The notes beneath the pieces are model-generated. The model worked only from the letters and a program-made list of their open reading frames with translations. It searched no databases and was not told where the DNA came from. Shown one piece after another: positions 1 to 64,000 of a stretch of DNA of 64,000 nt; the first letter of the stretch is position 1, and every line of letters starts with the position of its first letter. Origin of the DNA: Robertmurraya massiliosenegalensis JC6. GTDB lineage: Bacteria; Bacillota; Bacilli; Bacillales; Cytobacillaceae. Made by a program: the position numbers and the translations under genes. The stretch covers positions 490,478 through 554,477 of the forward strand of contig NZ_HE978514.1 of assembly GCF_000311725.1 (NCBI RefSeq), written 5' to 3'.

Positions 1-95
1 AACCCATAGGACTCATTCATTCTTTATATATGAAAGCAGTAAATCTTCTAACCTTTTAGGTACATAATCCACCTGTTTTCTCTTCATGATTTTCC

Positions 96-1331
96 CTAAA
101 ATCTCAGCTGCATCTTCTTCTTTAAAGAACCTGTTTCTAACGTAGCAATCGTTACTACAAAACTTCCGCTTAATGCACTTAATGCTACAACAATAATTAA
201 AATATTACTTGTAAGCCCTGCTTCTACCATAGCTTGTCCTAAAACAATACCACCAACAATCCCCATCGATTGCGCAACTTTAGATGGAAGACGCGCACCA
301 GCTTCTCTTAATAAATCAATCATAATTTCCAATAATAAGGCTTCTAAAATAGGCGGGAAAGGAATTTGTTCCCTTGACTGACAAAATTTAACTAGTAACT
401 TTGATGGAATTACCTCATAATGAAACTTAACGGCAGCCACATAAATTGCAGTAAATAATATAGATAGCACCATAGAAATCATACGTAGCCATCGAAGAAC
501 TGAACTTAATATCCACCTTAAATAAACGTCTTCGGTAGTTTCAAAAAAGCTAAAGAATGTTGATGGACAAATAACTGCAGTTGGACTTCGATCAACAAAA
601 ATAGCAACTTTCCCATTATTTATGGAATAGATTACTCTATCAGGTAATTCAGACATTAAATACTGAGGAAAAAATGAGTAAGGATTATCATCTAAAAACT
701 GTGCCAAAACTGAACTATCCATTATATCGTCTCTATCTATATTATTTAGCCTATCCTTAATCGAGGTAACAAGCTCAGGGTCAACAATGTCATTTAAATA
801 AACAATTCTTACTTTCTGCTTTACACGTTCACCTAGTTCTATTTCATCACTTACTAAATTAGGATTAGAAATATTATGTCTTAATACTTTAATATTTGTG
901 GATAATGATTCCGTAAAAGATATTTTAGGACCATAAACAAGAGATTCAGTTTCCGCTTTTCCAAGTGACCTTTCAACAGGATCACCAACACCAGCGAATA
1001 GTCCTTTTTTTTCAAAAGGTAAATAAATAAAAGTGAAACCATCCAATATATACTTTGAAATATCATTTGTTTCAACTAGTTCTTAAACTTCGGTAATTGG
1101 TAAATGTTCAAACAAGTAATTTAGATTAATTTCTTCAGATGTAGAATTATTTAAGAAAGAAATAATATTTTTTTCTATTGATATACGGTTAACAAGAATC
1201 TTTAAAAAGTACAATTCAATTGTTTTATTTCCGACTGTTACGGTTCTATTAACTAAATCAGGAGAGTTAGATAATTGTTTTTTAATACTTTCAACATCAA
1301 TTTGCTTAGCCTGTTTTTTAAAAAAATTCAC
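96..1331 (-). pseudogene. Broken GerA-family spore germinant receptor A subunit
   Basis: GerA-family A subunits are inner-membrane components of spore germinant receptors. The start (1331) gives 82 residues, then an in-frame TAA at 1083-1085. The same frame continues for another 327 codons with clear family features: a soluble domain with DPELV, DNPYSFFPQ and RPDRV-like motifs, then membrane segments and REAGARLPSKVAQSMGIVGG. The family is normally near 480-500 residues, so the C-terminal membrane part is also missing. Downstream, positions 13 to about 130 read in another frame as an acidic/basic fragment (EEDAAEILGKIMKRKQVDY) that I cannot assign. No B or C subunit genes follow inside the window. 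A nonsense mutation plus a 3' truncation makes this a pseudogene; a sequencing error could explain the stop but not the truncation. Confidence 0.8.
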
Positions 1332-1468
1332 ATAAATCTCCCTTATACTCCAAATTTAACCTTTAATATTTTTCACAATATAAAATTTCTTATACACATA
1401 ACTTTCCTTGTATATTTTTTAATTCTAAGAAGAAAATACATGTGATAAAAAAACAAGGAGTGATTTGT

Positions 1469-1909
1469 ATGTCATTAACACCGTATGATCCATTTAGACA
1501 ACTAGCAAATATGAGAAGAAATTTTGACCGTTTTTTCTCTGACTTCCCTCTAGATCTTGGGATGGAAAACTATAATTTTGGTAATATCAGAGTTGATGTG
1601 CATGAAACTGAAAATGAAGTAATTGCTTCATGTGATATTCCAGGTCTTGAGAAAAAGGAAGATGTAAATATTGATATTGAAAATAATATGTTAAGCATCA
1701 ACGGTACCATCAATAAAACAAATGAGATTAAAGAAGAAAGTATGTATAGAAAAGAACGCTATACAGGTAGCTTTCATAGGACTGTATCCTTGCCAAGCCC
1801 TGTATCTAATGAGGGAGTAAAAGCAACCTATAAGAACGGTGTTCTTGAAGTCAGAATGCCAAAGAAAACAAATGATAACAAAAAGAAAATTGATGTAGAC
1901 TTTCACTAA
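1469..1909 (+). CDS. Hsp20 family small heat shock protein
   Basis: ATP-independent chaperone that binds unfolding proteins as oligomers in the cytoplasm (family knowledge). I prefer the ATG at 1469 because a good Shine-Dalgarno (AAGGAG) lies 8 nt upstream; the longer GTG start at 1442 has none. The product is 146 residues, normal for the family. The N-terminus MSLTPYDPFRQLANMRRNFD is followed by an alpha-crystallin domain from about residue 40 (RVDVHETENEVIASCDIPG) and a C-terminal GVLEVRMPKK, the typical G-x-L-x-V/I-x-x-P strand. A 59-aa ORF begins directly after the stop codon. No CIRCE-like operator was found upstream. Confidence 0.92.
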   Translation: MSLTPYDPFRQLANMRRNFDRFFSDFPLDLGMENYNFGNIRVDVHETENEVIASCDIPGLEKKEDVNIDIENNMLSINGTINKTNEIKEESMYRKERYTGSFHRTVSLPSPVSNEGVKATYKNGVLEVRMPKKTNDNKKKIDVDFH

Positions 1910-2089
1910 ATGAGTAAACTATTACCTGTTATGAAAGAGTTCGGCAAAGATTACTTGCAAGAAATAGCTAATGAACAACCAGATTTAGTTGATTTACTTA
2001 TTTTAACTGTACATTTACCCTCTCATAAGAAAAAATTTATATTAAAGCAGTTAAACAATGATATTAAGAAATCTTTTCTCATACAATAA
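1910..2089 (+). CDS. Small hypothetical protein (59 aa) coupled to hsp20
   Basis: The ATG directly abuts the hsp20 stop codon (TAA then ATG), which suggests translational coupling rather than an independent ribosome binding site. The 59-residue product starts MSKLLPVMKEFGKDYLQEIA, has a hydrophobic centre (LVDLLILTVHLP) and a lysine-rich C-terminal half (HKKKFILKQLNNDIKK). It has no signal peptide or recognised domain. A hairpin follows the stop codon, so it is probably the last gene of the hsp20 transcript. Function unknown; it could be a small cytosolic partner of the chaperone or a chance ORF. Confidence 0.5.
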   Translation: MSKLLPVMKEFGKDYLQEIANEQPDLVDLLILTVHLPSHKKKFILKQLNNDIKKSFLIQ

Positions 2090-2101
2090 TGTATTACATT
2101 T

Positions 2102-2134
2102 GCATTACTTCATAAATTGGAGTAATGCTTTTAT
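2102..2134 (+). terminator. Probable Rho-independent terminator after hsp20 unit
   Basis: GCATTAC at 2102-2108 pairs with GTAATGC at 2122-2128 across a 13-nt loop, followed by TTTTATG. It lies between the 59-aa ORF and cwlJ. Confidence 0.55.
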
Positions 2135-2160
2135 GTTTATAAAAGGGAGGGAAATTCACC

Positions 2161-2592
2161 TTGGCAGTCATAAAAGCTACTGAAGAAGACGTTAAACTAT
2201 TAGCACGTTTAATTCGTGCAGAAGCTGAAGGAGAAGGAAAGTTAGGTATGTTAATGGTTGGAAATGTAGCTGTAAACCGAGTGCGCTCTAGATGCCTTGA
2301 CTTTGAAGATATTAACTCAATTAGAAGAATGGTTTTTCAACGACCTGGAGGATTTGAAGCAACTATAAGAGGATATTTTTACCAAGCAGCTAGAGAAACA
2401 GAAATTAGGTTAGCAAGGAGACTAATTAAAGGAGAACGATTTCATCCAGCGACATACTCATTATGGTTCTTTAAACCAGAAGGTAGTTGCCCTGCACAAT
2501 GGTATAATCAATGGAATGCTGGGCGCTATAAATCACACTGTTTTTACTCTCCTACAGAATCATCCTGCCCCGATGTTTATCGAACATACTAG
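2161..2592 (+). CDS. cwlJ: Spore cortex-lytic cell wall hydrolase CwlJ
   Basis: CwlJ is a coat-associated enzyme that degrades cortex peptidoglycan during germination, triggered by Ca-dipicolinate. The 143-residue protein matches the family length (about 142) and the Hydrolase_2 fold: the N-terminus MAVIKATEEDVKLLARLIRA, EAEGEGKLGMLMVGNVAVNR holding the catalytic glutamate, an FEA-x-GYFYQ-x-AR block near residue 62, then LWFFKPEGSCPAQWYNQWNA and a KSHCFY C-terminal motif. The start is a TTG at 2161 with GGGAGG upstream. In B. subtilis cwlJ is followed by gerQ, needed for CwlJ localisation; here gerQ is absent and a transposase lies downstream. Confidence 0.93.
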   Translation: MAVIKATEEDVKLLARLIRAEAEGEGKLGMLMVGNVAVNRVRSRCLDFEDINSIRRMVFQRPGGFEATIRGYFYQAARETEIRLARRLIKGERFHPATYSLWFFKPEGSCPAQWYNQWNAGRYKSHCFYSPTESSCPDVYRTY

Positions 2593-2843
2593 GTTAATAT
2601 ATAATCTTTAAATAAATTTACACTTACAAATGAACAAGTTATGTATGGGGGTAGCCCCCAATGTCACCAAAACAAGTTTCCAGTAATTTTCCAATTATAG
2701 ATTTTGGATAACTACTTAATATAAATAATTAAATGTTGTCCAATCTTCAGACAATACCAACCAAAAAAAGACAATAGGATGCCCGGGCGATGCACTTACA
2801 TTTTTTTACATCCCCCTAAGCATCCTATTCATTTTTTACAGTG
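2593..2843. other. Intergenic region with a hairpin at the IS4 transposase end
   Basis: No gene was found. Near its right end AATAGGATGC (2773-2782) pairs perfectly with GCATCCTATT (2820-2829) around a 37-nt loop, followed by a T-rich run. It sits just past the transposase stop (2844, minus strand) and may terminate transcription or shield the insertion sequence. I could not define the terminal inverted repeats of the element from this side. Confidence 0.5.
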
Positions 2844-4160
2844 TTAAATAGCAGACTTCTGAACTAACCCGTTTCTATTCGCTCGTAATCTTTTGTTACG
2901 TATAAAACTTCTACCCGGCCTTATAGGGGTTCGACTCCTCGTTATTTCATCAAGTATTTGCTTATATATCCTTTTACGTCGCCTTGGACTTTTTTCTAAA
3001 ATGAGTCGTATTAGATTAGTCTTTAGCTTGCCGATTAAAACATTGGTATTCGTTTTGTATTCATACGTTAAATCCTTGCCTTCTTGTTCTATGGCAATCA
3101 TTTCATCAGCCTCTCGTTTAACGAAAGAAGCCATGTTCGCCAGAAACATCGTTGCATAAAAATCCTGTTCCACTGAAAGAGGGGTATCGCCAGTAAACTT
3201 TTGAAGTTGAAGTTTATTTTTTAATTCATCATATTTTGTTTCAATTCCCCAACGCTTAAAATAGAGTATTTTAAAATCCTGTATCCCGAATTTTTCGTCT
3301 TCTATATTCGTGATGAGCAACTCTTCTTCCCCAGATGGCAGTATAAATCGTATAGCCCTTAAGCGCATTAACTTCCCGCTTTTTTTTAGCTCAATCATTT
3401 GATCAGGCACCGATGCTTTAATGCTAGATTTATAATAACTGACCTGTGTTCTAATAATGAATTTGACCTTTGATTCTATTAGAAAAGAGAAAAAATTCAA
3501 CGATGGATATCCTCGATCAAATAGGAAAAGGTCGTTGCTTGAGAGCTGCGCTTTAAAGCTGTTAATAAGCTTGCTAGCTACGGAACGCTCTCCTTCTGTA
3601 CATTTTGTAATTAATGCTTTTACAATTAGATTATTTTCGATATCATAGATACAGGATGCCATTGCACGTGCAAGTTCTAATGAACTGCCTTTCGAAACGT
3701 CAAAGGCATCCCTTAATCTTATCGAATTATTTATTTCCAGAATAGAAGCGTCGACCGCAAATAAACGAAATCCCATAAATGTTTTCCAAGGATTTTCCTT
3801 GTAGTACCAATCCACAATGGTATCAAATAATTTAATAAAAGCTTCTGGTTTAATCTTCTTTCTAGCCTCACAAAATGCCTGTTTACTCACACTTTCTGTC
3901 TCTTTTCCAATAAGCTTAAAATAATCATCTAGCTCAATCTGAAAGCTTTTTTTCACAAAATTAAGCATAAAAAGAATGGTACTAACAAAAGTAAATTTGT
4001 TTCTTCCTTCCCGAGTAAAATAGGTTTCTTTAGAACGTGATTCACACATAAAAATAAAGTCATGCAGAACATTCCGAGTCACCTCTACAGCTTCTAAAAA
4101 CATACTTTTTCTCAAAAAAATCACCACTTCATCGTTGATATACCAAAAAATGGTATCCAA
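2844..4160 (-). CDS. IS4 family transposase
   Basis: DDE transposase of an IS4-family insertion sequence, catalysing cut-and-paste transposition. The 438-residue frame shows the catalytic set: D137 in AVDAS, D215 in FDRGY, and the full IS4 signature Y-(2)-R-(3)-E-(6)-K at Y300, R303, E307 and K314. The length is normal and the frame is intact, so the enzyme may be active. The first methionine (4160) may not be the true start; a later one such as M20 is possible. It lies between cwlJ and the cos-like edge of a phage remnant, so its arrival may have accompanied loss of phage structural genes and of gerQ. Terminal repeats and a target duplication were not identified. Confidence 0.9.
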   Translation of the reverse strand: MDTIFWYINDEVVIFLRKSMFLEAVEVTRNVLHDFIFMCESRSKETYFTREGRNKFTFVSTILFMLNFVKKSFQIELDDYFKLIGKETESVSKQAFCEARKKIKPEAFIKLFDTIVDWYYKENPWKTFMGFRLFAVDASILEINNSIRLRDAFDVSKGSSLELARAMASCIYDIENNLIVKALITKCTEGERSVASKLINSFKAQLSSNDLFLFDRGYPSLNFFSFLIESKVKFIIRTQVSYYKSSIKASVPDQMIELKKSGKLMRLRAIRFILPSGEEELLITNIEDEKFGIQDFKILYFKRWGIETKYDELKNKLQLQKFTGDTPLSVEQDFYATMFLANMASFVKREADEMIAIEQEGKDLTYEYKTNTNVLIGKLKTNLIRLILEKSPRRRKRIYKQILDEITRSRTPIRPGRSFIRNKRLRANRNGLVQKSAI

Positions 4161-4299
4161 ATCGATTTTTGTGGTGATTTTGAAAAGTCAAGTGTATTTC
4201 AATGGATTTTAGCACATTTTTATAACAATTTTATTCATTTACATATTTTGTAATCTTAGGTTGATGACATTGGTTTTCCACTTCTACCTTCCATCTAGT

Positions 4300-4396
4300 G
4301 ATACCCCCCTTATTTAATTCCGCGAAAATTCACGTGAAGGGGGCGCGCGGTCGCCATATAAAAGGTTGTAGAGATTTGACCTCCCCTACCCGTCCA
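4300..4396 (-). other. Possible phage cos-like site or packaging edge
   Basis: Directly downstream of the HNH gene (minus strand) lies an unusually GC-rich patch in an AT-rich genome: GGGGAGGTCAAATCTCTACA followed by GCGACCGCGCGCCCCCTTCA and a run of G near 4305. In many siphophages the HNH endonuclease gene sits beside cos, upstream of the terminase genes. No terminase follows here; the sequence runs into the IS4 transposase. Assignment as a cos remnant is inference from position and composition. Confidence 0.35.
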
Positions 4397-4750
4397 TTAA
4401 AAAGTGTAGATTGGATACTGATCTTCTGTTCTTGTCTTACGGTCATGACATCTCTTACACAAAGACTGCCAGTTCTTTTCATCCCAGAACAGTCTCTGGT
4501 CTCCTCGGTGTGGTTTGATGTGGTCAACAACCGTTGCTTGAGTCAGCTTCCCTTTCTGCTCACAGTGTTTACAAAGAGGGTGGGCGTTTAAGAAACGCTT
4601 GCTCGCCTTCCTCCAGCGGTTATCGTAACCACGCTCAGTTGCGTTCGCTCTATCATCTACATGAAGCTTTGCATGAAACTCACAGTACTTGTCGTCCGTT
4701 AACAAAGGACAACCGTTGTGTTTGCATGGCTTCTTTGGTTTCATTGGCAT
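4397..4750 (-). CDS. Phage HNH endonuclease
   Basis: Small phage-type HNH nuclease, usually encoded next to the terminase genes and working with them at cos during DNA packaging. The chosen start is the ATG at 4750, with GGAG 9 nt upstream, giving 117 residues; a TTG at 4759 would add three. Visible features are zinc-knuckle cysteines (CKHNGC near the N-terminus, CKHCEQ, CKRCHD) and the HNH core VVDHIKPHRG followed by W-x-SLCKRCHDRKT. It belongs to the phage remnant and is followed by a cos-like sequence but no terminase. The family is clear; activity is not certain. Confidence 0.88.
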   Translation of the reverse strand: MPMKPKKPCKHNGCPLLTDDKYCEFHAKLHVDDRANATERGYDNRWRKASKRFLNAHPLCKHCEQKGKLTQATVVDHIKPHRGDQRLFWDEKNWQSLCKRCHDRKTRTEDQYPIYTF

Positions 4751-4819
4751 GGCTCTCAACTCCGTTTAACCGTCATCATTATGTAAATAACAAAGGGCAC
4801 TCAATAGAAAAAATGCATA

Positions 4820-4850
4820 GAAAAAGCCCCTATGATTAATAGGAGCTGGG
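4820..4850 (-). terminator. Terminator between late regulator and HNH gene
   Basis: On the minus strand AGCTCCTAT and ATAGGGGCT form a stem with a short loop, followed by TTTTTC. It would end transcription coming from the regulator gene upstream. Confidence 0.55.
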
Positions 4851-4974
4851 TTATCAAGAATGTTGCGTTTCCTAAGATCGACTCGATATAACTTAGGCAT
4901 ATGCTACAACATATGGTATTCTTGAAACTTCTATACCTTTGCAACTTAATACTACTATACTTTTAGAGTGGCAT

Positions 4975-5403
4975 TCAATGACATTTAGTGGCCTCTTTAA
5001 GATTATCCATTTCTTTAATTGCTTTTCCATGAATTCTTATTACTGTCCTTTTATCATATCCCATAGTTGCCGCAACATCTTCCCAGCTTTTCCCCGAAAG
5101 GTACCTCAACTCCAGTAAAAACTGATCATTTAATCTACTTATTTTTTTAATCATTTTCATAATGTCTATCTTTATTTCAACCATGCATTCAATATCATCT
5201 TTGATTTCATCTTCTAATTCCAACACTTTAATAATCGTACTTTCCATTCTACTTTTCTCAATGCCCCCACCACCCACATTATCCATCGTAAAGTTGGTGG
5301 TTACTTTCATGGACAAGCTCTTTAAAGATTGTAGCTGCTCCAGTTTGTTCTCAATCATCTGATCTAACCAAATAGCTTTTGACAAATAAGCCTTTGAATT
5401 CAT
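4975..5403 (-). CDS. Phage sigma-like late transcription regulator (DUF1492/ArpU type)
   Basis: A 142-residue protein resembling the small sigma-region-4-like regulators of Gram-positive phages and phage-inducible islands, which switch on late genes. The start at 5403 has AAAGG upstream; an ATG 9 nt earlier lacks one. The N-terminal half (SKAYLSKAIWLDQMIENKLE) and middle are predicted helical and coiled-coil-like; the C-terminal 50 residues (FLLELRYLSGKSWEDVAATM, then YDKRTVIRIHGKAI) form a region-4-like helix-turn-helix. It lies immediately before the HNH gene, the usual position for such regulators at the end of the early region. The exact family name is from recall. Confidence 0.75.
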   Translation of the reverse strand: MNSKAYLSKAIWLDQMIENKLEQLQSLKSLSMKVTTNFTMDNVGGGGIEKSRMESTIIKVLELEDEIKDDIECMVEIKIDIMKMIKKISRLNDQFLLELRYLSGKSWEDVAATMGYDKRTVIRIHGKAIKEMDNLKEATKCH

Positions 5404-5449
5404 TAATGTCATCCTTTCTAGTTATTTTTTGTTCTTTCATTTCATTTTC

Positions 5450-5803
5450 TTAACTCTCTGATTTTAAAAGCATGGGCATCCAATGATCGGTTTTATAATC
5501 CTTCGCAATATTTGCTACAGGAATCTCTGGCATATCACCATCTATCAAATAGTTTAAATAGTTAGATGGTTGGAGGCATATCTTATTTTCTTCCAGAATA
5601 ATTGCTAGAATATCGATAGCTTGTTTATTCCAACCACCCCAAAACAGAACATGTGGATACTTGCTATGATGAATCACCTTATCTCCTTGATACGCAAAAC
5701 AGTGCTCTTCAAAAATCCTCTCCACTTCAATAAAGCTGACATGATCTTCGTTTAAAACTTTTGCAATGATGGATTGTTTTATCGTTTCGAATTGTTCTAC
5801 CAT
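5450..5803 (-). CDS. Conserved phage hypothetical protein
   Basis: I do not recognise a function. The start at 5803 (MVEQFETIKQ) is preferred because AAAGGAG lies 8 nt upstream; earlier in-frame methionines lack this. The 117-residue product is soluble, with no signal or membrane segment. It has a tryptophan/aromatic patch (KYPHVLFWGGWNKQAIDILA) and ends DHWMPMLLKSES. It sits between the replication gene and the late regulator, both on the same strand, so it is probably an early or middle phage gene. Confidence 0.6.
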   Translation of the reverse strand: MVEQFETIKQSIIAKVLNEDHVSFIEVERIFEEHCFAYQGDKVIHHSKYPHVLFWGGWNKQAIDILAIILEENKICLQPSNYLNYLIDGDMPEIPVANIAKDYKTDHWMPMLLKSES

Positions 5804-5849
5804 TTCAGCAGCTCCTTTCATTTTAAATATGATTCTTTCCATTTCTGCC

Positions 5850-6110
5850 AGTTGCCTAAGTCCGTTTAAAAAGGGGCAAACTATCTCTACAGGAGATTCT
5901 CCTATACTACTAAGCTAGTACTTATACTCTAAATATCATTTACTATTCTTTATAAAAGATAAGACTTTAGGAAACTCAATCTTTATAAACCCTGTAAATA
6001 GGGGGTTTTTAGTGGTTTCCTTTACGGTTGCCCTTAGTTTTTTTAGGAAACCTTGATTAACCGTTCTAGGTTGCCTAAGAATTAGAAAAGTTGACTTCTG
6101 GTTGCCTAAG
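5850..6110. repeat. Iteron-like repeats, candidate phage/island replication origin
   Basis: A decamer family related to GGTTGCCTAAG recurs: 5850-5860 (AGTTGCCTAAG), 6069-6079 and 6100-6110 (both GGTTGCCTAAG), 6026-6037 (GGTTGCCCTTAG) and 6014-6020 (GGTTTCC), with inverted relatives AGGAAACC at 6045-6052 and AGGAAACT at 5969-5976. They flank an AT-rich stretch and lie at the 3' end of the VirE-type helicase gene. Phage-inducible islands of Gram-positives place their origin iterons directly after the replication gene. Origin function is inference. Confidence 0.5.
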
Positions 6111-7809
6111 TTTCTTTGTGGTCTTCTCTCACATACGTGATCTGCACACCATAAATAGGATGCTTCATCTTGCCTGATTTGTTTCCATCGTATCGTTTCC
6201 AACCACCAAGTTTCACTAAAATCCCTTGGAGTTCAAATGAAACGCTACGCTTTAAATCCGATTTATCTTTGCCAAAACATTCACACCATATCTCTTGAAA
6301 ACATACTTTTGTCCTTTTCTTGGTTCCTACCGGTAGTTCAGAATCAAAAGCTGTTTCCCCAGCCAAGTAATTACGTCTTTCAAATAACTTCATGGCATCC
6401 CAGTTTTCTGGCAATAAGGTTTCTAGATACTCTTTCACAAGACCCTCTCGATCGTCTTCTTCCATTGCTTCCTGCTGATATCGATAGGCTAACTCTGCTG
6501 ATTCTCCTTTTAGCATCAGTTCCTCGCCCTGCTTATAATAAACAATCGCCTCGGCCCATATCTGATTCACCTCTGACTGGTTCAAATCTGCCCATATATT
6601 CTTTTTTCCTTTCCCAACGTGAACAGGCCAATATCTCCTATTTCCAGTCACATCTCTTAAAATACCTTTTTCTGAATTCGTCGTCCCCACAATGATGCAC
6701 TGCCTTGGGTGACTTTCCACATAAACACCATAGCTATGTCTAAACTTATCATCCAACCTCGTGATAAATGCCTTTACCAATTCCAAATCGACCTTTCGAA
6801 GTCCCGCAAGTTCGCCAAGTTCTAAAATCCAATAGCCTTGTAATTTTTCAGCCGAAGCCTTGTCCCTCATATCCGACAAAGTCAAACTATCTGAAAACCA
6901 ATCCATCGCAAGTTTGGAGAAGAAGGTCGATTTGCCTAATCCTTGGTCACCGATAAGAATTAACACATTGTCGTACTTGATACCCGGTTCGTAGACTCTT
7001 GCTACTGCTGCACATAACGTTTTTCGCATGACCTCCTTTGTATAGCTGTTCTCTTCAGAACCAAAATAGTCGATCAGCAAACGATCAATTCTTTTAATTC
7101 CGTCCCAAACAGGTAGTCCATTAAAATAGTCCTTTATTGGATGAAAAGCTCTTTCAGATGCAGTTGTTAAAAGGGCATCCTTAAACTTTGATGGTGAATA
7201 GATCCCATACTTCTTATCCAACAGCACCTTCGCATTCGATAAATCTGCGTCATTCCAGCCAGGCTTTACCTGTTTCCAAGGTGGTTCACCGTTAATATCC
7301 AATCGATGAGACAACTGATTATAAGCAATTGGTGTAAAAAGCTCATCATGACGAAGGATTTCCGTTATATTACTCAGTGTATCTTTGACACTACCATTCT
7401 TATTAACATCAAGCTTTAACTCCCAATTTTCATCATCAAACTCTTCCTTTGCCTGTTCTATCCGTTCAAATGCTAGTTGCTTTCGTACTTGCTCATCTTC
7501 TGAACAAATTTGCAACATTGCTTTATAGGAAGGAAGACTGATAGGCGGCGCCCCTTCTTTTGTCATTTCATCTAGCTCAGAAAACTTATGGATTCGCACC
7601 AAGTCGAAAGCGTTTAGCAATTTCCCACAAGCAGGGTCTGTCGCATGATGTGAATAAGCATATTTATCATCATAGATCATGACACCCGCTGACGAATCTG
7701 CTGGTATATAATCAAATCGCCCCTCCATTACACTTGGTGCATAAACGTCTGATAGAAAGGTTTCAATTGACTCTGTAATACTGTAACTCCTACAAAAAGC
7801 TCCAACCAT
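6106..7809 (-). pseudogene. VirE-type helicase half of a frameshifted phage primase-helicase
   Basis: Virulence-associated E (VirE) family P-loop ATPase used by phages and phage-inducible islands as replicative helicase. The frame shows a Walker A motif GDQGLGKST at residues 287-295, a Walker B-like YWILELGEL near 330 and the family sequence RDVTGNRRYWPV near 390. In related proteins an N-terminal primase domain is fused to this part; here the primase lies in a different frame just upstream (7842-8489). Adding one A in the A-rich stretch near 7848-7852 joins both into one protein (TIIEKEIKKQEDPISKSG), so this half probably has no start of its own. The methionine at 7809 has no evident ribosome binding site. 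Confidence 0.8.
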
Positions 7810-7841
7810 TCCACTCTTAGATATTGGATCTTCTTGTTTTT

Positions 7842-8489
7842 TTATTTCTTTTCAATAATCGTCGTTTGTCTTGAAGAAACAGGCCAAGTAGAAGTATCCT
7901 TCCAATCCTTATAAAGTTGTAAAATAGGGTTTGGGTCTAGAAACGAACCATCAATCTTTTTAAAAAAGTACTCCCCATCTGATGAAGTGCTCGGCCAATA
8001 CATAAGGCGATTCGGTTCATAGGTAGTATCATCAAACAGTTCCATACCTATTTCCTTTGCAATCATTCTGCTAAGGGCTTGGTACTCATCTGGTGAAACA
8101 GTTCGTGACAATGGGATGATAAGCCTGAGTTTAGGTTTTTCTGGACAATGCTTATGAGTAGAATAAATACAGCATGCATAGTCATAGAGCATTTCAATAT
8201 TGGTGGCTATCGACTCCGTATGATCTGCGTAATCCATATCCAATGTGAGCATAGAGCGAGACAAGACATTTTCTTTTCTACGCCTACCATCTTTAATCTC
8301 TCCAGCAACAAAACCCCCGACGTCTTTCACATTATCCTGTTGGTACTTTTTCATCTTGCGGTACTCTGCCTGTGTCTCATTCGTAACGATAGTTCGGGAA
8401 AGTTTTTCTGTAAACTCTTCCCATGACACTAGCTTTTGTTTCCAAAACTTATCTTTACGGCTATTGCCCGTTGAAATGATGAAGTTCAT
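7842..8489 (-). pseudogene. Primase half of a frameshifted phage primase-helicase
   Basis: N-terminal part of the replication protein, carrying a primase-polymerase-like domain with an acidic catalytic motif LTLDMDYAD near residues 82-90 and HKHCPEKPKLRLIIP near 113-127. The ATG at 8489 has a strong AAGGAGG upstream. The frame stops at a TAA (7842-7844) inside an A-rich run, and the VirE domain follows in another frame. A single missing base explains both. The truncated 215-residue product might still be made, but would lack the helicase. Confidence 0.75.
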
Positions 8490-8578
8490 GACGTCCTCCT
8501 TTTTTAGTAGTTAAGATTGGACTAACCGTAGGGAAAAACAGTATGAAACCCATTTTGTTAGTCCCATCCTCAGTTTTG

Positions 8579-8833
8579 TTAAATAACGTTTTTGTTCTTC
8601 CAAGATGAATCGGTAACCTGAATATTATCTGAAACAAAAGTTGCTAAATTCGTATACTCACAAAGTGTATAGATATACTCTGTATCACAACCAGCACTTG
8701 TGATAAGCTCTTTCACAGCTTGTACTACCTCTTTATCTTCACTATGTGCTAGCAATTTCAATTGCTCTAGAATTCTTGCGATAATAACTTCTGTCCCATA
8801 TTTCTCGGTTAGTGATATTAATGTTTCATTCAT
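8579..8833 (-). CDS. Small phage early protein, unknown function
   Basis: An 84-residue protein starting MNETLISLTEKYGTEVIIAR. I chose 8833 because GGAGG lies 7 nt upstream; the open frame extends to 8938 but overlaps the cro-like gene and has no better start. It is acidic, mostly helical and has no recognised domain. Placed between the Cro-like repressor and the primase, the usual location of small early phage genes. Confidence 0.6.
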   Translation of the reverse strand: MNETLISLTEKYGTEVIIARILEQLKLLAHSEDKEVVQAVKELITSAGCDTEYIYTLCEYTNLATFVSDNIQVTDSSWKNKNVI

Positions 8834-8904
8834 TTCAAATCCTCCAGTATTTTTTAGTGTATTAGCTCTTTCATTTTCGCAGTAAATTGACATTTCCAAT
8901 TCGT

Positions 8905-9159
8905 TCAGTAAATTACGTTTTCGTTTAAAACTAGCCACCTGTTTTGCGTTTGCGTAATTTTTGGAGTAAAAAAAATTTCACTAGGATCCTCTATATTTAA
9001 ATAGTCACAAAGCAATTGTATTTCTCCTCTGTAAAAATCACTACTCCCATTGACTTTACGATATAGAGTAGCTTGATTGATCTCTAACAAATCAGCTACT
9101 TGTTGCATAGTTTTTCCTGACATAATCACTTGTGCCTTGAATTTTTTCTTATCAAACAT
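8905..9159 (-). CDS. Cro-like phage repressor (XRE helix-turn-helix)
   Basis: An 84-residue DNA-binding protein with a helix-turn-helix over about residues 13-50 (SGKTMQQVADLLEINQATLY followed by RKVNG), typical of small Cro-type proteins that start the lytic gene programme. It has a strong AGGAGGTGAAAAGGA upstream of the ATG. It is divergent from the CI-like gene at 9323, and the space between carries palindromes with TTGCGT/ACGCAA half sites; another copy overlaps the 3' end of this gene (8944-8957). It heads the leftward early operon. Confidence 0.85.
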   Translation of the reverse strand: MFDKKKFKAQVIMSGKTMQQVADLLEINQATLYRKVNGSSDFYRGEIQLLCDYLNIEDPSEIFFTPKITQTQNRWLVLNENVIY

Positions 9160-9178
9160 TCCTTTTCACCTCCTTTTT

Positions 9179-9279
9179 TTGCGTTTACGTAATTTTATCC
9201 TAATATGTCTTTTTGTAGCTGTCAATACTTAAACGCAATATTTTATGTCAAAACAGACGATCTAATTGCATATACGCAA
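9179..9279. promoter_or_regulatory. Divergent phage operator region
   Basis: Between the divergent Cro- and CI-like genes, dyads of the form TTGCGT-NN-ACGCAA are visible: TTGCGTTTACGTAA at 9179-9192, a half site ACGCAA at 9233-9238, and TTGCATATACGCAA at 9266-9279. A related copy TTGCGTTTGCGTAA lies at 8944-8957 inside the cro 3' end. This fits a phage switch with several operators; the binding protein is inferred. Confidence 0.65.
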
Positions 9280-9322
9280 AATTTCTAGTATATTTAAATC
9301 AATCTTATAAGAAGGTGAAAAA

Positions 9323-9751
9323 ATGGAGTTTAAAGATAAAGTTAGAAACAGGAGACTGGAACTGGGTTTAACACTTGAAGATGTTGCTAAAGCGGTGGGA
9401 GTAAGTGCACCTACGATACAGAGATATGAAAGTGGAGAAATTAAAAACATTAGAAAAGACAAAATTAAAGCTTTATCTGACGCCTTAAGAGTTACTCCTT
9501 CCTTCTTAATGGATTGGGAAGAAACTGCAGAAGCCAAACAAAGCTTTGATTATTTTCTAGAAATGCAACTACGTTTATTAGGCTATGAAATAGTTTATGA
9601 CGAAGAAAATGGCTATGTTGTCTTAGTAGGAAAAGAAGGGACTTTTGAAATATCTGAATCAGATGTAGAAGACCTTAGTAATAATTTGAAATCATTCCTT
9701 AACTTTAAAATATACGATTTAATGCAAAACTCTAGGAAAATCGATAAGTAA
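9323..9751 (+). CDS. CI-like phage repressor (XRE family)
   Basis: A 142-residue regulator with an N-terminal XRE helix-turn-helix (residues 4-60; LGLTLEDVAKAVGVSAPTIQ, RYESGEI) and a short acidic C-terminal part. No Ser/Lys peptidase motif of LexA/CI type is evident, so it may be released by another route, such as an antirepressor or protein contact as in phage-inducible islands. It is transcribed opposite to the early operon and followed by a clear terminator. It marks the right edge of the recognisable phage genes; no integrase is present. Confidence 0.85.
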   Translation: MEFKDKVRNRRLELGLTLEDVAKAVGVSAPTIQRYESGEIKNIRKDKIKALSDALRVTPSFLMDWEETAEAKQSFDYFLEMQLRLLGYEIVYDEENGYVVLVGKEGTFEISESDVEDLSNNLKSFLNFKIYDLMQNSRKIDK

Positions 9752-9763
9752 CAAAACGAAAAA

Positions 9764-9797
9764 AAGCATCATTTCATACTAATGTGCTGATGCTTTT
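9764..9797 (+). terminator. Terminator after CI-like repressor
   Basis: GCATCA (9766-9771) pairs with TGATGC (9788-9793), preceded by an A run and followed by TTTTTT. Confidence 0.75.
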
Positions 9798-9829
9798 TTC
9801 TAGATATGATTTGCGATTCATAAATTAAT

Positions 9830-10035
9830 ATTTTGGTCCACTTTCGGGCCACACGTCAATTTTGCGGTCCACTCATTGACTTTATGGTCCGCTTTTTGGC
9901 CCAAATATCAACTTTTCAGATCACTTTTCGGACCAAATACCGATTTTGCGGTCCACTTTCGGACCAAATACCGAATTTACAGTCCGCTTTTCGGTCCACT
10001 AATTGGATATAAAAATCTTCTTTCGGACCGGTCAC
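9830..10035. repeat. Degenerate GGTCC/GGACC intergenic repeats
   Basis: This 311-bp gene-free space contains repeated copies of (T)GCGGTCCACTTTCGGACCAAA-type sequence, at roughly 31-32 bp spacing with one 20-bp interval. Core GGTCC or AGTCC copies fall at about 9835, 9866, 9886, 9950, 9981 and 9993. Each GGTCC and the following GGACC/GGGCC can form a short hairpin. No coding potential was seen. Confidence 0.7.
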
Positions 10036-10062
10036 ACGTCTATGAATAAGATGTTCTTATCT

Positions 10063-11095
10063 TTATTTTAACTTATATATACTGGATCTAGATTTCCCTT
10101 CTAAAATTAACGTCCCGTCTTCCCTTAATTTTTTTAAAATACGTTTACTACTTGTAGAAGAAAAGCCACATAGCCTCTCAACATCCGCCCTAGTCATAAA
10201 TGTATTCTTAGACAAATAATCAATAATCATTGTCTTAGCTTGAATTTCATCAAAATCTTTATCTTTAGTATATTCAATGTTATCATCGAATGATTCATAA
10301 ACCCTGTGTGTAAACATATACCTATTTCTATTTTCCCTTTGAAGAATATTTTTCTTTTTACAAAGGACATTTAGTACGTTGGTGGCAGACTGTGTTGTTA
10401 TTTGAGCTACCTCAGCAGCTTTACTTAAACTAATTATTTTATTCATTTTTACATACTTAAGTATACAAATTTCAGAAACGGAAAAATCACCATTTTCTTC
10501 TGTTTCTTTATTAATAAATCTTAGAAATTCTATATCCTCTAAACTGCTTCTTAAAGTCAAACTAACGGCTTCTGTATAAAGTTTATATTCTGGAGCGGAT
10601 TTTCCCAATGACAGCATATCCTTAAATATAATATCTACGCCTTGTCCAGATCTTTGAACATATTTTAATCTTTGAAGCGTTTCGGCAATTAATTTATTTC
10701 TAGGTGCAGATGGATGAGTTATAATATTATTACTGTCAATTCCTAGTGGAAACGAACCAGGATTTTCAATTATTATTTCACTTGGATAATACTTAATAAT
10801 TATTGACGATGTACTCTCGTAATCCCTGTGTGCAATGGCATTTAACAAAGCTTCTTGAAATACATTTGTGGGATAATCATATACTTCTAATTTAAACAGT
10901 CCCATTTGAATATTCTGTATTGAATTTCTATCTTCAAATATTTGCTGTATTCTGTCAACTGCTGAAATTAATGGAACTTTTAGCTCTAACCGCTTGTTAT
11001 ATTCGGTTTGGCCATCATTATTATATGTAAGTAATATTATCTCAGCTTGTGGTAGATGCCTCACTATCGATTCCTTTTTACCAACAAATAGCAAT
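10063..11095 (-). pseudogene. C-terminal part of Schlafen/AlbA_2 ATP-binding protein, split by IS66
   Basis: Second half of a gene interrupted by IS66. It begins within the sequence LLFVGKKESIVRHLPQAEII and includes the HATPase_c_4-like block YPTNVFQEALLNAIAHRDYE and PGSFPLGID near its start, then two winged-helix segments at the C-terminus. Removing the 2444-bp IS and one 8-bp duplication restores a single frame of 1644 nt (547 residues) with the N-terminal part at 13540-14158. Downstream are only repeats, so this was probably a single-gene unit of the defence island. Confidence 0.85.
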
Positions 11096-11147
11096 GTAAG
11101 CGTCAAATAGCGCCCACGTATTTTTACGTGGGCGCTTGTAGTATGCT

Positions 11148-12758
11148 TTATTTAGATTTATTCGGGATGCGACAGTCTGTAGGAATTGTCTGCGCCCATG
11201 GTAGGAGTTGATCAATTGCTTCTACATCATTTATATCTATTAATGGTAATTGTTCGAATAGATACGTTAGGTAGTTTAGTGGATTTAATTGATTCTCCTT
11301 AGCGGTTTCGACAATGCTGTAGATGATGGCGCTAGATGTTGCACCTTTCATTGATTGGGCAAATAACCATGCCTTGCGGCCCATTACGAAAGGTTTTATT
11401 GAACGCTCTCCTCGATTATTATCCAATTCAAGTCGTCCATCTTCAAGGAATACAACGAGTTTGGACCATTGATTGATTGTATAGGTAATCGCTTCTCCCA
11501 ATTTACTTTTTGGGGGAACTTGCGGGCGCTTTGTTTTAAGCCATGTCAAAAAAGCGTCTAACACGGGTTTACTGTGCTCAAGACGGTATTCTTTACGCTG
11601 TTCAGGGGTACAATTTTCAAATTTTTCATTGACCTGTTTTTCAATTCTAAATAATTGATTACAGAATTGAAGACCCTCTGCAGCGGTTGTTTCTTTTTTA
11701 TCGATATTGACTGGTAATGATTTGAGAGCCTCATCGAATTTTCTCCGCGAATGCGCCCAACAGCCCACCAACCGAACGTCCTTTATGTCATTATATCCCG
11801 CATATCCATCGACATGAAGGTATCCTTTAAACCCTCGTAAAAAGGCTTTCGGATGTTTACTATGACGAGTAGATTGATAATCATATAGGATGATTGGCGG
11901 AACATCGCGGCCTGATCGATACATCCACATATAGGACTTAGAATCCGCCTTACGTCCAGGTTCTGCTAGGACTTGAAGCGTGGTTTCGTCCGCATGAAGG
12001 CGATCATTCAGGATTAACAGCTCATGCATACGATTGTATAAAGTGGAAAGCCACTTTGTTGCACCATAGATCATCCAGTTGGCTAGGGTTTGACGTGATA
12101 AATACACGCCTAGACGCTCCAACTGTTTTTCTTGTCGGTAAAGGGGCATGCCTTCCACATATTTTTGATTCATAATATAGGCCATTGAAGAAGCGGATGC
12201 CAAACTTTTTGGATAGACAGGTGCTGGCATTTTAGCTTTCACAATTGGTGTTTCAATCGCTTCCCGTTCACACTGTCGACAGCCATAGATATGTTGAACA
12301 TGCTCTACCACTGTTACTTGTGCAGGGATTACTTTTATTTCTCGACGAGTTTCGCTACTTATTTCATGAACATTTCCACCGCAGCACAAACAAACCTGCT
12401 CTTCTTCGGATAAACGATAGTGGATAGTCTCCGTAGGCAGATTTTCAAGCTTTGTATCTCGCTGACCTACATACTTCTTTCTATTGTAAGAAATTGTTTC
12501 AAGTGTAGGTTCTTCTACTTTTAAATCCGCTGTTATTTCCGCTTCATTAAAGAGAGAGAGTTTGAGTTGATCCGGATTTGTTTTTTCACTTGAAGTCCCG
12601 AATTTGTGTTGTTGGCTCAGTCGGAATTGTTCTTCCAACCAATTGATTTTAGCCTGTAAGACTTCGTTTTGTTTTTCCAGTTCCGCATTCCTCGCTGTTA
12701 GTTCTTCAATTGTAGATGAGTTAAGTGCGCTTTTTTCCATGTTTAAGGAATTCGACAA
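11148..12758 (-). CDS. tnpC: IS66 family transposase TnpC
   Basis: DDE transposase of IS66. The 536-residue frame has an N-terminal coiled coil (residues about 15-50), a cysteine-rich zinc-binding region (CLCCGG, CRQCE) near 125-165, and catalytic acidic motifs in [20 protein letters not shown] and [10 protein letters not shown]. The length fits full-length IS66 transposases (about 510-540), and no frameshift is visible. It is the last gene of the tnpABC set and lies 19 nt after tnpB. Confidence 0.95.
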
Positions 12759-12777
12759 GAGGTGCCAAATTCCTTTT

Positions 12778-13134
12778 TCAAATGATGATTTGTGCAGAAA
12801 CTTTTTGATGTGCTTGTCTTTGTTCTAAAGGTAGCCCATCAAGGAGCCAGTTTAACTGACGAGGACTTATGCATAAGGGCGAGGATGTTTGTTCGTCAGG
12901 CCATTGAAAAATTCCTTTTTCGAGGCGACGATAATAAAGCCAAAACCCATTATGATCCCAATGTAGAATTTTTAACTTATCACGATTGCGATTACAAAAC
13001 ACAAATAAGTTTGAAGAGAATGGATCTAATTGAAAACTCATTTGAACAATTGCTGCCAATCCATCAATCGATTTACGAAGGTCCGTTGAACCTGTAGCTA
13101 AGTAAACGCGATCAATAGGAGTCTTACTTAACAT
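12778..13134 (-). CDS. tnpB: IS66 accessory protein TnpB
   Basis: Accessory protein (Orf2 type) of IS66, needed for transposition; its mechanism is poorly known. I take the start as the ATG at 13134 ([20 protein letters not shown]), overlapping the end of tnpA by 11 nt, giving 118 residues; the upstream open frame is tnpA overlap. Family landmarks are [36 protein letters not shown] and WLLDGL. Confidence 0.92.
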
Positions 13135-13495
13135 GGTTTTGAAGAATTTGAAACACTTCAGTAAAAAGTGTCGGATTGAAACCTTCATTAATTTCGATGG
13201 AAGCATCCCCGATTTTTACAGTCAGATGTGATGTAAGTCCTTCGAAAATGATGGAATTGGAGGGCTCGACGGAAACCCATTGTGTTGAAGGAGGCGCAAC
13301 GTCAGTTGCTTCCAGCTCCAATTTCCTCATCCATTTGTACATACTTTGTAAACCTATTTGATTTTGGTTACACCAAGTTTTCACACTTGGCTCACCACTA
13401 ATTTTGTAGGCTTCAATGCGTTGTCGCCACATTTGTTTTCGTTCATCTTTTGACACTAAAAAACCTCCTAACAAATCGTGTACTGTGATTATCAC
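13124..13495 (-). CDS. tnpA: IS66 TnpA DNA-binding protein
   Basis: Small helix-turn-helix protein of IS66 that probably binds the element ends. The N-terminal half contains KQMWRQRIEAYKISGEPSVK, TWCNQNQIGLQSMYKWMRKL, a transposase-8-like fold; the C-terminal half ends with the HLTVKIGDASIEINEGF motif. The start may be at about 13457 (VSKDERKQ) rather than 13495. Its end overlaps tnpB, suggesting translational coupling. Confidence 0.9.
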   Translation of the reverse strand: MIITVHDLLGGFLVSKDERKQMWRQRIEAYKISGEPSVKTWCNQNQIGLQSMYKWMRKLELEATDVAPPSTQWVSVEPSNSIIFEGLTSHLTVKIGDASIEINEGFNPTLFTEVFQILQNHVK

Positions 13496-13539
13496 AAAAC
13501 CAGGAAATTATTAGAAGGTGTGGGTTATTTGGCGCTTAC

Positions 13540-14158
13540 ATAGCAATCCTGCAATAGTTAACCTCACACCGTCGCTATTATCTTCAATTAGCCTTAAATC
13601 CCTTAAAAAAGATAAATCATCCTCTTGATACAGAGTTGAATCTTTATCTCGAGATTTTATTTTCAATTTTAAACTTTCTACTTCATGAAAATCTATATCA
13701 AATTCAGAAGTATCTTTTAAAATCTTAGCAGAGAAATCTCCTTTAAACCCCTGAATTATATTGGATTGATACTCTCCAGGATAAAAAGGTTTTGTATTTT
13801 TTCCTAATCGCTTATACACTGTTCCTCGAGATGTCGCTACAGTTTCAGGGGCTTTAGGAACTATAATTTTTAATATTTCTTTTCCATCAATAGTAATGTT
13901 CTCTATATCTGTAAAAACTTTTGGCACTGTACGGTCATATATACTCTCTATGATGCTCTGTTCATCATAATCTTGGCAGCCAGTTATTTCACCGTTATCT
14001 TCCACACCTACTAGAATTATGCCACCCTCAGCATTAGAAAAGCCTACAGTCTCGTTCGTTAAGATTTCCATAAGCTCTTTCTTATTCGGAATCTTTACCC
14101 AACTTTTAAACTCAACTACTTTATTTTCACCTCTTGCTATTACGTCCTTGATATCCAT
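13540..14158 (-). pseudogene. N-terminal part of Schlafen/AlbA_2 ATP-binding protein, split by IS66
   Basis: Start of the interrupted gene. The first 130 residues are a Schlafen AlbA_2 domain: ENKVVEFKSWVK, NAEGGIILVGVEDNGEITG, then RGTVYKRLGKNTKPF. IS66 cuts after the codons for RLTIAGLL, leaving 12 or fewer foreign residues. Proteins of this kind combine AlbA_2 with a GHKL-like ATPase and winged helices, act in nucleic acid or regulatory contexts, and are common in defence islands. The start at 14158 has GGGGG upstream and a plausible promoter (TATAAT-like) at about 14190-14215. Confidence 0.85.
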
Positions 14159-14442
14159 TAATTTTCCCCCTGCACTAATATCGGATATTAATTATATGTT
14201 ATATTATACAGGAAATTATATGTATTACAGCTTTGAATAACAATAGCTCCTTTGCATTTGCACATTATGTGAATAAGTGTGTGGATAAAAGAAGTTTATA
14301 TAAGGAAAAGTTATTAGAAAAAAGTCAAATAATTCATCATCAACGCTTCTCATTCTTCTTTTTCTGGACATCAAATATACATGGGTCTCTACACTAGGGT
14401 GGTCATAGGTGGTCATAAATTTTTATTAGCAATAACAAAAAA
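14159..14442. other. Intergenic region between Schlafen-like gene and Wadjet
   Basis: Contains the likely promoter of the Schlafen-like gene, with the palindrome TAATATCCGATATTA near 14176-14194 (minus strand reading). No other supported gene: the open frame at 14225-14416 has no ribosome binding site or recognisable domain. Confidence 0.4.
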
Positions 14443-15618
14443 TCATTCAACATTTACAGCTTCTTGTTCTAACTTGCAATTGTTTTCAAGCATATAGTTA
14501 ATTACCTTATGATATTGGCTATCAACTAGCTTCGTAAGTCTTTTTTTATCATTTTCTGTTAATCTTTTGGTATACTTTTTGTGTGCTTCTAAGGTTTCTA
14601 TATCCATTTTAAATGGTATGAAATCTACGCCTGTTTGCCTCTTTAAATGCTCCAATATATAGAATCCACCAGCATCAATATCGCCAAAATGATAAAAAGC
14701 TATCTGAGAATTTTGTTGATGTATTTTTTTAATAATTTCTCGTCTCACTCTGTTATGGTAGCCACCAAGATAAATAGCAAGCATATCTTTATCGCTGAAT
14801 GTATGAAAGCTGGTTAAGTTTTCAATGGTTATGACAGCTTTTCCTGTCACTTCAATGCATTCAATATCAGAAAGCATTTTTGATGAGATAGCAATGTCGC
14901 TACTCAGGCTTGTTAAGTCAATCTTCTGGTCATTTATAGTTATACTCCCGGGGCCTTTAAAATTTACATGAGTGGGGTTTTTTACAATATTTAGATCACC
15001 TAAAATTCGATCCTTTTCCGGAAAAACACCGAATTCGTATATAAGATTTACTACTTTACCTGCAATTCGCTCAAAGACCTTTGAATCTTTAAAAACTTTT
15101 ACTGAAAAATCTCTGGCAAAGGTTTCAGTGTCAACTTTCAATAACTCATCAACGGCTATTAAAATATTCTCTAATTCCTCTAAATCATTATTAAAAAACT
15201 GTATCGTTTTATTAGAATGGATTCTCTCATATTGTGTTTCACAATATTTATTTAGTATTTGATTTTTGTTTTTGTAGATTTCCATTAGATTCAATACTGA
15301 ACTATTGATGTCCTTCTTAGGTTTTCGACCAATATATTTATATATATCTTCTAGTTTAGCAACATTCAAAATGACATTACTGTACACATGGGCAGAATTT
15401 GCCTTTGCAATGATAAAAGATGCTCTCACCAAAGTATCAACGGCTTCATTTACAGCCTGAAATATCTCATAATTTGAGTGATCAGTGTATCTGGGAAATA
15501 CCGAAGAAATTTTCACATTAAATCTTTGATTCACTTTATTTTCCCCGACAAAACTTTTGCTTTTCTCATACTTATCCAATAACTTATTAATAATTTCCTT
15601 TTCATACTTGCTTATCAT
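14443..15618 (-). CDS. jetD: Wadjet anti-plasmid nuclease subunit JetD
   Basis: JetD is the topoisomerase VI-like Toprim nuclease of Wadjet, which cuts circular DNA trapped by the JetABC loop-extruding motor. The 391-residue protein has an N-terminal DUF3322-type region and a C-terminal Toprim part with the expected acidic residues: E266 in ITIENLTSF and D313/D315 in HFGDIDAGGF. A conserved basic stretch GGYHNRVRREII lies between. It overlaps the jetC stop by 4 nt (ATGA), so translation is probably coupled. All catalytic residues are visible, so it should be active. Confidence 0.93.
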   Translation of the reverse strand: MISKYEKEIINKLLDKYEKSKSFVGENKVNQRFNVKISSVFPRYTDHSNYEIFQAVNEAVDTLVRASFIIAKANSAHVYSNVILNVAKLEDIYKYIGRKPKKDINSSVLNLMEIYKNKNQILNKYCETQYERIHSNKTIQFFNNDLEELENILIAVDELLKVDTETFARDFSVKVFKDSKVFERIAGKVVNLIYEFGVFPEKDRILGDLNIVKNPTHVNFKGPGSITINDQKIDLTSLSSDIAISSKMLSDIECIEVTGKAVITIENLTSFHTFSDKDMLAIYLGGYHNRVRREIIKKIHQQNSQIAFYHFGDIDAGGFYILEHLKRQTGVDFIPFKMDIETLEAHKKYTKRLTENDKKRLTKLVDSQYHKVINYMLENNCKLEQEAVNVE

Positions 15619-18600
15619 AGGTCATACTCCTCAATTATAGATGTACTCCCTTCTCTCATTGCCATTAAAATAGTATCTACCTTTTCACCAATTACTTCTA
15701 ACTTTGCAGGTGGAGTCGCTAATATAATTTGGAAATTTTGACTGTTAAAAAAGTCCATCATAGCACTGATTCGGTTGTCATCCATCTTGTCAAAGGCTTC
15801 ATCCAACATGATAATTCTAATCGTATCGCCAAGCTTATATAGCTGAACAAAAGATGCCGCTATTGCAACATAGTATGGGGTTTGGGTTTCCCCACCGCTC
15901 TTTTCTCCATAGATTTTAGAAAAACGTTGAACCGTTCCATCTTTTTTCTCAATTACAATATCATAGTCTAAATAACTACGATAATCCGTGTACTCTGCTA
16001 GAACTTTCTCTCCCTTATCGTCATATGCAGTTAATTTAGCAAATAAATCTTCCATTTCTTCCTTATATTCTTCTTCAAAGGAATTGGACCATATAGTATA
16101 TCCTTCATTATTATCTTTTGAAGTAATCATATGATAAATGCTTTCCTTCTTTTTATTGTAGGTTATTTCAAATTTATAACGATCCTCACCATAATATATA
16201 TCTTTAAGTGCTGAATTGAGGTTTTTAAATTCTAATCTTGCATTCTCGATGTTTTCTTTCAATCTCGCCAAAAATGATTCCCTGAATTCTAACTCACAAT
16301 TCTCTTTAGCTCTTTTTAAATCCTCTTCGTATTTTATAATATCTGATGCTACCAACTTATGATGTTCCTGAATATATTCATTGATTTGGTCATACCCAGT
16401 ACCGAGATCACAGTCATATTTACTACAGTAGCTGCTTTGGAGCTTAATCAGCTCGGTACAATACTCCTCTTTTTTATTTTCCAATCCAACTTTAAGTGGT
16501 GAAAAATTATGAACAATAGTTGCTGGAGATTTGATTTTTACTTGCTCATTAAACTTATTAATCCCTTGTATAGTAATTTCTGTGTCAATATTACATAGGT
16601 CATTGAAATTATTTTCTAATGCAGAAATTAGGCTTCCCTTGCTTTCTATATTTTCCTCATTTGATTCTATGGTATTTTTAAGCTTACCAATTGTTTCAAA
16701 AAGGGTATTATATTGAATTTGTTTTTTATCTACCGCTTGTTTACATTCGTCAATCTGCATTTGTATCTCAATATACCCTGGATTAGCTTGTGCTTTTTTT
16801 AGCTCGAATAACTCCCCGTTGATCAAGTCAATATTATCTGCCAAACGTTTAGGGGCATCCATGTTTTCTTTTAGGACATCCATTTTACATAGGTTTATTT
16901 TTTCTATTATTTCTTTATCATCAACGAGTTTACTTTCTGCTTTTTTTATATCCTCTTTTAAAATTTCTAGCTCAGCTTCTTTATTTTTAAGCTGAATTTC
17001 ATATGCGTGTGCTCCTATATAAGGAGTATGATAGACACTCTCAGCGATTTTACGAACTGCAAAATTTTGATAAAGCATACAATCAGATGTTATTGCAACT
17101 TTATAGTTTTTTAGGTTTTCTATATAGTCACAACGGAAAACACGATTAAGTAAGTAGGTAGCGTATGCTTTTGCATAACGATTATCACTTTTTAGAACAT
17201 ATGCAAGTGAATCTTTGTCAGCCACTGCATTAGTATCAAGCTTTCCAGTATTAACAAGTCCCACTGTATGGACTTCCTTTTTAATATTATTGTAAACCGT
17301 TAACGCCACTCGATAATGTTGTGGCTCAACAATAATGTAAAATCTCTGACTATTAAGGTACCCCTCTACTGCATTTTGCCACTTACTATCTGTAATCTCG
17401 AGCAAGTCTGAGAAGATTCTCACTTCACTTCGTATTCCCTGATTTAAAAATTCCTTTTCAATCGCTGTTTTCAATTTCATTGTATTCGGTGGGTATGTTA
17501 ATTTCTTATTTTTAAGATTTCTAATTTCATTTTCTAAATCAAGCCTTTGAAGTTTATATCTTTCAAGTAAATCCTTGATTCTATAGTGTTCAGAGCTATA
17601 CTCTTCAAATAATTTTTTAAGTTCTTTTTCTAATTTATAGATCATTTCCGCTTTCTTTTCAGTTTCTGTATTTACCGTCTCTAAACTTAATAGTTCTTCT
17701 TTTGTCATGATAAACACTTCATGTTGATGCAATAAGCTCAATGCATCAACGACTTTGTTTAACATGGCTTTAAGTTTATTAACTTCTATTACCTCTTTTT
17801 CCTTATCCTTCTTCAGTATTTCAATTCTATGTTTTATATCTTTAATAAGTAGTGTTGTTTCATTGTTTGAGAGTGCACCTTGTAGACTAGCAAGTCTATC
17901 TCTCTCATTTTCAAGACTTACTTTTTGAGTTTTTTCTATATTCTGCTGATTAATAAGCTTTTGCCCTAAGACGTAATTGTTTTGTATCAGTTCTTCACAT
18001 TCTTGCTTTTTTGCTTCAATCTCAGCTTTTTTTATTAAAATTTCATTGGTCTTTATCTCTCGATCTTTTGAAACAATGTCTTCATTTTTTGATAAAATCG
18101 TCTCAAGCTCTGATATCTTTTCCTTAGTTGAATCCATCAAATCTTCTAGCTCTTTTAAAGCAGCTATATTATTTCTCAAAGTTTCAACTTCTATTGTTTT
18201 TTCTGGGAGTATGAATTTATTAATAAAATCTTTAACATTATCCATAGGTTTAAATGCTAAGGATTTAGGTATCATATCAAAGAATCGAGGCTCCAAATTA
18301 CCTAGCCTTTGCCCAAACCTTGCTTTAGCTTCAGAAATCTGTGAAATGAGCTGCACCTTTTTATCATTTTTTCTAAATTCCTCTGTCGTAGATGGCCTTC
18401 CGCCGGTCAAGAAAGATAATTCCTCAAGTTTACTTTCTTCTCTAAACCATTTTGTTGTAAGTTTACTTTCTTCATCTGGTGAATCTATTTTAACTCCAAG
18501 AGTAAAATATTTACTTGTTTTTTCCTCATAGAATTCCAGTGCAACATATGTAATTACGCTGCCACTTCTGACATAGTTACTACCTTCAATTCCTGTTTTA

Positions 18601-18836
18601 CAACGGACATAGCCCTTTAAATCACGACTGCTTTTCTCATTTGCAGCTGTATTGAACTTACGTGTATTCGTAGTTAAAACTAATTGAATTGCATCTAAAA
18701 TTGTTGATTTTCCTGCCGTATTTTCACCACTGACTAAAAATGAGCCATTGACACTAATGGTTTCATTAACAAAGTAATGCCAGTTAATTAACCTAATCCT
18801 GCATAGTTTCTTCATCATCATTCTGCTCACCTCCAT
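15615..18836 (-). CDS. jetC: Wadjet SMC-like ATPase JetC
   Basis: SMC/MukB-like ATPase of the Wadjet motor that extrudes DNA loops. The 1073-residue protein has Walker A GENTAGKST at 37-45, long coiled-coil arms (about 230-460 and 640-900) around a hinge-like globular part near 465-640, the ABC signature KSGGETQ near 980 and Walker B IIMLDEAFD near 1008-1016. The first ATG gives MEVSRMMMKKLC; one of the later methionines may be the true start. It overlaps the end of jetB by about 30-44 nt. Length and motif order fit the family. Confidence 0.95.
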   Translation of the reverse strand: MEVSRMMMKKLCRIRLINWHYFVNETISVNGSFLVSGENTAGKSTILDAIQLVLTTNTRKFNTAANEKSSRDLKGYVRCKTGIEGSNYVRSGSVITYVALEFYEEKTSKYFTLGVKIDSPDEESKLTTKWFREESKLEELSFLTGGRPSTTEEFRKNDKKVQLISQISEAKARFGQRLGNLEPRFFDMIPKSLAFKPMDNVKDFINKFILPEKTIEVETLRNNIAALKELEDLMDSTKEKISELETILSKNEDIVSKDREIKTNEILIKKAEIEAKKQECEELIQNNYVLGQKLINQQNIEKTQKVSLENERDRLASLQGALSNNETTLLIKDIKHRIEILKKDKEKEVIEVNKLKAMLNKVVDALSLLHQHEVFIMTKEELLSLETVNTETEKKAEMIYKLEKELKKLFEEYSSEHYRIKDLLERYKLQRLDLENEIRNLKNKKLTYPPNTMKLKTAIEKEFLNQGIRSEVRIFSDLLEITDSKWQNAVEGYLNSQRFYIIVEPQHYRVALTVYNNIKKEVHTVGLVNTGKLDTNAVADKDSLAYVLKSDNRYAKAYATYLLNRVFRCDYIENLKNYKVAITSDCMLYQNFAVRKIAESVYHTPYIGAHAYEIQLKNKEAELEILKEDIKKAESKLVDDKEIIEKINLCKMDVLKENMDAPKRLADNIDLINGELFELKKAQANPGYIEIQMQIDECKQAVDKKQIQYNTLFETIGKLKNTIESNEENIESKGSLISALENNFNDLCNIDTEITIQGINKFNEQVKIKSPATIVHNFSPLKVGLENKKEEYCTELIKLQSSYCSKYDCDLGTGYDQINEYIQEHHKLVASDIIKYEEDLKRAKENCELEFRESFLARLKENIENARLEFKNLNSALKDIYYGEDRYKFEITYNKKKESIYHMITSKDNNEGYTIWSNSFEEEYKEEMEDLFAKLTAYDDKGEKVLAEYTDYRSYLDYDIVIEKKDGTVQRFSKIYGEKSGGETQTPYYVAIAASFVQLYKLGDTIRIIMLDEAFDKMDDNRISAMMDFFNSQNFQIILATPPAKLEVIGEKVDTILMAMREGSTSIIEEYDL

Positions 18837-19416
18837 TCATATATTTATTTAGTTTTTCATTTATAGCATCGTAAAGAAGAGTTAAATTATCATTGGGCAC
18901 AGCAAATAACACGGATGGATAAATCTTTATTCTTGCATCCGACATCGTAACATCACTGTCAAGATTTGAAACGATATTAAATCTCTTAAACAATCTAATT
19001 GTATCTCTAAACACTGTTTTATCTATGTTTGTTTTGGCTTCAATTTTGAGCATATTATACTTTTCGTGTATTTCATCTGATAAAACGATTACTTCCTCAT
19101 TCAGAGTTAATTCCTTCCGTTTTTCGATATACAATAGCCTCAAGATTAGTAAAATAATGCTTTCAATTTTCCTTAGCCTTATCCTCCCAGTGCCAGCAAC
19201 ATTAGTAAGGGCAACAACGCCTTGCATCTCATTAATTTCAATTCTATAACCTAGTAAATCGAAGTATTCTATGAAAAGCTCTCTATTCTGGACAATAAAA
19301 ATATAATCATTCCGTGTATCGTCTTTTTTCTTAAGGATAAAGCAATGATTGAGAAGTTTATTAGCAGTCGTTCTAAATTTTTCTTTTTGTATGACACTTT
19401 CTTTTAATATTTCCAT
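18793..19416 (-). CDS. jetB: Wadjet subunit JetB (DUF4194, MukE-like)
   Basis: MukE-like accessory subunit with winged-helix folds that binds the JetA kleisin and regulates DNA engagement. It is 207 residues, normal for DUF4194, with YIFIVQNRELFIEYFDLLGY and a central RIRLRKIESIILLILRLLYI helix characteristic of the family. It ends in an acidic tail (GGEQNDDEETMQD) encoded in the overlap with jetC. Only 5 nt separate it from jetA. Confidence 0.9.
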   Translation of the reverse strand: MEILKESVIQKEKFRTTANKLLNHCFILKKKDDTRNDYIFIVQNRELFIEYFDLLGYRIEINEMQGVVALTNVAGTGRIRLRKIESIILLILRLLYIEKRKELTLNEEVIVLSDEIHEKYNMLKIEAKTNIDKTVFRDTIRLFKRFNIVSNLDSDVTMSDARIKIYPSVLFAVPNDNLTLLYDAINEKLNKYMNGGEQNDDEETMQD

Positions 19417-19421
19417 TCTTA

Positions 19422-20837
19422 CTATTCACACCTCTCAATCACAAAATCTGAGAATCGAAAATCATTAACCGTAATAACCTCATTAGTTTGGGTTGTTTTA
19501 TACATAGATTTTTTGTCTTTTCCATAGAGATTTATAAAAATTATCCTTATTAAATCTCTCTTAGTATCTAAAGGAAGCGTAGAAGCCAGGACAGCTTGTT
19601 TATCCCTTAATAATTCTTCAATATATGTATTAATATTTTTTCTAGAAAATCTATTCTTATTTTTTTCATGTAAAGCAAGTTTCCGGCGTTCTCGCTCATC
19701 TTCCGAAATCCCAAGCGTAGAGCTAAGTTCTTGTGGCATAGACATTTTCCTTGAAATAGGAACTACATATAGCGAGTCACTATCGATAAATCCTTGTGGG
19801 AATATATTAAACACATTAAGGAGTGTGTCATCCACCTCATCATATAGGTTTATGGTTTCATCACGATTAAATTCATCAGATAAATACGCTAGTATCTTTG
19901 AAATCTTACCTTCTGTATTATTAGTATTAGTCAAAAGGAACTTCGCTCTAGCAACAGCACTTCCAATGTATTTAGCATTTTTGTTGTCTATTTCGGAAAT
20001 AATATCATCATAATTTCTAAAGGCCGAGATAACATTTAGTATCTTTCCTCTCAATAAATCTTCTGCTTCTACTTTTTCTTCTACTTGCTCTATTTCCATA
20101 TAGCCCAGTACTGCACGCTCAAAAATATTTTTATCATTTAATATGTTGTAAAGATTCTCAATTATTGACGTTCTAAAATGTGATATATTATCACTTGTTT
20201 TAATACGATGATAGGCTTTAGATCCGATATCTTTATGGTAAACAAAGAAATCCTGTACAATTTCCCCAGCCGTCTTTTCATTTGTAATAGCATCAATATA
20301 TTTCTTAATATTGGTGTTTAGTTTCTTTAGACCCGTTATTAATTCTTCTGTATTTTCTACTACACGTTTTATAATGTATTCATAGGGCTTCACATAGGCT
20401 TCTTTATTCAAAAGGGTGGCATGTATTTGAGATACTAGGCTCTGATATTCCATTTCTTCATTCTTTAATATCTTGTTGAAAGATTCAATCATAGTAGCAG
20501 CATAATCAAACAAATTTATCTTTACCCTATAGTCATTGGAAACCTCATATTCTAACCAACCACTGTCCTTTAAATTACGTAAAATTGCGTTTGCCTTTGC
20601 CCTGGAGTCCTTTGCAATCTCTTCATTATCATCAAATATCATATCTTCACTTGATTGATCTTCAAAATAACTTTCAAGCTCTGCAAGGATAACTTCTTTA
20701 TCAACGCCAAACGACAATTCAGTTTTATATGTATTGTATATGAGCCTGATACAATCAATATAGGTAGTTTTATATTTGCTCGTTAATGGTTTGAAAAAAT
20801 CTTCTGAAATTATGTTGAATAAATTTATGATAATCAC
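19422..20837 (-). CDS. jetA: Wadjet kleisin subunit JetA (DUF5716 type)
   Basis: MukF-like kleisin linking the JetC heads. The 471-residue protein begins MIIINLFNIISEDFFKPLTS, contains an N-terminal winged-helix region (DSGWLEYEVSNDYRVKINLF), a helical middle and a C-terminal region ending FSDFVIERCE. Its features resemble DUF5716-type JetA, which I associate with Wadjet type II, but the subtype is uncertain. It is first in the jetABCD operon; the promoter should lie in the 220 bp upstream. Confidence 0.85.
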   Translation of the reverse strand: MIIINLFNIISEDFFKPLTSKYKTTYIDCIRLIYNTYKTELSFGVDKEVILAELESYFEDQSSEDMIFDDNEEIAKDSRAKANAILRNLKDSGWLEYEVSNDYRVKINLFDYAATMIESFNKILKNEEMEYQSLVSQIHATLLNKEAYVKPYEYIIKRVVENTEELITGLKKLNTNIKKYIDAITNEKTAGEIVQDFFVYHKDIGSKAYHRIKTSDNISHFRTSIIENLYNILNDKNIFERAVLGYMEIEQVEEKVEAEDLLRGKILNVISAFRNYDDIISEIDNKNAKYIGSAVARAKFLLTNTNNTEGKISKILAYLSDEFNRDETINLYDEVDDTLLNVFNIFPQGFIDSDSLYVVPISRKMSMPQELSSTLGISEDERERRKLALHEKNKNRFSRKNINTYIEELLRDKQAVLASTLPLDTKRDLIRIIFINLYGKDKKSMYKTTQTNEVITVNDFRFSDFVIERCE

Positions 20838-20926
20838 CTCGTTTGTAACTATCTGGTGAGAAAATACAGTACTTACTTGATGTTTTAATAATATTGATTT
20901 TAGTACCTAATTGGATACAATAAAAG

Positions 20927-20968
20927 TAAAAGTCCTAGAAATTCACCTGGCCAAATCTAGGACTTCTA
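20927..20968 (-). terminator. Terminator after hsdR
   Basis: AAGTCCTAGA (20930-20939) and TCTAGGACTT (20956-20965) form a perfect 10-bp stem, followed on the minus strand by TTTACTTTTATT. It separates the restriction operon from the Wadjet promoter region. Confidence 0.8.
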
Positions 20969-21058
20969 TCTCTAACTTATCGTTTCGTTGCATTTTCCTT
21001 AAATAGCTTATTAGCTTCTTTTCTTTCAACTTGTACTTGTTTCTGATTTTTAATGAAA

Positions 21059-23965
21059 TTAATAATACATCTCTACATAGCTATATGATTTATCGAACAA
21101 TTCCTTATCCTTAATCTTGTATTTCACCCATATCACGCTACGCAAAGCTTTCTTGACTTCTTGCTTACCGGTTGTTGTACTTTGCCAATCTGGGAAACGT
21201 ACAATTTTCACAATATCATCAATGTCATTTACGATTCTTTCAACGATAATAGGGGTATTCCTATTCTTCACACCATTAAATAGTTCTGTAAGGGCTGCTT
21301 TCCCTTTATCAATTTCTTCTTCGGGCACAGTTTCTTTTTCTGCTTCTGCCGCATCCTTCGCAAGTTCAAGAAGCCTTTTTAAGAACTCAACGCTAGTTAT
21401 TAAGCCTTGCTCATGTCTTTCTCTTAATTCTTCGAGTCTTTCACCTAATTTAATGAATTTCGGGTCTTTTCCGTGTTCTTGGATTCTGGCAACAAGATTA
21501 ATTTCTATTCTCTTAGCTGCTTTGTTTGGATCCTTGCGCCCTTCAAGATATTCATCAATAATATCCGCATCTAGACGCAAAATGTCTAAGTCATCATGGA
21601 CCTCATATACACTTACATTTTCATGTACCAATTCGATTGTTTTTGAACCAAGAGCGGCCCAAATGAGTGCACCTGAACCATTTGTTGGTTTTACCGATTC
21701 ATAAACTTTGGTGAGCCATAAATAATCGTATTTGAATGGAACTAAAAACTGATCTGGGGAAAGTGCATCCCATGCCCGATTGAGTACCCGATAATCGGCT
21801 CCGAACTGGTCTTTTTCTTTGTTTGTAGGTAGGCATTCTTGCGCCGCAACCAGCCCCTCCCATCCTTCAACCGTTCGATCAACTCCATAAAAATATTGCA
21901 AACACTTTTTCATCAGTTTCGGTAATTCATTTTTAACGTCATCAATGTTTGTAATAACCTTCTGAACACTTTTTTCATCAAAATCAAGAGCATTTGCAAC
22001 ATTGTCAAATATTCCGATATAGTCAACAATAAGTCCGTGTGTTTTTTCCTGACCATATACACGATTTGTACGACATATTGCCTGTAATAGCGTATGATCT
22101 TTCATAGGTTTGTCCAGATACATCGCTTGAAGAATTGGTGCGTCAAACCCTGTTAATAATTTCGATGTAACGATCACCAGTTTGAGAGGGCTATCCTTCT
22201 CACGAAAATAATCCAGAAGTTTCGCTTCTGCATCACGATCTCGGCGAAATGCTTTGTATTTATCTTCTTTGTCATTATTAGTATCCATGATAATTGTTGT
22301 TGCTTCTTCACCTAGTAATTTATCAAGCTCTTGCTTATACAGCAAACAGCATTCACGGTCGTAACAAACAACCTGTCCTTTAAATCCGCTAGGTTCGATT
22401 TTTTCTTTAAAATGTTTGGCAATATGTTCACAGACTTTCTTAATTCTGTCTGGCGATTTCATGACTGCTTCAATCTTAACACGACGAGCGAGTTCACTTT
22501 TTTCCTGTTCAGTCAGGTTTTTTGTCAATTCATCAAAAGCTAAATCAACCGCCTCTTGATTAATGTGTAAATCAACTGGCACCGCTTCAAAATGCAATGG
22601 TAAGGTTGCATTATCCCTTATAGAATCAGAAAATGAGTAACGACTCATATAGCCAGATTTATCTTCTTCTGCTCCAAATGTATAGAATGTATTCTTGTCG
22701 ATACGATTAATAGGAGTACCAGTTAAGCCGAAGAAAAATGCATTTGGTAATGCCATACGCATTTTTTCTCCCAAGTCACCTTCTTGTGTTCGGTGAGCCT
22801 CGTCTACCATTAAAATAATGTTATCTCTCTGATTAAGTACACCATCCACTTCACCAAACTTAAATATAGTGGTGATGAGGATTTTTCTCATATCCCCTTT
22901 GAAAAAGCTAACTAGATCTTCTTTGCTACTTGCACTCGCTAAATTGGGGATATCAGACGCATTGAAGGTAGCAGTAATTTGAGTTTCAAGGTCAATTCGA
23001 TCATCCACAATAACAACAGTAGGATTTTTCAGTTCTGGAATCATCCGAAGTTTTTGTGCCGCAAATACCATAAGAAGTGATTTTCCACTCCCTTGGAAGT
23101 GCCAAATAAGACCCTTTTTCGGATAGCCCGCTTTCACACGTTCGACAATAAGATTTGCCCCTTCAAATTGCTGATAGCGACAAATGATTTTATATTTCCG
23201 ATATTTCTTGTCCGTAGCAAATATGGTGAAGAATTGGAAGATATCCATGATGATTTCAGGTTTTATCATGGATAGAACACTGCGCTCAACATCTGCAAGC
23301 GTCCCTTCAGCCTTGTTTTCAGCTGTATGCCAAGGTCCCCATAGATTGATTGGCATGCAAACAGAACCGTAACGAAAATGCTTTCCTTCGGAGGCAAAAT
23401 TAAATACATTTGTCACAAACATTTGAGGAATACTTTTCTCATAGGCAGAAATATCCCCTGCACCGTCCATCCAAGTGATAGCACCTCTAGTTGGTGTTTT
23501 CAGCTCACCGATAGCAATTGGAAACCCGTTAATAAGCAATACAATATCCAATCTCTTCCCGCCATCTTCCTTAGGGAAGACCCATTGATTGGTGACAACA
23601 TATTCATTAAGAGCCATATTTTCTTTTGTTAGCGTACCAAAGAAACGGATTGGGACCATTCTTCCATCTTTACCAAATGGATATGAATTTTCTTCAAAAA
23701 CTAACTTTTTGAATAGCTCATTTTGGGTAACCAAGTTATGTGGTTGCACAGATAGAATGACCGTTCGTAGCTTATAGATCACCTCATCTGCACGCGTTGG
23801 ATCCTCAGCAATTTCAGGATTGAGCCGAATAAGTGCCTCCCGGACCATAGGCTCAACCATTACATCAGAATGTTGGCGTGGAAGATCTTCAGCAGGAATA
23901 TATCTCCAACCATTCTTGCATATTTTTTCCACTAGCATTTTTTCAAAATCGTGCTCAGTAAACAT
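21059..23965 (-). CDS. hsdR: Type I restriction endonuclease subunit R (HsdR)
   Basis: Motor and nuclease subunit of a type I restriction-modification enzyme: translocates DNA and cuts unmethylated DNA far from the target. In 968 residues I see the N-terminal nuclease site (D140 and ELK at 154-156), helicase Walker A FQGSGKS near 290-296, DEAH at 388-391 (VDEAHRTQEG), helicase motif VVTSKLLTGFDAPIL near 610 and AICRTNRVYG, then a long helical C-terminus ending YVEMYY. All motifs are present. It follows hsdS by 49 nt with a strong GGAGGTGAAAAT ribosome binding site. Confidence 0.95.
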   Translation of the reverse strand: MFTEHDFEKMLVEKICKNGWRYIPAEDLPRQHSDVMVEPMVREALIRLNPEIAEDPTRADEVIYKLRTVILSVQPHNLVTQNELFKKLVFEENSYPFGKDGRMVPIRFFGTLTKENMALNEYVVTNQWVFPKEDGGKRLDIVLLINGFPIAIGELKTPTRGAITWMDGAGDISAYEKSIPQMFVTNVFNFASEGKHFRYGSVCMPINLWGPWHTAENKAEGTLADVERSVLSMIKPEIIMDIFQFFTIFATDKKYRKYKIICRYQQFEGANLIVERVKAGYPKKGLIWHFQGSGKSLLMVFAAQKLRMIPELKNPTVVIVDDRIDLETQITATFNASDIPNLASASSKEDLVSFFKGDMRKILITTIFKFGEVDGVLNQRDNIILMVDEAHRTQEGDLGEKMRMALPNAFFFGLTGTPINRIDKNTFYTFGAEEDKSGYMSRYSFSDSIRDNATLPLHFEAVPVDLHINQEAVDLAFDELTKNLTEQEKSELARRVKIEAVMKSPDRIKKVCEHIAKHFKEKIEPSGFKGQVVCYDRECCLLYKQELDKLLGEEATTIIMDTNNDKEDKYKAFRRDRDAEAKLLDYFREKDSPLKLVIVTSKLLTGFDAPILQAMYLDKPMKDHTLLQAICRTNRVYGQEKTHGLIVDYIGIFDNVANALDFDEKSVQKVITNIDDVKNELPKLMKKCLQYFYGVDRTVEGWEGLVAAQECLPTNKEKDQFGADYRVLNRAWDALSPDQFLVPFKYDYLWLTKVYESVKPTNGSGALIWAALGSKTIELVHENVSVYEVHDDLDILRLDADIIDEYLEGRKDPNKAAKRIEINLVARIQEHGKDPKFIKLGERLEELRERHEQGLITSVEFLKRLLELAKDAAEAEKETVPEEEIDKGKAALTELFNGVKNRNTPIIVERIVNDIDDIVKIVRFPDWQSTTTGKQEVKKALRSVIWVKYKIKDKELFDKSYSYVEMYY

Positions 23966-24014
23966 ATTTTCACCTCCGAGATAGATTTATAATAATAATT
24001 CCATAAAGAATCCT

Positions 24015-25151
24015 TTAACCTACATATTGCTTCATAAGGGATTTGACCGTGTTTTCAAGGTTTGAGATTGTTTGTTGTAATTCATATTTTGATTTATCAA
24101 TTTGTTGGACGAAAGCAGCAAATTGATTCTGAAGGTCCAACGGTGGCAGAATAACTAGCAACTTCTTCAATTTTTCGCCCGTCAAATGTGGGATTGTTGA
24201 TTTTCCAACAATATCCTCAAAGCCATTAAGACTTGCACGCATAAAAAATACATATGCTAAATACTCTGGTACAAGTATTTCCGGATTACAGCGCACACGA
24301 TGAAGAGCCTTTTGAAAGTAGCAGTCTTCTATCTCCTCATTCCATATGGCAGTTCTGCCAACTTCACCACCTTCGCATACTAGCAAGTCACCCTTTTGGA
24401 GAGAAAACTCAACTCTATCTTTTTCAATAAAGTCCATCTTTTTGAGATTACTAAGATCAAAATGAAACCATTGAACATTGAAATTTGCAAGATATGGATA
24501 TTGACATTCTCCTGTCTGCTTCTTTGCATCAAGCATCTTCCCAAGACGAGTGTTCGAAACTTTTCCTAAAGGAGCAACAGGCCATCCCATCTGATTTGCA
24601 ACAGGATTTCCGAACATCTCAATAAATCGCGATTTAACAAGATCATTGGTTAAAGAAAGTAGCTTTTTATAAGCTTGTTTAGTTTCATTTGCAGCCCACA
24701 ATAACTCTGCAAGCTTCTCCTGTTCTTTAATATCAGGTAAATTGAATTTGTATTCAAGCAATACCTTTGGTGAAAGCCTCTTAGACATTGTTCCGTCAGA
24801 AAATTTTTCGGCAAATTCCCAAAAGGTATCCGTATTTAATACAAAAGGAAGTAGTTTCTTTATTAGTCTATCCTCGGCACGCAGTACGATAGAATCACCA
24901 GAAGTGATTCCATCAAAATTAACTATAGATGCCCGCCTCAAATACACATTACGTCGAGCTATCAAGATATCACCTGCACGAAAGACTTTCATGGCGGATT
25001 TTAACAAGTCCGTATTTCCATAGTTTTTTATTTCAACTTCACCTGAAATATAATGTTCAAGTCCGACAAATTTATCATATTTACAATTTGAGGGATTATC
25101 TTCACGATCCGAAATGACATCGACGATATCCCCTAATCTATACTTGATCAT
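24015..25151 (-). CDS. hsdS: Type I restriction specificity subunit (HsdS)
   Basis: Specificity subunit that recognises the bipartite DNA target for both methylation and cleavage. The 378 residues show two target-recognition domains (about 1-140 and 195-345), each followed by a conserved helical spacer: IKEQEKLAELLWAANETKQA near 140-160 and DLQNQFAAFVQQIDKSKYEL near 345-362. The first half starts RLGDIVDVISDR, the second GWPVAPLGKVSNTRLGKMLD. The start overlaps the hsdM stop (ATGA). The recognised sequence cannot be read from the protein. Confidence 0.95.
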   Translation of the reverse strand: MIKYRLGDIVDVISDREDNPSNCKYDKFVGLEHYISGEVEIKNYGNTDLLKSAMKVFRAGDILIARRNVYLRRASIVNFDGITSGDSIVLRAEDRLIKKLLPFVLNTDTFWEFAEKFSDGTMSKRLSPKVLLEYKFNLPDIKEQEKLAELLWAANETKQAYKKLLSLTNDLVKSRFIEMFGNPVANQMGWPVAPLGKVSNTRLGKMLDAKKQTGECQYPYLANFNVQWFHFDLSNLKKMDFIEKDRVEFSLQKGDLLVCEGGEVGRTAIWNEEIEDCYFQKALHRVRCNPEILVPEYLAYVFFMRASLNGFEDIVGKSTIPHLTGEKLKKLLVILPPLDLQNQFAAFVQQIDKSKYELQQTISNLENTVKSLMKQYVG

Positions 25152-26647
25152 TGTTTCTCACCACTATTCTCATAAAGCATATATTTTAATGTTTCATATG
25201 ATTTCTTAAACTCATCACTGCTACTTAACCAACTATCGAGGGCCTCGTCAAGAGAATACGATTCTTCACTATCCTTTTCACCAGTTGTCTTAACATACAG
25301 TGGAATGCTCAGTTTGCTACCATATTCAACAATCTGGTCAAGACTTGCAATAGCAGAAAAGCCTTCTTCTATCTTAAACTCACTATATGTTTGAGCAATT
25401 CTATGGATATGCTCTTCTTCAAGATAGCTTTCTGCATTCTTCCGAGTTACTTCATTCTTTGCATTAATGAATAACACTTGTCCTCTGCGAGAAACTTCCT
25501 TATTAGTCCGGCAAATAACAATACATGCCTCCATTGGTGAGTTAAAGAACAAGTTCTTTCCAATCCCAATCACACATTCGACCAGATCACTTCTCACAAG
25601 CTTTTCACGCATTTCCTTTTCCTCATCACGAAACAAAACGCCATGCGGAAATAGAATGGCACATCTGCCTGTTTTAGGATCTAAACTTTTTAATATGTGT
25701 TGAAAAAACGCATAATCTGCACGGCCTTGTGGCGGCGTTCCAAGGAAATTGCGTCCATACTTATCTGCCGAAAAGGCTTCACGGTCCCACTGTTTAATAG
25801 AATATGGTGGATTAGCAAGTACTAAATCAAATTGCATAAGTTGACCATTTTCGATAAAGGCAGGATTTTTCAAAGTGTCGTCGTTGATTATTTGAAAGTC
25901 TTTTACGCCATGAAGGAATAGGTTCATACGACCAATAGCCGATGTTAGTGCATTAATTTCCTGCCCATAAATCTTTACATTTCTCCATTCCAGATCCTGC
26001 TGCTTCAAATAAGCTATGGAGGATATTAGCATACCTGCACTACCACATGTCGGATCATAAATGCTTTCACCAGATTGTGGTTTGAGCATTTCAGTCATGA
26101 GATGCACTACTGTTCGATTCGTATAAAATTCTTGAGCTGTATGCCCGCTATCATCCGCAAATTTCTTAATCAAATATTCATAGCCTTGACCTAGTTCATC
26201 TTCAGGACAGTTCTCCATTGATAGAGTTTTTGTGGAGAAGTGTTCAATTAAATCTTTCAGCAATTCATCAGGCAGTCGATTTTTGTTCGTCCAAGCACCA
26301 TCGCCAAAGACGCCATGTAACTTTTCAACATTTGCTTTTTCAATTGCACGAAAGGCATTAATGATGGCAACACCCACGTTTTCAGATACTGAGCGGACAT
26401 CTTTCCAGTGGGATCCTTTTGGAACAATGAATCGATGGTTTTCTTCCCATTCTAGGGCTTCTTCATCTCCATCATATTCTTTCAAAATCTCCGTACATTC
26501 TTCATCATAAACATCACAAATTCGCTTAAAAAACATAAGAGGAAAAATGTATTGTTTATATGATCCTGCATCAATATGTGTACGAAGAAGGACTGCAGAA
26601 TTCCATAGATAGGATTTCAATTCATCAAGTGTAATTCGATTACTCAC
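25148..26647 (-). CDS. hsdM: Type I DNA methyltransferase subunit HsdM (second, stand-alone copy)
   Basis: N6-adenine methyltransferase subunit. The GTG at 26647 is preferred because GGAGG lies 8 nt upstream and the product then starts MSNRITLDELKSYLWNSAVL, giving 499 residues; the open frame upstream overlaps the preceding gene. It has the HsdM N-terminal helical domain, SAM-binding motif DPTCGSAGM at about 198-206, and catalytic NPPY at about 279-282. It differs from the neighbouring fused HsdM across its length, so this is not a recent duplication. Start and stop overlap both neighbours, implying a tightly coupled operon. Confidence 0.93.
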   Translation of the reverse strand: MSNRITLDELKSYLWNSAVLLRTHIDAGSYKQYIFPLMFFKRICDVYDEECTEILKEYDGDEEALEWEENHRFIVPKGSHWKDVRSVSENVGVAIINAFRAIEKANVEKLHGVFGDGAWTNKNRLPDELLKDLIEHFSTKTLSMENCPEDELGQGYEYLIKKFADDSGHTAQEFYTNRTVVHLMTEMLKPQSGESIYDPTCGSAGMLISSIAYLKQQDLEWRNVKIYGQEINALTSAIGRMNLFLHGVKDFQIINDDTLKNPAFIENGQLMQFDLVLANPPYSIKQWDREAFSADKYGRNFLGTPPQGRADYAFFQHILKSLDPKTGRCAILFPHGVLFRDEEKEMREKLVRSDLVECVIGIGKNLFFNSPMEACIVICRTNKEVSRRGQVLFINAKNEVTRKNAESYLEEEHIHRIAQTYSEFKIEEGFSAIASLDQIVEYGSKLSIPLYVKTTGEKDSEESYSLDEALDSWLSSSDEFKKSYETLKYMLYENSGEKQ

Positions 26648-29060
26648 TGATATATCCTCCTTCCACCAACAATCTTTTATATTTCTCTTCTGCCTCGATT
26701 GCTTCATTTACTGCTAAAAAGAAGGCCCTTTTTACTTCTTTAGGAGAGATGGTTTCCTGTGGAGCTTTTTCGATAAAACTATTAACTGAAAGTGAATAAT
26801 CCTTCTTCCTAATATCATCAATAGTAGCTACTTTTGCCTTTTCCATTACATCTTCATAATTTTGATAAAGTTCAAATACTTCCTCAACATTTCTTTCCGT
26901 CATTATGTTTTGTGCCCGCTGTGCTGTATAGATATTCGAAGCATCGATAAAACAAACCTTAGCTTTATGTTCTGAAGGCTTGTTGTTATTTAGTATTAAA
27001 ATACAAGCTGACACACCTGTACTATAAAACACTCCGCTCACAAGAGTAATGACGCACTCTAATTTGTCTGATTCAATCAGTTGCTTCCGTATTTCCCTTT
27101 CTCTTCCTCCATGGAACAGTACACCTTGTGGTAATACAACTGCACATCGACCATTGTTTTTATCCATAGATGTAACCATGTGCTGCAGCCATGCGAAGTC
27201 AGCACTAGAATCCGTTGGACTTCCCCAGAGATTCCGGCCATATACATCTGATGCAAATTGATCGGCTCCCCACTTTTTCAATGAAAAAGGCGGATTGGCG
27301 ATTACACAATCAAAGGTTTGTAATTCGCCTCGATGTAGGAATACTGGGGAGCGAAGAGTATCCCCTTGTTTTATTTTAAAATCACGAGCTCCATGCAAAA
27401 ACAAGTTCATTCTTGCAATTGCGGATGTGGCAAGATTCTTTTCCTGGCCATAGATTTTACCATAGGCTCTTCGATCATTATTCATATTGCGAATGGCTTC
27501 GATTAACATACCACCCGTCCCACAGGCTGGGTCATATACGGTTTCTCCTGGTTTTGGATTGAGAATTTTGACCATTAATTTGACAACGGAACGAGGTGTA
27601 TAGAATTCACCTGCATTTTTCTTGGAAAGGTCAGCAAACTTCTTAATTAAGTATTCATAGCTATCACCCATCACATCGGATGAATAATTGTTATTGCCAA
27701 CTTTGATTTTAGACATATGCTCAATAAGGTCTTTTAGCCGTTCATCCGTTAATTTGTTTTTATCGGTCCAATTCGCATCGTCAAAACTAGAAAACACACC
27801 AAAAAGCGTGTCTGGATTAGCACGTTCAATGCCAACCATTGCATCTACAATTGCTTTTCCAACATTTTCAGATTGTTCACGAACATCATTCCAATGGCAA
27901 CCATCTGGGATAATAAAACTATGGTTTTCGGGGAAAGAAGCATATTCTTCATCTCCACCAGATTCTTCAAGTGCTTTTGCTGTTTCTTCGTCATAAACAT
28001 CTGATAACCGTTTAAAGAACAAAATGGGTGTTACATAACTTTTATATTCATCTTGATTAATAGGGCCACGAAGGATATTACAGCACTCAAAAAGGTGAGA
28101 GAATAGTGCTTGACTTGATGTTTTCTCATTCTTAGCAAAACTCATGTTCAGATCATCATCAGCAACATCTACAGCTGATGCGATCATTTCTTTTCGCCTT
28201 CCAGTTTTTATTTTCTTCCCATTTTGGGGTTTCTTGATAGCGACTGATTTGTCTCCATTTATTGTTTCTATCTTTGGAGCAAATACATTTTCAAAATCTA
28301 TTAGAATTTTCATTAACCGTTCGTCAAGGAAAGTGAGTGCATGTTTCCTAATATTTGTAGGAATGCCATAGTAAGCCTCTGCTATCCCTCCTGTTATGGC
28401 TGCTAGTGTATCACTGTCGCCACCGATAGAAATAGCATTGCGAATAGCATCCTCAAAACTAGTAGACTCAAGAAATGCCATTATTGCCTGAGGTACAGTG
28501 TCTTGACAAGTTTCATTAAACTCATATGAATCACGAATACTATCTAGAGTAAAATTCATTGGATAGTAATGATCATTAATATAGTCTCTGATCTCGAGTA
28601 TGTTTTTCCCAGTTTTTGCAAGAAAGGTCGCAATAGCAGTAGCCTCTGCCCCTTTCATTCCTTCTGGGTGATTGTGAGTGACTTCAGTTACCTTCTTAGA
28701 TAGTTGTTTTGCTTCTTCTAACGTCGAGGCAGCAAAACCACATGCGCTCACACGCATGGCTGCTCCATTACCAAAGCTATTATATGGTTGAGGATTATCA
28801 GAATACATCCATTCATTAAACATTCCACCATACCCCGAATCGGGATATGGACGTCCAATTTCTTGCATATAAGACACAGCAAGTTCGTTTAAGTTCTGAT
28901 AATCACCTTTACAGTCAAGAATAGCTTTAGCAATCGCTAATGACATAATACTATCGTCAGTGACAAAGCATTTATATGTTAAAAAATCAAACTCTTTTGT
29001 TTTAATATTGTTCCATTCAAACCGCGACCCAACAATATCGCCAATTATAGCTCCTAACAT
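26640..29060 (-). CDS. ADP-ribosylglycohydrolase-HsdM fusion protein
   Basis: An 806-residue two-domain protein. Residues 1-260 form an ADP-ribosylglycohydrolase (ARH/DraG-type): MLGAIIGDIVGSRFEW, the metal-binding TDDS at 34-37, GYGGMFNEWM near 77-85, GNGAAMR near 98-103 and GGDSDT at 213-218. A basic linker (about 265-300) leads into a complete HsdM: GPINQDEYKSYVTPILFFKR near 332-351, SAM motif DPACGTGGM at 510-518 and catalytic NPPF at 589-592. The first part would remove ADP-ribose from a target; the second methylates adenine. It is the first gene of the hsd operon. An ATG at 28187 with GGAAGG 9 nt upstream could also make free HsdM. The frame is continuous, without sign of an assembly join. 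Confidence 0.9.
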   Translation of the reverse strand: MLGAIIGDIVGSRFEWNNIKTKEFDFLTYKCFVTDDSIMSLAIAKAILDCKGDYQNLNELAVSYMQEIGRPYPDSGYGGMFNEWMYSDNPQPYNSFGNGAAMRVSACGFAASTLEEAKQLSKKVTEVTHNHPEGMKGAEATAIATFLAKTGKNILEIRDYINDHYYPMNFTLDSIRDSYEFNETCQDTVPQAIMAFLESTSFEDAIRNAISIGGDSDTLAAITGGIAEAYYGIPTNIRKHALTFLDERLMKILIDFENVFAPKIETINGDKSVAIKKPQNGKKIKTGRRKEMIASAVDVADDDLNMSFAKNEKTSSQALFSHLFECCNILRGPINQDEYKSYVTPILFFKRLSDVYDEETAKALEESGGDEEYASFPENHSFIIPDGCHWNDVREQSENVGKAIVDAMVGIERANPDTLFGVFSSFDDANWTDKNKLTDERLKDLIEHMSKIKVGNNNYSSDVMGDSYEYLIKKFADLSKKNAGEFYTPRSVVKLMVKILNPKPGETVYDPACGTGGMLIEAIRNMNNDRRAYGKIYGQEKNLATSAIARMNLFLHGARDFKIKQGDTLRSPVFLHRGELQTFDCVIANPPFSLKKWGADQFASDVYGRNLWGSPTDSSADFAWLQHMVTSMDKNNGRCAVVLPQGVLFHGGREREIRKQLIESDKLECVITLVSGVFYSTGVSACILILNNNKPSEHKAKVCFIDASNIYTAQRAQNIMTERNVEEVFELYQNYEDVMEKAKVATIDDIRKKDYSLSVNSFIEKAPQETISPKEVKRAFFLAVNEAIEAEEKYKRLLVEGGYISE

Positions 29061-29125
29061 TTTTGCACCCCTCTATTTAAACCAATTCACATGTTTATAT
29101 CATTTCCATCCTATAAACAGGCTAC

Positions 29126-29332
29126 TTATTTATCATCTTTTATTTCTATAATATCGCAAATATCACAGTGCAACGTTTTACAAATTTTCACAAGTACATC
29201 GGTAGTTACATTTTCATTTTTACCAAGTTTTGCAATCGTACCTGAGCTAAGCTTTGCTTCTTCACGCAGCATGGTTTTATTCATATTTTTATCAATTAAC
29301 AGTTTCCACAACTTATTATAGCTTACAGACAT
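29126..29332 (-). CDS. Small XRE-family regulator upstream of the restriction operon
   Basis: A 68-residue helix-turn-helix protein starting MSVSYNKLWKLLIDKNMNKT at 29332, with GAGGTGATACC upstream; an earlier ATG would add seven residues without better support. Residues 20-60 (TMLREEAKLSSGTIAKLGKN, ENVTTDVLVKICKTL) match the XRE/Cro fold of Gram-positive regulators such as YozG/YdaS-type and resembles controller proteins of restriction systems. It lies 65 nt upstream of the fused arh-hsdM gene on the same strand and probably controls the timing of methylase and nuclease expression. Confidence 0.85.
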   Translation of the reverse strand: MSVSYNKLWKLLIDKNMNKTMLREEAKLSSGTIAKLGKNENVTTDVLVKICKTLHCDICDIIEIKDDK

Positions 29333-29353
29333 GGTATCACCTCGCGAAATCAA

Positions 29354-29643
29354 GCATTCACATTAATACTAATTATTATAACTTATAATTCGATATACCG
29401 AAATAATTCTTCGCAAATGGGAATATTTTATTCTCAAATCCAAATGCAAATTTTTCATGAAAGTACTCTAGTCATTGTTCACCATCAAACTTTTCCGCAA
29501 AAATATACATTTCCCAAATCCCCCCTTAATTCCGCGTTAAGGTAAGACCCCGGGGGTCAAAAAATCCCCCGAACCATTAGTCCGAGGGAACATAAACACA
29601 CTTCAATTTTCCGTTAAAAACCACTAAACCTATTGATACCAAG
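29354..29643. other. Intergenic region between defence island and core genes
   Basis: AT-rich promoter region of the XRE gene on the left, then a GC-rich patch (GACCCCGGGGGTC near 29546-29558) and the rlmCD terminator. This seems to be the right border of the island; I see no tRNA or obvious direct repeat that would mark an attachment site. Confidence 0.4.
29559..29588 (-). terminator. Terminator after rlmCD
   Basis: On the minus strand CCCTCGGAC pairs (with two G-U pairs) with GTTCGGGGG, followed by ATTTTTTG. Confidence 0.75.
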
Positions 29644-31014
29644 CTATTTTAACTCTATCAACGCGACGCACTCTACATGCGTAGTATGCGGGAACATATC
29701 CACCGGCTGCACTTCTACCGTCTTATAGCCCCCATCTTCTAGAATGCGTAAATCACGGGCCAGTGTTGCTGGATTACATGAAACGTATACAACTTTCTTT
29801 GGCTTCATGTCAATTATAGTATGCAATAATGCCTCATCGCATCCTTTACGGGGTGGATCCACGACTAACACATCGGCCTTATTTCCTTCTTCGTACCACT
29901 TTGGAATGACAACCTCTGCTTCACCAGCTTCAAATTCTGCATTCTCAATTCCGTTCAACGCAGCATTCTTCCTCGCATCCTCAATCGCTTCTGGAACTAT
30001 CTCAACTCCAAATACCTTTCTAGCCTTTTGAGCTAAAAAAAGTGAAATCGTCCCAATTCCACAATAAGCATCAATGACCGATTCCGAGCCAGACAACGAA
30101 GCATACTCCAATGCCTTATCATACAATACCTTCGTCTGCACTGGGTTCACCTGATAGAATGACAATGCTGAGATTGCAAATCGAACGTCACCAATATAGT
30201 CGTATATCACTTCTGAACCCCAAAGCACTTTCGTTTTATCGCCAAGGATCACATTGGTACGTTTTGAATTGACGTTATGAATAATTGATTTCACTTGAGG
30301 TAGTCGGGCTACAATCTCCTCAACTAATTGCTCCCGATTTGGAATCTCCAATGACCTTGTTACAAGGACGACCATTAGCTCGCCTGTTTGCTGACCGAAG
30401 CGTGCCATGATATGGCGTAATACACCTTTATGCGTCTCCTCGTTATATGCAGGGATATGAAATCTTGTACAAATCTCTTTTACCACTTGAACAGCCTCAT
30501 TAATTTCTGGAATCTGAATCAAGCTTTCGTCTGTATTAACGATTTCATGAGTTCTTGGTTTGAAAAAGCCAGCGATTAACTTTCCATCCTTGTCACCGAC
30601 TGGGACCTGCGCTTTATTGCGATAATGCCATGGGTTGTCCATTCCAAGGATGGGATGAACGACAACATCTTCAAGCTTTCCGATGCGAGTCAAGACCTGA
30701 CGAACCTGATTTTCCTTATACTTCAACTGACCTTCATAGCTAATATGCTCCAACTGGCAACCGCCGTATTTGTGCAGTTCCTCTCGAGGGATCTCCACAC
30801 GGTAAGGACTCTTCTCATACAGCTCGATCAAACGACCAAAGCCATACCCTTTGTTCGCTTTAATGACCTTAATCTGTGCCTTTTCTCCAGGCAAACCATT
30901 CGGAACAAAAATTGGATAGCCTTCAACCTTCGCTACCCCTGCTCCATCATGAGTTAAATCTTCAAATATGACATCTATGTATTCATTTTTTTGAACGGGT
31001 AATGTACGTTTCAT
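29644..31014 (-). CDS. rlmCD: 23S rRNA (uracil-C5)-methyltransferase RlmCD
   Basis: RumA-family enzyme that in B. subtilis (YefA) methylates U747 and U1939 of 23S rRNA. The ATG at 31014 is used (456 residues). An N-terminal TRAM domain (about 8-65, [20 protein letters not shown]) is followed by [13 protein letters not shown], which keeps only one of the iron-sulfur cysteines known in E. coli RumA. The methyltransferase domain has [12 protein letters not shown] near 315 and the catalytic cysteine in [11 protein letters not shown] near 410. It follows dgkB with 85 bp between, as in B. subtilis. Confidence 0.93.
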
Positions 31015-31077
31015 CAATTGATTCCTCTTTCATGCTTCCTAATATAAATGAGATTGTATCATACCTTTATGGCAAAA

Positions 31078-31106
31078 GAAAAAGCCAGCAAAATGATGCT
31101 AGCTTA
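31078..31106 (-). terminator. Terminator after dgkB
   Basis: AAGCCAGCA (31082-31090) and TGCTAGCTT (31097-31105) pair nearly perfectly, followed on the minus strand by TTTTTC. Confidence 0.75.
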
Positions 31107-32025
31107 ACATATCTTTCGGGCGATCCTCATCCCGAATCTGATCAATCGGAACAAACACCTCTAAATGACGATATAAGTTGACGAATTCCGCTGGAAGTAG
31201 TCCACCGAATTCTCCATCTAGATTGAGTTGAACCTTTTCATTAGACTGGACCTTAATGCGATTAGCCTGTGTGTAAATGACTGCTGGATCGTGGATATGT
31301 TCACCGCGTAATGCTAGAGTTGCTACTCTGACAAAATCGGCCAAATTTGTTTTCTTCAAAATGAGCAATGAAAACAGCCCGTCGTTAATCGAAGAATTCG
31401 GTGCAAGCTTTTCAAAGCCACCCACTGAGTTGGTGAGGCCGACTAAGAATAACATGACTTCCCCTTCGAACAACTTCCCATCATACTCAATACTTACTTC
31501 CGTCGCTTTGAAAGAAGGAAGCATTTCAATGCCCTTTAAATAGTAAGCAAGTTGTCCCAGCATGGTTTTCAGCTTACTCGGAACCTCATAAGTAAGTTCT
31601 GTAATACGACCGCCACCACTAATATTGATAAAATATTTATCATTTATTCGACCGACATCGACTGGAATTGTGTCCCCTTTAACGATAATGTCAGTAGCAG
31701 CCTCAATATCTCGTGGAATATGCAATGCTCTGGCAAAATCGTTCGTCGTACCAGCAGGAAGAATTCCAAGCTTCGGAATATACTCTTGCTCTGCTAAGCC
31801 ATTAACGACCTCATTAATCGTTCCGTCTCCCCCGACTGCCACAACGAGATCATACTTCCGTTCTACTGCAACTCTTGCTGCAACTGTGGCATCACCAGCA
31901 CCTGTTGTCGCATGGCACGAGGTCTCATAACCTGCTTTTTCAAGTTTTTGTAACACCTCAGGCAAATGCTTTTTAAATAATTCACGTCCTGAAGTTGGAT
32001 TATAAATAATGCGTGCTCTTTTCAT
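31099..32025 (-). CDS. dgkB: Diacylglycerol kinase DgkB
   Basis: Soluble diacylglycerol kinase that returns diacylglycerol, released during lipoteichoic acid synthesis, to phosphatidic acid. The 308-residue protein has the lipid-kinase catalytic domain: IIYNPTSGRELF near the start, GGDGTINEV at 65-73 and LPAGTTNDFARAL near 89-101. The C-terminal half is the beta-sandwich with NLDGEFGG near 278. Same position next to rlmCD as yerQ in B. subtilis. The downstream terminator overlaps its last codons. Confidence 0.95.
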   Translation of the reverse strand: MKRARIIYNPTSGRELFKKHLPEVLQKLEKAGYETSCHATTGAGDATVAARVAVERKYDLVVAVGGDGTINEVVNGLAEQEYIPKLGILPAGTTNDFARALHIPRDIEAATDIIVKGDTIPVDVGRINDKYFINISGGGRITELTYEVPSKLKTMLGQLAYYLKGIEMLPSFKATEVSIEYDGKLFEGEVMLFLVGLTNSVGGFEKLAPNSSINDGLFSLLILKKTNLADFVRVATLALRGEHIHDPAVIYTQANRIKVQSNEKVQLNLDGEFGGLLPAEFVNLYRHLEVFVPIDQIRDEDRPKDMLS

Positions 32026-32124
32026 ATCTATCCATCCTAAAAAATAATCTTTTTTACATTAGTAAATAATTCCATCCTTATCATAACGCAAAAGAAGTCT
32101 GACTGCCACTTTTACAATTGTACA

Positions 32125-32161
32125 TAAAAAAGAGATTCCCAGCCTAGGCCGAGAATTTCTT
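32125..32161 (-). terminator. Terminator of the ECF sigma operon
   Basis: AGAGATTCCCAGCCT and AGGCCGAGAATTTCT form an imperfect 15-bp stem around a CTAG centre, followed by TTTTTTATG on the minus strand. Confidence 0.7.
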
Positions 32162-32163
32162 CC

Positions 32164-33093
32164 TTAAGGGGTCACCAGTGATACATTAACATAATGCGCA
32201 TTCATAATATCTATACTATGCGTACCTTCGCCAATTTTCATCCGACCATTTTTATTTTCATTGGATTTATCTTCTTGTGTCCACTCTACATCTTCACTTT
32301 GCAAGCTTTCTACTTGTGAAGCAGAAATTTCAATATCGCTATTTTCTTGAACTTGGAGAGATACGGATCCTACACTTTCAACGACCCAATTGCTGTTAAG
32401 TTCTCGCGGCTTTAACGTAAGATCATTACCTTGTCCAATTAATTCAAATTTCACATGATCAGGAATCAACAATGTAGCCTCCATTTGACTGTAGTATTGA
32501 AAAATTGGTCCATTCCCTCTAGGTAAACTTTTTACTTGAAGGTACATCGTATCTCCCTTTATTTGAACAGACATATAATCTTCCACATTCGAGATTCGTT
32601 TATCTTGTCCATTTGGAAGAGTTGCCCTATAGGTACCAAACATCGATACTTCTTGACTTTTTGTTCCTTCGACAACTAAATTCTCATGATCCGTCTTCAA
32701 TACAATTCTTTTTATATTTTGATCAATCGTTTGATTTAATGGCGGAAGCTCCACTGTCTGTTCCTCACTGGAAATCACATCTTTCGCAATATCTGTTAGT
32801 CCTAGTGAACTCACAACGGCAAAAATGATTCCCACTGTTCCAATGATTCCAACAAAGAAAATGCTTAAGAAATCATATTTTAGAAACGGCTTTTCGTTTC
32901 TTGAGACAAAAAGATAGAGCAGGATTTCAATCCCTAGCACAATCAGAATCACCGGCCACCATGAAATCAATATACTCATGAGACTCAAATCGAGAAATTG
33001 CGATAGAAGCAGAAAGACTCCTAAAAAAAGAAGAGAAGCTCCCATCGAAATCGTCCCAACACGCCACGTTCGCACCGTTTTCACCGCCGTCAT
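32164..33093 (-). CDS. Membrane protein with LiaI/LiaF-like N-terminus, last gene of sigma operon
   Basis: A 309-residue protein of unknown function. Three or four membrane helices occupy residues 12-105 (ASLLFLGVFLLLSQFLDL; SILISWWPVILIVLGIEILL; FLSIFFVGIIGTVGIIFAVV). The first two helices resemble the toast-rack/LiaI-LiaF transmembrane module. The remaining 200 residues are an extracytoplasmic beta-rich domain similar in style to DUF4097 adhesin-like folds (SVGSVSLQVQENSDIEISAS). The start codon overlaps the upstream stop (ATGA). Its place behind sigma and anti-sigma genes suggests an envelope-stress role, which is inference. Confidence 0.7.
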   Translation of the reverse strand: MTAVKTVRTWRVGTISMGASLLFLGVFLLLSQFLDLSLMSILISWWPVILIVLGIEILLYLFVSRNEKPFLKYDFLSIFFVGIIGTVGIIFAVVSSLGLTDIAKDVISSEEQTVELPPLNQTIDQNIKRIVLKTDHENLVVEGTKSQEVSMFGTYRATLPNGQDKRISNVEDYMSVQIKGDTMYLQVKSLPRGNGPIFQYYSQMEATLLIPDHVKFELIGQGNDLTLKPRELNSNWVVESVGSVSLQVQENSDIEISASQVESLQSEDVEWTQEDKSNENKNGRMKIGEGTHSIDIMNAHYVNVSLVTP

Positions 33094-34169
33094 TTGACCA
33101 CACCCGCTTTCTTCCTTTTACTTCCCATTAGCAGCTTAATACCGCCACCAATCATTAGAATACAAACAATGGCTGTTTGGAAATAACGATCAAACCAGTA
33201 ACGGATATCGATATCAATCAATTGTGCGAGCATTGGTGAAAAGGCTGGCAAGACGATATTGCTTGTCAAATAGTATAATCCAAGTAAAATAAGCCCGATT
33301 CCAACCCATTTTTGATGATTAATAAAGTAGGAGATAATCGGCACATCTTCCATCTCTTCCTTGCCATATCTCGAAGCTTTTTGCAAACCATCAAAAAAGC
33401 TATAAAACCAGATAATTGGAATCAGAAATAGAAAGATCCCTAATCGTAAAATATCTAAAATATAGATAGAGAAGAGGAACGCAGCCATAAGTTGAATCCC
33501 GCGTTTTTGCAAGCCAAGGTAAAGATGACCTGCCCCTGGAAAAATCGATAGAAATGTAGCGATGGACTTGCTCTTTTTCCCATCTTCTCGTTTCATTTCT
33601 AAATCTTCTAATATTGAGCGATCAACAAGCTCTTCTCCTCGTTGCTTTTTGCTTAAAAGTTGCATCGTATCAAAGAATCCGTATACCCAAACAACTGGAA
33701 GAATCGCTAAGAAAATGAGGAATTCACTTCTTGAAGTCAATACGGTTACAAAAAACACCATAATGATTGTTCCTAGAAATCCGGTTAAAAGGGTCATTCC
33801 ACGATTCATTAACCCTAATTGAAAGTGCCCTACTCCAGGGATGAAAGAAAGGACAATCGTAAAGAATCGCTCCTGTTCATTCGTTTGCACCTTCGTTGCT
33901 TGGCCTTCCGATTGCACAAGACCTGTTTTATAAACTGCTTTTGGTGCCGTTATCGTTGTGTCTATAATATTGACAATATAAAGGATAACCCCCAAAACAA
34001 AAATGACGATAGCCATTTCTTCTTGCCAAGCTGACATCAAGATAAAGAACAAAATAATTAAAGCAAATTCGCCAAATAGATAAGCTAATCCACGAAGAGT
34101 TTGCTTTAAGTAGAGCAAGCCTCCCCCCGGGAAAAAAGATAGTAAAAACGCTACAATTGGGTTTTTCAT
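33090..34169 (-). CDS. Polytopic membrane protein with three TM2-like repeats
   Basis: A 359-residue membrane protein with about nine to ten helices. The same motif recurs three times: AFLLSFFPGGGLLYL (residues 7-21), IVLSFIPGVGHFQLGLMNRG (about 104-123) and TFLSIFPGAGHLYLGLQKRG (about 208-227). This F-x-PG-x-G-x-x-x-L pattern is the TM2-domain signature, here triplicated. Each copy is followed by a hydrophobic pair and a WFYSFFD or VYGFFD-like segment. The start overlaps the anti-sigma stop (TAATG). Function unknown; perhaps part of the stress response governed by the sigma factor. Confidence 0.7.
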   Translation of the reverse strand: MKNPIVAFLLSFFPGGGLLYLKQTLRGLAYLFGEFALIILFFILMSAWQEEMAIVIFVLGVILYIVNIIDTTITAPKAVYKTGLVQSEGQATKVQTNEQERFFTIVLSFIPGVGHFQLGLMNRGMTLLTGFLGTIIMVFFVTVLTSRSEFLIFLAILPVVWVYGFFDTMQLLSKKQRGEELVDRSILEDLEMKREDGKKSKSIATFLSIFPGAGHLYLGLQKRGIQLMAAFLFSIYILDILRLGIFLFLIPIIWFYSFFDGLQKASRYGKEEMEDVPIISYFINHQKWVGIGLILLGLYYLTSNIVLPAFSPMLAQLIDIDIRYWFDRYFQTAIVCILMIGGGIKLLMGSKRKKAGVVK

Positions 34170-34618
34170 TAATTGCCCGCCCCCTTATTTTTCATATGAT
34201 CCATCCATGCAAATGTTTTATTAACAAGCTCTTCTGTGACAGAAGGCGTACTTTCCTTTAGCTCTGGACCTTCTACAGCATCGACATAAGTAGTGATCGA
34301 TTGAAATACTCCTGACATCGTGAAAAGCAGCGTCATGGCAACTGCGATCGCATAATGGAAAAGTGTTTTTTGATAAAAAGGAATCTTTGTTACAGGAATT
34401 TTCCCCTTTGATTCAGATACTTGTGCCATGATCAAATTGGTGAACTCATCTTCATTCGATAAAACAGGGAGCTCCGTTTCGACCTCATTCACTGCCTCAA
34501 GATAAAGCTCCAAACATTGGTCGCAAGTATATAAATGATCATCATACCTTTCTAGGTCTGTTTCATTTAATTCATTTTTCACGTATCGTTTCCACTCGTC
34601 ATATGAAATATGGGTCAT
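34169..34618 (-). CDS. Zinc-binding anti-sigma factor (ZAS type)
   Basis: Membrane-bound anti-sigma factor, presumably holding the cognate ECF sigma inactive. The ATG at 34618 overlaps the sigma stop codon (ATGA), giving 149 residues. The ZAS motif H-x3-C-x2-C is visible (DDHLYTCDQC, about residues 28-37), with the earlier part YDEWKRYVKNELNETDLERY forming the anti-sigma helix. A single membrane helix lies at about 87-108 (FHYAIAVAMTLLFTMSGVFQ), followed by about 40 external residues. Release probably occurs on an envelope signal; the signal is unknown. Confidence 0.88.
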   Translation of the reverse strand: MTHISYDEWKRYVKNELNETDLERYDDHLYTCDQCLELYLEAVNEVETELPVLSNEDEFTNLIMAQVSESKGKIPVTKIPFYQKTLFHYAIAVAMTLLFTMSGVFQSITTYVDAVEGPELKESTPSVTEELVNKTFAWMDHMKNKGAGN

Positions 34619-35247
34619 GAAAAATCGTCCTCCTTCCAATGCTTTTTCATCCAGAGACGGGCTCGATATAGCTTTGTTTCAATCGTTTTTACCTGAACCT
34701 GCTGTTCCTCTGCCATTTGCTGATAGCTTTTTTCAGCGATATAGAAATCGTAGATAACTCCCCGATAATTTTCTGGAAGTTCCTCTAGCCTCTCTCTCAC
34801 TAACTTTCGTCTTTCTTTGTTTATAATCTCTTCCTCCACTCGATCCCGAGTCGTAACGAGAGAGTCATAGACAAGCGCTTCGACCATTTCTTCTGGCTTT
34901 CTCGCTTTTTTTCGTTTTAGATCAATCGAATGATTGACCGCAATTCGTTTCATCCATGTTTTAAAGCCTTGATTCTCATATTGGGGGAGAGAATGATAGA
35001 TCTTTATAAACACTTCTTGTGTAGCATCTTCAGCATCCTTTTGATTTCGAAGCACCGCATAAACCGTTTTGAACAGCTCCGTCCGATACTTTTCAACCAG
35101 CAGTCGGAATGCATGATCATTGCCACTTAATATTTTCTTAATCAGAACCTGATCTTCAATCTCTCTCTCCCCCTTTCGAGCAGCTTCTAAACTAATAGAC
35201 GACATCTTTTGGTGAACCCCTACAGCAGAAATTGATTTTTGACTCAT
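34615..35247 (-). CDS. ECF-type RNA polymerase sigma factor
   Basis: Sigma-70-family extracytoplasmic function sigma factor. Region 2 spans about residues 43-113 (NDHAFRLLVEKYRTELFKTV; DAEDATQEVFIKIYHSLPQY; FKTWMKRIAVNHSIDLKRKK) and region 4 about 150-205 (LPENYRGVIYDFYIAEKSYQ; VKTIETKLYRARLWMKKHW). It is 210 residues with an unusually long N-terminal lead. The true start is unsure: the ATG at 35247 has a weak ribosome binding site and lies inside one arm of a large inverted repeat; M15 is an alternative. It heads an operon with its anti-sigma and two membrane proteins. It cannot be tied to a named B. subtilis sigma factor. Confidence 0.85.
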   Translation of the reverse strand: MSQKSISAVGVHQKMSSISLEAARKGEREIEDQVLIKKILSGNDHAFRLLVEKYRTELFKTVYAVLRNQKDAEDATQEVFIKIYHSLPQYENQGFKTWMKRIAVNHSIDLKRKKARKPEEMVEALVYDSLVTTRDRVEEEIINKERRKLVRERLEELPENYRGVIYDFYIAEKSYQQMAEEQQVQVKTIETKLYRARLWMKKHWKEDDFS

Positions 35248-35377
35248 TTTATCTCTAATTTAATGAAACGGTAGGAGAAAACTCGTTTGCTCCTACCGTT
35301 TCATTAAATCAGAGTACCTTTCAGCATAGCTGAAAGGCGTGTGAAACCTTAGTTTCACACGAAATGAGTCAAAAATC
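35234..35377. repeat. Nested inverted-repeat element enclosing three hairpins
   Basis: A perfect 16-bp outer stem (35234-35249 with 35362-35377; GATTTTTGACTCATTT) encloses three further perfect hairpins: a 19-bp stem at 35259-35277/35290-35308, a 9-bp stem CCTTTCAGC/GCTGAAAGG at 35317-35325/35329-35337 (loop ATA), and a 9-bp stem GTGTGAAAC/GTTTCACAC at 35339-35347/35352-35360 (loop CTTA). As RNA it would fold like a cloverleaf. The left arm contains the annotated start codon of the ECF sigma gene. Confidence 0.85.
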
Positions 35378-35503
35378 GTTCTCCCCAACAATATTGATTA
35401 CTATAGCATGAAATAATTATCGCATAAAAGACTCTCAAATTATGGTAAGATTTATTTACATGAGGAATATTTATCATAGTAGGATCTATTAAGGGGGTGT
35501 GTT

Positions 35504-36109
35504 ATGAACATTATCTTTTTGATCGCAGCCTATTTGATCGGCTCGATTCCAACTGCATTAATCGTTGGAAAGCTGTTTTTCAGAATAGATATCCGTGAGC
35601 ACGGAAGTAATAATCCTGGAGCGACGAATACGATTCGAGTATTAGGAAAACGTGCTGGCTTAATCGTCCTCATTGTCGATGTGGGAAAAGGAGCCCTTGC
35701 TGCGTCACTACCAATTCTATTCCAACTAGACATGTTACCTCTCACTCTTGGATTAATTGCCGTAGTCGGACACTGCTTTCCGATTTTCGCTCATTTTCGA
35801 GGTGGAAAGGCAATTGCCACGACTGCCGGTGCTCTACTTGTTGCCAATCCATGGATGCTATTGATTGCCTACGTTACGTTTTTTGCGGTTATTTTTATCA
35901 CGAAATATGTTTTTCTTGGTTCCATCTCTGTAGGAGTTTCCCTACTAATTTATTCTTTTTTCTTACCGGGTACAGGATACGAACTCATCTTTTTCCTATT
36001 TATCTTATTTTTGCTTTTCCTGCACCGCTCGAATATCCGTAACTTCTTAGCTCATAAAGAACCTAAAGTAAATGATCAAACCGTTAAGAATGATCGACTC
36101 AAAAAATAA
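35504..36109 (+). CDS. plsY: Glycerol-3-phosphate acyltransferase PlsY
   Basis: Membrane enzyme transferring acyl groups from acyl-phosphate to glycerol-3-phosphate, the first step of phospholipid synthesis. The 201-residue protein has five or so helices and the three PlsY motifs: GSIPTALIVGK near 13-23, EHGSNNPGATNTIRVLGK near 32-49 and GHCFPIFAHFRGGKAIAT near 88-105. AAGGGGGTG precedes the ATG. It is transcribed alone and ends in a strong terminator shared with the convergent ABC operon. Some Bacillus carry several plsY copies; this could be a secondary one. Confidence 0.93.
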   Translation: MNIIFLIAAYLIGSIPTALIVGKLFFRIDIREHGSNNPGATNTIRVLGKRAGLIVLIVDVGKGALAASLPILFQLDMLPLTLGLIAVVGHCFPIFAHFRGGKAIATTAGALLVANPWMLLIAYVTFFAVIFITKYVFLGSISVGVSLLIYSFFLPGTGYELIFFLFILFLLFLHRSNIRNFLAHKEPKVNDQTVKNDRLKK

Positions 36110-36131
36110 TTCCTTTTTAAAGCCTTAACGA

Positions 36132-36176
36132 AAAAAACCAACAGAAAGACAATAATCGTCTTTCGTTGGTTTTTCT
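36132..36176. terminator. Bidirectional terminator between plsY and ABC operon
   Basis: AAAAACCAACAGAAAGAC (36133-36150) pairs with GTCTTTCGTTGGTTTTT (36158-36174); A and T runs on both sides serve both strands. Confidence 0.9.
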
Positions 36177-36200
36177 CTTTATCACCTTATAATAGTATGC

Positions 36201-36950
36201 TTACCCTAACTGTTTTTTAAATACGTTCATAGCCATGAAGTACGTAATGGCCATGATGCCGAAGCACCAAGCAAGTGCAGTCCAAATATCGTTGCCAACA
36301 ACCCCTTCATACAAGAGGGCACGAATGGCGTTCACAATAGAAGTCACCGGCTGGTTCTCAGCAAACACCCGGACTATTTTTGGCATCGTTTCAGTCGGGA
36401 CAAAAGCCGAACTAATAAACGGCAAGAATATCAAAGGGTACGAAAAGGCAGTCGCTCCTTCCATAGACTTTGCGGTCAATCCGGGAATAATGGCTAACCA
36501 TGTCAGCGCTAGTGTAAACAAGCCAAGTATCCCTGCTGTTGCAAGCCATTCGAAGATACCAGCACTTGAGAGGAAACCCATTATGAACGCAACGAATATC
36601 ACCACTAGGACTGAAATCGCATTAGACACAAGCGATGTCAAGACATGAGCCCACAATATGGACGAGCGCTTAATTGGCATCGTAATGAATCGCGCCATCA
36701 ACCCGCTCTTTATATCCCCAAACAGCCGGAAGGCAGTGTAAGAAACCCCAGATGCGATCGCCATCAGCAAGATTCCCGGCAATAAATAATTAACATAGTT
36801 ATCCGTTCCTGTCTCTATGGCACCACCAAATACATAGACAAATAGCAGCATCATGGCAATCGGCGTAATCGCCACCGTAATAATCGTATCCGGGCTGCGC
36901 ATGATGTTGCGCATTAAACGTCCTAACAATACACCTGTTTTGCTTTTCAT
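36201..36950 (-). CDS. ABC transporter permease (ABC-2 type)
   Basis: Integral membrane part of a DrrAB-like exporter, 249 residues with six helices (for example TIITVAITPIAMMLLFVYVF near 22-41 and GILGLFTLALTWLAIIPGLT near 138-157). The conserved FLPFISSAFVPTETMPKIVR segment near 174-193 is typical of the ABC-2 family. It lies immediately after its ATPase gene. Substrates of such pairs are often drugs or antimicrobial compounds; a PadR regulator two genes upstream supports a detoxification role (inference). Confidence 0.9.
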   Translation of the reverse strand: MKSKTGVLLGRLMRNIMRSPDTIITVAITPIAMMLLFVYVFGGAIETGTDNYVNYLLPGILLMAIASGVSYTAFRLFGDIKSGLMARFITMPIKRSSILWAHVLTSLVSNAISVLVVIFVAFIMGFLSSAGIFEWLATAGILGLFTLALTWLAIIPGLTAKSMEGATAFSYPLIFLPFISSAFVPTETMPKIVRVFAENQPVTSIVNAIRALLYEGVVGNDIWTALAWCFGIMAITYFMAMNVFKKQLG

Positions 36951-37712
36951 TTACATCTCCTCCTTTTTGCCAATGATCGCGAGGAAGATTTCTTCCAATG
37001 TCGGCTGCTTCTCTATATACTCCACTTTCGCCGGAGGGAACATCACTTTTAGCTCTTCAAGGGTACCTGTTGTAATGATTTTTCCGCCATGTAGGATGGC
37101 GATACGATCTGCCAGTTGTTCCGCTTCCTCTAGGTACTGAGTCGTAAGCAAGATCGTTGTACCGCTTCCTGCAAGCTCCTTGACGGTATTCCAGACTTCA
37201 ATCCGCGCCTCAGGGTCAAGTCCTGTCGTTGGTTCGTCGAGAAAAATCACCTCAGGATTCCCGATCAGGCTCATCGCGATATCAAGCCTTCGCTTCATCC
37301 CTCCAGAATACTGTTCCGCCCGGCGGTTGGCTGCATCAATTAGGCTAAATTTTGCAAGGAGATTGTCGGCGACTTGAGCAGGATCGGAAACTCCCCTCAA
37401 CTTTGAAATCATGAGTAAGTTTTCTCTTCCTGTGTGCATCCCGTCTATGCTAGAGAACTGCCCGGTTAGACTGATGCTCTGACGGACATGTTCAGGCTGA
37501 AGAAGGACGCCATGTCCGCAAATACTTGCTTCCCCACCATCAGGCTTCATAAGTGTCGAAAGTATGTTAACAGTCGTCGTCTTGCCTGCTCCATTTGAAC
37601 CTAGAAGTGCAAAAATTTCGCCACGCCTCACTTCAAAATCCACTCCTTTTAAGACTTCTTTGTCTTTAAATGACTTTTTTAACCCCTTTACAGATATGGC
37701 TACATTACTCAT
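36951..37712 (-). CDS. ABC transporter ATP-binding protein (DrrA type)
   Basis: Cytoplasmic ATPase energising the downstream permease. In 253 residues: Walker A LGSNGAGKTTTV near 36-47, Q-loop, signature YSGGMKRRLDIAM near 134-146, Walker B VIFLDEPTTGLDPEAR near 154-169, and a switch-region LTTQYLEEAEQLADR. It is shorter than DrrA itself, with only a brief C-terminal extension. It begins with GGAGG upstream and has its own likely promoter/operator about 45-80 bp before the start. Confidence 0.93.
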   Translation of the reverse strand: MSNVAISVKGLKKSFKDKEVLKGVDFEVRRGEIFALLGSNGAGKTTTVNILSTLMKPDGGEASICGHGVLLQPEHVRQSISLTGQFSSIDGMHTGRENLLMISKLRGVSDPAQVADNLLAKFSLIDAANRRAEQYSGGMKRRLDIAMSLIGNPEVIFLDEPTTGLDPEARIEVWNTVKELAGSGTTILLTTQYLEEAEQLADRIAILHGGKIITTGTLEELKVMFPPAKVEYIEKQPTLEEIFLAIIGKKEEM

Positions 37713-37977
37713 CCTTTTTTCCTCCTTATAAAAACTTTCTTCACTCCACTATTACGTCTTACTTATAATCTGTATTACTTAGTACCAAACCTAAAAATAA
37801 CTGAATAGTTAAGGTGGCAATTCAAATTTGTTACCAACTATTCAGTCTAGTTTGGTTAGTCTGCTTCTTGCATACTTGCTTCCTAAGTCTTTGATTACAA
37901 TACTCGTTTCACTGCATCACAAAAAGAATGGTTCCAAGACTTCTATGATGTTGACGATGCTTTTTAAACCCTTACCT
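37713..37977 (-). promoter_or_regulatory. PadR-type promoter/operator region of the ABC genes
   Basis: Positions 37756-37790 align with 39066-39100 before padR: GTCT-ACTTATA...ACTTAGTACC-AA in both, each 20-45 bp before its gene. On the minus strand this holds a TATAAG -10 box next to the TACTTAGTA palindrome. A second dyad, CTGAATAGTT (37801-37810) with AACTATTCAG (37836-37845), has a near copy upstream of padR (39112-39121 with 39133-39142). Shared regulation by PadR is inferred. Confidence 0.55.
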
Positions 37978-38328
37978 TTACTTCTTTTTATCCGTAACCT
38001 TTTTCATGGCCTTATGAACTTCTTGCTCTACGGATTCTTGATAGATATCAGCGTATGTTTTTGAATCTTTAATTAAATCGTCACAGAATGCCGCTACGTC
38101 ACTTCCTGTCACTTCGAGCACGCCTTTCCCCATGCCTGCGCCTTCTTCAAAAAGATCTATAATCCCCGAAAGCAAACCAGTCCCCTCGGTTAGCTCAACA
38201 GGGCCAACCTTAAAGAGATATGTTTGAATTTCTTTGTAAACAATACAATAATCTTGTGGTAGTGCTTTGACACGTGCCATATGAGCTCGCCACTCTTTTT
38301 TGCCTTCGATGATATCCTTTATGCTCAT
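37978..38328 (-). CDS. DUF1048 protein, second copy
   Basis: A 116-residue cytosolic protein of the DUF1048 family, function unknown; the fold is helical and related in sequence to the neighbouring copy (both begin with a short helix, a K-x-LP-x-DY motif, here VKALPQDYCIVYKEIQTYLF, and a GxxLLxxxxxLFEEGAxxGxxVxExxGxDVxxF core). Gene clusters padR-DUF1048-ABC transporter are frequent in Bacillus, which links these proteins to transporter regulation or function. It follows the first copy by 11 nt. Confidence 0.85.
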   Translation of the reverse strand: MSIKDIIEGKKEWRAHMARVKALPQDYCIVYKEIQTYLFKVGPVELTEGTGLLSGIIDLFEEGAGMGKGVLEVTGSDVAAFCDDLIKDSKTYADIYQESVEQEVHKAMKKVTDKKK

Positions 38329-38339
38329 TTTTATCCTCC

Positions 38340-38687
38340 TTATTCGCCTAATTTTTTTGCAATATTACGGTTGAGTTGCTCACGCCATTTGTCCCGATAA
38401 GATTTTGCCCCTTCTGCTCCAACTATTGCCGAACAAAAACCTTTAATATCATCGCCCAAAGCCTCTTGGACACTCTGCCCTTCGGATGCCGTTTCTTCAA
38501 GCAGGCCAAGCACACCGTCAAGAATTGGCATGAGGTTGCGACCTGTAAAATCTGAATATGACCAAAGATTGGATTGAATTTTTTCCCATGCAGCTTGATA
38601 ATCAGATGGCAGTTTTTTTACACGTGACTCAAAATTTTTCATTTCTTTTGTCATGTCACTACCCGTTACTTTTTCCCAAAAATTCAT
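38340..38687 (-). CDS. DUF1048 protein, first copy
   Basis: A 115-residue DUF1048 protein, starting MNFWEKVTGSDMTKEMKNFE. Core features: VKKLPSDYQAAWEKIQSNLW, GVLGLLEETASEGQSVQEAL and GDDIKGFCSAIVG. Similar to but clearly diverged from the second copy. It lies 38 nt after padR and is probably co-transcribed with it. Function unknown. Confidence 0.85.
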   Translation of the reverse strand: MNFWEKVTGSDMTKEMKNFESRVKKLPSDYQAAWEKIQSNLWSYSDFTGRNLMPILDGVLGLLEETASEGQSVQEALGDDIKGFCSAIVGAEGAKSYRDKWREQLNRNIAKKLGE

Positions 38688-38725
38688 TATTTTTCCTCCC
38701 TCTTTTATATGACTGTTATATGAAT

Positions 38726-39046
38726 CTAAATTGATTTCAAAGTATTAATTTTCGATGATACAAAATCCCATTTTTCCCAGAATAGTTTGAGCTCTTGGCG
38801 CCCAGCCTCATTAAGTGTATAGAATTTTCTGGGTGGTCCCATATCTGATGGTTTCTTTTCAATGTTTACTAGTTTCTTCTTTTCTAATCGTACAAGAATT
38901 GTGTAGACAGTCCCTTCCACAACCTCGGTGAATCCAAGATCGTTCAGCCGGCGGGTAATCTCATAACCATAGGTTTCATGACGGCTGATGATTTCTAATA
39001 CACAGCCTTCGAGCGAACCCTTCAGCATTTCTGTTAAGTTCTCCAT
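38726..39046 (-). CDS. PadR family transcriptional regulator
   Basis: A 106-residue winged-helix repressor of the PadR family. Landmarks: KGSLEGCVLEIISRHETYGY, EITRRLNDLGFTEVVEGTVY and a wing with KKPSDMGPPRKFYTLNEAGR, then a short C-terminal helix. PadR proteins commonly repress nearby efflux genes and respond to the exported compound. It leads the padR-DUF1048-DUF1048 operon; motifs upstream of this gene recur before the ABC genes, suggesting joint control. Confidence 0.93.
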   Translation of the reverse strand: MENLTEMLKGSLEGCVLEIISRHETYGYEITRRLNDLGFTEVVEGTVYTILVRLEKKKLVNIEKKPSDMGPPRKFYTLNEAGRQELKLFWEKWDFVSSKINTLKSI

Positions 39047-39065
39047 ATATTGCCTCCTCTATTTT

Positions 39066-39142
39066 GTCTGACTTATATTTAGTGTCACTTAGTACCGAAG
39101 GAAAATTATATACTGAACAGCGTAAAACACAGGGCTATTCAG
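39066..39142 (-). promoter_or_regulatory. PadR promoter/operator with dyads
   Basis: Contains GTCTGACTTATATTTAGTGT...ACTTAGTACC (39066-39100), matching the site before the ABC genes, and an imperfect dyad ACTGAACAGC / GCTATTCAGT at 39112-39121 and 39133-39142. On the minus strand a TATAAG -10 box lies at about 39072-39078. Confidence 0.5.
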
Positions 39143-39237
39143 TATTGCTTACTACAGGTATATCGTAACGCTAAGTAGAGGATTCGTCAACTGGTTCTTC
39201 TGCTTTTTTTGAAAATCCGCTAATGCCCAATAGATGT

Positions 39238-39272
39238 AAGAGGAGAAAAACAGTCCGTCTTTCTCCTCTTGC
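39238..39272 (-). terminator. Terminator after thioredoxin-like gene
   Basis: AAGAGGAGAAA (39238-39248) and TTTCTCCTCTT (39260-39270) form a perfect 11-bp stem. It lies downstream of the minus-strand gene at 39291. Confidence 0.65.
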
Positions 39273-39290
39273 TTAATTTTAAGGGTGCTC

Positions 39291-39851
39291 CTACTTCACT
39301 TTATCCAATTTGTTGAGTATGCTGCTCGCAACTGCGTCCCACAATGCTCTGTTTTCTACGTATGTTTGCTTGATTTTCTTATACATCGCTTTTTGTTTTC
39401 CCTCAAAATCTTCAGCGTCCTTGGCTGGAAGCTCAGCACGGAAGCCATCTACCATACTTTGTGCTTCTGGTGCTCTTGGACCCCAAACTGCTTTTTCATT
39501 GCCCTCATCGTCGATAAAAATAAAAATTGGAATCGAGCGTGCTGTTCCATTTGTTAAATATTGATCCATGAGTTCGAGATTGCTATCTCTTAACACAAAG
39601 CGTACATCTAAGCCTAATTCTTCTGCCATTTTCATCAAAATTGGATTGTTCATAAGAGCATCTCCGCACCAATCCTCCGTTAGGACAATGACTTTAGAAG
39701 CGACTCCTTTTAACGATTGCAGTTCCGTTTTTGCCTCTGCCTGTAACTCAAATTGCTCGTAAACTGTACTCATTTCATCCAAATTAACCTTCATTTGCCC
39801 TTTGTATTGGTCATACGTTAACCCTTTAGCAAACCAATCTAGTAAATTCAT
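39291..39851 (-). CDS. Thioredoxin-family protein lacking the CxxC pair
   Basis: A 186-residue soluble protein with a thioredoxin-like fold from about residue 50. The active-site region reads LTEDWCGDALMNNPILMKMA: a single cysteine (WCGDA) instead of WCGPC, so a classic dithiol reaction is impossible. The cis-proline segment ARSIPIFIFIDDEGNEKAVW (about 105-124) is conserved. It resembles a Bacillus thioredoxin-like family that shares the WCGDA motif; role unknown, perhaps monothiol or bacilliredoxin-like chemistry. It is a single gene between two terminators. Confidence 0.85.
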   Translation of the reverse strand: MNLLDWFAKGLTYDQYKGQMKVNLDEMSTVYEQFELQAEAKTELQSLKGVASKVIVLTEDWCGDALMNNPILMKMAEELGLDVRFVLRDSNLELMDQYLTNGTARSIPIFIFIDDEGNEKAVWGPRAPEAQSMVDGFRAELPAKDAEDFEGKQKAMYKKIKQTYVENRALWDAVASSILNKLDKVK

Positions 39852-39864
39852 CAGATTTCCTCCC

Positions 39865-39911
39865 TATTAAAAAAGCTGGTAAGCCTATTATAGCCTACCA
39901 GCACTTTTTTC
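39865..39911 (-). terminator. Terminator after gatB
   Basis: GCTGGTA (39875-39881) and TACCAGC (39896-39902), extended imperfectly inward, with A run on the left and T run on the right; may work on both strands. Confidence 0.75.
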
Positions 39912-39918
39912 GGAAAAT

Positions 39919-41346
39919 TTAACGCTTCTGAATCTCTTGTTGTAAAAGTTTATTGACGATTTGTGGATTGGCTTGTCCTTTTGTCGCCTTCATCAGTTGA
40001 CCGACAAGAAATCCAATTGCTTTGTTCTTTCCATTCTTAAAGTCCTCAATCGATTGTGGGTTATTATCCAACACTTCGGCTACAACTTTAAGCAACTCGC
40101 CTTCGTCAGAGATTTGGACAAGTCCTTTTTCCTTGACGATTTGATCAGGGTCGCCCCCATTTTCGACTAATTCTTTAAAGACGGTTTTAGCAATTTTTGA
40201 GGAGATCGTGCCGTCCTCAATTAGCTTGATCATGCCAGCCAAACCTTCTGGTGTTAAGGCCACATCCGCTAATTCTTTTTGCTCGGCGTTTAAGTAAGCG
40301 GAAAGTTCACCCATCAGCCAGTTTGAAGCTTGCTTTGCATCGGCACCAGCTCCAACTGTTGCCTCAAACAAATCCGCCATTTCCTTCGTCATCGTGAGAA
40401 CTCCTGCATCATATGGCGGTAATCCTAATTCTTCGACATAGCGTTTTTTCCGTGCATCTGGAAGCTCCGGAATTTCAGCACGAACTCTTTCCTTCCATTC
40501 TTCATCAATATACAGATCTAATAAATCTGGTTCTGGGAAGTAGCGATAATCATCAGAGCCTTCTTTGACACGCATAAGCAACGTTTTTCCTGTTGATTCG
40601 TCAAAGCGGCGTGTTTCTTGCTCGATTTTTCCACCAGCCAAAATAACTTCCTCTTGACGCTTTTCTTCGTATTCCAAGCCTTTACGAACAAAGTTAAAAG
40701 AGTTTAGGTTTTTCAACTCGGTTTTTGTCCCGAACTCTTCTTGTCCAACAGGACGAATGGAAATATTCGCGTCACAACGTAAGGAACCCTCTTCCATTTT
40801 ACAATCAGACACACCTGTATATTGAATAATCGATTTCAATTTTTCCAAGTATGCGTATGCTTCATTTGGTGTTCGGATATCTGGCTCAGATACGATTTCG
40901 ATTAATGGTGTCCCTTGACGGTTGTAATCACAAAGAGAATAGCCTTGCTCATGATTTAGCTTCCCTGCATCCTCTTCCAAATGAATTCGGGTAATTCCGA
41001 TTTTCTTTTTGTAGCCGTCCACTTCAATTTCAATCCAGCCATGCTCACCAATCGGCTTATCAAATTGCGAGATTTGGTATGCTTTCGGATTATCTGGGTA
41101 AAAATAGTTTTTTCGATCGAATTTTGTTTCGGTCGCCACTTCACAGTTGAGTGCCATCGCTGCTTTCATCCCATAATCAACGACCTTTTTATTTAAAACA
41201 GGCAGTACGCCAGGATAACCTAAATCGATCACCGTTGTATTCGTGTTTGGTTCTGCTCCAAAATGATTGGGGCTAGAGGAAAATATTTTTGAGTCTGTCT
41301 TTAATTCAACATGGACTTCAAGTCCGATCACCGTTTCAAATTTCAC
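39919..41346 (-). CDS. gatB: Asp/Glu-tRNA amidotransferase subunit B
   Basis: GatB binds the misacylated Glu-tRNA(Gln) or Asp-tRNA(Asn), phosphorylates the side chain and accepts ammonia from GatA. The 475-residue protein starts at a GTG (41346) with AAGGGGTGAGAT upstream. N-terminal GatB domain: [20 protein letters not shown], with [12 protein letters not shown] and [21 protein letters not shown]-terminal GatB/YqeY helical domain from about 325 to the end ([16 protein letters not shown]). It is the last gene of gatCAB, 12 nt after gatA. Confidence 0.96.
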
Positions 41347-41358
41347 TTATCTCACCCC

Positions 41359-42816
41359 TTACAATTGTGGTTTTTGTTTGTGGAAATTGGTTGCTTGTTC
41401 AAATGCATGAGCCACGCGGTATACCGTACTCTCATCAAAATGCTTTCCGATAATTTGTAAGCCCAGTGGTAATCCGTTGCTAAAACCACATGGAACCGAG
41501 ATTCCAGGTACTCCTGCAAGGTTTACAGGGATCGTTAAAATATCATTTCGATACATCGTCATGGGATCAGATGTATTTTCACCCACTTTAAAGGCTGGAG
41601 TTGGTGTTGTTGGTCCGATAATCACATCATATTTTTCAAAAATATTTTCAAAGTCTTGCTTAATAAGTGTACGAACTTTTTGTGCTTTTTTATAATAAGC
41701 ATCATAATAGCCAGAGCTTAGCGCAAAGGTTCCAAGCATAATCCGTCTCTTAACCTCATCACCAAAGCCTTCCGCTCTTGTATTTTTATATAAATTCATC
41801 AATGTCTCAGCATTTGGCGTGCGATATCCGTATCTCACACCATCAAAGCGTGCAAGATTCGCTGATGCTTCAGATGAAGATAATAGATAATAGGTAGCTA
41901 AAGCATATTTCGAGTGTGGAAGCGATACTTCTTCCCATGTTGCTCCTAATTTTTCAAGGATTTTCAGCGCATCAAGAACCGATTGTTTAACCTCTTCCTT
42001 TACTCCTTCGCCAATGTATTCCTTTGGCACAGCGATTTTGAGCCCCTTTACATCACCTGTTAAGGATTGCACAAAATTAGGCACATCAACATTAGCTGAA
42101 GTGGAATCCATCGGATCAAGTCCTGAGATTGCTTGCAGTAAATAAGCGTTATCCTCTACCGTTCTTGTTAAAGGTCCAATTTGATCGAGCGATGAAGCGA
42201 ACGCAACTAGGCCAAATCGGGACACTCTCCCATATGTCGGTTTCAGGCCCACGACACCACAAAAAGATGCTGGCTGACGAATCGACCCTCCTGTATCAGA
42301 TCCTAGTGAAAATGGTACTTCCCCTGCTGCTACAGCTGCTGCTGAACCACCTGAAGAACCACCTGGGACCGTTTCAAGATCCCATGGATTTTTCGTTTTT
42401 TGGTAGCCTGAATTCTCTGTTGAGGAACCCATTGCGAACTCATCCATATTTAATTTTCCAATTGTAATGGAGTCTGCCGCTTGAAGTTTTTGAATCACTG
42501 TTGCATCATAGATCGGATTAAAATTGTCGAGGATTTTACTGGCACTGGTTGTCCGCAAATCGCGTGTCACAATATTATCCTTAATCCCAATGGGCATTCC
42601 AAAGAGAAGACCTTTTGCTTCGTCTGTTCCGAGCTTTTGATCAAACTCTTTTGCTTTTGAGCGAGCCCGCTCTTCATCTAATGTCAAAAATGCTTCTACC
42701 TTATCATCAACCTGTTGGATTCTTTGGTAAGACTCATCCACTAGGTCCGTAACAGATATTTCTTTTTTATGTAATTGCTCATGGAGCACACTTAACTTCT
42801 GATCAAATAAACTCAA
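41359..42816 (-). CDS. gatA: Asp/Glu-tRNA amidotransferase subunit A
   Basis: Amidase subunit that hydrolyses glutamine and feeds ammonia to GatB. The likely start is a TTG at 42816, preceded by AAGGAGGGGAAAAGA and giving [19 protein letters not shown] as in other Bacillus GatA (485 residues); an ATG 21 nt upstream would be read through the ribosome binding site itself. The Ser-cisSer-Lys triad is visible: K in [20 protein letters not shown], the serines in [17 protein letters not shown] and [15 protein letters not shown]. It is 13 nt after gatC. Confidence 0.96.
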
Positions 42817-42829
42817 TCTTTTCCCCTCC

Positions 42830-43120
42830 TTACTCAATAATCGATGGCACTTTTATTTGTCCATTCTCATGTTCAGGTGCATTTTTCAGTACCTCTTCTT
42901 GCGGAAGTCCTTTAGATGGAATGTCCTCTCGCATCACATTCTTCATATCTAATACGTGTGAAGTTGGTTCCACATTTTCCGTATCAACTTCATTTAAAAG
43001 TTCTGCATATGTAATGATCTCATCAAGACTTTTTTGAAATTGTTTTACTTCATCCTCTGTTACAGCCAATCTCGCTAAATGAGCGACGTGGCGAACTTCT
43101 TCCTCTGATATCCTTGACAT
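42830..43120 (-). CDS. gatC: Asp/Glu-tRNA amidotransferase subunit C
   Basis: Small GatC subunit that stabilises GatA and GatB. The ATG at 43120 is chosen (96 residues) since GGAGG lies 8 nt upstream; the longer frame uses a GTG inside that site. Features: [20 protein letters not shown] and [20 protein letters not shown], then the extended belt [20 protein letters not shown]. First gene of the gatCAB operon. Confidence 0.95.
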
Positions 43121-43277
43121 TGACGTCACCTCCAGAATTTTTTTTAGAGCGAAACTCCTATTTTCATTATGAAAACAGTCGATATTTTATTCATTTTTCG
43201 TAAGTCAACAATAACTTGATAATAACAAAATTTACCGCTATAAAGCAACAGAGAGCAGGATTTTACAACCATATAAG

Positions 43278-43318
43278 TAAAAGGATGTCCCCTGTAGTGA
43301 GGACATCCTTAAAAAAAT
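43278..43318 (-). terminator. Terminator after adhA
   Basis: AAGGATGTCC (43281-43290) and GGACATCCTT (43301-43310) form a perfect 10-bp stem; T runs on both strands are possible. Confidence 0.85.
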
Positions 43319-44359
43319 TTATATCGTGTTAGTATCAATCACAAATCGATACTTAACATCTGATGCTAGTACTCGTTCGTACGCTTCGTCAATTTGTTCC
43401 GCTGAAATCACTTCAATTTTTGGAACAATTCCATGTTGAGCGCAGAAGTTTAACATTTCCTGTGTCTCACGAATGCCACCAATCATCGATCCAGCAAACG
43501 AGCGACGATGGCCAATTAAATTAAAAACGTTTAGAGACAACGGTTCTGCTGGTGCACCGACGTTGACCAAAGTACCGTCAAGATTTAGCAACCCTAAATA
43601 AGCATTTAAATTAATTTTCGCACTTACTGTGTTAATGATTAAGTCAAAACATCCAGCTAGTTTCTCAAATGTTTGCGGTTCACTTGTTGCGTAGTAGTGG
43701 TCTGCACCCAATTGCAGTCCGTCTTCCTTTTTCTTTAAAGTTTGGGATAAAACGGTCACTTCAGCCCCCATCGCATGAGCAATTTGTACTGCCATATGAC
43801 CAAGGCCACCCATTCCTACCACAGCCACCTTTTTTCCGGATGCTGCTCCCCAATGGTTTAATGGAGAGTATGTTGTGATCCCGGCACAAAGTAATGGTGC
43901 TGCCTTATCAAGCTCAATGTTATCAGGAATTTTGAGGACAAAATTTTCCTGCACAACAATATGAGTAGAATAGCCCCCTTGTGTAGGTTCACCATATTTG
44001 TCAACACCGCCGTAAGTTTGGATATTCCCTTTGAGGCAATACTGCTCTTCCCCTTTGCGACAGTTTTCACATTCGCCGCAGGAATCAACCATACATCCGA
44101 CCCCAACACGGTCACCGACCTTGTATTTGCTCACTTCTGTTCCTACATCTGTAACAATACCTGCAATTTCATGTCCTGGTACGAGTGGGTAATTTACTGG
44201 ACCCCATTCCCCATGTGCAGTATGGATATCAGAATGACATATTCCTGCATATTTAATTTCAATTAGAACATCATGTAAATCCAAATCACGTCGTTTAATC
44301 TCAGCTACTCGAAACGGTTTGTCTGGCCCGTCGACAGCCCTTGCTTTTGCAGTTACCAT
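43319..44359 (-). CDS. adhA: Zinc-dependent alcohol/aldehyde dehydrogenase AdhA
   Basis: NAD(P)-dependent medium-chain dehydrogenase of the cinnamyl/YjgB type, 346 residues. Catalytic zinc ligands in [15 protein letters not shown] and PGHEIAG; structural zinc cysteines in [15 protein letters not shown]; nucleotide-binding [20 protein letters not shown] near 185-205. In B. subtilis adhA and its MerR-type activator adhR respond to formaldehyde and methylglyoxal. The same divergent pair is present here, with matching operators between the genes. The likely physiological job is aldehyde detoxification. Confidence 0.88.
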
Positions 44360-44426
44360 TAATAAACCCTCCTAATCATGTACTAGAGTTGGCACATTCA
44401 GGTACTCTTCACCCATCATGTTAATC

Positions 44427-44521
44427 CTTATAGTTAACTCTAGGTCAAGCGAAGAGTTGTGAATTTTTTTCGAGCAAATGATTTGAGCAAATGCTTGTAG
44501 CGAGTTAGAGTTAACTCAAAG
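44427..44521. promoter_or_regulatory. AdhR-type operators between adhA and adhR
   Basis: Two dyads of the MerR/NmlR type: CTTATAGTTAACTCTAGG at 44427-44444 and GTTAGAGTTAACTCAAAG at 44504-44521, close to the AdhR box CTTAAAGTT-ACTTTAAG. For adhA (minus strand) the first lies between a TTGACC -35 and a TAACAT -10 spaced 19 bp, the long spacing typical of MerR-activated promoters. Confidence 0.75.
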
Positions 44522-44549
44522 TTAATTTAGATAAAGAGAGGGATTCCGA

Positions 44550-44963
44550 TTGAAAACTTATTCGATTAGCGAGGCGGCAAAGGAATTGAATCTAACTGCG
44601 TATACGTTGCGTTACTATGACAAAGAAGGTCTTCTCCCTTTTGTTGGACGGACAGCGAACGGGACACGATTATTTAAGGAATCTGACATCGATGCTTTAA
44701 AAATCGTTGAGTGTTTGAAATCAACGGGGATGCCCATTAAAGAAATTAAACATTTTATTGATTGGTGTGGAGAGGGCGATTCTACACTGCAAAAACGTTA
44801 TGACATGTTTCTGGAAAGACAAGCCTGTGTCGAAGCACAGATGAAAGAACTCCAAAAAACGATGGCAGTGATCGAGCATAAATGTTCATACTATAAACAA
44901 GCATTAGAAGCCGGAACGGAAGATATCCATAAACATAATATTGCTGCTTCGATTACAAAATAA
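44550..44963 (+). CDS. adhR: MerR family regulator AdhR
   Basis: Transcriptional activator of the MerR/NmlR subgroup. In 137 residues: an N-terminal winged helix (YSISEAAKELNLTAYTLRYY, DKEGLLPF), a dimerisation coiled coil around 85-115 and one internal cysteine (C52-like in LKIVECLKSTG) plus C68 and C91-type residues, one of which may sense aldehydes as the single cysteine does in B. subtilis AdhR. The start (TTG-like codon with GAGAGGG upstream) fits the ATT GAA AAC reading; a few nt of uncertainty remain. Divergent from adhA. Confidence 0.85.
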   Translation: MKTYSISEAAKELNLTAYTLRYYDKEGLLPFVGRTANGTRLFKESDIDALKIVECLKSTGMPIKEIKHFIDWCGEGDSTLQKRYDMFLERQACVEAQMKELQKTMAVIEHKCSYYKQALEAGTEDIHKHNIAASITK

Positions 44964-44980
44964 AAAGGTGATTGAATGTA

Positions 44981-45415
44981 TCACCTTTTAAACAACTTAG
45001 AAAAGAACCCCTTTTTTTCAGTGCTCGTTTCTTCATATGAGACTTGTGGTTTGGTTACATAAATGTCCTCTTTGTCGACGGCATAATCATGGGCAAGGAC
45101 TAATCCGATCTCCGAGTTATGTTCTTTGTTGGTTACAATCGAGTATTTTATGTTTTGGTCGTTGCAAAGCTTCATGTATTTGGATAAGTGGCTGTAATCG
45201 ATGTTTCCATTTAACAGTAAGGTTGCCTTTTGATTTTCCTCTAATGCCTGTTCAACTTCTGGAAAAATGATGTCTTCTCGCACTTGGGCTTGCGTAAGAG
45301 CGAGAACAATTCTTTCTCTAAGTGTCCCTAAAAATTTTCTTCTTTCATCTGGATTTATTTCCTTTTGACCATGAATTCCCTGCTGTAGATAATCATCCAA
45401 ATTAGGACCTGACAT
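44981..45415 (-). CDS. yueI: YueI-like DUF1694 protein
   Basis: A 144-residue cytosolic protein of family DUF1694, function unknown. The ATG at 45415 (MSGPNLDDYLQQGIHGQKEI) is preceded by AGGAGG. Family landmarks: FLGTLRERIVLALTQAQVRE, ATLLLNGNIDYSHLSKYMKL and EIGLVLAHDYAVDKEDIYV. The C-terminus is basic (KKGFFSKLFKR). It stands alone, between adhR (convergent) and the 52-bp repeat array. Confidence 0.8.
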   Translation of the reverse strand: MSGPNLDDYLQQGIHGQKEINPDERRKFLGTLRERIVLALTQAQVREDIIFPEVEQALEENQKATLLLNGNIDYSHLSKYMKLCNDQNIKYSIVTNKEHNSEIGLVLAHDYAVDKEDIYVTKPQVSYEETSTEKKGFFSKLFKR

Positions 45416-45590
45416 GTAAATCCTCCTAACTTTAAAGCTACTATGATCTATGTATAAATAAGGCGTAATGTTCATTTGATCAATCGATTGTTTGAATGTT
45501 GTTCGTTCTATTTGATCAAACGTTTAATTGAATCCTATATAGTGTACCCAGCTTTTATGATATCAAAAAAATATGTTACTTGGGAGCTTC

Positions 45591-46190
45591 TGTCCGAATG
45601 CACCTCTTATTCGGACTCCTTCACCCACTCTACTACCTTTTCTGTCCGAATACACCTCTTATTCGGACTCCTTCACCCACTCTACTACCTTTTCTGTCCG
45701 AATGCACCTCTTATTCGGACTCCTTCACCCACTCTACTACCTTCTCTGTCCGAATACACCGCTTATTCGGACTTCTGTTCCCCTTCCGTCTGCTCTTCTG
45801 TCCGAATGCACCTCTTATTCGGACTCCTGTTTCCCTCACGACTGCTTCTCTGTCCGAATGCACCTCTTATTCGGACTCCTTCACCCACTCTACTACCTCT
45901 TCTGTCCGAATGCACCTCTTATTCGGACTCCTGTTCTCCTCCCGACTGCTTTTCTGTCCGAATACACCTCTTATTCGGACTCCCGTTCCCCTCACGACTG
46001 CTTCTCTGTCCGAATGCACCTCTTATTCGGACTCCTTCACCCTCTCTACTACCTTTTCTGTCCGAATGCACCTCTTATTCGGACTCCCGTTCCTCTTCCG
46101 TCTGCTCTTCTGTCCGAATACACCTCTTATTCGGACTCCTTCACCCTCTCTACTACCTCTTCTGTCCGAATCTAAAAATGCTATTTTAAT
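45591..46190. repeat. Array of eleven 52-bp tandem units plus a partial copy
   Basis: TGTCCGAAT begins units at 45591, 45643, 45695, 45747, 45799, 45851, 45903, 45955, 46007, 46059, 46111 and 46163, an exact 52-bp period. Each unit has a 27-bp core TGTCCGAAT-GCACCTCTT-ATTCGGACT, in which GTCCGAAT and ATTCGGAC form an 8-bp hairpin, and a 25-bp variable half of two types: A (CCTTCACCCACTCTACTACC) and B (CCTGTTCCCCTCACGACTGC). The order is A A A B B A B B A B A. As 52 is not a multiple of 3, all three forward frames stay open; these are not genes. Confidence 0.95.
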
Positions 46191-46301
46191 TATGTACAAA
46201 ATCGATGACAAAGAATGTGTAATTCGGATATTACACAGCATAATTTTAGGCTAACCATAATAAGTTCATGAGGAAAGATTCCAATGGTTGTACCCCACCA
46301 A

Positions 46302-46352
46302 AAAAGCTGCACCAAAAAGTTCATATAAGAACTTTTTCAGAGCAGCCTTTAA
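46302..46352 (-). terminator. Terminator after aceA
   Basis: AAAAAGTTC (46314-46322) with GAACTTTTT (46329-46337), and an outer stem GCTGC/GCAGC flanked by A and T runs. Confidence 0.8.
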
Positions 46353-46363
46353 AAAATATGCTT

Positions 46364-47650
46364 TTATTTTGTACTTGCTGTAAATTGTTCTTCCTCTGTA
46401 GATCCCTTTAATGCCGTCGTAGATGAAGTCCCGCCTGTCACAACCATTGATACTTGATCAAAGTATCCTGTCCCCACTTCTCGTTGGTGGCGAGTCGCGG
46501 TATAGCCATCCTTTTCACTTGCAAACTCCGCTTGCTGCAGTTCCGAATAGGCTGCCATGCCACGATCCTTATAGCCTAAAGCAAGTTTGAACATGCTATG
46601 ATTTAAGGCATGGAAACCAGCGAGCGTAACGAATTGAAATTTATATCCCATCTTCCCTAATTCAATTTGGAATTGAGCAATTTCTTCATCGCTTAGCTTT
46701 GCCTTCCAGTTAAATGAAGGTGAGCAGTTGTAAGCGAGTAATTTGCCTGGATATTCCTGATGAATTGCGTCCGCAAACTTCCTAGCCTCTTCAATATTTG
46801 GTTCAGATGTTTCACACCAAATTAAATCAGCATATGGAGCATAAGCCAGACCGCGAGCGATCGCTTGATCAATTCCAGCTTTTGTGCGGAAGAAACCTTC
46901 AGCCGTACGCTCTCCCGTAATAAATGGTGCATCATAGGAATCAATATCACTTGTAATTAAATCGGCAGCATTTGCATCCGTTCGAGCGACAAGCACAGTT
47001 GGAACACCCATGACATCTGCAGCTAGCCGTGCAGAAATAAGATTGCGGACCGCAGTTTGTGTTGGCAGCAAAACTTTCCCGCCTAAATGACCGCACTTTT
47101 TTTCAGAAGAAAGTTGGTCCTCAAAGTGCACTCCCGCTGCTCCCGCTTCAATCATTCCTTTCATCAGTTCAAACACATTTAACTGCCCACCAAATCCAGC
47201 TTCTGCATCAGCGACAATCGGAGCAAACCAATCGATTGAGTCGTCTCCTTCTAAATGATGAATTTGGTCAGCACGCTGCAACGCTTGGTTAATGCGTTTT
47301 ACCACACTTGGTACACTGTTTGCCGGATACAAGCTTTGATCAGGATACATGTGACCGGATAGATTCGCATCAGCAGCCACTTGCCATCCGCTTAAATAGA
47401 TCGCCTTTAGTCCTGCCTTTACCTGCTGGACCGCTTGATTTCCTGTTAACGCTCCAAGTGCATTAACAAAATCCTCTGTATTTACAAGCTTCCACAGTTT
47501 CTCTGCTCCACGGCGCGCAAGAGTATGTTCAATATCGATAGATCCTCTTAGCTTGATCACATCTTCGGCTGAATACGGCCTCTCAATCCCTAACCATCGT
47601 TCATCTTGATCCCATTTCTCTTGTAATTTTTTCGCTCTTTCGTTTGTCAT
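46364..47650 (-). CDS. aceA: Isocitrate lyase
   Basis: Glyoxylate-shunt enzyme cleaving isocitrate to succinate and glyoxylate, needed for growth on acetate or fatty acids. The ATG at 47650 ([20 protein letters not shown]) has GAGAGGAG upstream; 428 residues. The catalytic segment [15 protein letters not shown] near 185-199 contains the active-site cysteine, and ADAEAGFGG near 147-155 supplies metal-binding residues. In other Bacillus it pairs with malate synthase aceB; no aceB is in this window. Promoter region at about 47670-47720 (TATAAT-like boxes). Confidence 0.95.
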
Positions 47651-47819
47651 TTCCCATTCTCCTCTCAAATTATCTATTGTTATAATACAGTATTAAGTTT
47701 TATATTTCGTATTATATAACACACTATTTGAAAACGGAACCTATTTTTTGAAAATTTTTAAAAAAGAACCTGCAAAATGTAGTAGCTTCCGGGTTTGCCT
47801 AATTCGACCCACTAGCCCC

Positions 47820-48020
47820 CACCCATAAGCGGAATTTTTCCTGTTATCTCCGCAATGGAGTCCCTGTTAGAGCATATAACGGAAAATTTTCCGCTTATGA
47901 AGGGCAAAATCGTTTATTTTGACATTTTTTGAGGGAATAGCAGGAATATTTCCTGTTATTTCGGCTCTTTTTCATGATGCTTGCTCATTAAGCGGAATTT
48001 TTCCTGTTATCTTTCTAAAG
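47820..48020. repeat. Degenerate GCGGAAAATTTTCC intergenic repeats
   Basis: The 650-bp space between aceA and the exchanger gene has no supported ORF. It holds repeated AAGCGGAATTTTTCCTGTTA (about 47827 and 47987), an inverted relative ATAACGGAAAATTTTCCGCT (about 47876-47898) and GAATATTTCCTGTTATTTCG (about 47945). Several can fold into A/T-cored hairpins. No fixed period is visible. Confidence 0.65.
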
Positions 48021-48300
48021 CGAAGCTCTTGAGCCGTATGACACATACGTTCATTCATAGACCACCCATGAGCTTTCGACGGTTCGTCGCCTAACGTGAT
48101 ATGAGCATTTCCCGGCATTTTAGGAGAGCAACCACATGCTTTGCTTACGAAGTTCGTCTAGTTAGATAACAAAAAAAGGATTCACTTCGAGTTCTAAGAT
48201 GACAAGATAGTAGAATAGGATTTATATGTTCCTGCTGACCGAGTATAATTTGTAAGATAGGAAAAAATAAACAACATAACCAAATAGAAGGATGATGTAC

Positions 48301-49260
48301 ATGGCTTATATTTTGCTTATTATCGGATTTGCCCTGTTAATAAAAGGAGCGGATTTTTTCGTTGAAGGTTCTTCTAATATTGCCGCCCTCCTTAAAATCC
48401 CACCCATTATTATCGGTTTAACAATTGTATCCTTTGGAACAAGCTCTCCGGAAGCGGCTGTCAGTATTACAGCAGCAATGAACGGAAATGCAGGAGTAAC
48501 CCTTGGGAACGTGATTGGGAGCAACATTTTCAATATTACTTTTGTGATTGGTGTAACAGCCTTTCTTAATCCATTAAAGGTGGAAAATGCTACAATCAGA
48601 AAGGAAATTCCATTCACCCTATTAGCGAGTGTCGCATTGCTCATTTTAATAAGTGACATCTCTCTCCAGTTTGTTGGGGCAAATTCTGTGACCCGCGGAG
48701 ATGGATTTATTCTTTTATTGTTTTTTGCAATTTTCATGTATTACATTTTTGAACTAGCATTAAATAGCAGAGATAAAGAGTTAGTCGTCGAGGAACCTGG
48801 TAAAAAGAAAGGCTCTTGGGGTAAAAATATTCTGTTTACCATCGGGGGGCTTGCGGGAATTATTTGGGGCGGTGATCTAGTTGTAGATAATGCCACAACC
48901 ATCGCCTACTCTCTTGGCATGAGCGAAACGTTAGTTGGGTTAACAATTGTGGCAGTTGGTACGTCTTTGCCTGAACTTATTACATCCGTTACAGCTGCCT
49001 ATAAAAAGCTCAGTGAGATCGCTCTAGGCAATATTGTCGGGAGCAATATTTTTAACATTCTATTCGTACTCGGGTCATCCTCAGCTATATCTCCACTTCC
49101 TGTTGATGGCAAACTGTTTACAGATACAATCTTAATGATCGGTTTAACGATTGTTCTCTTTATCTTTTCTCGCTCAAATTATCGAATTGGTAAAATAGAG
49201 GGGCTAATTATGGCGCTAGCCTATGTCGTTTACATGATTTTCATCATTATGAGGAACTAA
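48301..49260 (+). CDS. Calcium/sodium antiporter (CaCA family, YrbG-like)
   Basis: Membrane cation/Ca2+ exchanger. The ATG at 48301 is preferred (MAYILLIIGFALLIKGADFF) because GAAGGA lies 8 nt upstream; an ATG at 48292 has no spacing to it. The 319-residue protein has ten helices in two inverted halves, each with the alpha-repeat: IIGLTIVSFGTSSPEAAVSI near 37-56 and LVGLTIVAVGTSLPELITSV near 215-234. GNVIGSNIFNITFV and GNIVGSNIFNILFV match the second alpha-repeat parts. Single gene, no obvious partner. Confidence 0.92.
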   Translation: MAYILLIIGFALLIKGADFFVEGSSNIAALLKIPPIIIGLTIVSFGTSSPEAAVSITAAMNGNAGVTLGNVIGSNIFNITFVIGVTAFLNPLKVENATIRKEIPFTLLASVALLILISDISLQFVGANSVTRGDGFILLLFFAIFMYYIFELALNSRDKELVVEEPGKKKGSWGKNILFTIGGLAGIIWGGDLVVDNATTIAYSLGMSETLVGLTIVAVGTSLPELITSVTAAYKKLSEIALGNIVGSNIFNILFVLGSSSAISPLPVDGKLFTDTILMIGLTIVLFIFSRSNYRIGKIEGLIMALAYVVYMIFIIMRN

Positions 49261-49460
49261 TTTTTGAGGAATTTCGGTTCCTCATTTGGTTTTATTTGTG
49301 AATAATTGAGCAAAATTAATTTTATGAATTTTCATGAATAGATATTATCTATATTGCGATATAGTGAATTTTCCATCACTTTTTATGTATTTTTATTCAC
49401 CGACGAATATTAATCCGAATATTTTTTATACTTAGATAATATATCTATGTTATGATCTAT

Positions 49461-49522
49461 AAGGCGTTTCAAAACGCATACCTGAAACACCTTAGATTTC
49501 AGCATACAAACAAACTGTATGC
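49461..49522 (+). promoter_or_regulatory. Two stem-loops in the putP leader
   Basis: AAGGCGTTTCA (49461-49471) pairs with TGAAACACCTT (49483-49493), and GCATACA (49502-49508) with TGTATGC (49516-49522). Both lie 30-90 nt before the microprotein gene, within a probable 5' leader. No T run follows, so an mRNA-stability or regulatory role is more likely than termination. Confidence 0.5.
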
Positions 49523-49550
49523 ACTTGTATAGAAAGGGAGGTGGAGCAAA

Positions 49551-49658
49551 GTGATATTCGGTCTTTCAACAGCGACTGCATTGTGGATGCTCATTCCGAT
49601 GCCACTGTTAATCGTCCTATCAACAATCACATTTTTTACAGAAAAAGGAGAAGGATAA
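49551..49658 (+). CDS. 35-aa single-helix membrane microprotein upstream of putP
   Basis: A GTG start with a very strong ribosome binding site (GGGAGGTGGAGCAAA) opens a 35-codon frame: MIFGLSTATALWMLIPMPLL then IVLSTITFFTEKGEG. It is one hydrophobic helix with a short charged tail, ending 6 nt before the putP ATG; its last codons supply GGAGAAGGA as the putP ribosome binding site. Small membrane accessory proteins are known next to several sodium-solute symporters, so a PutP partner is a reasonable inference. Too short for most gene finders. Confidence 0.7.
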   Translation: MIFGLSTATALWMLIPMPLLIVLSTITFFTEKGEG

Positions 49659-49664
49659 AACAAT

Positions 49665-51134
49665 ATGGATATTAACTTACCCACGTTAGTCTCGATTATT
49701 ATTTATTTAGTAGGAATGCTGTTAATTGGTTTTATTGCTGCACGCAAAACAAGTAATTTAACCGATTATGTTCTTGGTGGACGAAGGCTTGGAGCAGGTG
49801 TGGCTGCATTAAGCGCAGGAGCTTCTGATATGAGTAGTTGGCTCATGCTTGGTTTACCTGGTGCTGTGTATCTTGGTGGCCTTGGTGAAATCTGGTTACC
49901 TATTGGTCTAGCAATTGGAGCTTATTTAAATTGGCAGTTCATCGCCAAACGATTCAGAGTTTACACGGAAGTAGCGAATGACTCGATTACTGTTCCTGAT
50001 TACTTTGAAAATCGTTTCCATGATTCATCCAAAATACTTCGCGTGGTTTCCGCAATTGTCATTTTAGTATTTTTCACATTTTACACATCCTCCAGTCTCG
50101 TCGGTGGTGCGATTCTTTTAGAAAATTCATTTGGTATGAACTATATTGTCGCACTATGGGTCGGGGCAGCCGTCATTGTATCTTACACGTTTTTCGGTGG
50201 ATTTTTAGCAGCTAGCTGGACGGACTTCATTCAAGGGATCTTAATGTTTTTAGCTCTTATTATCATTCCCGGAGCCGCGATTTATGAGCTTGGTGGTTGG
50301 AATGCAACAGTCGAACAGATTAGTAGTATCGACCCTTCTTATTTAAATGTGTATACAGGGGCTTCGACGATTGGTGTCATTTCCTTATTAGCATGGGGAT
50401 TAGGGTATTTTGGGCAGCCACATATTATCGTCCGCTTTATGGGAATTAAGTCAACAAAGGAAATTCCGAAAGCGCGTTTAATCGGAATGGTATGGATGAT
50501 TCTTTCCCTCTTTGGTGCCTTATTCGTCGGTCTTGCGGGGATTGCTTATTTTGCAGACTCACCTTTAGAAAACTCTGAAACGGTCTTTATTATGTTTTCA
50601 CAGGTTTTATTTAACCCTGTTGTATCAGGATTCTTGCTGGCAGCCATTCTCTCAGCAATCATGAGTACGGTCGATTCCCAGTTACTCGTTTCTTCAAGTG
50701 CATTAGCACAAGATTTCTATAAATCTATTTTCCGAAGAGATGCTTCCAAAAAGGAAGAAATGATTGTTGGCAGAATTGCTGTTTTAGGAATTGCCGTCGT
50801 GGCGATTCTCCTCGGGTATGATCCCGATAGTAAAGTATTAGAATTAGTCAGTTATGCTTGGGCTGGTTTTGGTGCTGCCTTTGGTCCCGTCATTATACTG
50901 AGCTTGTATTGGAAGCGAATGACACGAAATGGTGCTCTCGCAGGGATTATTGTTGGCGCATTAACCGTCATAATCTGGGCAAGCATTTCCGGTGGGATCT
51001 TCGACTTATACGAACTAGCTCCAGGGTTCTTATTTGCTTGGATTGCCATTGTTGTAGTCAGTCTGCTTGGTAATGCACCTGTTGCGAAAGTACAAGAACA
51101 GTTCGAAGTGTATAAAACGAAATTAGAAGATTAA
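49665..51134 (+). CDS. putP: Sodium/proline symporter
   Basis: Sodium:solute symporter importing proline. In 489 residues: thirteen helices, SSS-family sodium-site segments SNLTDYVLGGRRLGAGVAAL near 30-49, GASDMSSWLMLGLPG near 52-66, and WFGYFGQPHIIVRFM-like sequence (LGYFGQPHIIVRFMGIKSTK) near 247-266. It could serve carbon use with P5C dehydrogenase next door or osmoprotection like OpuE; B. subtilis places opuE at this chromosomal spot. The charged C-terminus ends YKTKLED. Confidence 0.9.
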   Translation: MDINLPTLVSIIIYLVGMLLIGFIAARKTSNLTDYVLGGRRLGAGVAALSAGASDMSSWLMLGLPGAVYLGGLGEIWLPIGLAIGAYLNWQFIAKRFRVYTEVANDSITVPDYFENRFHDSSKILRVVSAIVILVFFTFYTSSSLVGGAILLENSFGMNYIVALWVGAAVIVSYTFFGGFLAASWTDFIQGILMFLALIIIPGAAIYELGGWNATVEQISSIDPSYLNVYTGASTIGVISLLAWGLGYFGQPHIIVRFMGIKSTKEIPKARLIGMVWMILSLFGALFVGLAGIAYFADSPLENSETVFIMFSQVLFNPVVSGFLLAAILSAIMSTVDSQLLVSSSALAQDFYKSIFRRDASKKEEMIVGRIAVLGIAVVAILLGYDPDSKVLELVSYAWAGFGAAFGPVIILSLYWKRMTRNGALAGIIVGALTVIIWASISGGIFDLYELAPGFLFAWIAIVVVSLLGNAPVAKVQEQFEVYKTKLED

Positions 51135-51137
51135 TAG

Positions 51138-51171
51138 GAAACCTGCCACTCTTGTGAGTTGGCGGGTTTTC
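51138..51171 (+). terminator. Terminator after putP
   Basis: AACCTGCCA (51140-51148) pairs with TGGCGGGTT (51160-51168), followed by TTTCT. Confidence 0.8.
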
Positions 51172-51209
51172 TAAATTATGGATAACTTTCGTAGTCTTCG
51201 CATCGTGGG

Positions 51210-51335
51210 ATTGCGGGGGTTTTCGAGTTTATTGCGGGGGTTTTGGCGATGATTGCGGGTCTTTCTGGGTTTATTGCGGGTAAATCGGTAATAATTGCGG
51301 GGGATTTAAGGATGATTGCGGATCATGGCCATGTA
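51210..51335. repeat. Array of six 21-bp units (ATTGCGGG core)
   Basis: ATTGCGG starts at 51210, 51231, 51252, 51273, 51294 and 51315, an exact 21-bp period. Each unit is an 8-9 bp ATTGCGGGT/G core plus a T-rich variable remainder. A second array of the same family with the same period is at 63533-63690. Between putP and rocA terminators; otherwise no gene in this 320-bp space. Confidence 0.9.
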
Positions 51336-51412
51336 CTCGCCAGATTCAAACTGAGCTCGCGCCTATGATGGCACAGCTTTTCCTATCGTGTATCTACCGC
51401 CTTCCACCAACA

Positions 51413-51446
51413 CCAAAAAACCGCATTCCAAAAAAGGAATGCGGTT
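51413..51446 (-). terminator. Terminator after P5C dehydrogenase gene
   Basis: AACCGCATTCC (51419-51429) and GGAATGCGGTT (51436-51446) form a perfect 11-bp stem, with TTTTTTGG on the minus strand side. Confidence 0.85.
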
Positions 51447-51458
51447 CAACAAACTGAA

Positions 51459-53006
51459 TTAATACATTTCAGATGTAGTCTTAGCTTGCAGATGAAGCAA
51501 TAAGTAGTCTGGGCCACCTGCTTTTGAGTCTGTACCAGACATATTGAAACCACCGAACGGTTGGTATCCTACAATCGCACCTGTACAACCACGGTTGAAG
51601 TAAAGATTTCCAACATGGAAGTCTTCACGCGCTTGTTCCATATGGGCACGGTTTGTTGTGATCACAGCACCTGTTAAACCATACTCAGTGTTATTGGCAA
51701 TTTCTAACGCTTCAGCAAAGTCTTTTGCCTTTGTGAAACCAACGACTGGTCCAAAGATTTCTTCCTGCATTAACCTTGCAGTTGGAGCAAGATCTGCAAT
51801 CACTGTTGGCTTAACGAAGAAACCGGTTGAGTGGTCTCCTTCTCCTCCTGCTACAAGACGTCCCTCTTGCTTCCCGATTTCCACATAGCTCATAATTTTA
51901 TCAAAAGCTGCTTGATCGATCACAGGTCCCATATAGTTGTTTTGATCAACTGGGTTTCCTTGCGTTAGTTGATTCGTTAATTCTACGACACGGTCCAATA
52001 CTTGATCGTACACGTCCTCAACTACTACTGCACGGGAACAAGCAGAACATTTTTGTCCAGAGAAACCGAATGCAGAAGCCACAATCGATTGTGCTGCAAG
52101 CTCTAAGTCAGCTTCCTTATCCACAACAATCGTATCTTTTCCACCCATTTCTGCAATCACACGCTTCAGCCAAATTTGACCTTCATTTAACTTAGATGCT
52201 CTTTCATAGATTCTTAGGCCGACATCACGAGAACCTGTGAAACTAATAAAACGAGTATCCTTATGGTCTACTAAATAATCTCCAACCTCTGCGCCACTTC
52301 CAGGAACAAAGTTTAGAACACCTGCAGGTAACCCTGCTTCTTCCATCACTTCAACAAACTTTGCAGCTACAATTGGCGTGGTCGAAGCTGGCTTTAGAAG
52401 AACGGTATTTCCAGAAACAATCGCAGCTACTGTTGTACCAGCCATAATCGCCAATGGGAAATTCCAAGGTGAAATAATGACACCCACTCCAAGTGGAATG
52501 TAATCATAACGGTTATATTCATTCGGACGGCTTTGTACAGGTACACCGTCTTTTAGCTTTAGCATTTGACGAGCATAGAATTCTAAGAAATCAATCGCTT
52601 CTGCTGTATCTGCATCAGCTTCTCTCCATGGCTTTCCAGCTTCTTTTGTTAAAAGAGCCGAAAACTCATGCTTGCGACGACGAATGATGGCAGCTGCTTT
52701 AAATAGCACATCTGCACGTAGTTCAGGCTTTGCTTTTTTCCACGTTTTAAAAGCCTTCACTGCAGCCTGCATGGCTTGTTCAGCAAGCTCCTTGTTTGCC
52801 TTTGAAACACGTCCGATTACTTCAGTCTTTTTCGCTGGATTAATAGACACGATCTTCTCTTCAGTAGAAATGCGTTCTCCACCAATGACAAGGTCATAAT
52901 CTTTCCCTAAATATCCTTCAACTGTCTTTAAAGCTTGTAAATAGCCTTCACGTTCCTTTTCTACTGAAAAATCTGTAAATGGCTCATGCTTGTATGCCTG
53001 TACCAA
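51459..53006 (-). CDS. rocA: L-glutamate gamma-semialdehyde (P5C) dehydrogenase
   Basis: Oxidises glutamate semialdehyde to glutamate in proline and arginine catabolism. The 515-residue aldehyde dehydrogenase starts at a TTG with AAGGAGGCGG upstream. Motifs: [14 protein letters not shown] near 172-185, nucleotide-binding [11 protein letters not shown] near 250, catalytic glutamate in [13 protein letters not shown] near 286, catalytic cysteine in [15 protein letters not shown] near 318. It could be RocA or PutC (YcgN); placement opposite putP favours proline use. No proline dehydrogenase gene is in the window. Confidence 0.92.
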
Positions 53007-53193
53007 TCAAACCGCCTCCTTAGAACTGATTACGACTTAAAAAAACCGAACTTTGATGAAAGAAACACAATCGTTCGTTTTTTAAAAATAAGTCTTTATA
53101 GAATTTTCCTAGTATTCACTCACATTCTATCAGTTTTATGGAAGTGGTTCAATGATCTTAGAATAATCTTTATTTTAAGATAACTTTCTGATC

Positions 53194-53222
53194 AAAAAAA
53201 GGGCCTCGTTTGAGACCCTATG
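53194..53222 (-). terminator. Terminator after catalase gene
   Basis: AGGGCCTC (53201-53208) and GAGACCCT (53213-53220) pair with one G-U; TTTTTTTG follows on the minus strand. Confidence 0.7.
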
Positions 53223-53224
53223 CG

Positions 53225-54862
53225 TTAATAAGGATCAGAAGGGTGCCCCATTTGTTCTGCCTGCTGCACCGCTTCCTCTGTCTTCGTTGAACCAATTGGA
53301 CCATGTCCTGCATCCATATGCATCATTTTTAAGCCTTCTGCAACACGTTTGCCATAGTCCGGATCACATTTCGTTAAATTCTCGACCATCGCCTCTTGAA
53401 TTTCCGTTCGACAAGTGTGCAGCGTATTAACGAGATTATTAATCAATTCTGTACGTTCCCACTCATTAAAACGACGGTACGTTTCTCCAGCTTGCCCATA
53501 ATTATTTTGACGCTCAATTGCTTCTCTTTTCACGTCCCCATCCACATGGGGAGTATGTTCTTTGCCAACTTGCTTTGCTTCTTTTAAACCACCGATTATT
53601 GAGGGCTCATAATTAACATGCGGATTTTGATGGACACCCTGATCGACGCGGTATTCCATCTGACCACCTCTTTGATTCGTCGCCACATGCTTTTTCGGAG
53701 CATTAATTGGAAGTTGTAAGTAGTTCGCTCCTACACGATAGCGTTGCGTATCCGAGTATGCAAAGGTTCTCCCTTGGAGAAGCTTGTCATCTGAGAAATC
53801 AAGCCCATCGACTAAAACCCCTGTCCCAAACGCAGCTTGTTCCACTTCTGCATGAAAGTTCTCTGGGTTTTTATTTAAGACTAATTTCCCAACCTTTTTC
53901 CAAGGTACCTCATCCTTATACCAAAGCTTTGTTGGATCTAATGGGTCAAAATCCCAGTCTGGATGCTCGTCATCGGAAATGATTTGCACATACATCTCCC
54001 ACTCAGGATACTCTCCCTTTTCAATTGCTTCATACAGATCCTGGGTGGCATGATTAAAGTTTTTACCTTGAATCTCTTCTGCTTCAGCTTGAGTAAGATT
54101 TTTAATTCCTTGCAATGGTTCAAAATGATATTTTACAAGAACGGCTTTTCCTTCATCATTGACCCAGCGATAGGCGTGAACTCCTGACCCTTGCATTTGC
54201 CGATAATTCGCCGGAATTCCCCAAGGAGAAAATAAAAACGTGATCATATGCATTGCTTCGGGCGATTGAGAGATAAAATCAAAGATTCTTTCCCCGTCTT
54301 GTATATTTGTCACAGGATCCGGTTGAAATGCATGAACCAAATCTGGGAACTTTAACGGATCGCGAATAAAGAAGATTTTTAAATTATTCCCGACTAAATC
54401 CCAGTTTCCGTCCTCTGTATAAAACTTAACAGCAAATCCACGTGGATCTCTTAATGTCTCTGGGGAATGCTTGCCATGATTGACTGTTGAAAAGCGAATA
54501 AACACAGGCGTCTTTTTCCCTTTTTCCTGAAAAAGTTTCGCTCTTGTATATTTCGATATCGGTTCATCTCCAACAGTTCCGTACGCTTCAAAATAGCCAT
54601 GGGCACCTGCACCACGAGCGTGAACGACCCTTTCCGGAATACGCTCTCTATCAAAATGACTAATTTTCTCTAGAAAATCGTAGTTCTCAAGTGTTGTCGG
54701 TCCACGATTCCCGACCGTTCTGACATTTTGATTGTCGGTAACAGGATGACCTTGACGATTCGTTAATGTGTCCTCAGTCTCATTTTCCCCAGTTTTGTTC
54801 GTCAATAAATCCTCAGAGCCTTCAACATTTGTTCCATAGTACTCATTATCCTTCTTATCCAT
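53225..54862 (-). CDS. katX: Haem catalase, KatX-like
   Basis: Monofunctional haem catalase degrading hydrogen peroxide. It has 545 residues, close to KatX (547), the main dormant-spore catalase in B. subtilis, and longer than vegetative KatA (483). The catalytic histidine region is [20 protein letters not shown] near 74-93, [20 protein letters not shown] near 122-141, proximal tyrosine in [12 protein letters not shown] near 375. The acidic N-terminal 45 residues and the extended C-terminus fit the KatX type. GAGGGG precedes the ATG. I could not confirm a sigma-F/G promoter upstream. Confidence 0.85.
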
Positions 54863-54945
54863 GGCCTAACCCCTCTTTTCATTGATAGTTAACAATATCA
54901 ATATGCGCAATGAAAGGTGATTTTATGAAAGAAAGGAAAATTTTT

Positions 54946-55242
54946 TCAGAGAACCTTTACTAACCACATGATTTCCGGTATGAACAAAAAGAGAATACCT
55001 GCTACACAAATAAGGATGGAACCTAAAGTATAATATAATTCTCTCTTCCGATAGTTTTGTATGACAAGGACAATATTAGAAAAAATCATGATGAGAAGAA
55101 GCCAAATTATTCCTCCTCTATCAAAAGAGTTCTCATTTTCGAGCGTAACGTACCCGATCATAATAAAAAGGATAATCGAAACCATGAAAAAGACTTTCCC
55201 TCTCTTATTCCATGTAGAGGTTTCTGTTGAATTTGCCTTCAT
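54946..55242 (-). CDS. Small membrane protein, unknown function
   Basis: A 98-residue protein with three predicted helices: FFMVSIILFIMIGYVTL, IIWLLLIMIFSNIVLVI and YTLGSILICVAGILFLFIPE. AGGAGGGG lies 6 nt upstream of the ATG. It follows the acetyltransferase gene by 26 nt on the same strand, so the two may be co-transcribed. No family recognised. Confidence 0.6.
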   Translation of the reverse strand: MKANSTETSTWNKRGKVFFMVSIILFIMIGYVTLENENSFDRGGIIWLLLIMIFSNIVLVIQNYRKRELYYTLGSILICVAGILFLFIPEIMWLVKVL

Positions 55243-55268
55243 TAGTAGCCCCTCCTATTTGTTTCAGC

Positions 55269-56096
55269 CTACAACTTCCCTTGTTTGATCCAGCTCCAGA
55301 TTTGATAACTTCCAATAATTGCCAATAAAAGTACTACTAGTAACTGAATGATCCAAAACGATAACATCTCTATTTCCTGTAATTCCTCCACTTTCGTACC
55401 CACCCAAATGGACAAACCAATAAACATACACCATATGAGTACGTTCGGAACAATCCAGAGGATTCGCAATTTCTTGTTTTTAACTTTTCCGGCTTCCTTT
55501 TGGGCAACTTTACTAAGCTTGTCGACAGGTATTCGTTGGAAATCAAGTTCACTTCTTTTACCCCATTCTTCAGCCAATATCCCATACACAACATGATCGA
55601 CATAATGATCATATAACCATTCTGCTTGACGAATAATGCCTTCATTTACAAAACCTAATCTCTCTGGTATGGAACGACTTTTTTCATTTTCAACCGCTGC
55701 TCGAATTTCCACTTTATTCAAACCTAATTGTTGAAACGCATGGTCTGTTAAGGCTTGCGCCACCCTAGTCATCATTCCTTTTCCTTGATACTCCTGATCA
55801 AGCCAATATCCAATATAAGCAGTTTTATTCGCCATACTAATATTGTTGTAACCAGCAACTCCAACAATTTCTTCCCTGTATAGAATGACTGTAGTAAGAC
55901 TCGTTTTATTAGCCGCACCTTGCATACAGCTATCAATAAATCCAATTGTATCCTCTAATTTCGTCGTTCCATCTAACCACGGGAGCCATTCTTGCAAATA
56001 TTCCCTTGAGCGATTCGTTAATTCAAATACTCGCTCAGCATCCGCTAAGTCGATTTGTCGCAAAGTGAGCCCTTCATCGATTTCATATGTAAACAC
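55269..56096 (-). CDS. RimJ/RimL-type GNAT acetyltransferase with C-terminal membrane anchor
   Basis: The first about 180 residues are a GNAT N-acetyltransferase of the RimL/YdaF type: LTLRQIDLADAERVFELTNR, then acetyl-CoA-binding IGYWLDQEYQGKGMMTRVAQ near 96-115, and KVEIRAAVENEKSRSIPERL near 130-149. The remaining 95 residues are basic, then form two helices (LWIVPNVLIWCMFIGLSIWV; MLSFWIIQLLVVLLLAIIGS), unusual for the family. It starts at a GTG with GAGGGG upstream. Substrate unknown. Confidence 0.85.
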   Translation of the reverse strand: MFTYEIDEGLTLRQIDLADAERVFELTNRSREYLQEWLPWLDGTTKLEDTIGFIDSCMQGAANKTSLTTVILYREEIVGVAGYNNISMANKTAYIGYWLDQEYQGKGMMTRVAQALTDHAFQQLGLNKVEIRAAVENEKSRSIPERLGFVNEGIIRQAEWLYDHYVDHVVYGILAEEWGKRSELDFQRIPVDKLSKVAQKEAGKVKNKKLRILWIVPNVLIWCMFIGLSIWVGTKVEELQEIEMLSFWIIQLLVVLLLAIIGSYQIWSWIKQGKL

Positions 56097-56261
56097 GATT
56101 CGCTTCCCCTCATTTCAATTGAACATAACGACTAGCCCATTTAAGAATCCTGTCTGTCGTTTTTTCATTCAATCAAACGTTTGATTAAATCTTGACGAAC
56201 ATTTTCTTTATTAATCGCTGGTTTCGTAATGATGGTGGTTTTTTCATAAAATAGAACTTCA

Positions 56262-56729
56262 TTACGTCATTTTCACGGTCTCTTTAATCTGTTCTTTTGC
56301 TGCTTGATTGCGAATTTCGTAGATTTCGAAAGTCCCTTTTTCAAAGAATAAAGGAAATCTTCTCCGAAACCATGGTTGCATTGGTAAATCAAGGGCCTCT
56401 TTTATTGGGACCCAACGTAGTTCTCCTTCTGGTGGATTTTCCAATAGTTCCCCCTCAAATGACTGGGCCAAATAATTAAAGACCATATATCGATAATTTT
56501 CTTCTGGATCAACGAATTCGGCTAACCCTTTATATGCGAGCTCTTTTACTTTTAACCCTGTTTCTTCCCATACTTCACGGATCGCTCCATCAGTTAAACT
56601 TTCTGGAAAATCAACTTTTCCCCCAGCCGCAATATACCCTGGAAAACCACGCTCACTTGGTCTATTAATTAATAACACCCTATCTCCATCCTGAACTAGA
56701 CACATTGTGTACATATCGACTTTGATCAT
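56262..56729 (-). CDS. NUDIX hydrolase
   Basis: Pyrophosphohydrolase of the 8-oxo-dGTP/MutT-like group, 155 residues. The complete Nudix box G-x5-E-x7-REUxEExGU lies at about 36-58 (GKVDFPES...REVWEETGL). The N-terminus MIKVDMYTMCLVQDGDRVLL and the FVDPEENYRYMVFNYLAQSF segment match the family often called 8-oxo-dGTP diphosphatase in Bacillus. Single gene with AAGGAG upstream; substrate not certain. Confidence 0.9.
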   Translation of the reverse strand: MIKVDMYTMCLVQDGDRVLLINRPSERGFPGYIAAGGKVDFPESLTDGAIREVWEETGLKVKELAYKGLAEFVDPEENYRYMVFNYLAQSFEGELLENPPEGELRWVPIKEALDLPMQPWFRRRFPLFFEKGTFEIYEIRNQAAKEQIKETVKMT

Positions 56730-56760
56730 TCCTGCATTTCTCCTTTTTGTCTTGTAATGA

Positions 56761-56796
56761 AAAACAGACCAAAACCGAATCGACTGGTCTGTTACT
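56761..56796 (-). terminator. Terminator after 70-aa membrane protein gene
   Basis: AACAGACC (56763-56770) and GGTCTGTT (56786-56793) form a perfect 8-bp stem, with TTTTC following on the minus strand. Confidence 0.7.
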
Positions 56797-56803
56797 CATA
56801 TCT

Positions 56804-57016
56804 CTACTTTTGAACAAATCCTTTATATAGTCCTCGAAACAAACTTATGATTAAGACGAGACTAATGACAGATACAATTATCCTATTAACCACATTCGGT
56901 TCACCAAAGACGAGCACAAAAACATCAGCGAAGTTAAATGGTAGAATAGTTGGAAGGATAAATAATCCGAATAATATCCCTGACCCCATATATATGATAA
57001 ATTTACTTTTTTTCAT
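56804..57016 (-). CDS. Small membrane protein, unknown function
   Basis: A 70-residue protein with two predicted helices (FIIYMGSGILFGLFILPTIL and IIVSVISLVLIISLFRGLY) and basic ends. GGAGGACGGTT precedes the ATG and a terminator follows the stop, supporting a real single-gene unit. No family recognised. Confidence 0.6.
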   Translation of the reverse strand: MKKSKFIIYMGSGILFGLFILPTILPFNFADVFVLVFGEPNVVNRIIVSVISLVLIISLFRGLYKGFVQK

Positions 57017-57099
57017 AACCGTCCTCCAAGTATCGATGACGTAATTATTAAACTATTCCTATATTTCAATTCTAACATAAAATCCCAGTTAGCAATGCA

Positions 57100-57135
57100 A
57101 AAAACCTGAATCGATTTCACGATTCAGGTTTTTGA
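57100..57135 (-). terminator. Terminator after camS
   Basis: AAACCTGAATCG (57102-57113) and CGATTCAGGTTT (57120-57131) form a perfect 12-bp stem, ending the pcrB-pcrA-ligA-camS cluster; TTTTTTGC on the minus strand. Confidence 0.85.
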
Positions 57136-58305
57136 TTAATTATAAATATGCACAAACGGTTCATCTTGATTCACTTTTCGTACGATTAACGCTTCCGGTC
57201 CATTAACAGACGAAATATTCACTTCAACGGCAATATAGTTTGGAAAATGCTCCATAATTAATCCTGTTACATATTGGGTAAATCCTACGGCTTCTGACTT
57301 TCCGTAAAACTGAATCGGTATATTGATACTTAAATCTTGAAGTTCATTATCAATATAAAATGCTTTTCCGATTACACCGTTAAAATTTGGGAAATATTCT
57401 TCCACATCCTGCTTGAAATTCAAAAAGGTCGTTAAATCATCACGATAATTATTTTGCGCATCAGTTGAAGGGAACAGAACATAGTCTTCTTTAACAGCTT
57501 CCCAACTACCAAGCTTGGAACTGCCCTCTGACACATTAGCATAGGCAAAGAAATTACCAGGTACAACAGAGGAATTACTTTCTTGCTCAAATAATGCAAT
57601 CGTAATCGGTACCTTTTCAAGCCCTTTTATCTGTCTTAGTCGTCCCACAACCTCTTGGGCAATTCGCTTCCCTTCTCGATCCAACACAGCATGCTCAATT
57701 TTGGTTTCATAAGTAGCACCATACTGGACTTCTTGGAAATAGTGAACCGAGTTCATTGCCAAACCAATGACAATTCCACCAAGACGAGCAGTCCCATCTT
57801 CTCCTCGGACAAGATAGTTATGCTCTAAAATATGGGCCAAATAGATTGGATTTTCTCGATTTCTCGTTTGCACATCGCCTTCCCCAGGATCTACAGGGTT
57901 TAGACCAATATTTTCTTCTGCTTTCATTTCCAATTTTTCTACTTGTTCGTCTGTATATTTACGATTGAGCCATAAGCCAACCGTTTTTCTGTCTAAATAC
58001 TGCCCCTCTTGGAACAGAAATTTGTCTGGGTTAAACGTGTTTTGTGCAATACGCATCAACCCTGTTTCAAATTCATCGATATCGTATCTTGTATTTAACT
58101 GACTCACCGTTAAACCACGAGCTTCCGAAGGCTCAAACGGTAAAATCGTTTGGTAATATTGATCCGAAATTTTATATTTTGGGATAATCGCTTTTTCTTT
58201 CGAGTCATCCTTCTCCTGGACAATCTCCTGTTCCTTTTGGAAATTAGGAGCACAACCAGTCAATAAAAGGAAAAAAGCTAAAACGACCAATGAGATCTTT
58301 CTCAC
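57136..58305 (-). CDS. camS: CamS family lipoprotein (sex pheromone precursor type)
   Basis: A 389-residue lipoprotein exported by the Sec system and anchored by its N-terminal cysteine. The signal peptide MRKISLVVLAFFLLLTGCAP has lipobox LTGC. In enterococci and staphylococci processing of such signal peptides yields conjugation pheromones, but the function of the mature protein is unknown. The start is a GTG with AGAGGTG upstream. The conserved place behind ligA equals yerH in B. subtilis. Confidence 0.9.
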   Translation of the reverse strand: MRKISLVVLAFFLLLTGCAPNFQKEQEIVQEKDDSKEKAIIPKYKISDQYYQTILPFEPSEARGLTVSQLNTRYDIDEFETGLMRIAQNTFNPDKFLFQEGQYLDRKTVGLWLNRKYTDEQVEKLEMKAEENIGLNPVDPGEGDVQTRNRENPIYLAHILEHNYLVRGEDGTARLGGIVIGLAMNSVHYFQEVQYGATYETKIEHAVLDREGKRIAQEVVGRLRQIKGLEKVPITIALFEQESNSSVVPGNFFAYANVSEGSSKLGSWEAVKEDYVLFPSTDAQNNYRDDLTTFLNFKQDVEEYFPNFNGVIGKAFYIDNELQDLSINIPIQFYGKSEAVGFTQYVTGLIMEHFPNYIAVEVNISSVNGPEALIVRKVNQDEPFVHIYN

Positions 58306-58336
58306 GGTACATTCACCTCTTATTTTCTAATCTCCA

Positions 58337-60370
<2,034 letters not shown>

Positions 60371-62584
60371 TTACACTTTTTGAATTGGAGCAAACTTTGC
60401 GAGAAGTCTCTTAATCCCGACTGGGCTTGGAAAAGCAATATCTAACTCCATGCTTTCACCTTCACCTTTTACACTAACAACGGTACCGACTCCCCATTTT
60501 ACGTGTTGCGCTTTGTCTCCAACAGCCCATCCCAATGCTTCTCCACCAGTGGAGGTTGGTACAGGTTTCTTTACTGCCGCTCTCAACGTTGGTCGTGAAG
60601 GAGCCGCAAATGGGGATGGTGTTGACGCTCTTCCTTTCGGCTGAACCCCTTCTAATAATTCTTCTGGAATTTCATTAATAAAGCGTGAAGGAGGGTTCAT
60701 AGTCGTCCGTCCATACAAAGTACGCATCTGTGCATTTGTAATATAAAGTTCTTCTTCTGCACGGGTAATTCCTACATATGCTAAACGGCGTTCCTCTTCC
60801 ATTTCCGCTTCTTCCATTAAGGAACGGCTATGTGGAAATACGCCTTCCTCTAGTCCCATTAAAAAGACAACTGGAAACTCTAATCCTTTTGCAGAGTGTA
60901 ATGTCATTAAGACGACTTGATCCGTCTTTTCTCCGTCGTCTTCCAGCTTATCAATATCAGCAACGAGCGCTAAATCAGTTAAAAATCCAACTAAGCTCTT
61001 ATCTTCACTTCCGTCCTCAAAGCTCTTCGTGACCGATAAAAATTCATCGATATTCTCTAAGCGACTTTCAGATTCTAGTGACTTCTCGGCTTTTAATAGC
61101 TCTCGATAGCCAGTTTTTTCAAGCACTTCCTCCACCAGTTCAGTAACGGAAAGATACTCTTGCATGTTTGAATAGCCTTTGACTAATTCACGAAATTCTG
61201 CAGCTGCCTTCGTGATTTTCGGACTTAATCCAATAAGTTCAATCGATTCTAAAGCATCAAACATCGAAATATCATGGAGATTGGCGAAATTCGCAATTTT
61301 ATCGATCGAGCTTGAACCAATGCCGCGCTTCGGTACATTGATGACCCTTTGCAAGCTGATATCATCATCTGGATTGGCAATTAATCTAAGGTAGGCAAGA
61401 ATGTCTTTAATCTCTTTGCGATCATAGAACTTAATCCCACCAACAATCGCATAACCAATGTTCGATTTCAGCAACACTTCCTCCATGACACGAGACTGCG
61501 CATTCGTGCGATAGAGAATCGCAAAATCAGAATAGGAACGTTTGCCACTATCGACTTGCTCTTTAATTTTTCCAGCAACAAATTGAGCCTCTGTTTGCTC
61601 ACTATCCGCCCGGTAATAATAGATTTTATTGCCATCCATATTTTCTGTCCAAAGATTCTTCGGCTTACGATTTAGATTGTTCTTAATCACTTCATTGGCT
61701 GCATTTAGAATCGTCTTTGTCGAGCGGTAGTTTTGTTCTAATAAGATTACGCTTGCTAGCGGATAATCTTTTTCAAAGGAAAGGATATTGGCGATGTCCG
61801 CTCCCCTCCAACGATAAATCGACTGGTCAGAGTCCCCCACAACACAAAGATTTTGAAAGCGACTTGCCAATAATTTCACGAGCATATATTGAGCACGGTT
61901 TGTATCTTGGTACTCATCAACGTGAATATATTGAAATTTTCGCTGATAAAATTCGAGTACTTCTGGCACTCTTTGAAAAAGCTGGATCGTGATCATAATC
62001 AAATCATCGAAATCAAGCGCTTGATTTTTCCTAAGCCTTTTTTGATATAGATCGTACACATCTGCCACAACCTGATCATAGTAGCCACCAGCTGTTTTAC
62101 TGAATTCTTCAGGTGTTTTCAATTCGTTCTTGGCACTGCTGATAGAACCTAAAATCGCTCGAGGATCAAACTTTTTCGGGTCAATATTCTTTTCCTTAAG
62201 GATTCCTTTGATGACCGATTGCTGATCAGTCGAATCCAAAATGGTGAAATTTCGATTGTAGCCAATTCGATCAATATCACGTCTGAGAATTCTTACACAC
62301 ATCGAGTGGAAGGTAGAAATCCAAATCTCGTCTGCTACTCCACCCATCATTTTGTAAATACGTTCCTTCATTTCTCGAGCAGCTTTATTGGTAAAAGTTA
62401 TCGCAAGAATATTGTACGGATTCACTCGTTTTTCCACCATTAAGTAAGCAATCCGATGTGTTAATACTCTCGTTTTTCCACTACCTGCACCTGCCATAAG
62501 AAGCAATGGACCTTCTGTCGTTTTCACTGCTCTTTGCTGTTCTGGATTCAAACCATTTAATAATTTATCTGTTAAGTATTGCAT
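60371..62584 (-). CDS. pcrA: ATP-dependent DNA helicase PcrA
   Basis: Essential UvrD-like helicase for repair and rolling-circle plasmid replication. The ATG at 62584 ([20 protein letters not shown]) with GGTGGTGAAG upstream gives 737 residues. Motifs: Walker [16 protein letters not shown] near 32-46, [26 protein letters not shown] near 220-230, [33 protein letters not shown] near 562-581 and the C-terminal Tudor-like RNAP-binding segment [16 protein letters not shown] near 695-710. Confidence 0.97.
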
Positions 62585-62650
62585 TTCTTCACCACCACAC
62601 AAACATATGTTCTTATCTTTATTGTATCTGACTTACGTCTTGTCATCAAT

Positions 62651-63328
62651 TTATATTTTGACCGTATCAAGTGCTTTTTGAAGGTCCGTATATATACTAT
62701 TGCCTACGACGATGACGTCAGCGTGCGCGGACATCTCTTTTGCCTGTTCTAAGTTTCCGATTCCCCCACCATAAAAAAGGACGGTGTGATCGAGGACTTT
62801 TTTCGCTTCTTGAACGGTTTTAACGTCTCCATATGAACCGCTGTACTCTAGGTAAAAAATCGGTAGATGGAACATATTTTCCGCTATTCTTGCGTAAGCT
62901 GCTACATCTTCACTAGTTAGGTTGACATTCGCTTTTGTTAGCTTGGCTACCTTACAATCTTCATTTAGAATACAATAACCTTGGACGAGAATCTCATCCC
63001 AATTCATAATATCTCCGTAATGTTTCACCGCTTCATGATGCAACTCAATTAACCATTTGGAATCAGGGCTATTTAATACAGAGGGAATGAAATAAAAGTC
63101 AAAGCCAGGGGTAATCGATTCAATATTAGAAACCTCTAAAACACAAGGAACCGTGTATCTTCGAACTCTCGCCATTAAGTCTAGTACCTTCTCTAAGGTC
63201 ACATCGTCCGTACCACCGACAATGATCGCATCTGTTCCAGATTCACATATTTTTTCAAGATTTTCATCGGAAATTTCTTTATTAGGATCCAGCTTAAACG
63301 CATGGCGCCAGTCACGAATATCGTACAC
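62651..63328 (-). CDS. pcrB: Heptaprenylglyceryl phosphate synthase PcrB
   Basis: Prenyltransferase joining heptaprenyl diphosphate to sn-glycerol-1-phosphate, giving archaeal-type ether lipid precursors in Bacillaceae. The 225-residue TIM barrel starts at GTG 63328 with GGAGG upstream. Landmarks: [20 protein letters not shown] near 32-51, [11 protein letters not shown] near 158-168 and [20 protein letters not shown] near 185-204, with phosphate-binding glycines. First gene of the pcrB-pcrA-ligA-camS cluster. Confidence 0.95.
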
Positions 63329-63532
63329 GTACTACTTCCTCCAAATCGAGTATATTTCAATCGATGAAGATCCATCGTTTTTTATATGGACAAATCCATA
63401 CTCCATTCCATCATTATAGCATTTGTTATAGGGAATAAAAAATGATAAAAGGTCATGTTTTTATGTTTGGTTGGTTTAAGTATCGCTGTTTTTGGGGGGC
63501 AGGAAGAATGTTGGTTTTTGGAGAGGGGGGTG

Positions 63533-63692
63533 ATTGCGGGGGTTTCGAGTTTATTTGTTGGGATTTTGCTGTTGATTGCGGGGGTTTTTCCCATTATTGC
63601 GGGGGCTTTGCTGTTGATTGCGGATGTTTTTCCCATTATTGCGGGTACTTCGCTGTATATTGCGGGTAAATCAAGCATAATTGCGGATTCGA
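63533..63692. repeat. Array of eight 21-bp units (ATTGCGGG core), second locus
   Basis: ATTGCGG copies start at 63533, 63575, 63596, 63617, 63638, 63659 and 63680, with a degenerate copy near 63554: again exactly 21 bp apart. The units match those at 51210-51335. The array lies in the 460-bp gap between pcrB and the yerC-like gene. Since 21 is a multiple of 3, frames across it stay open on both strands; these are not genes. Confidence 0.9.
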
Positions 63693-63747
63693 GCATCTTT
63701 TAGACAAAAACTAGGTTTGAACTTCCGGTCGTCATTCCCTAAAAAAA

Positions 63748-63784
63748 TCGAAAACCGAGGGCAACTGGCGCCCTCGGTTTCTTA
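63748..63784 (-). terminator. Terminator after yerC-like gene
   Basis: AAACCGAGGGC (63752-63762) and GCCCTCGGTTT (63770-63780) form a perfect 11-bp stem, with T runs on both sides. Confidence 0.85.
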
Positions 63785-63788
63785 AATT

Positions 63789-64000
63789 TTATGCATTTTC
63801 TTCCTTAATTCGCTCAAGTGCTAATTCGTATGCGTCATTCCCATAATTTAAGCAGCGCTTTACACGTGAGATGGTGGCTGTGCTCGCACCTGTTTCAGTC
63901 TCGATTTTATGATATGTTTTTCCTTCACGTAGCATACGTGCTACTTCAAGACGTTGTGCCAAAGACTGAATTTCATTCACTGTGCATAAATCATCAAAAA
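63789..64000 (-). CDS. yerC: YerC-like TrpR-family DNA-binding protein, cut by window edge
   Basis: The visible part is the C-terminal 70 residues of a YerC/YecD protein (about 100 residues when complete). The frame runs past 64000 without a start: FFDDLCTVNEIQSLAQRLEV continues the helix-turn-helix LREGKTYHKIETETGASTAT ISRV, then CLNYGNDAYELALERIKEEN. The family contains TrpR-like folds; target unknown. In B. subtilis yerC lies directly upstream of pcrB, the same order as here. Confidence 0.92.
   Translation of the reverse strand, partial: FDDLCTVNEIQSLAQRLEVARMLREGKTYHKIETETGASTATISRVKRCLNYGNDAYELALERIKEENA

Follow-up and report, generated by a model that had tools for sequence, protein, structure and literature searches.

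The 64,000-nucleotide window analyzed here, from Robertmurraya massiliosenegalensis JC6, carries a Type I restriction-modification operon whose first gene joins an ADP-ribosylhydrolase (ARH) domain to a complete HsdM methyltransferase subunit in one open frame, and we propose, as a tentative reading that falls a little short of probable, that this ARH might serve as a built-in counter-counter-defence against phage ADP-ribosyltransferases. The fusion gene (26640..29060) is read on the minus strand, from 29060 to 26640, as a single frame of 806 codons, while the plus strand of the same interval is full of stops throughout. A sequence-only reading of this DNA had placed the frame, its 806 codons and its motifs correctly, leaving the strand unstated. 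Pfam matches ADP_ribosyl_GH (PF03747) to residues 1-233 (E 1.9e-35; 123.4 bits against a gathering cut-off of 26.2), HsdM_N to residues 321-449 (E 1.1e-25), and N6_Mtase to residues 460-768 (E 5.7e-100). Based on Pfam, PDB sequence matches and a fold match to ARH3, the domain of ARH3/DraG fold spans residues 1-253 (28302..29060, minus strand), and carries the metal motifs TDDS (residues 34-37; 28950-28961) and GGDSDT (residues 213-218; 28407-28424), as well as the pair T128-H129. The linker that follows (residues 254-314; 28119..28301) is variable in sequence, with no invariant column within residues 263-310 in an alignment of 60 fusions, and is modelled as a hairpin and a helix, with block means of pLDDT between 76 and 92 over residues 261-310. 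HsdM1 proper occupies residues 315-806 and the stop (26640..28118), finds its best PDB sequence match in the M1 subunit of PacII, and contains AGEF (residues 483-486; 27603-27614), DPACGTGG (residues 510-517; 27510-27533), and NPPF (residues 589-592; 27285-27296). A misassembly or a frameshift at the junction, the objection that the earlier reading had raised against itself, is excluded as the origin of the fusion by Bacillus sp. MRMR6 (L021), which has an equal fusion at 94-95% identity within an equal operon.

The operon comprises four genes on the minus strand, in the order ARH-HsdM1, HsdM2, hsdS, and hsdR. HsdM2 (25148..26647), assigned by Pfam and by its best PDB sequence match, the M2 subunit of PacII, is a protein of 499 aa if translated from the GTG at 26647, which is preceded by a GGAGGA site and gives an overlap of 8 nt with the end of the fusion gene, or of 519 aa if translated from the alternative ATG at 26707. 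Its motifs are AQEF (26126-26137) and NPPY (25802-25813; residues 299-302 in the 519-aa numbering). HsdS (24015..25151; 378 aa) has two Methylase_S stretches by Pfam, and HsdR (21059..23965; 968 aa) was recognized by Pfam and by TIGR00348 hsdR above cut-off. HsdM1 (NPPF) is predicted to be the m6A subunit, and HsdM2 (NPPY) the m4C subunit. Work on m4C Type I systems was reportedly carried out by Morgan et al. in 2016. The second HsdM gene overlapping the end of the fusion, and hence the two-M-subunit kind of the system, had been missed in the sequence-only reading.

Both domains of the fusion look functional, and several lines of evidence indicate that the ARH is likely to be catalytically competent, as far as can be judged from sequence and model. 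All eight key positions are intact in 54 of the 59 open fusions, which rules out a dead ARH as the general rule; the active site is conserved well above the domain mean (59 sequences), and the low dN/dS of the domain points to purifying selection. The modelled fold is all-helical and matches ARH3 (VIA-align), which is the best match both by fold and by PDB sequence search. The metal site has decayed in three fusions (L040, L067, and L076).

Recurrence in unrelated genomes, named beforehand as a supporting test, was evident once 84,980 species genomes had been scanned and 80 loci kept: 59 contain the fusion as an open frame longer than 700 aa (counting L075, whose M1 stops early, at 766 aa), five are interrupted or cut, 15 are without the ARH, and one is undecidable. 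By their labels, the carrier genomes belong to seven bacterial phyla, plus one archaeon; Brevibacillus reuszeri DSM 9887 and Domibacillus iocasae DSM 29979 are among the carrier strains. According to an M1 tree that left out L084 (which starts at a contig end), L068 (whose N-terminus is cut), and five distant outgroup rows, the ARH module was lost or exchanged repeatedly, and a single loss is ruled out. Because of the three decayed metal sites and the 15 of 80 loci without ARH, the module is dispensable, an optional part of these systems. The ARH subfamily to which it belongs is mostly not fused to HsdM, and its ancestral substrate may therefore be something else. Nor do the fused ARHs form a strictly closed clade, as free-standing L108 and L109 nest inside it (p-AU 0.003) in an ARH tree built without L136 and L137, which had no match long enough. 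Spread by plasmids or named phages was rejected, since none of 72,556 plasmid records and none of 50,697 phage records covered 80% of the fusion protein; in IMG/VR the fused gene was found on nine contigs, four of them identical in DNA to genome loci.

The reading that we favor would work as follows. The operon encodes a PacII-like Type I system, heterodimeric in its M subunits (M1M2S plus R), with a putatively competent ARH at the N-terminus of the m6A subunit M1; if, as in PacII, there is one M1 per complex, each complex would carry one tethered eraser. Phage-encoded transferases would ADP-ribosylate the M1M2S(R) complex or proteins near it, and the fused ARH would strip that ADP-ribose, so that the complex could go on binding, methylating, and cutting. 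We neither know of nor found a phage transferase that targets a Type I enzyme. The decayed metal sites and the loci without the domain count against the eraser, as do the mostly unfused state of the ARH subfamily and the failure of macrodomains expressed in cells to rescue growth against an AcrIF11 phage. Of the ideas of the sequence-only reading, protection of the complex fits best, since the Pfam-matched recurring neighbors yielded no transferase, the module comes and goes, and AcrIF11 provides a precedent; self-control is the less likely of the two, as no recurring partner was seen.

Under self-control, restriction would be kept in check through ADP-ribosylation of the complex by a host transferase until the fused ARH releases the complex, in the manner in which DraT and DraG control nitrogenase. 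This we consider improbable, because a search for ADP-ribosyltransferases came up empty among the Pfam-matched recurring neighbors of fused loci (128 of 204 neighbor genes, with 25 of 138 matched families listed; five of the 17 recurring clusters have no Pfam match), as it did, by Pfam, in the window operon and the scanned adjoining genes. Within the window's genome, moreover, searches found no match to the DarT families, with a working control, or to the ART and ADPrib_exo_Tox families, in searches that had no working control. It is also rather unlikely, if less so than self-control, that the substrate or signal of the ARH is a soluble compound such as ADP-ribose, O-acyl-ADP-ribose or a cyclic derivative, through which the domain would couple NAD-consuming defence or stress to restriction. 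The best match to ARH3 in fold and sequence agrees with such a role, as does the lack of an obvious common neighbor of the free-standing relatives (13 neighborhoods, inspected by eye), and section 3.4.2 of PMC9503650 has this domain class cleave O-acetyl-ADP-ribose, even though Iyer et al., in the passages considered, argue that the class prefers macromolecular adducts. The hydrolytic residues are also conserved, and a pure sensor would not need them.

An ARH that instead cleans invading or damaged DNA, taking ADP-ribose off its bases or ends to make the recognition site readable for the complex, is unlikely as well, ranking between the two preceding possibilities. The domain is attached to a DNA enzyme, DarT-type DNA ADP-ribosylation is established in the literature, and ARH3 acts on DNA ends; however, the erasers of base ADP-ribosylation known to us are macrodomains and NADAR, no DarT family was found in the window's genome, and the ARH is acidic (net charge of the window's domain -15; average over 60 fusions -9.7), although its free-standing relatives are equally so (mean -12.2). 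Least probable of all is a structural or accidental appendage with no catalytic role, to which the dispensability of the domain and its decayed copies would lend themselves, but which is at odds with the conserved active site and the low dN/dS.

Phages turn ADP-ribosylation against their hosts, and the enzymes involved include a known anti-CRISPR. To our knowledge, a natural host eraser within a defence complex has not been described so far, and the eraser step against AcrIF11 has been shown only with an added macrodomain, a step of which the fusion, if our reading is true, would be the natural counterpart. More broadly, and with somewhat greater reserve, we suggest that a natural built-in de-ADP-ribosylation module could guard a DNA-targeting defence complex against viral ADP-ribosyltransferases, as one cassette that would have spread across genomes with the labels of seven bacterial phyla and one archaeon, and whose loss or exchange would follow changes in the attack. 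The fusion supplies a concrete enzyme, residues, and natural pairs with and without the domain for testing the bacterial response to ADP-ribosylation, and on our reading one would expect phages or plasmids to encode transferases directed against Type I restriction complexes. The belief of the earlier reading that no Type I system of this architecture had been described agrees with the titles and abstract openings searched, which hold no description of an ARH-HsdM fusion; papers matching both ARH and HsdM genes mention the two separately in the matching passages, and a term search of PMC12839542 and PMC12707154 found no 'ADP-ribos'.

Among known systems, the closest is PacII, a non-canonical m6A/m4C Type I system (PacII_M1M2S, PDB 7vru/7vs4) of a type that places m6A on one strand and m4C on the opposite one. 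The window operon has in common with it a pair of distinct M subunits (AGEF and NPPF in M1, NPPY in M2), an HsdS with two target domains, and an HsdR; the best matches of the window M1 and M2 in the PDB sequence search were 7vru_A (E 2.2e-139) and 7vru_B (E 8.1e-171), respectively. PacII M1, however, is a protein of 499 aa without the N-terminal ARH of the window M1, and the M2 pocket motif is AQEF in all 73 M2 frames, window included, rather than the AAEF published for the PacII type, a signature reported from aligned systems that we did not treat as definitional. Due to this difference, the window system, as its sequence indicates, is a subgroup neighboring PacII and not PacII itself. The ARH in turn shares with ARH3, DraG, and ARH1 (PF03747) the fold, the two-metal Asp motifs, the SxGNG loop, and the TH motif, but those enzymes are free-standing, and the window domain is shorter than ARH3.

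Iyer et al. (2022, PMC9503650) predict that a set of ARG-centred host systems counters ADP-ribosylation by viruses. In the parts considered, these systems have a hydrolase of the same class in a similar setting of conflict, with no coupled transferase; at our fused loci, the Pfam-matched recurring neighbors yielded none. A Type I methylase fusion is not mentioned in sections 3.4.2 and 3.8 and the passages considered. Those systems often, if not universally, include Nudix or WYL regulators, phosphatases, and chaperones (PMC9503650, same parts), whereas Pfam found none of these genes in the window operon. Elsewhere they are rare: two of 64 fused loci have a WYL gene nearby, five loci have a NUDIX gene, and Metallophos occurs in two of 128 neighbors. 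At L154 a Nudix-looking frame, noted by eye, lies 3' of hsdR. Finally, AcrIF11, in the portions of PMC12421852 considered, is a phage or plasmid ADP-ribosyltransferase that disables a DNA-targeting defence complex, where expression of macrodomains in cells gave no growth rescue against an AcrIF11 phage. In that case the target is a CRISPR complex and the eraser an added human macrodomain, effective in lysate only and not a natural part of the system, yet the type of attack is the one that a built-in eraser would undo (PMC12421852, same portions).

In the window, a single frame of 806 codons on the minus strand (29060..26640) joins an ADP-ribosylhydrolase domain (ARH; Pfam ADP_ribosyl_GH, residues 1-233) to HsdM_N (residues 321-449) and N6_Mtase (residues 460-768), which confirms the frame proposed in the sequence-only reading, as well as the motif positions it assigned. 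Next to this fusion gene, ARH-M1, on its 3' side lies a second HsdM gene (M2); it starts at a GTG preceded by a GGAGGA site and shares 8 nt with the end of ARH-M1. Genes for HsdS, which has two stretches for target recognition, and HsdR come after M2. A Wadjet type I set (JetA, B, C, D) is found directly downstream of hsdR at 14443-20837, and an AlbA_2/Schlafen-like gene at 13511-14158; with these neighbours, the operon lies in a defence island.

The fusion is rare and recurrent. A scan of 84,980 genomes, each standing for one species, yielded 137 relatives; at 59 of the 80 loci retained from these, ARH-M1 was found in a single frame of >700 aa, including L068, whose N-terminus is cut by the contig end, and L075, which ends early. 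Both parts were present, interrupted or cut by a contig end, at five loci (L064, L079, L080, L083, L087), M1 lacked ARH in 15 according to tblastn against the available locus DNA, and one (L084) begins at a contig end, so that its ARH status cannot be judged. The ARH-less share is likely underestimated, because the scan peptides derived partly from ARH and the best matches were kept. M2 follows M1 in every locus whose contig continues (L083 and L087 end before it), and hsdR, upstream or downstream of the M genes, was found in 58 of the 80. Fused loci are labelled Bacillota, Mycoplasmatota, Verrucomicrobiota, Synergistota, Deferribacterota, Pseudomonadota, Spirochaetota and one archaeon, Methanomicrobium mobile BP; several come from named strains, but many come from metagenome bins and so may carry errors of binning. 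The archaeal locus (R, ARH-M1, M2, and S cut by the contig end) nests among bacterial copies and is likely a cross-domain transfer. Within 398 genomes of the window's phylum, the ARH subfamily (E up to 1e-20) occurs in 55, two of which carry it fused to M1, namely the window's own genome and G107, where the fusion is interrupted; most of the remaining frames span 255-330 aa, and the longer ones inspected (G189, G342, G371, G459) have no HsdM part. An M1 search of equal size found matches in 6 of 398 genomes at E up to 1e-100. The same ARH subfamily is joined to DUF6508 and DUF1643 at L101:8048-9364 and L143:7797-10043, and phage record MT837245 has a free-standing ARH (66%). Nine IMG/VR contigs (L151-L158 and L160, the start of L156 being cut) carry ARH-M1, and four of them (L152, L153, L155, L160) duplicate the DNA of genome loci L034, L032, L054 and L033, respectively; such carriage is consistent with prophages or integrative elements as carriers.

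On a tree of M1 with 59 fused and 15 ARH-less loci plus one outgroup, the distribution of ARH requires seven changes (7-8 in bootstrap trees), at least four of which well-supported branches make unavoidable. A single clade of ARH-less loci was rejected on this tree (p-AU 0.00026). In the ARH tree (60 fused and 33 others, L133 and L149 being one and the same protein), fused ARHs group together except for two free-standing ARHs nested within. Exchange between ARH and M1 is visible in the sequences of three loci: Brevibacillus L023 and Paenibacillus L024 share 97.1% identity in M1 and 89.4% in ARH, L023 and L029 share 92.9% in ARH and 78.6% in M1, and identity changes around residue 400-450. The module was thus probably fused rarely, then lost and swapped.

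Flanking-gene clusters were chiefly an hsdS-type recombinase (27/80 loci) and a ~640-aa protein (10/80). The former, a tyrosine recombinase (Phage_integrase; L026:13582-14565 and 26 other loci), lies in the region of the operon and often accompanies an extra or half hsdS, likely reflecting phase-variable specificity. The latter (L152:10398-12311), whose cluster adjoins the operon, has a zinc-protease-like motif, VVHECVHW, a weak capP match (E 1.8e-5) and no Pfam match. Gene X, our name for a ~535-aa protein (L152:611-2215, L151:3379-4992, L158:7320-8915 and others), combines a degenerate N6_Mtase-like part with one Methylase_S target domain; NPP[FYWH] is found in none of 42 copies (a few being duplicate records), and the protein resembles an inactive methylase that carries a specificity domain of its own. 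Gene X precedes M1 (or R) in 28/64 fused and 7/15 ARH-less genome loci, and is absent beside the window operon.

No partner transferase was found among recurring, matched neighbours; one present at a single locus or belonging to an unmatched family may still exist. Nine families with at least two Pfam matches among 128 neighbour representatives of fused loci (25 of 138 families listed) included no ADP-ribosyltransferase, nor did 17 clusters recurring in at least two fused loci and scanned singly (recombinases, NUDIX, WYL, YaaA, RNA methylase, mobilisation, transposase, AlbA_2, HTH, SymE; five without any match). Neighbours did include the defence genes KwaB, type IV restriction and AbiJ. In the window's genome, which has two other PF03747 genes on another contig, a search with a working control found no DarT; ART and ADPrib_exo_Tox gave no match, but their controls were also silent.

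If the reasoning of Iyer et al. (PMC9503650) is followed, a hydrolase that lacks a transferase of its own suggests that the ADP-ribose comes from elsewhere, here perhaps from a phage-encoded transferase acting on the complex. The case of AcrIF11 (PMC12421852) shows mobile elements disabling a DNA-targeting complex by ADP-ribosylation, with a tag erasable in lysate; macrodomains supplied in cells did not restore growth, perhaps because they were not expressed well enough. The explanation we favour is that the fused ARH is a built-in eraser of ADP-ribose left by outside attack on the complex, a reading whose substrate we infer and to which we give slightly less than an even chance. Less likely rivals are action on DNA, action on a soluble signal, self-control, and no role at all. 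As Zhu et al. 2022 describe (PMC9613975), in PacII-type assembly S is bound first by M1, and M1M2S holds one M1 and one M2; a hydrolase on this nucleating subunit would provide one eraser per complex at high local concentration.

M1 (NPPF, AGEF) and M2 (NPPY) find their top PDB sequence matches in the M1 and M2 of PacII (7vru_A, E 2.2e-139; 7vru_B, E 8.1e-171). According to Zhu et al. 2022 (PMC9613975), M1 of such systems makes m6A and M2 makes m4C, M2 also being able to make m6A when the substrate is altered; because of these matches, m6A by M1 and m4C by M2 are predicted here. We found no description of an ARH-HsdM fusion in the literature searched, and other domain databases may list the architecture. 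Whereas M2 of PacII-type systems has AAEF, all 73 M2 frames here, the window's included, have AQEF, and PacII M1 is a 499-aa protein without ARH, unlike the window's M1. The system is of a known kind, PacII-type, and the ARH-HsdM fusion is a new variant.
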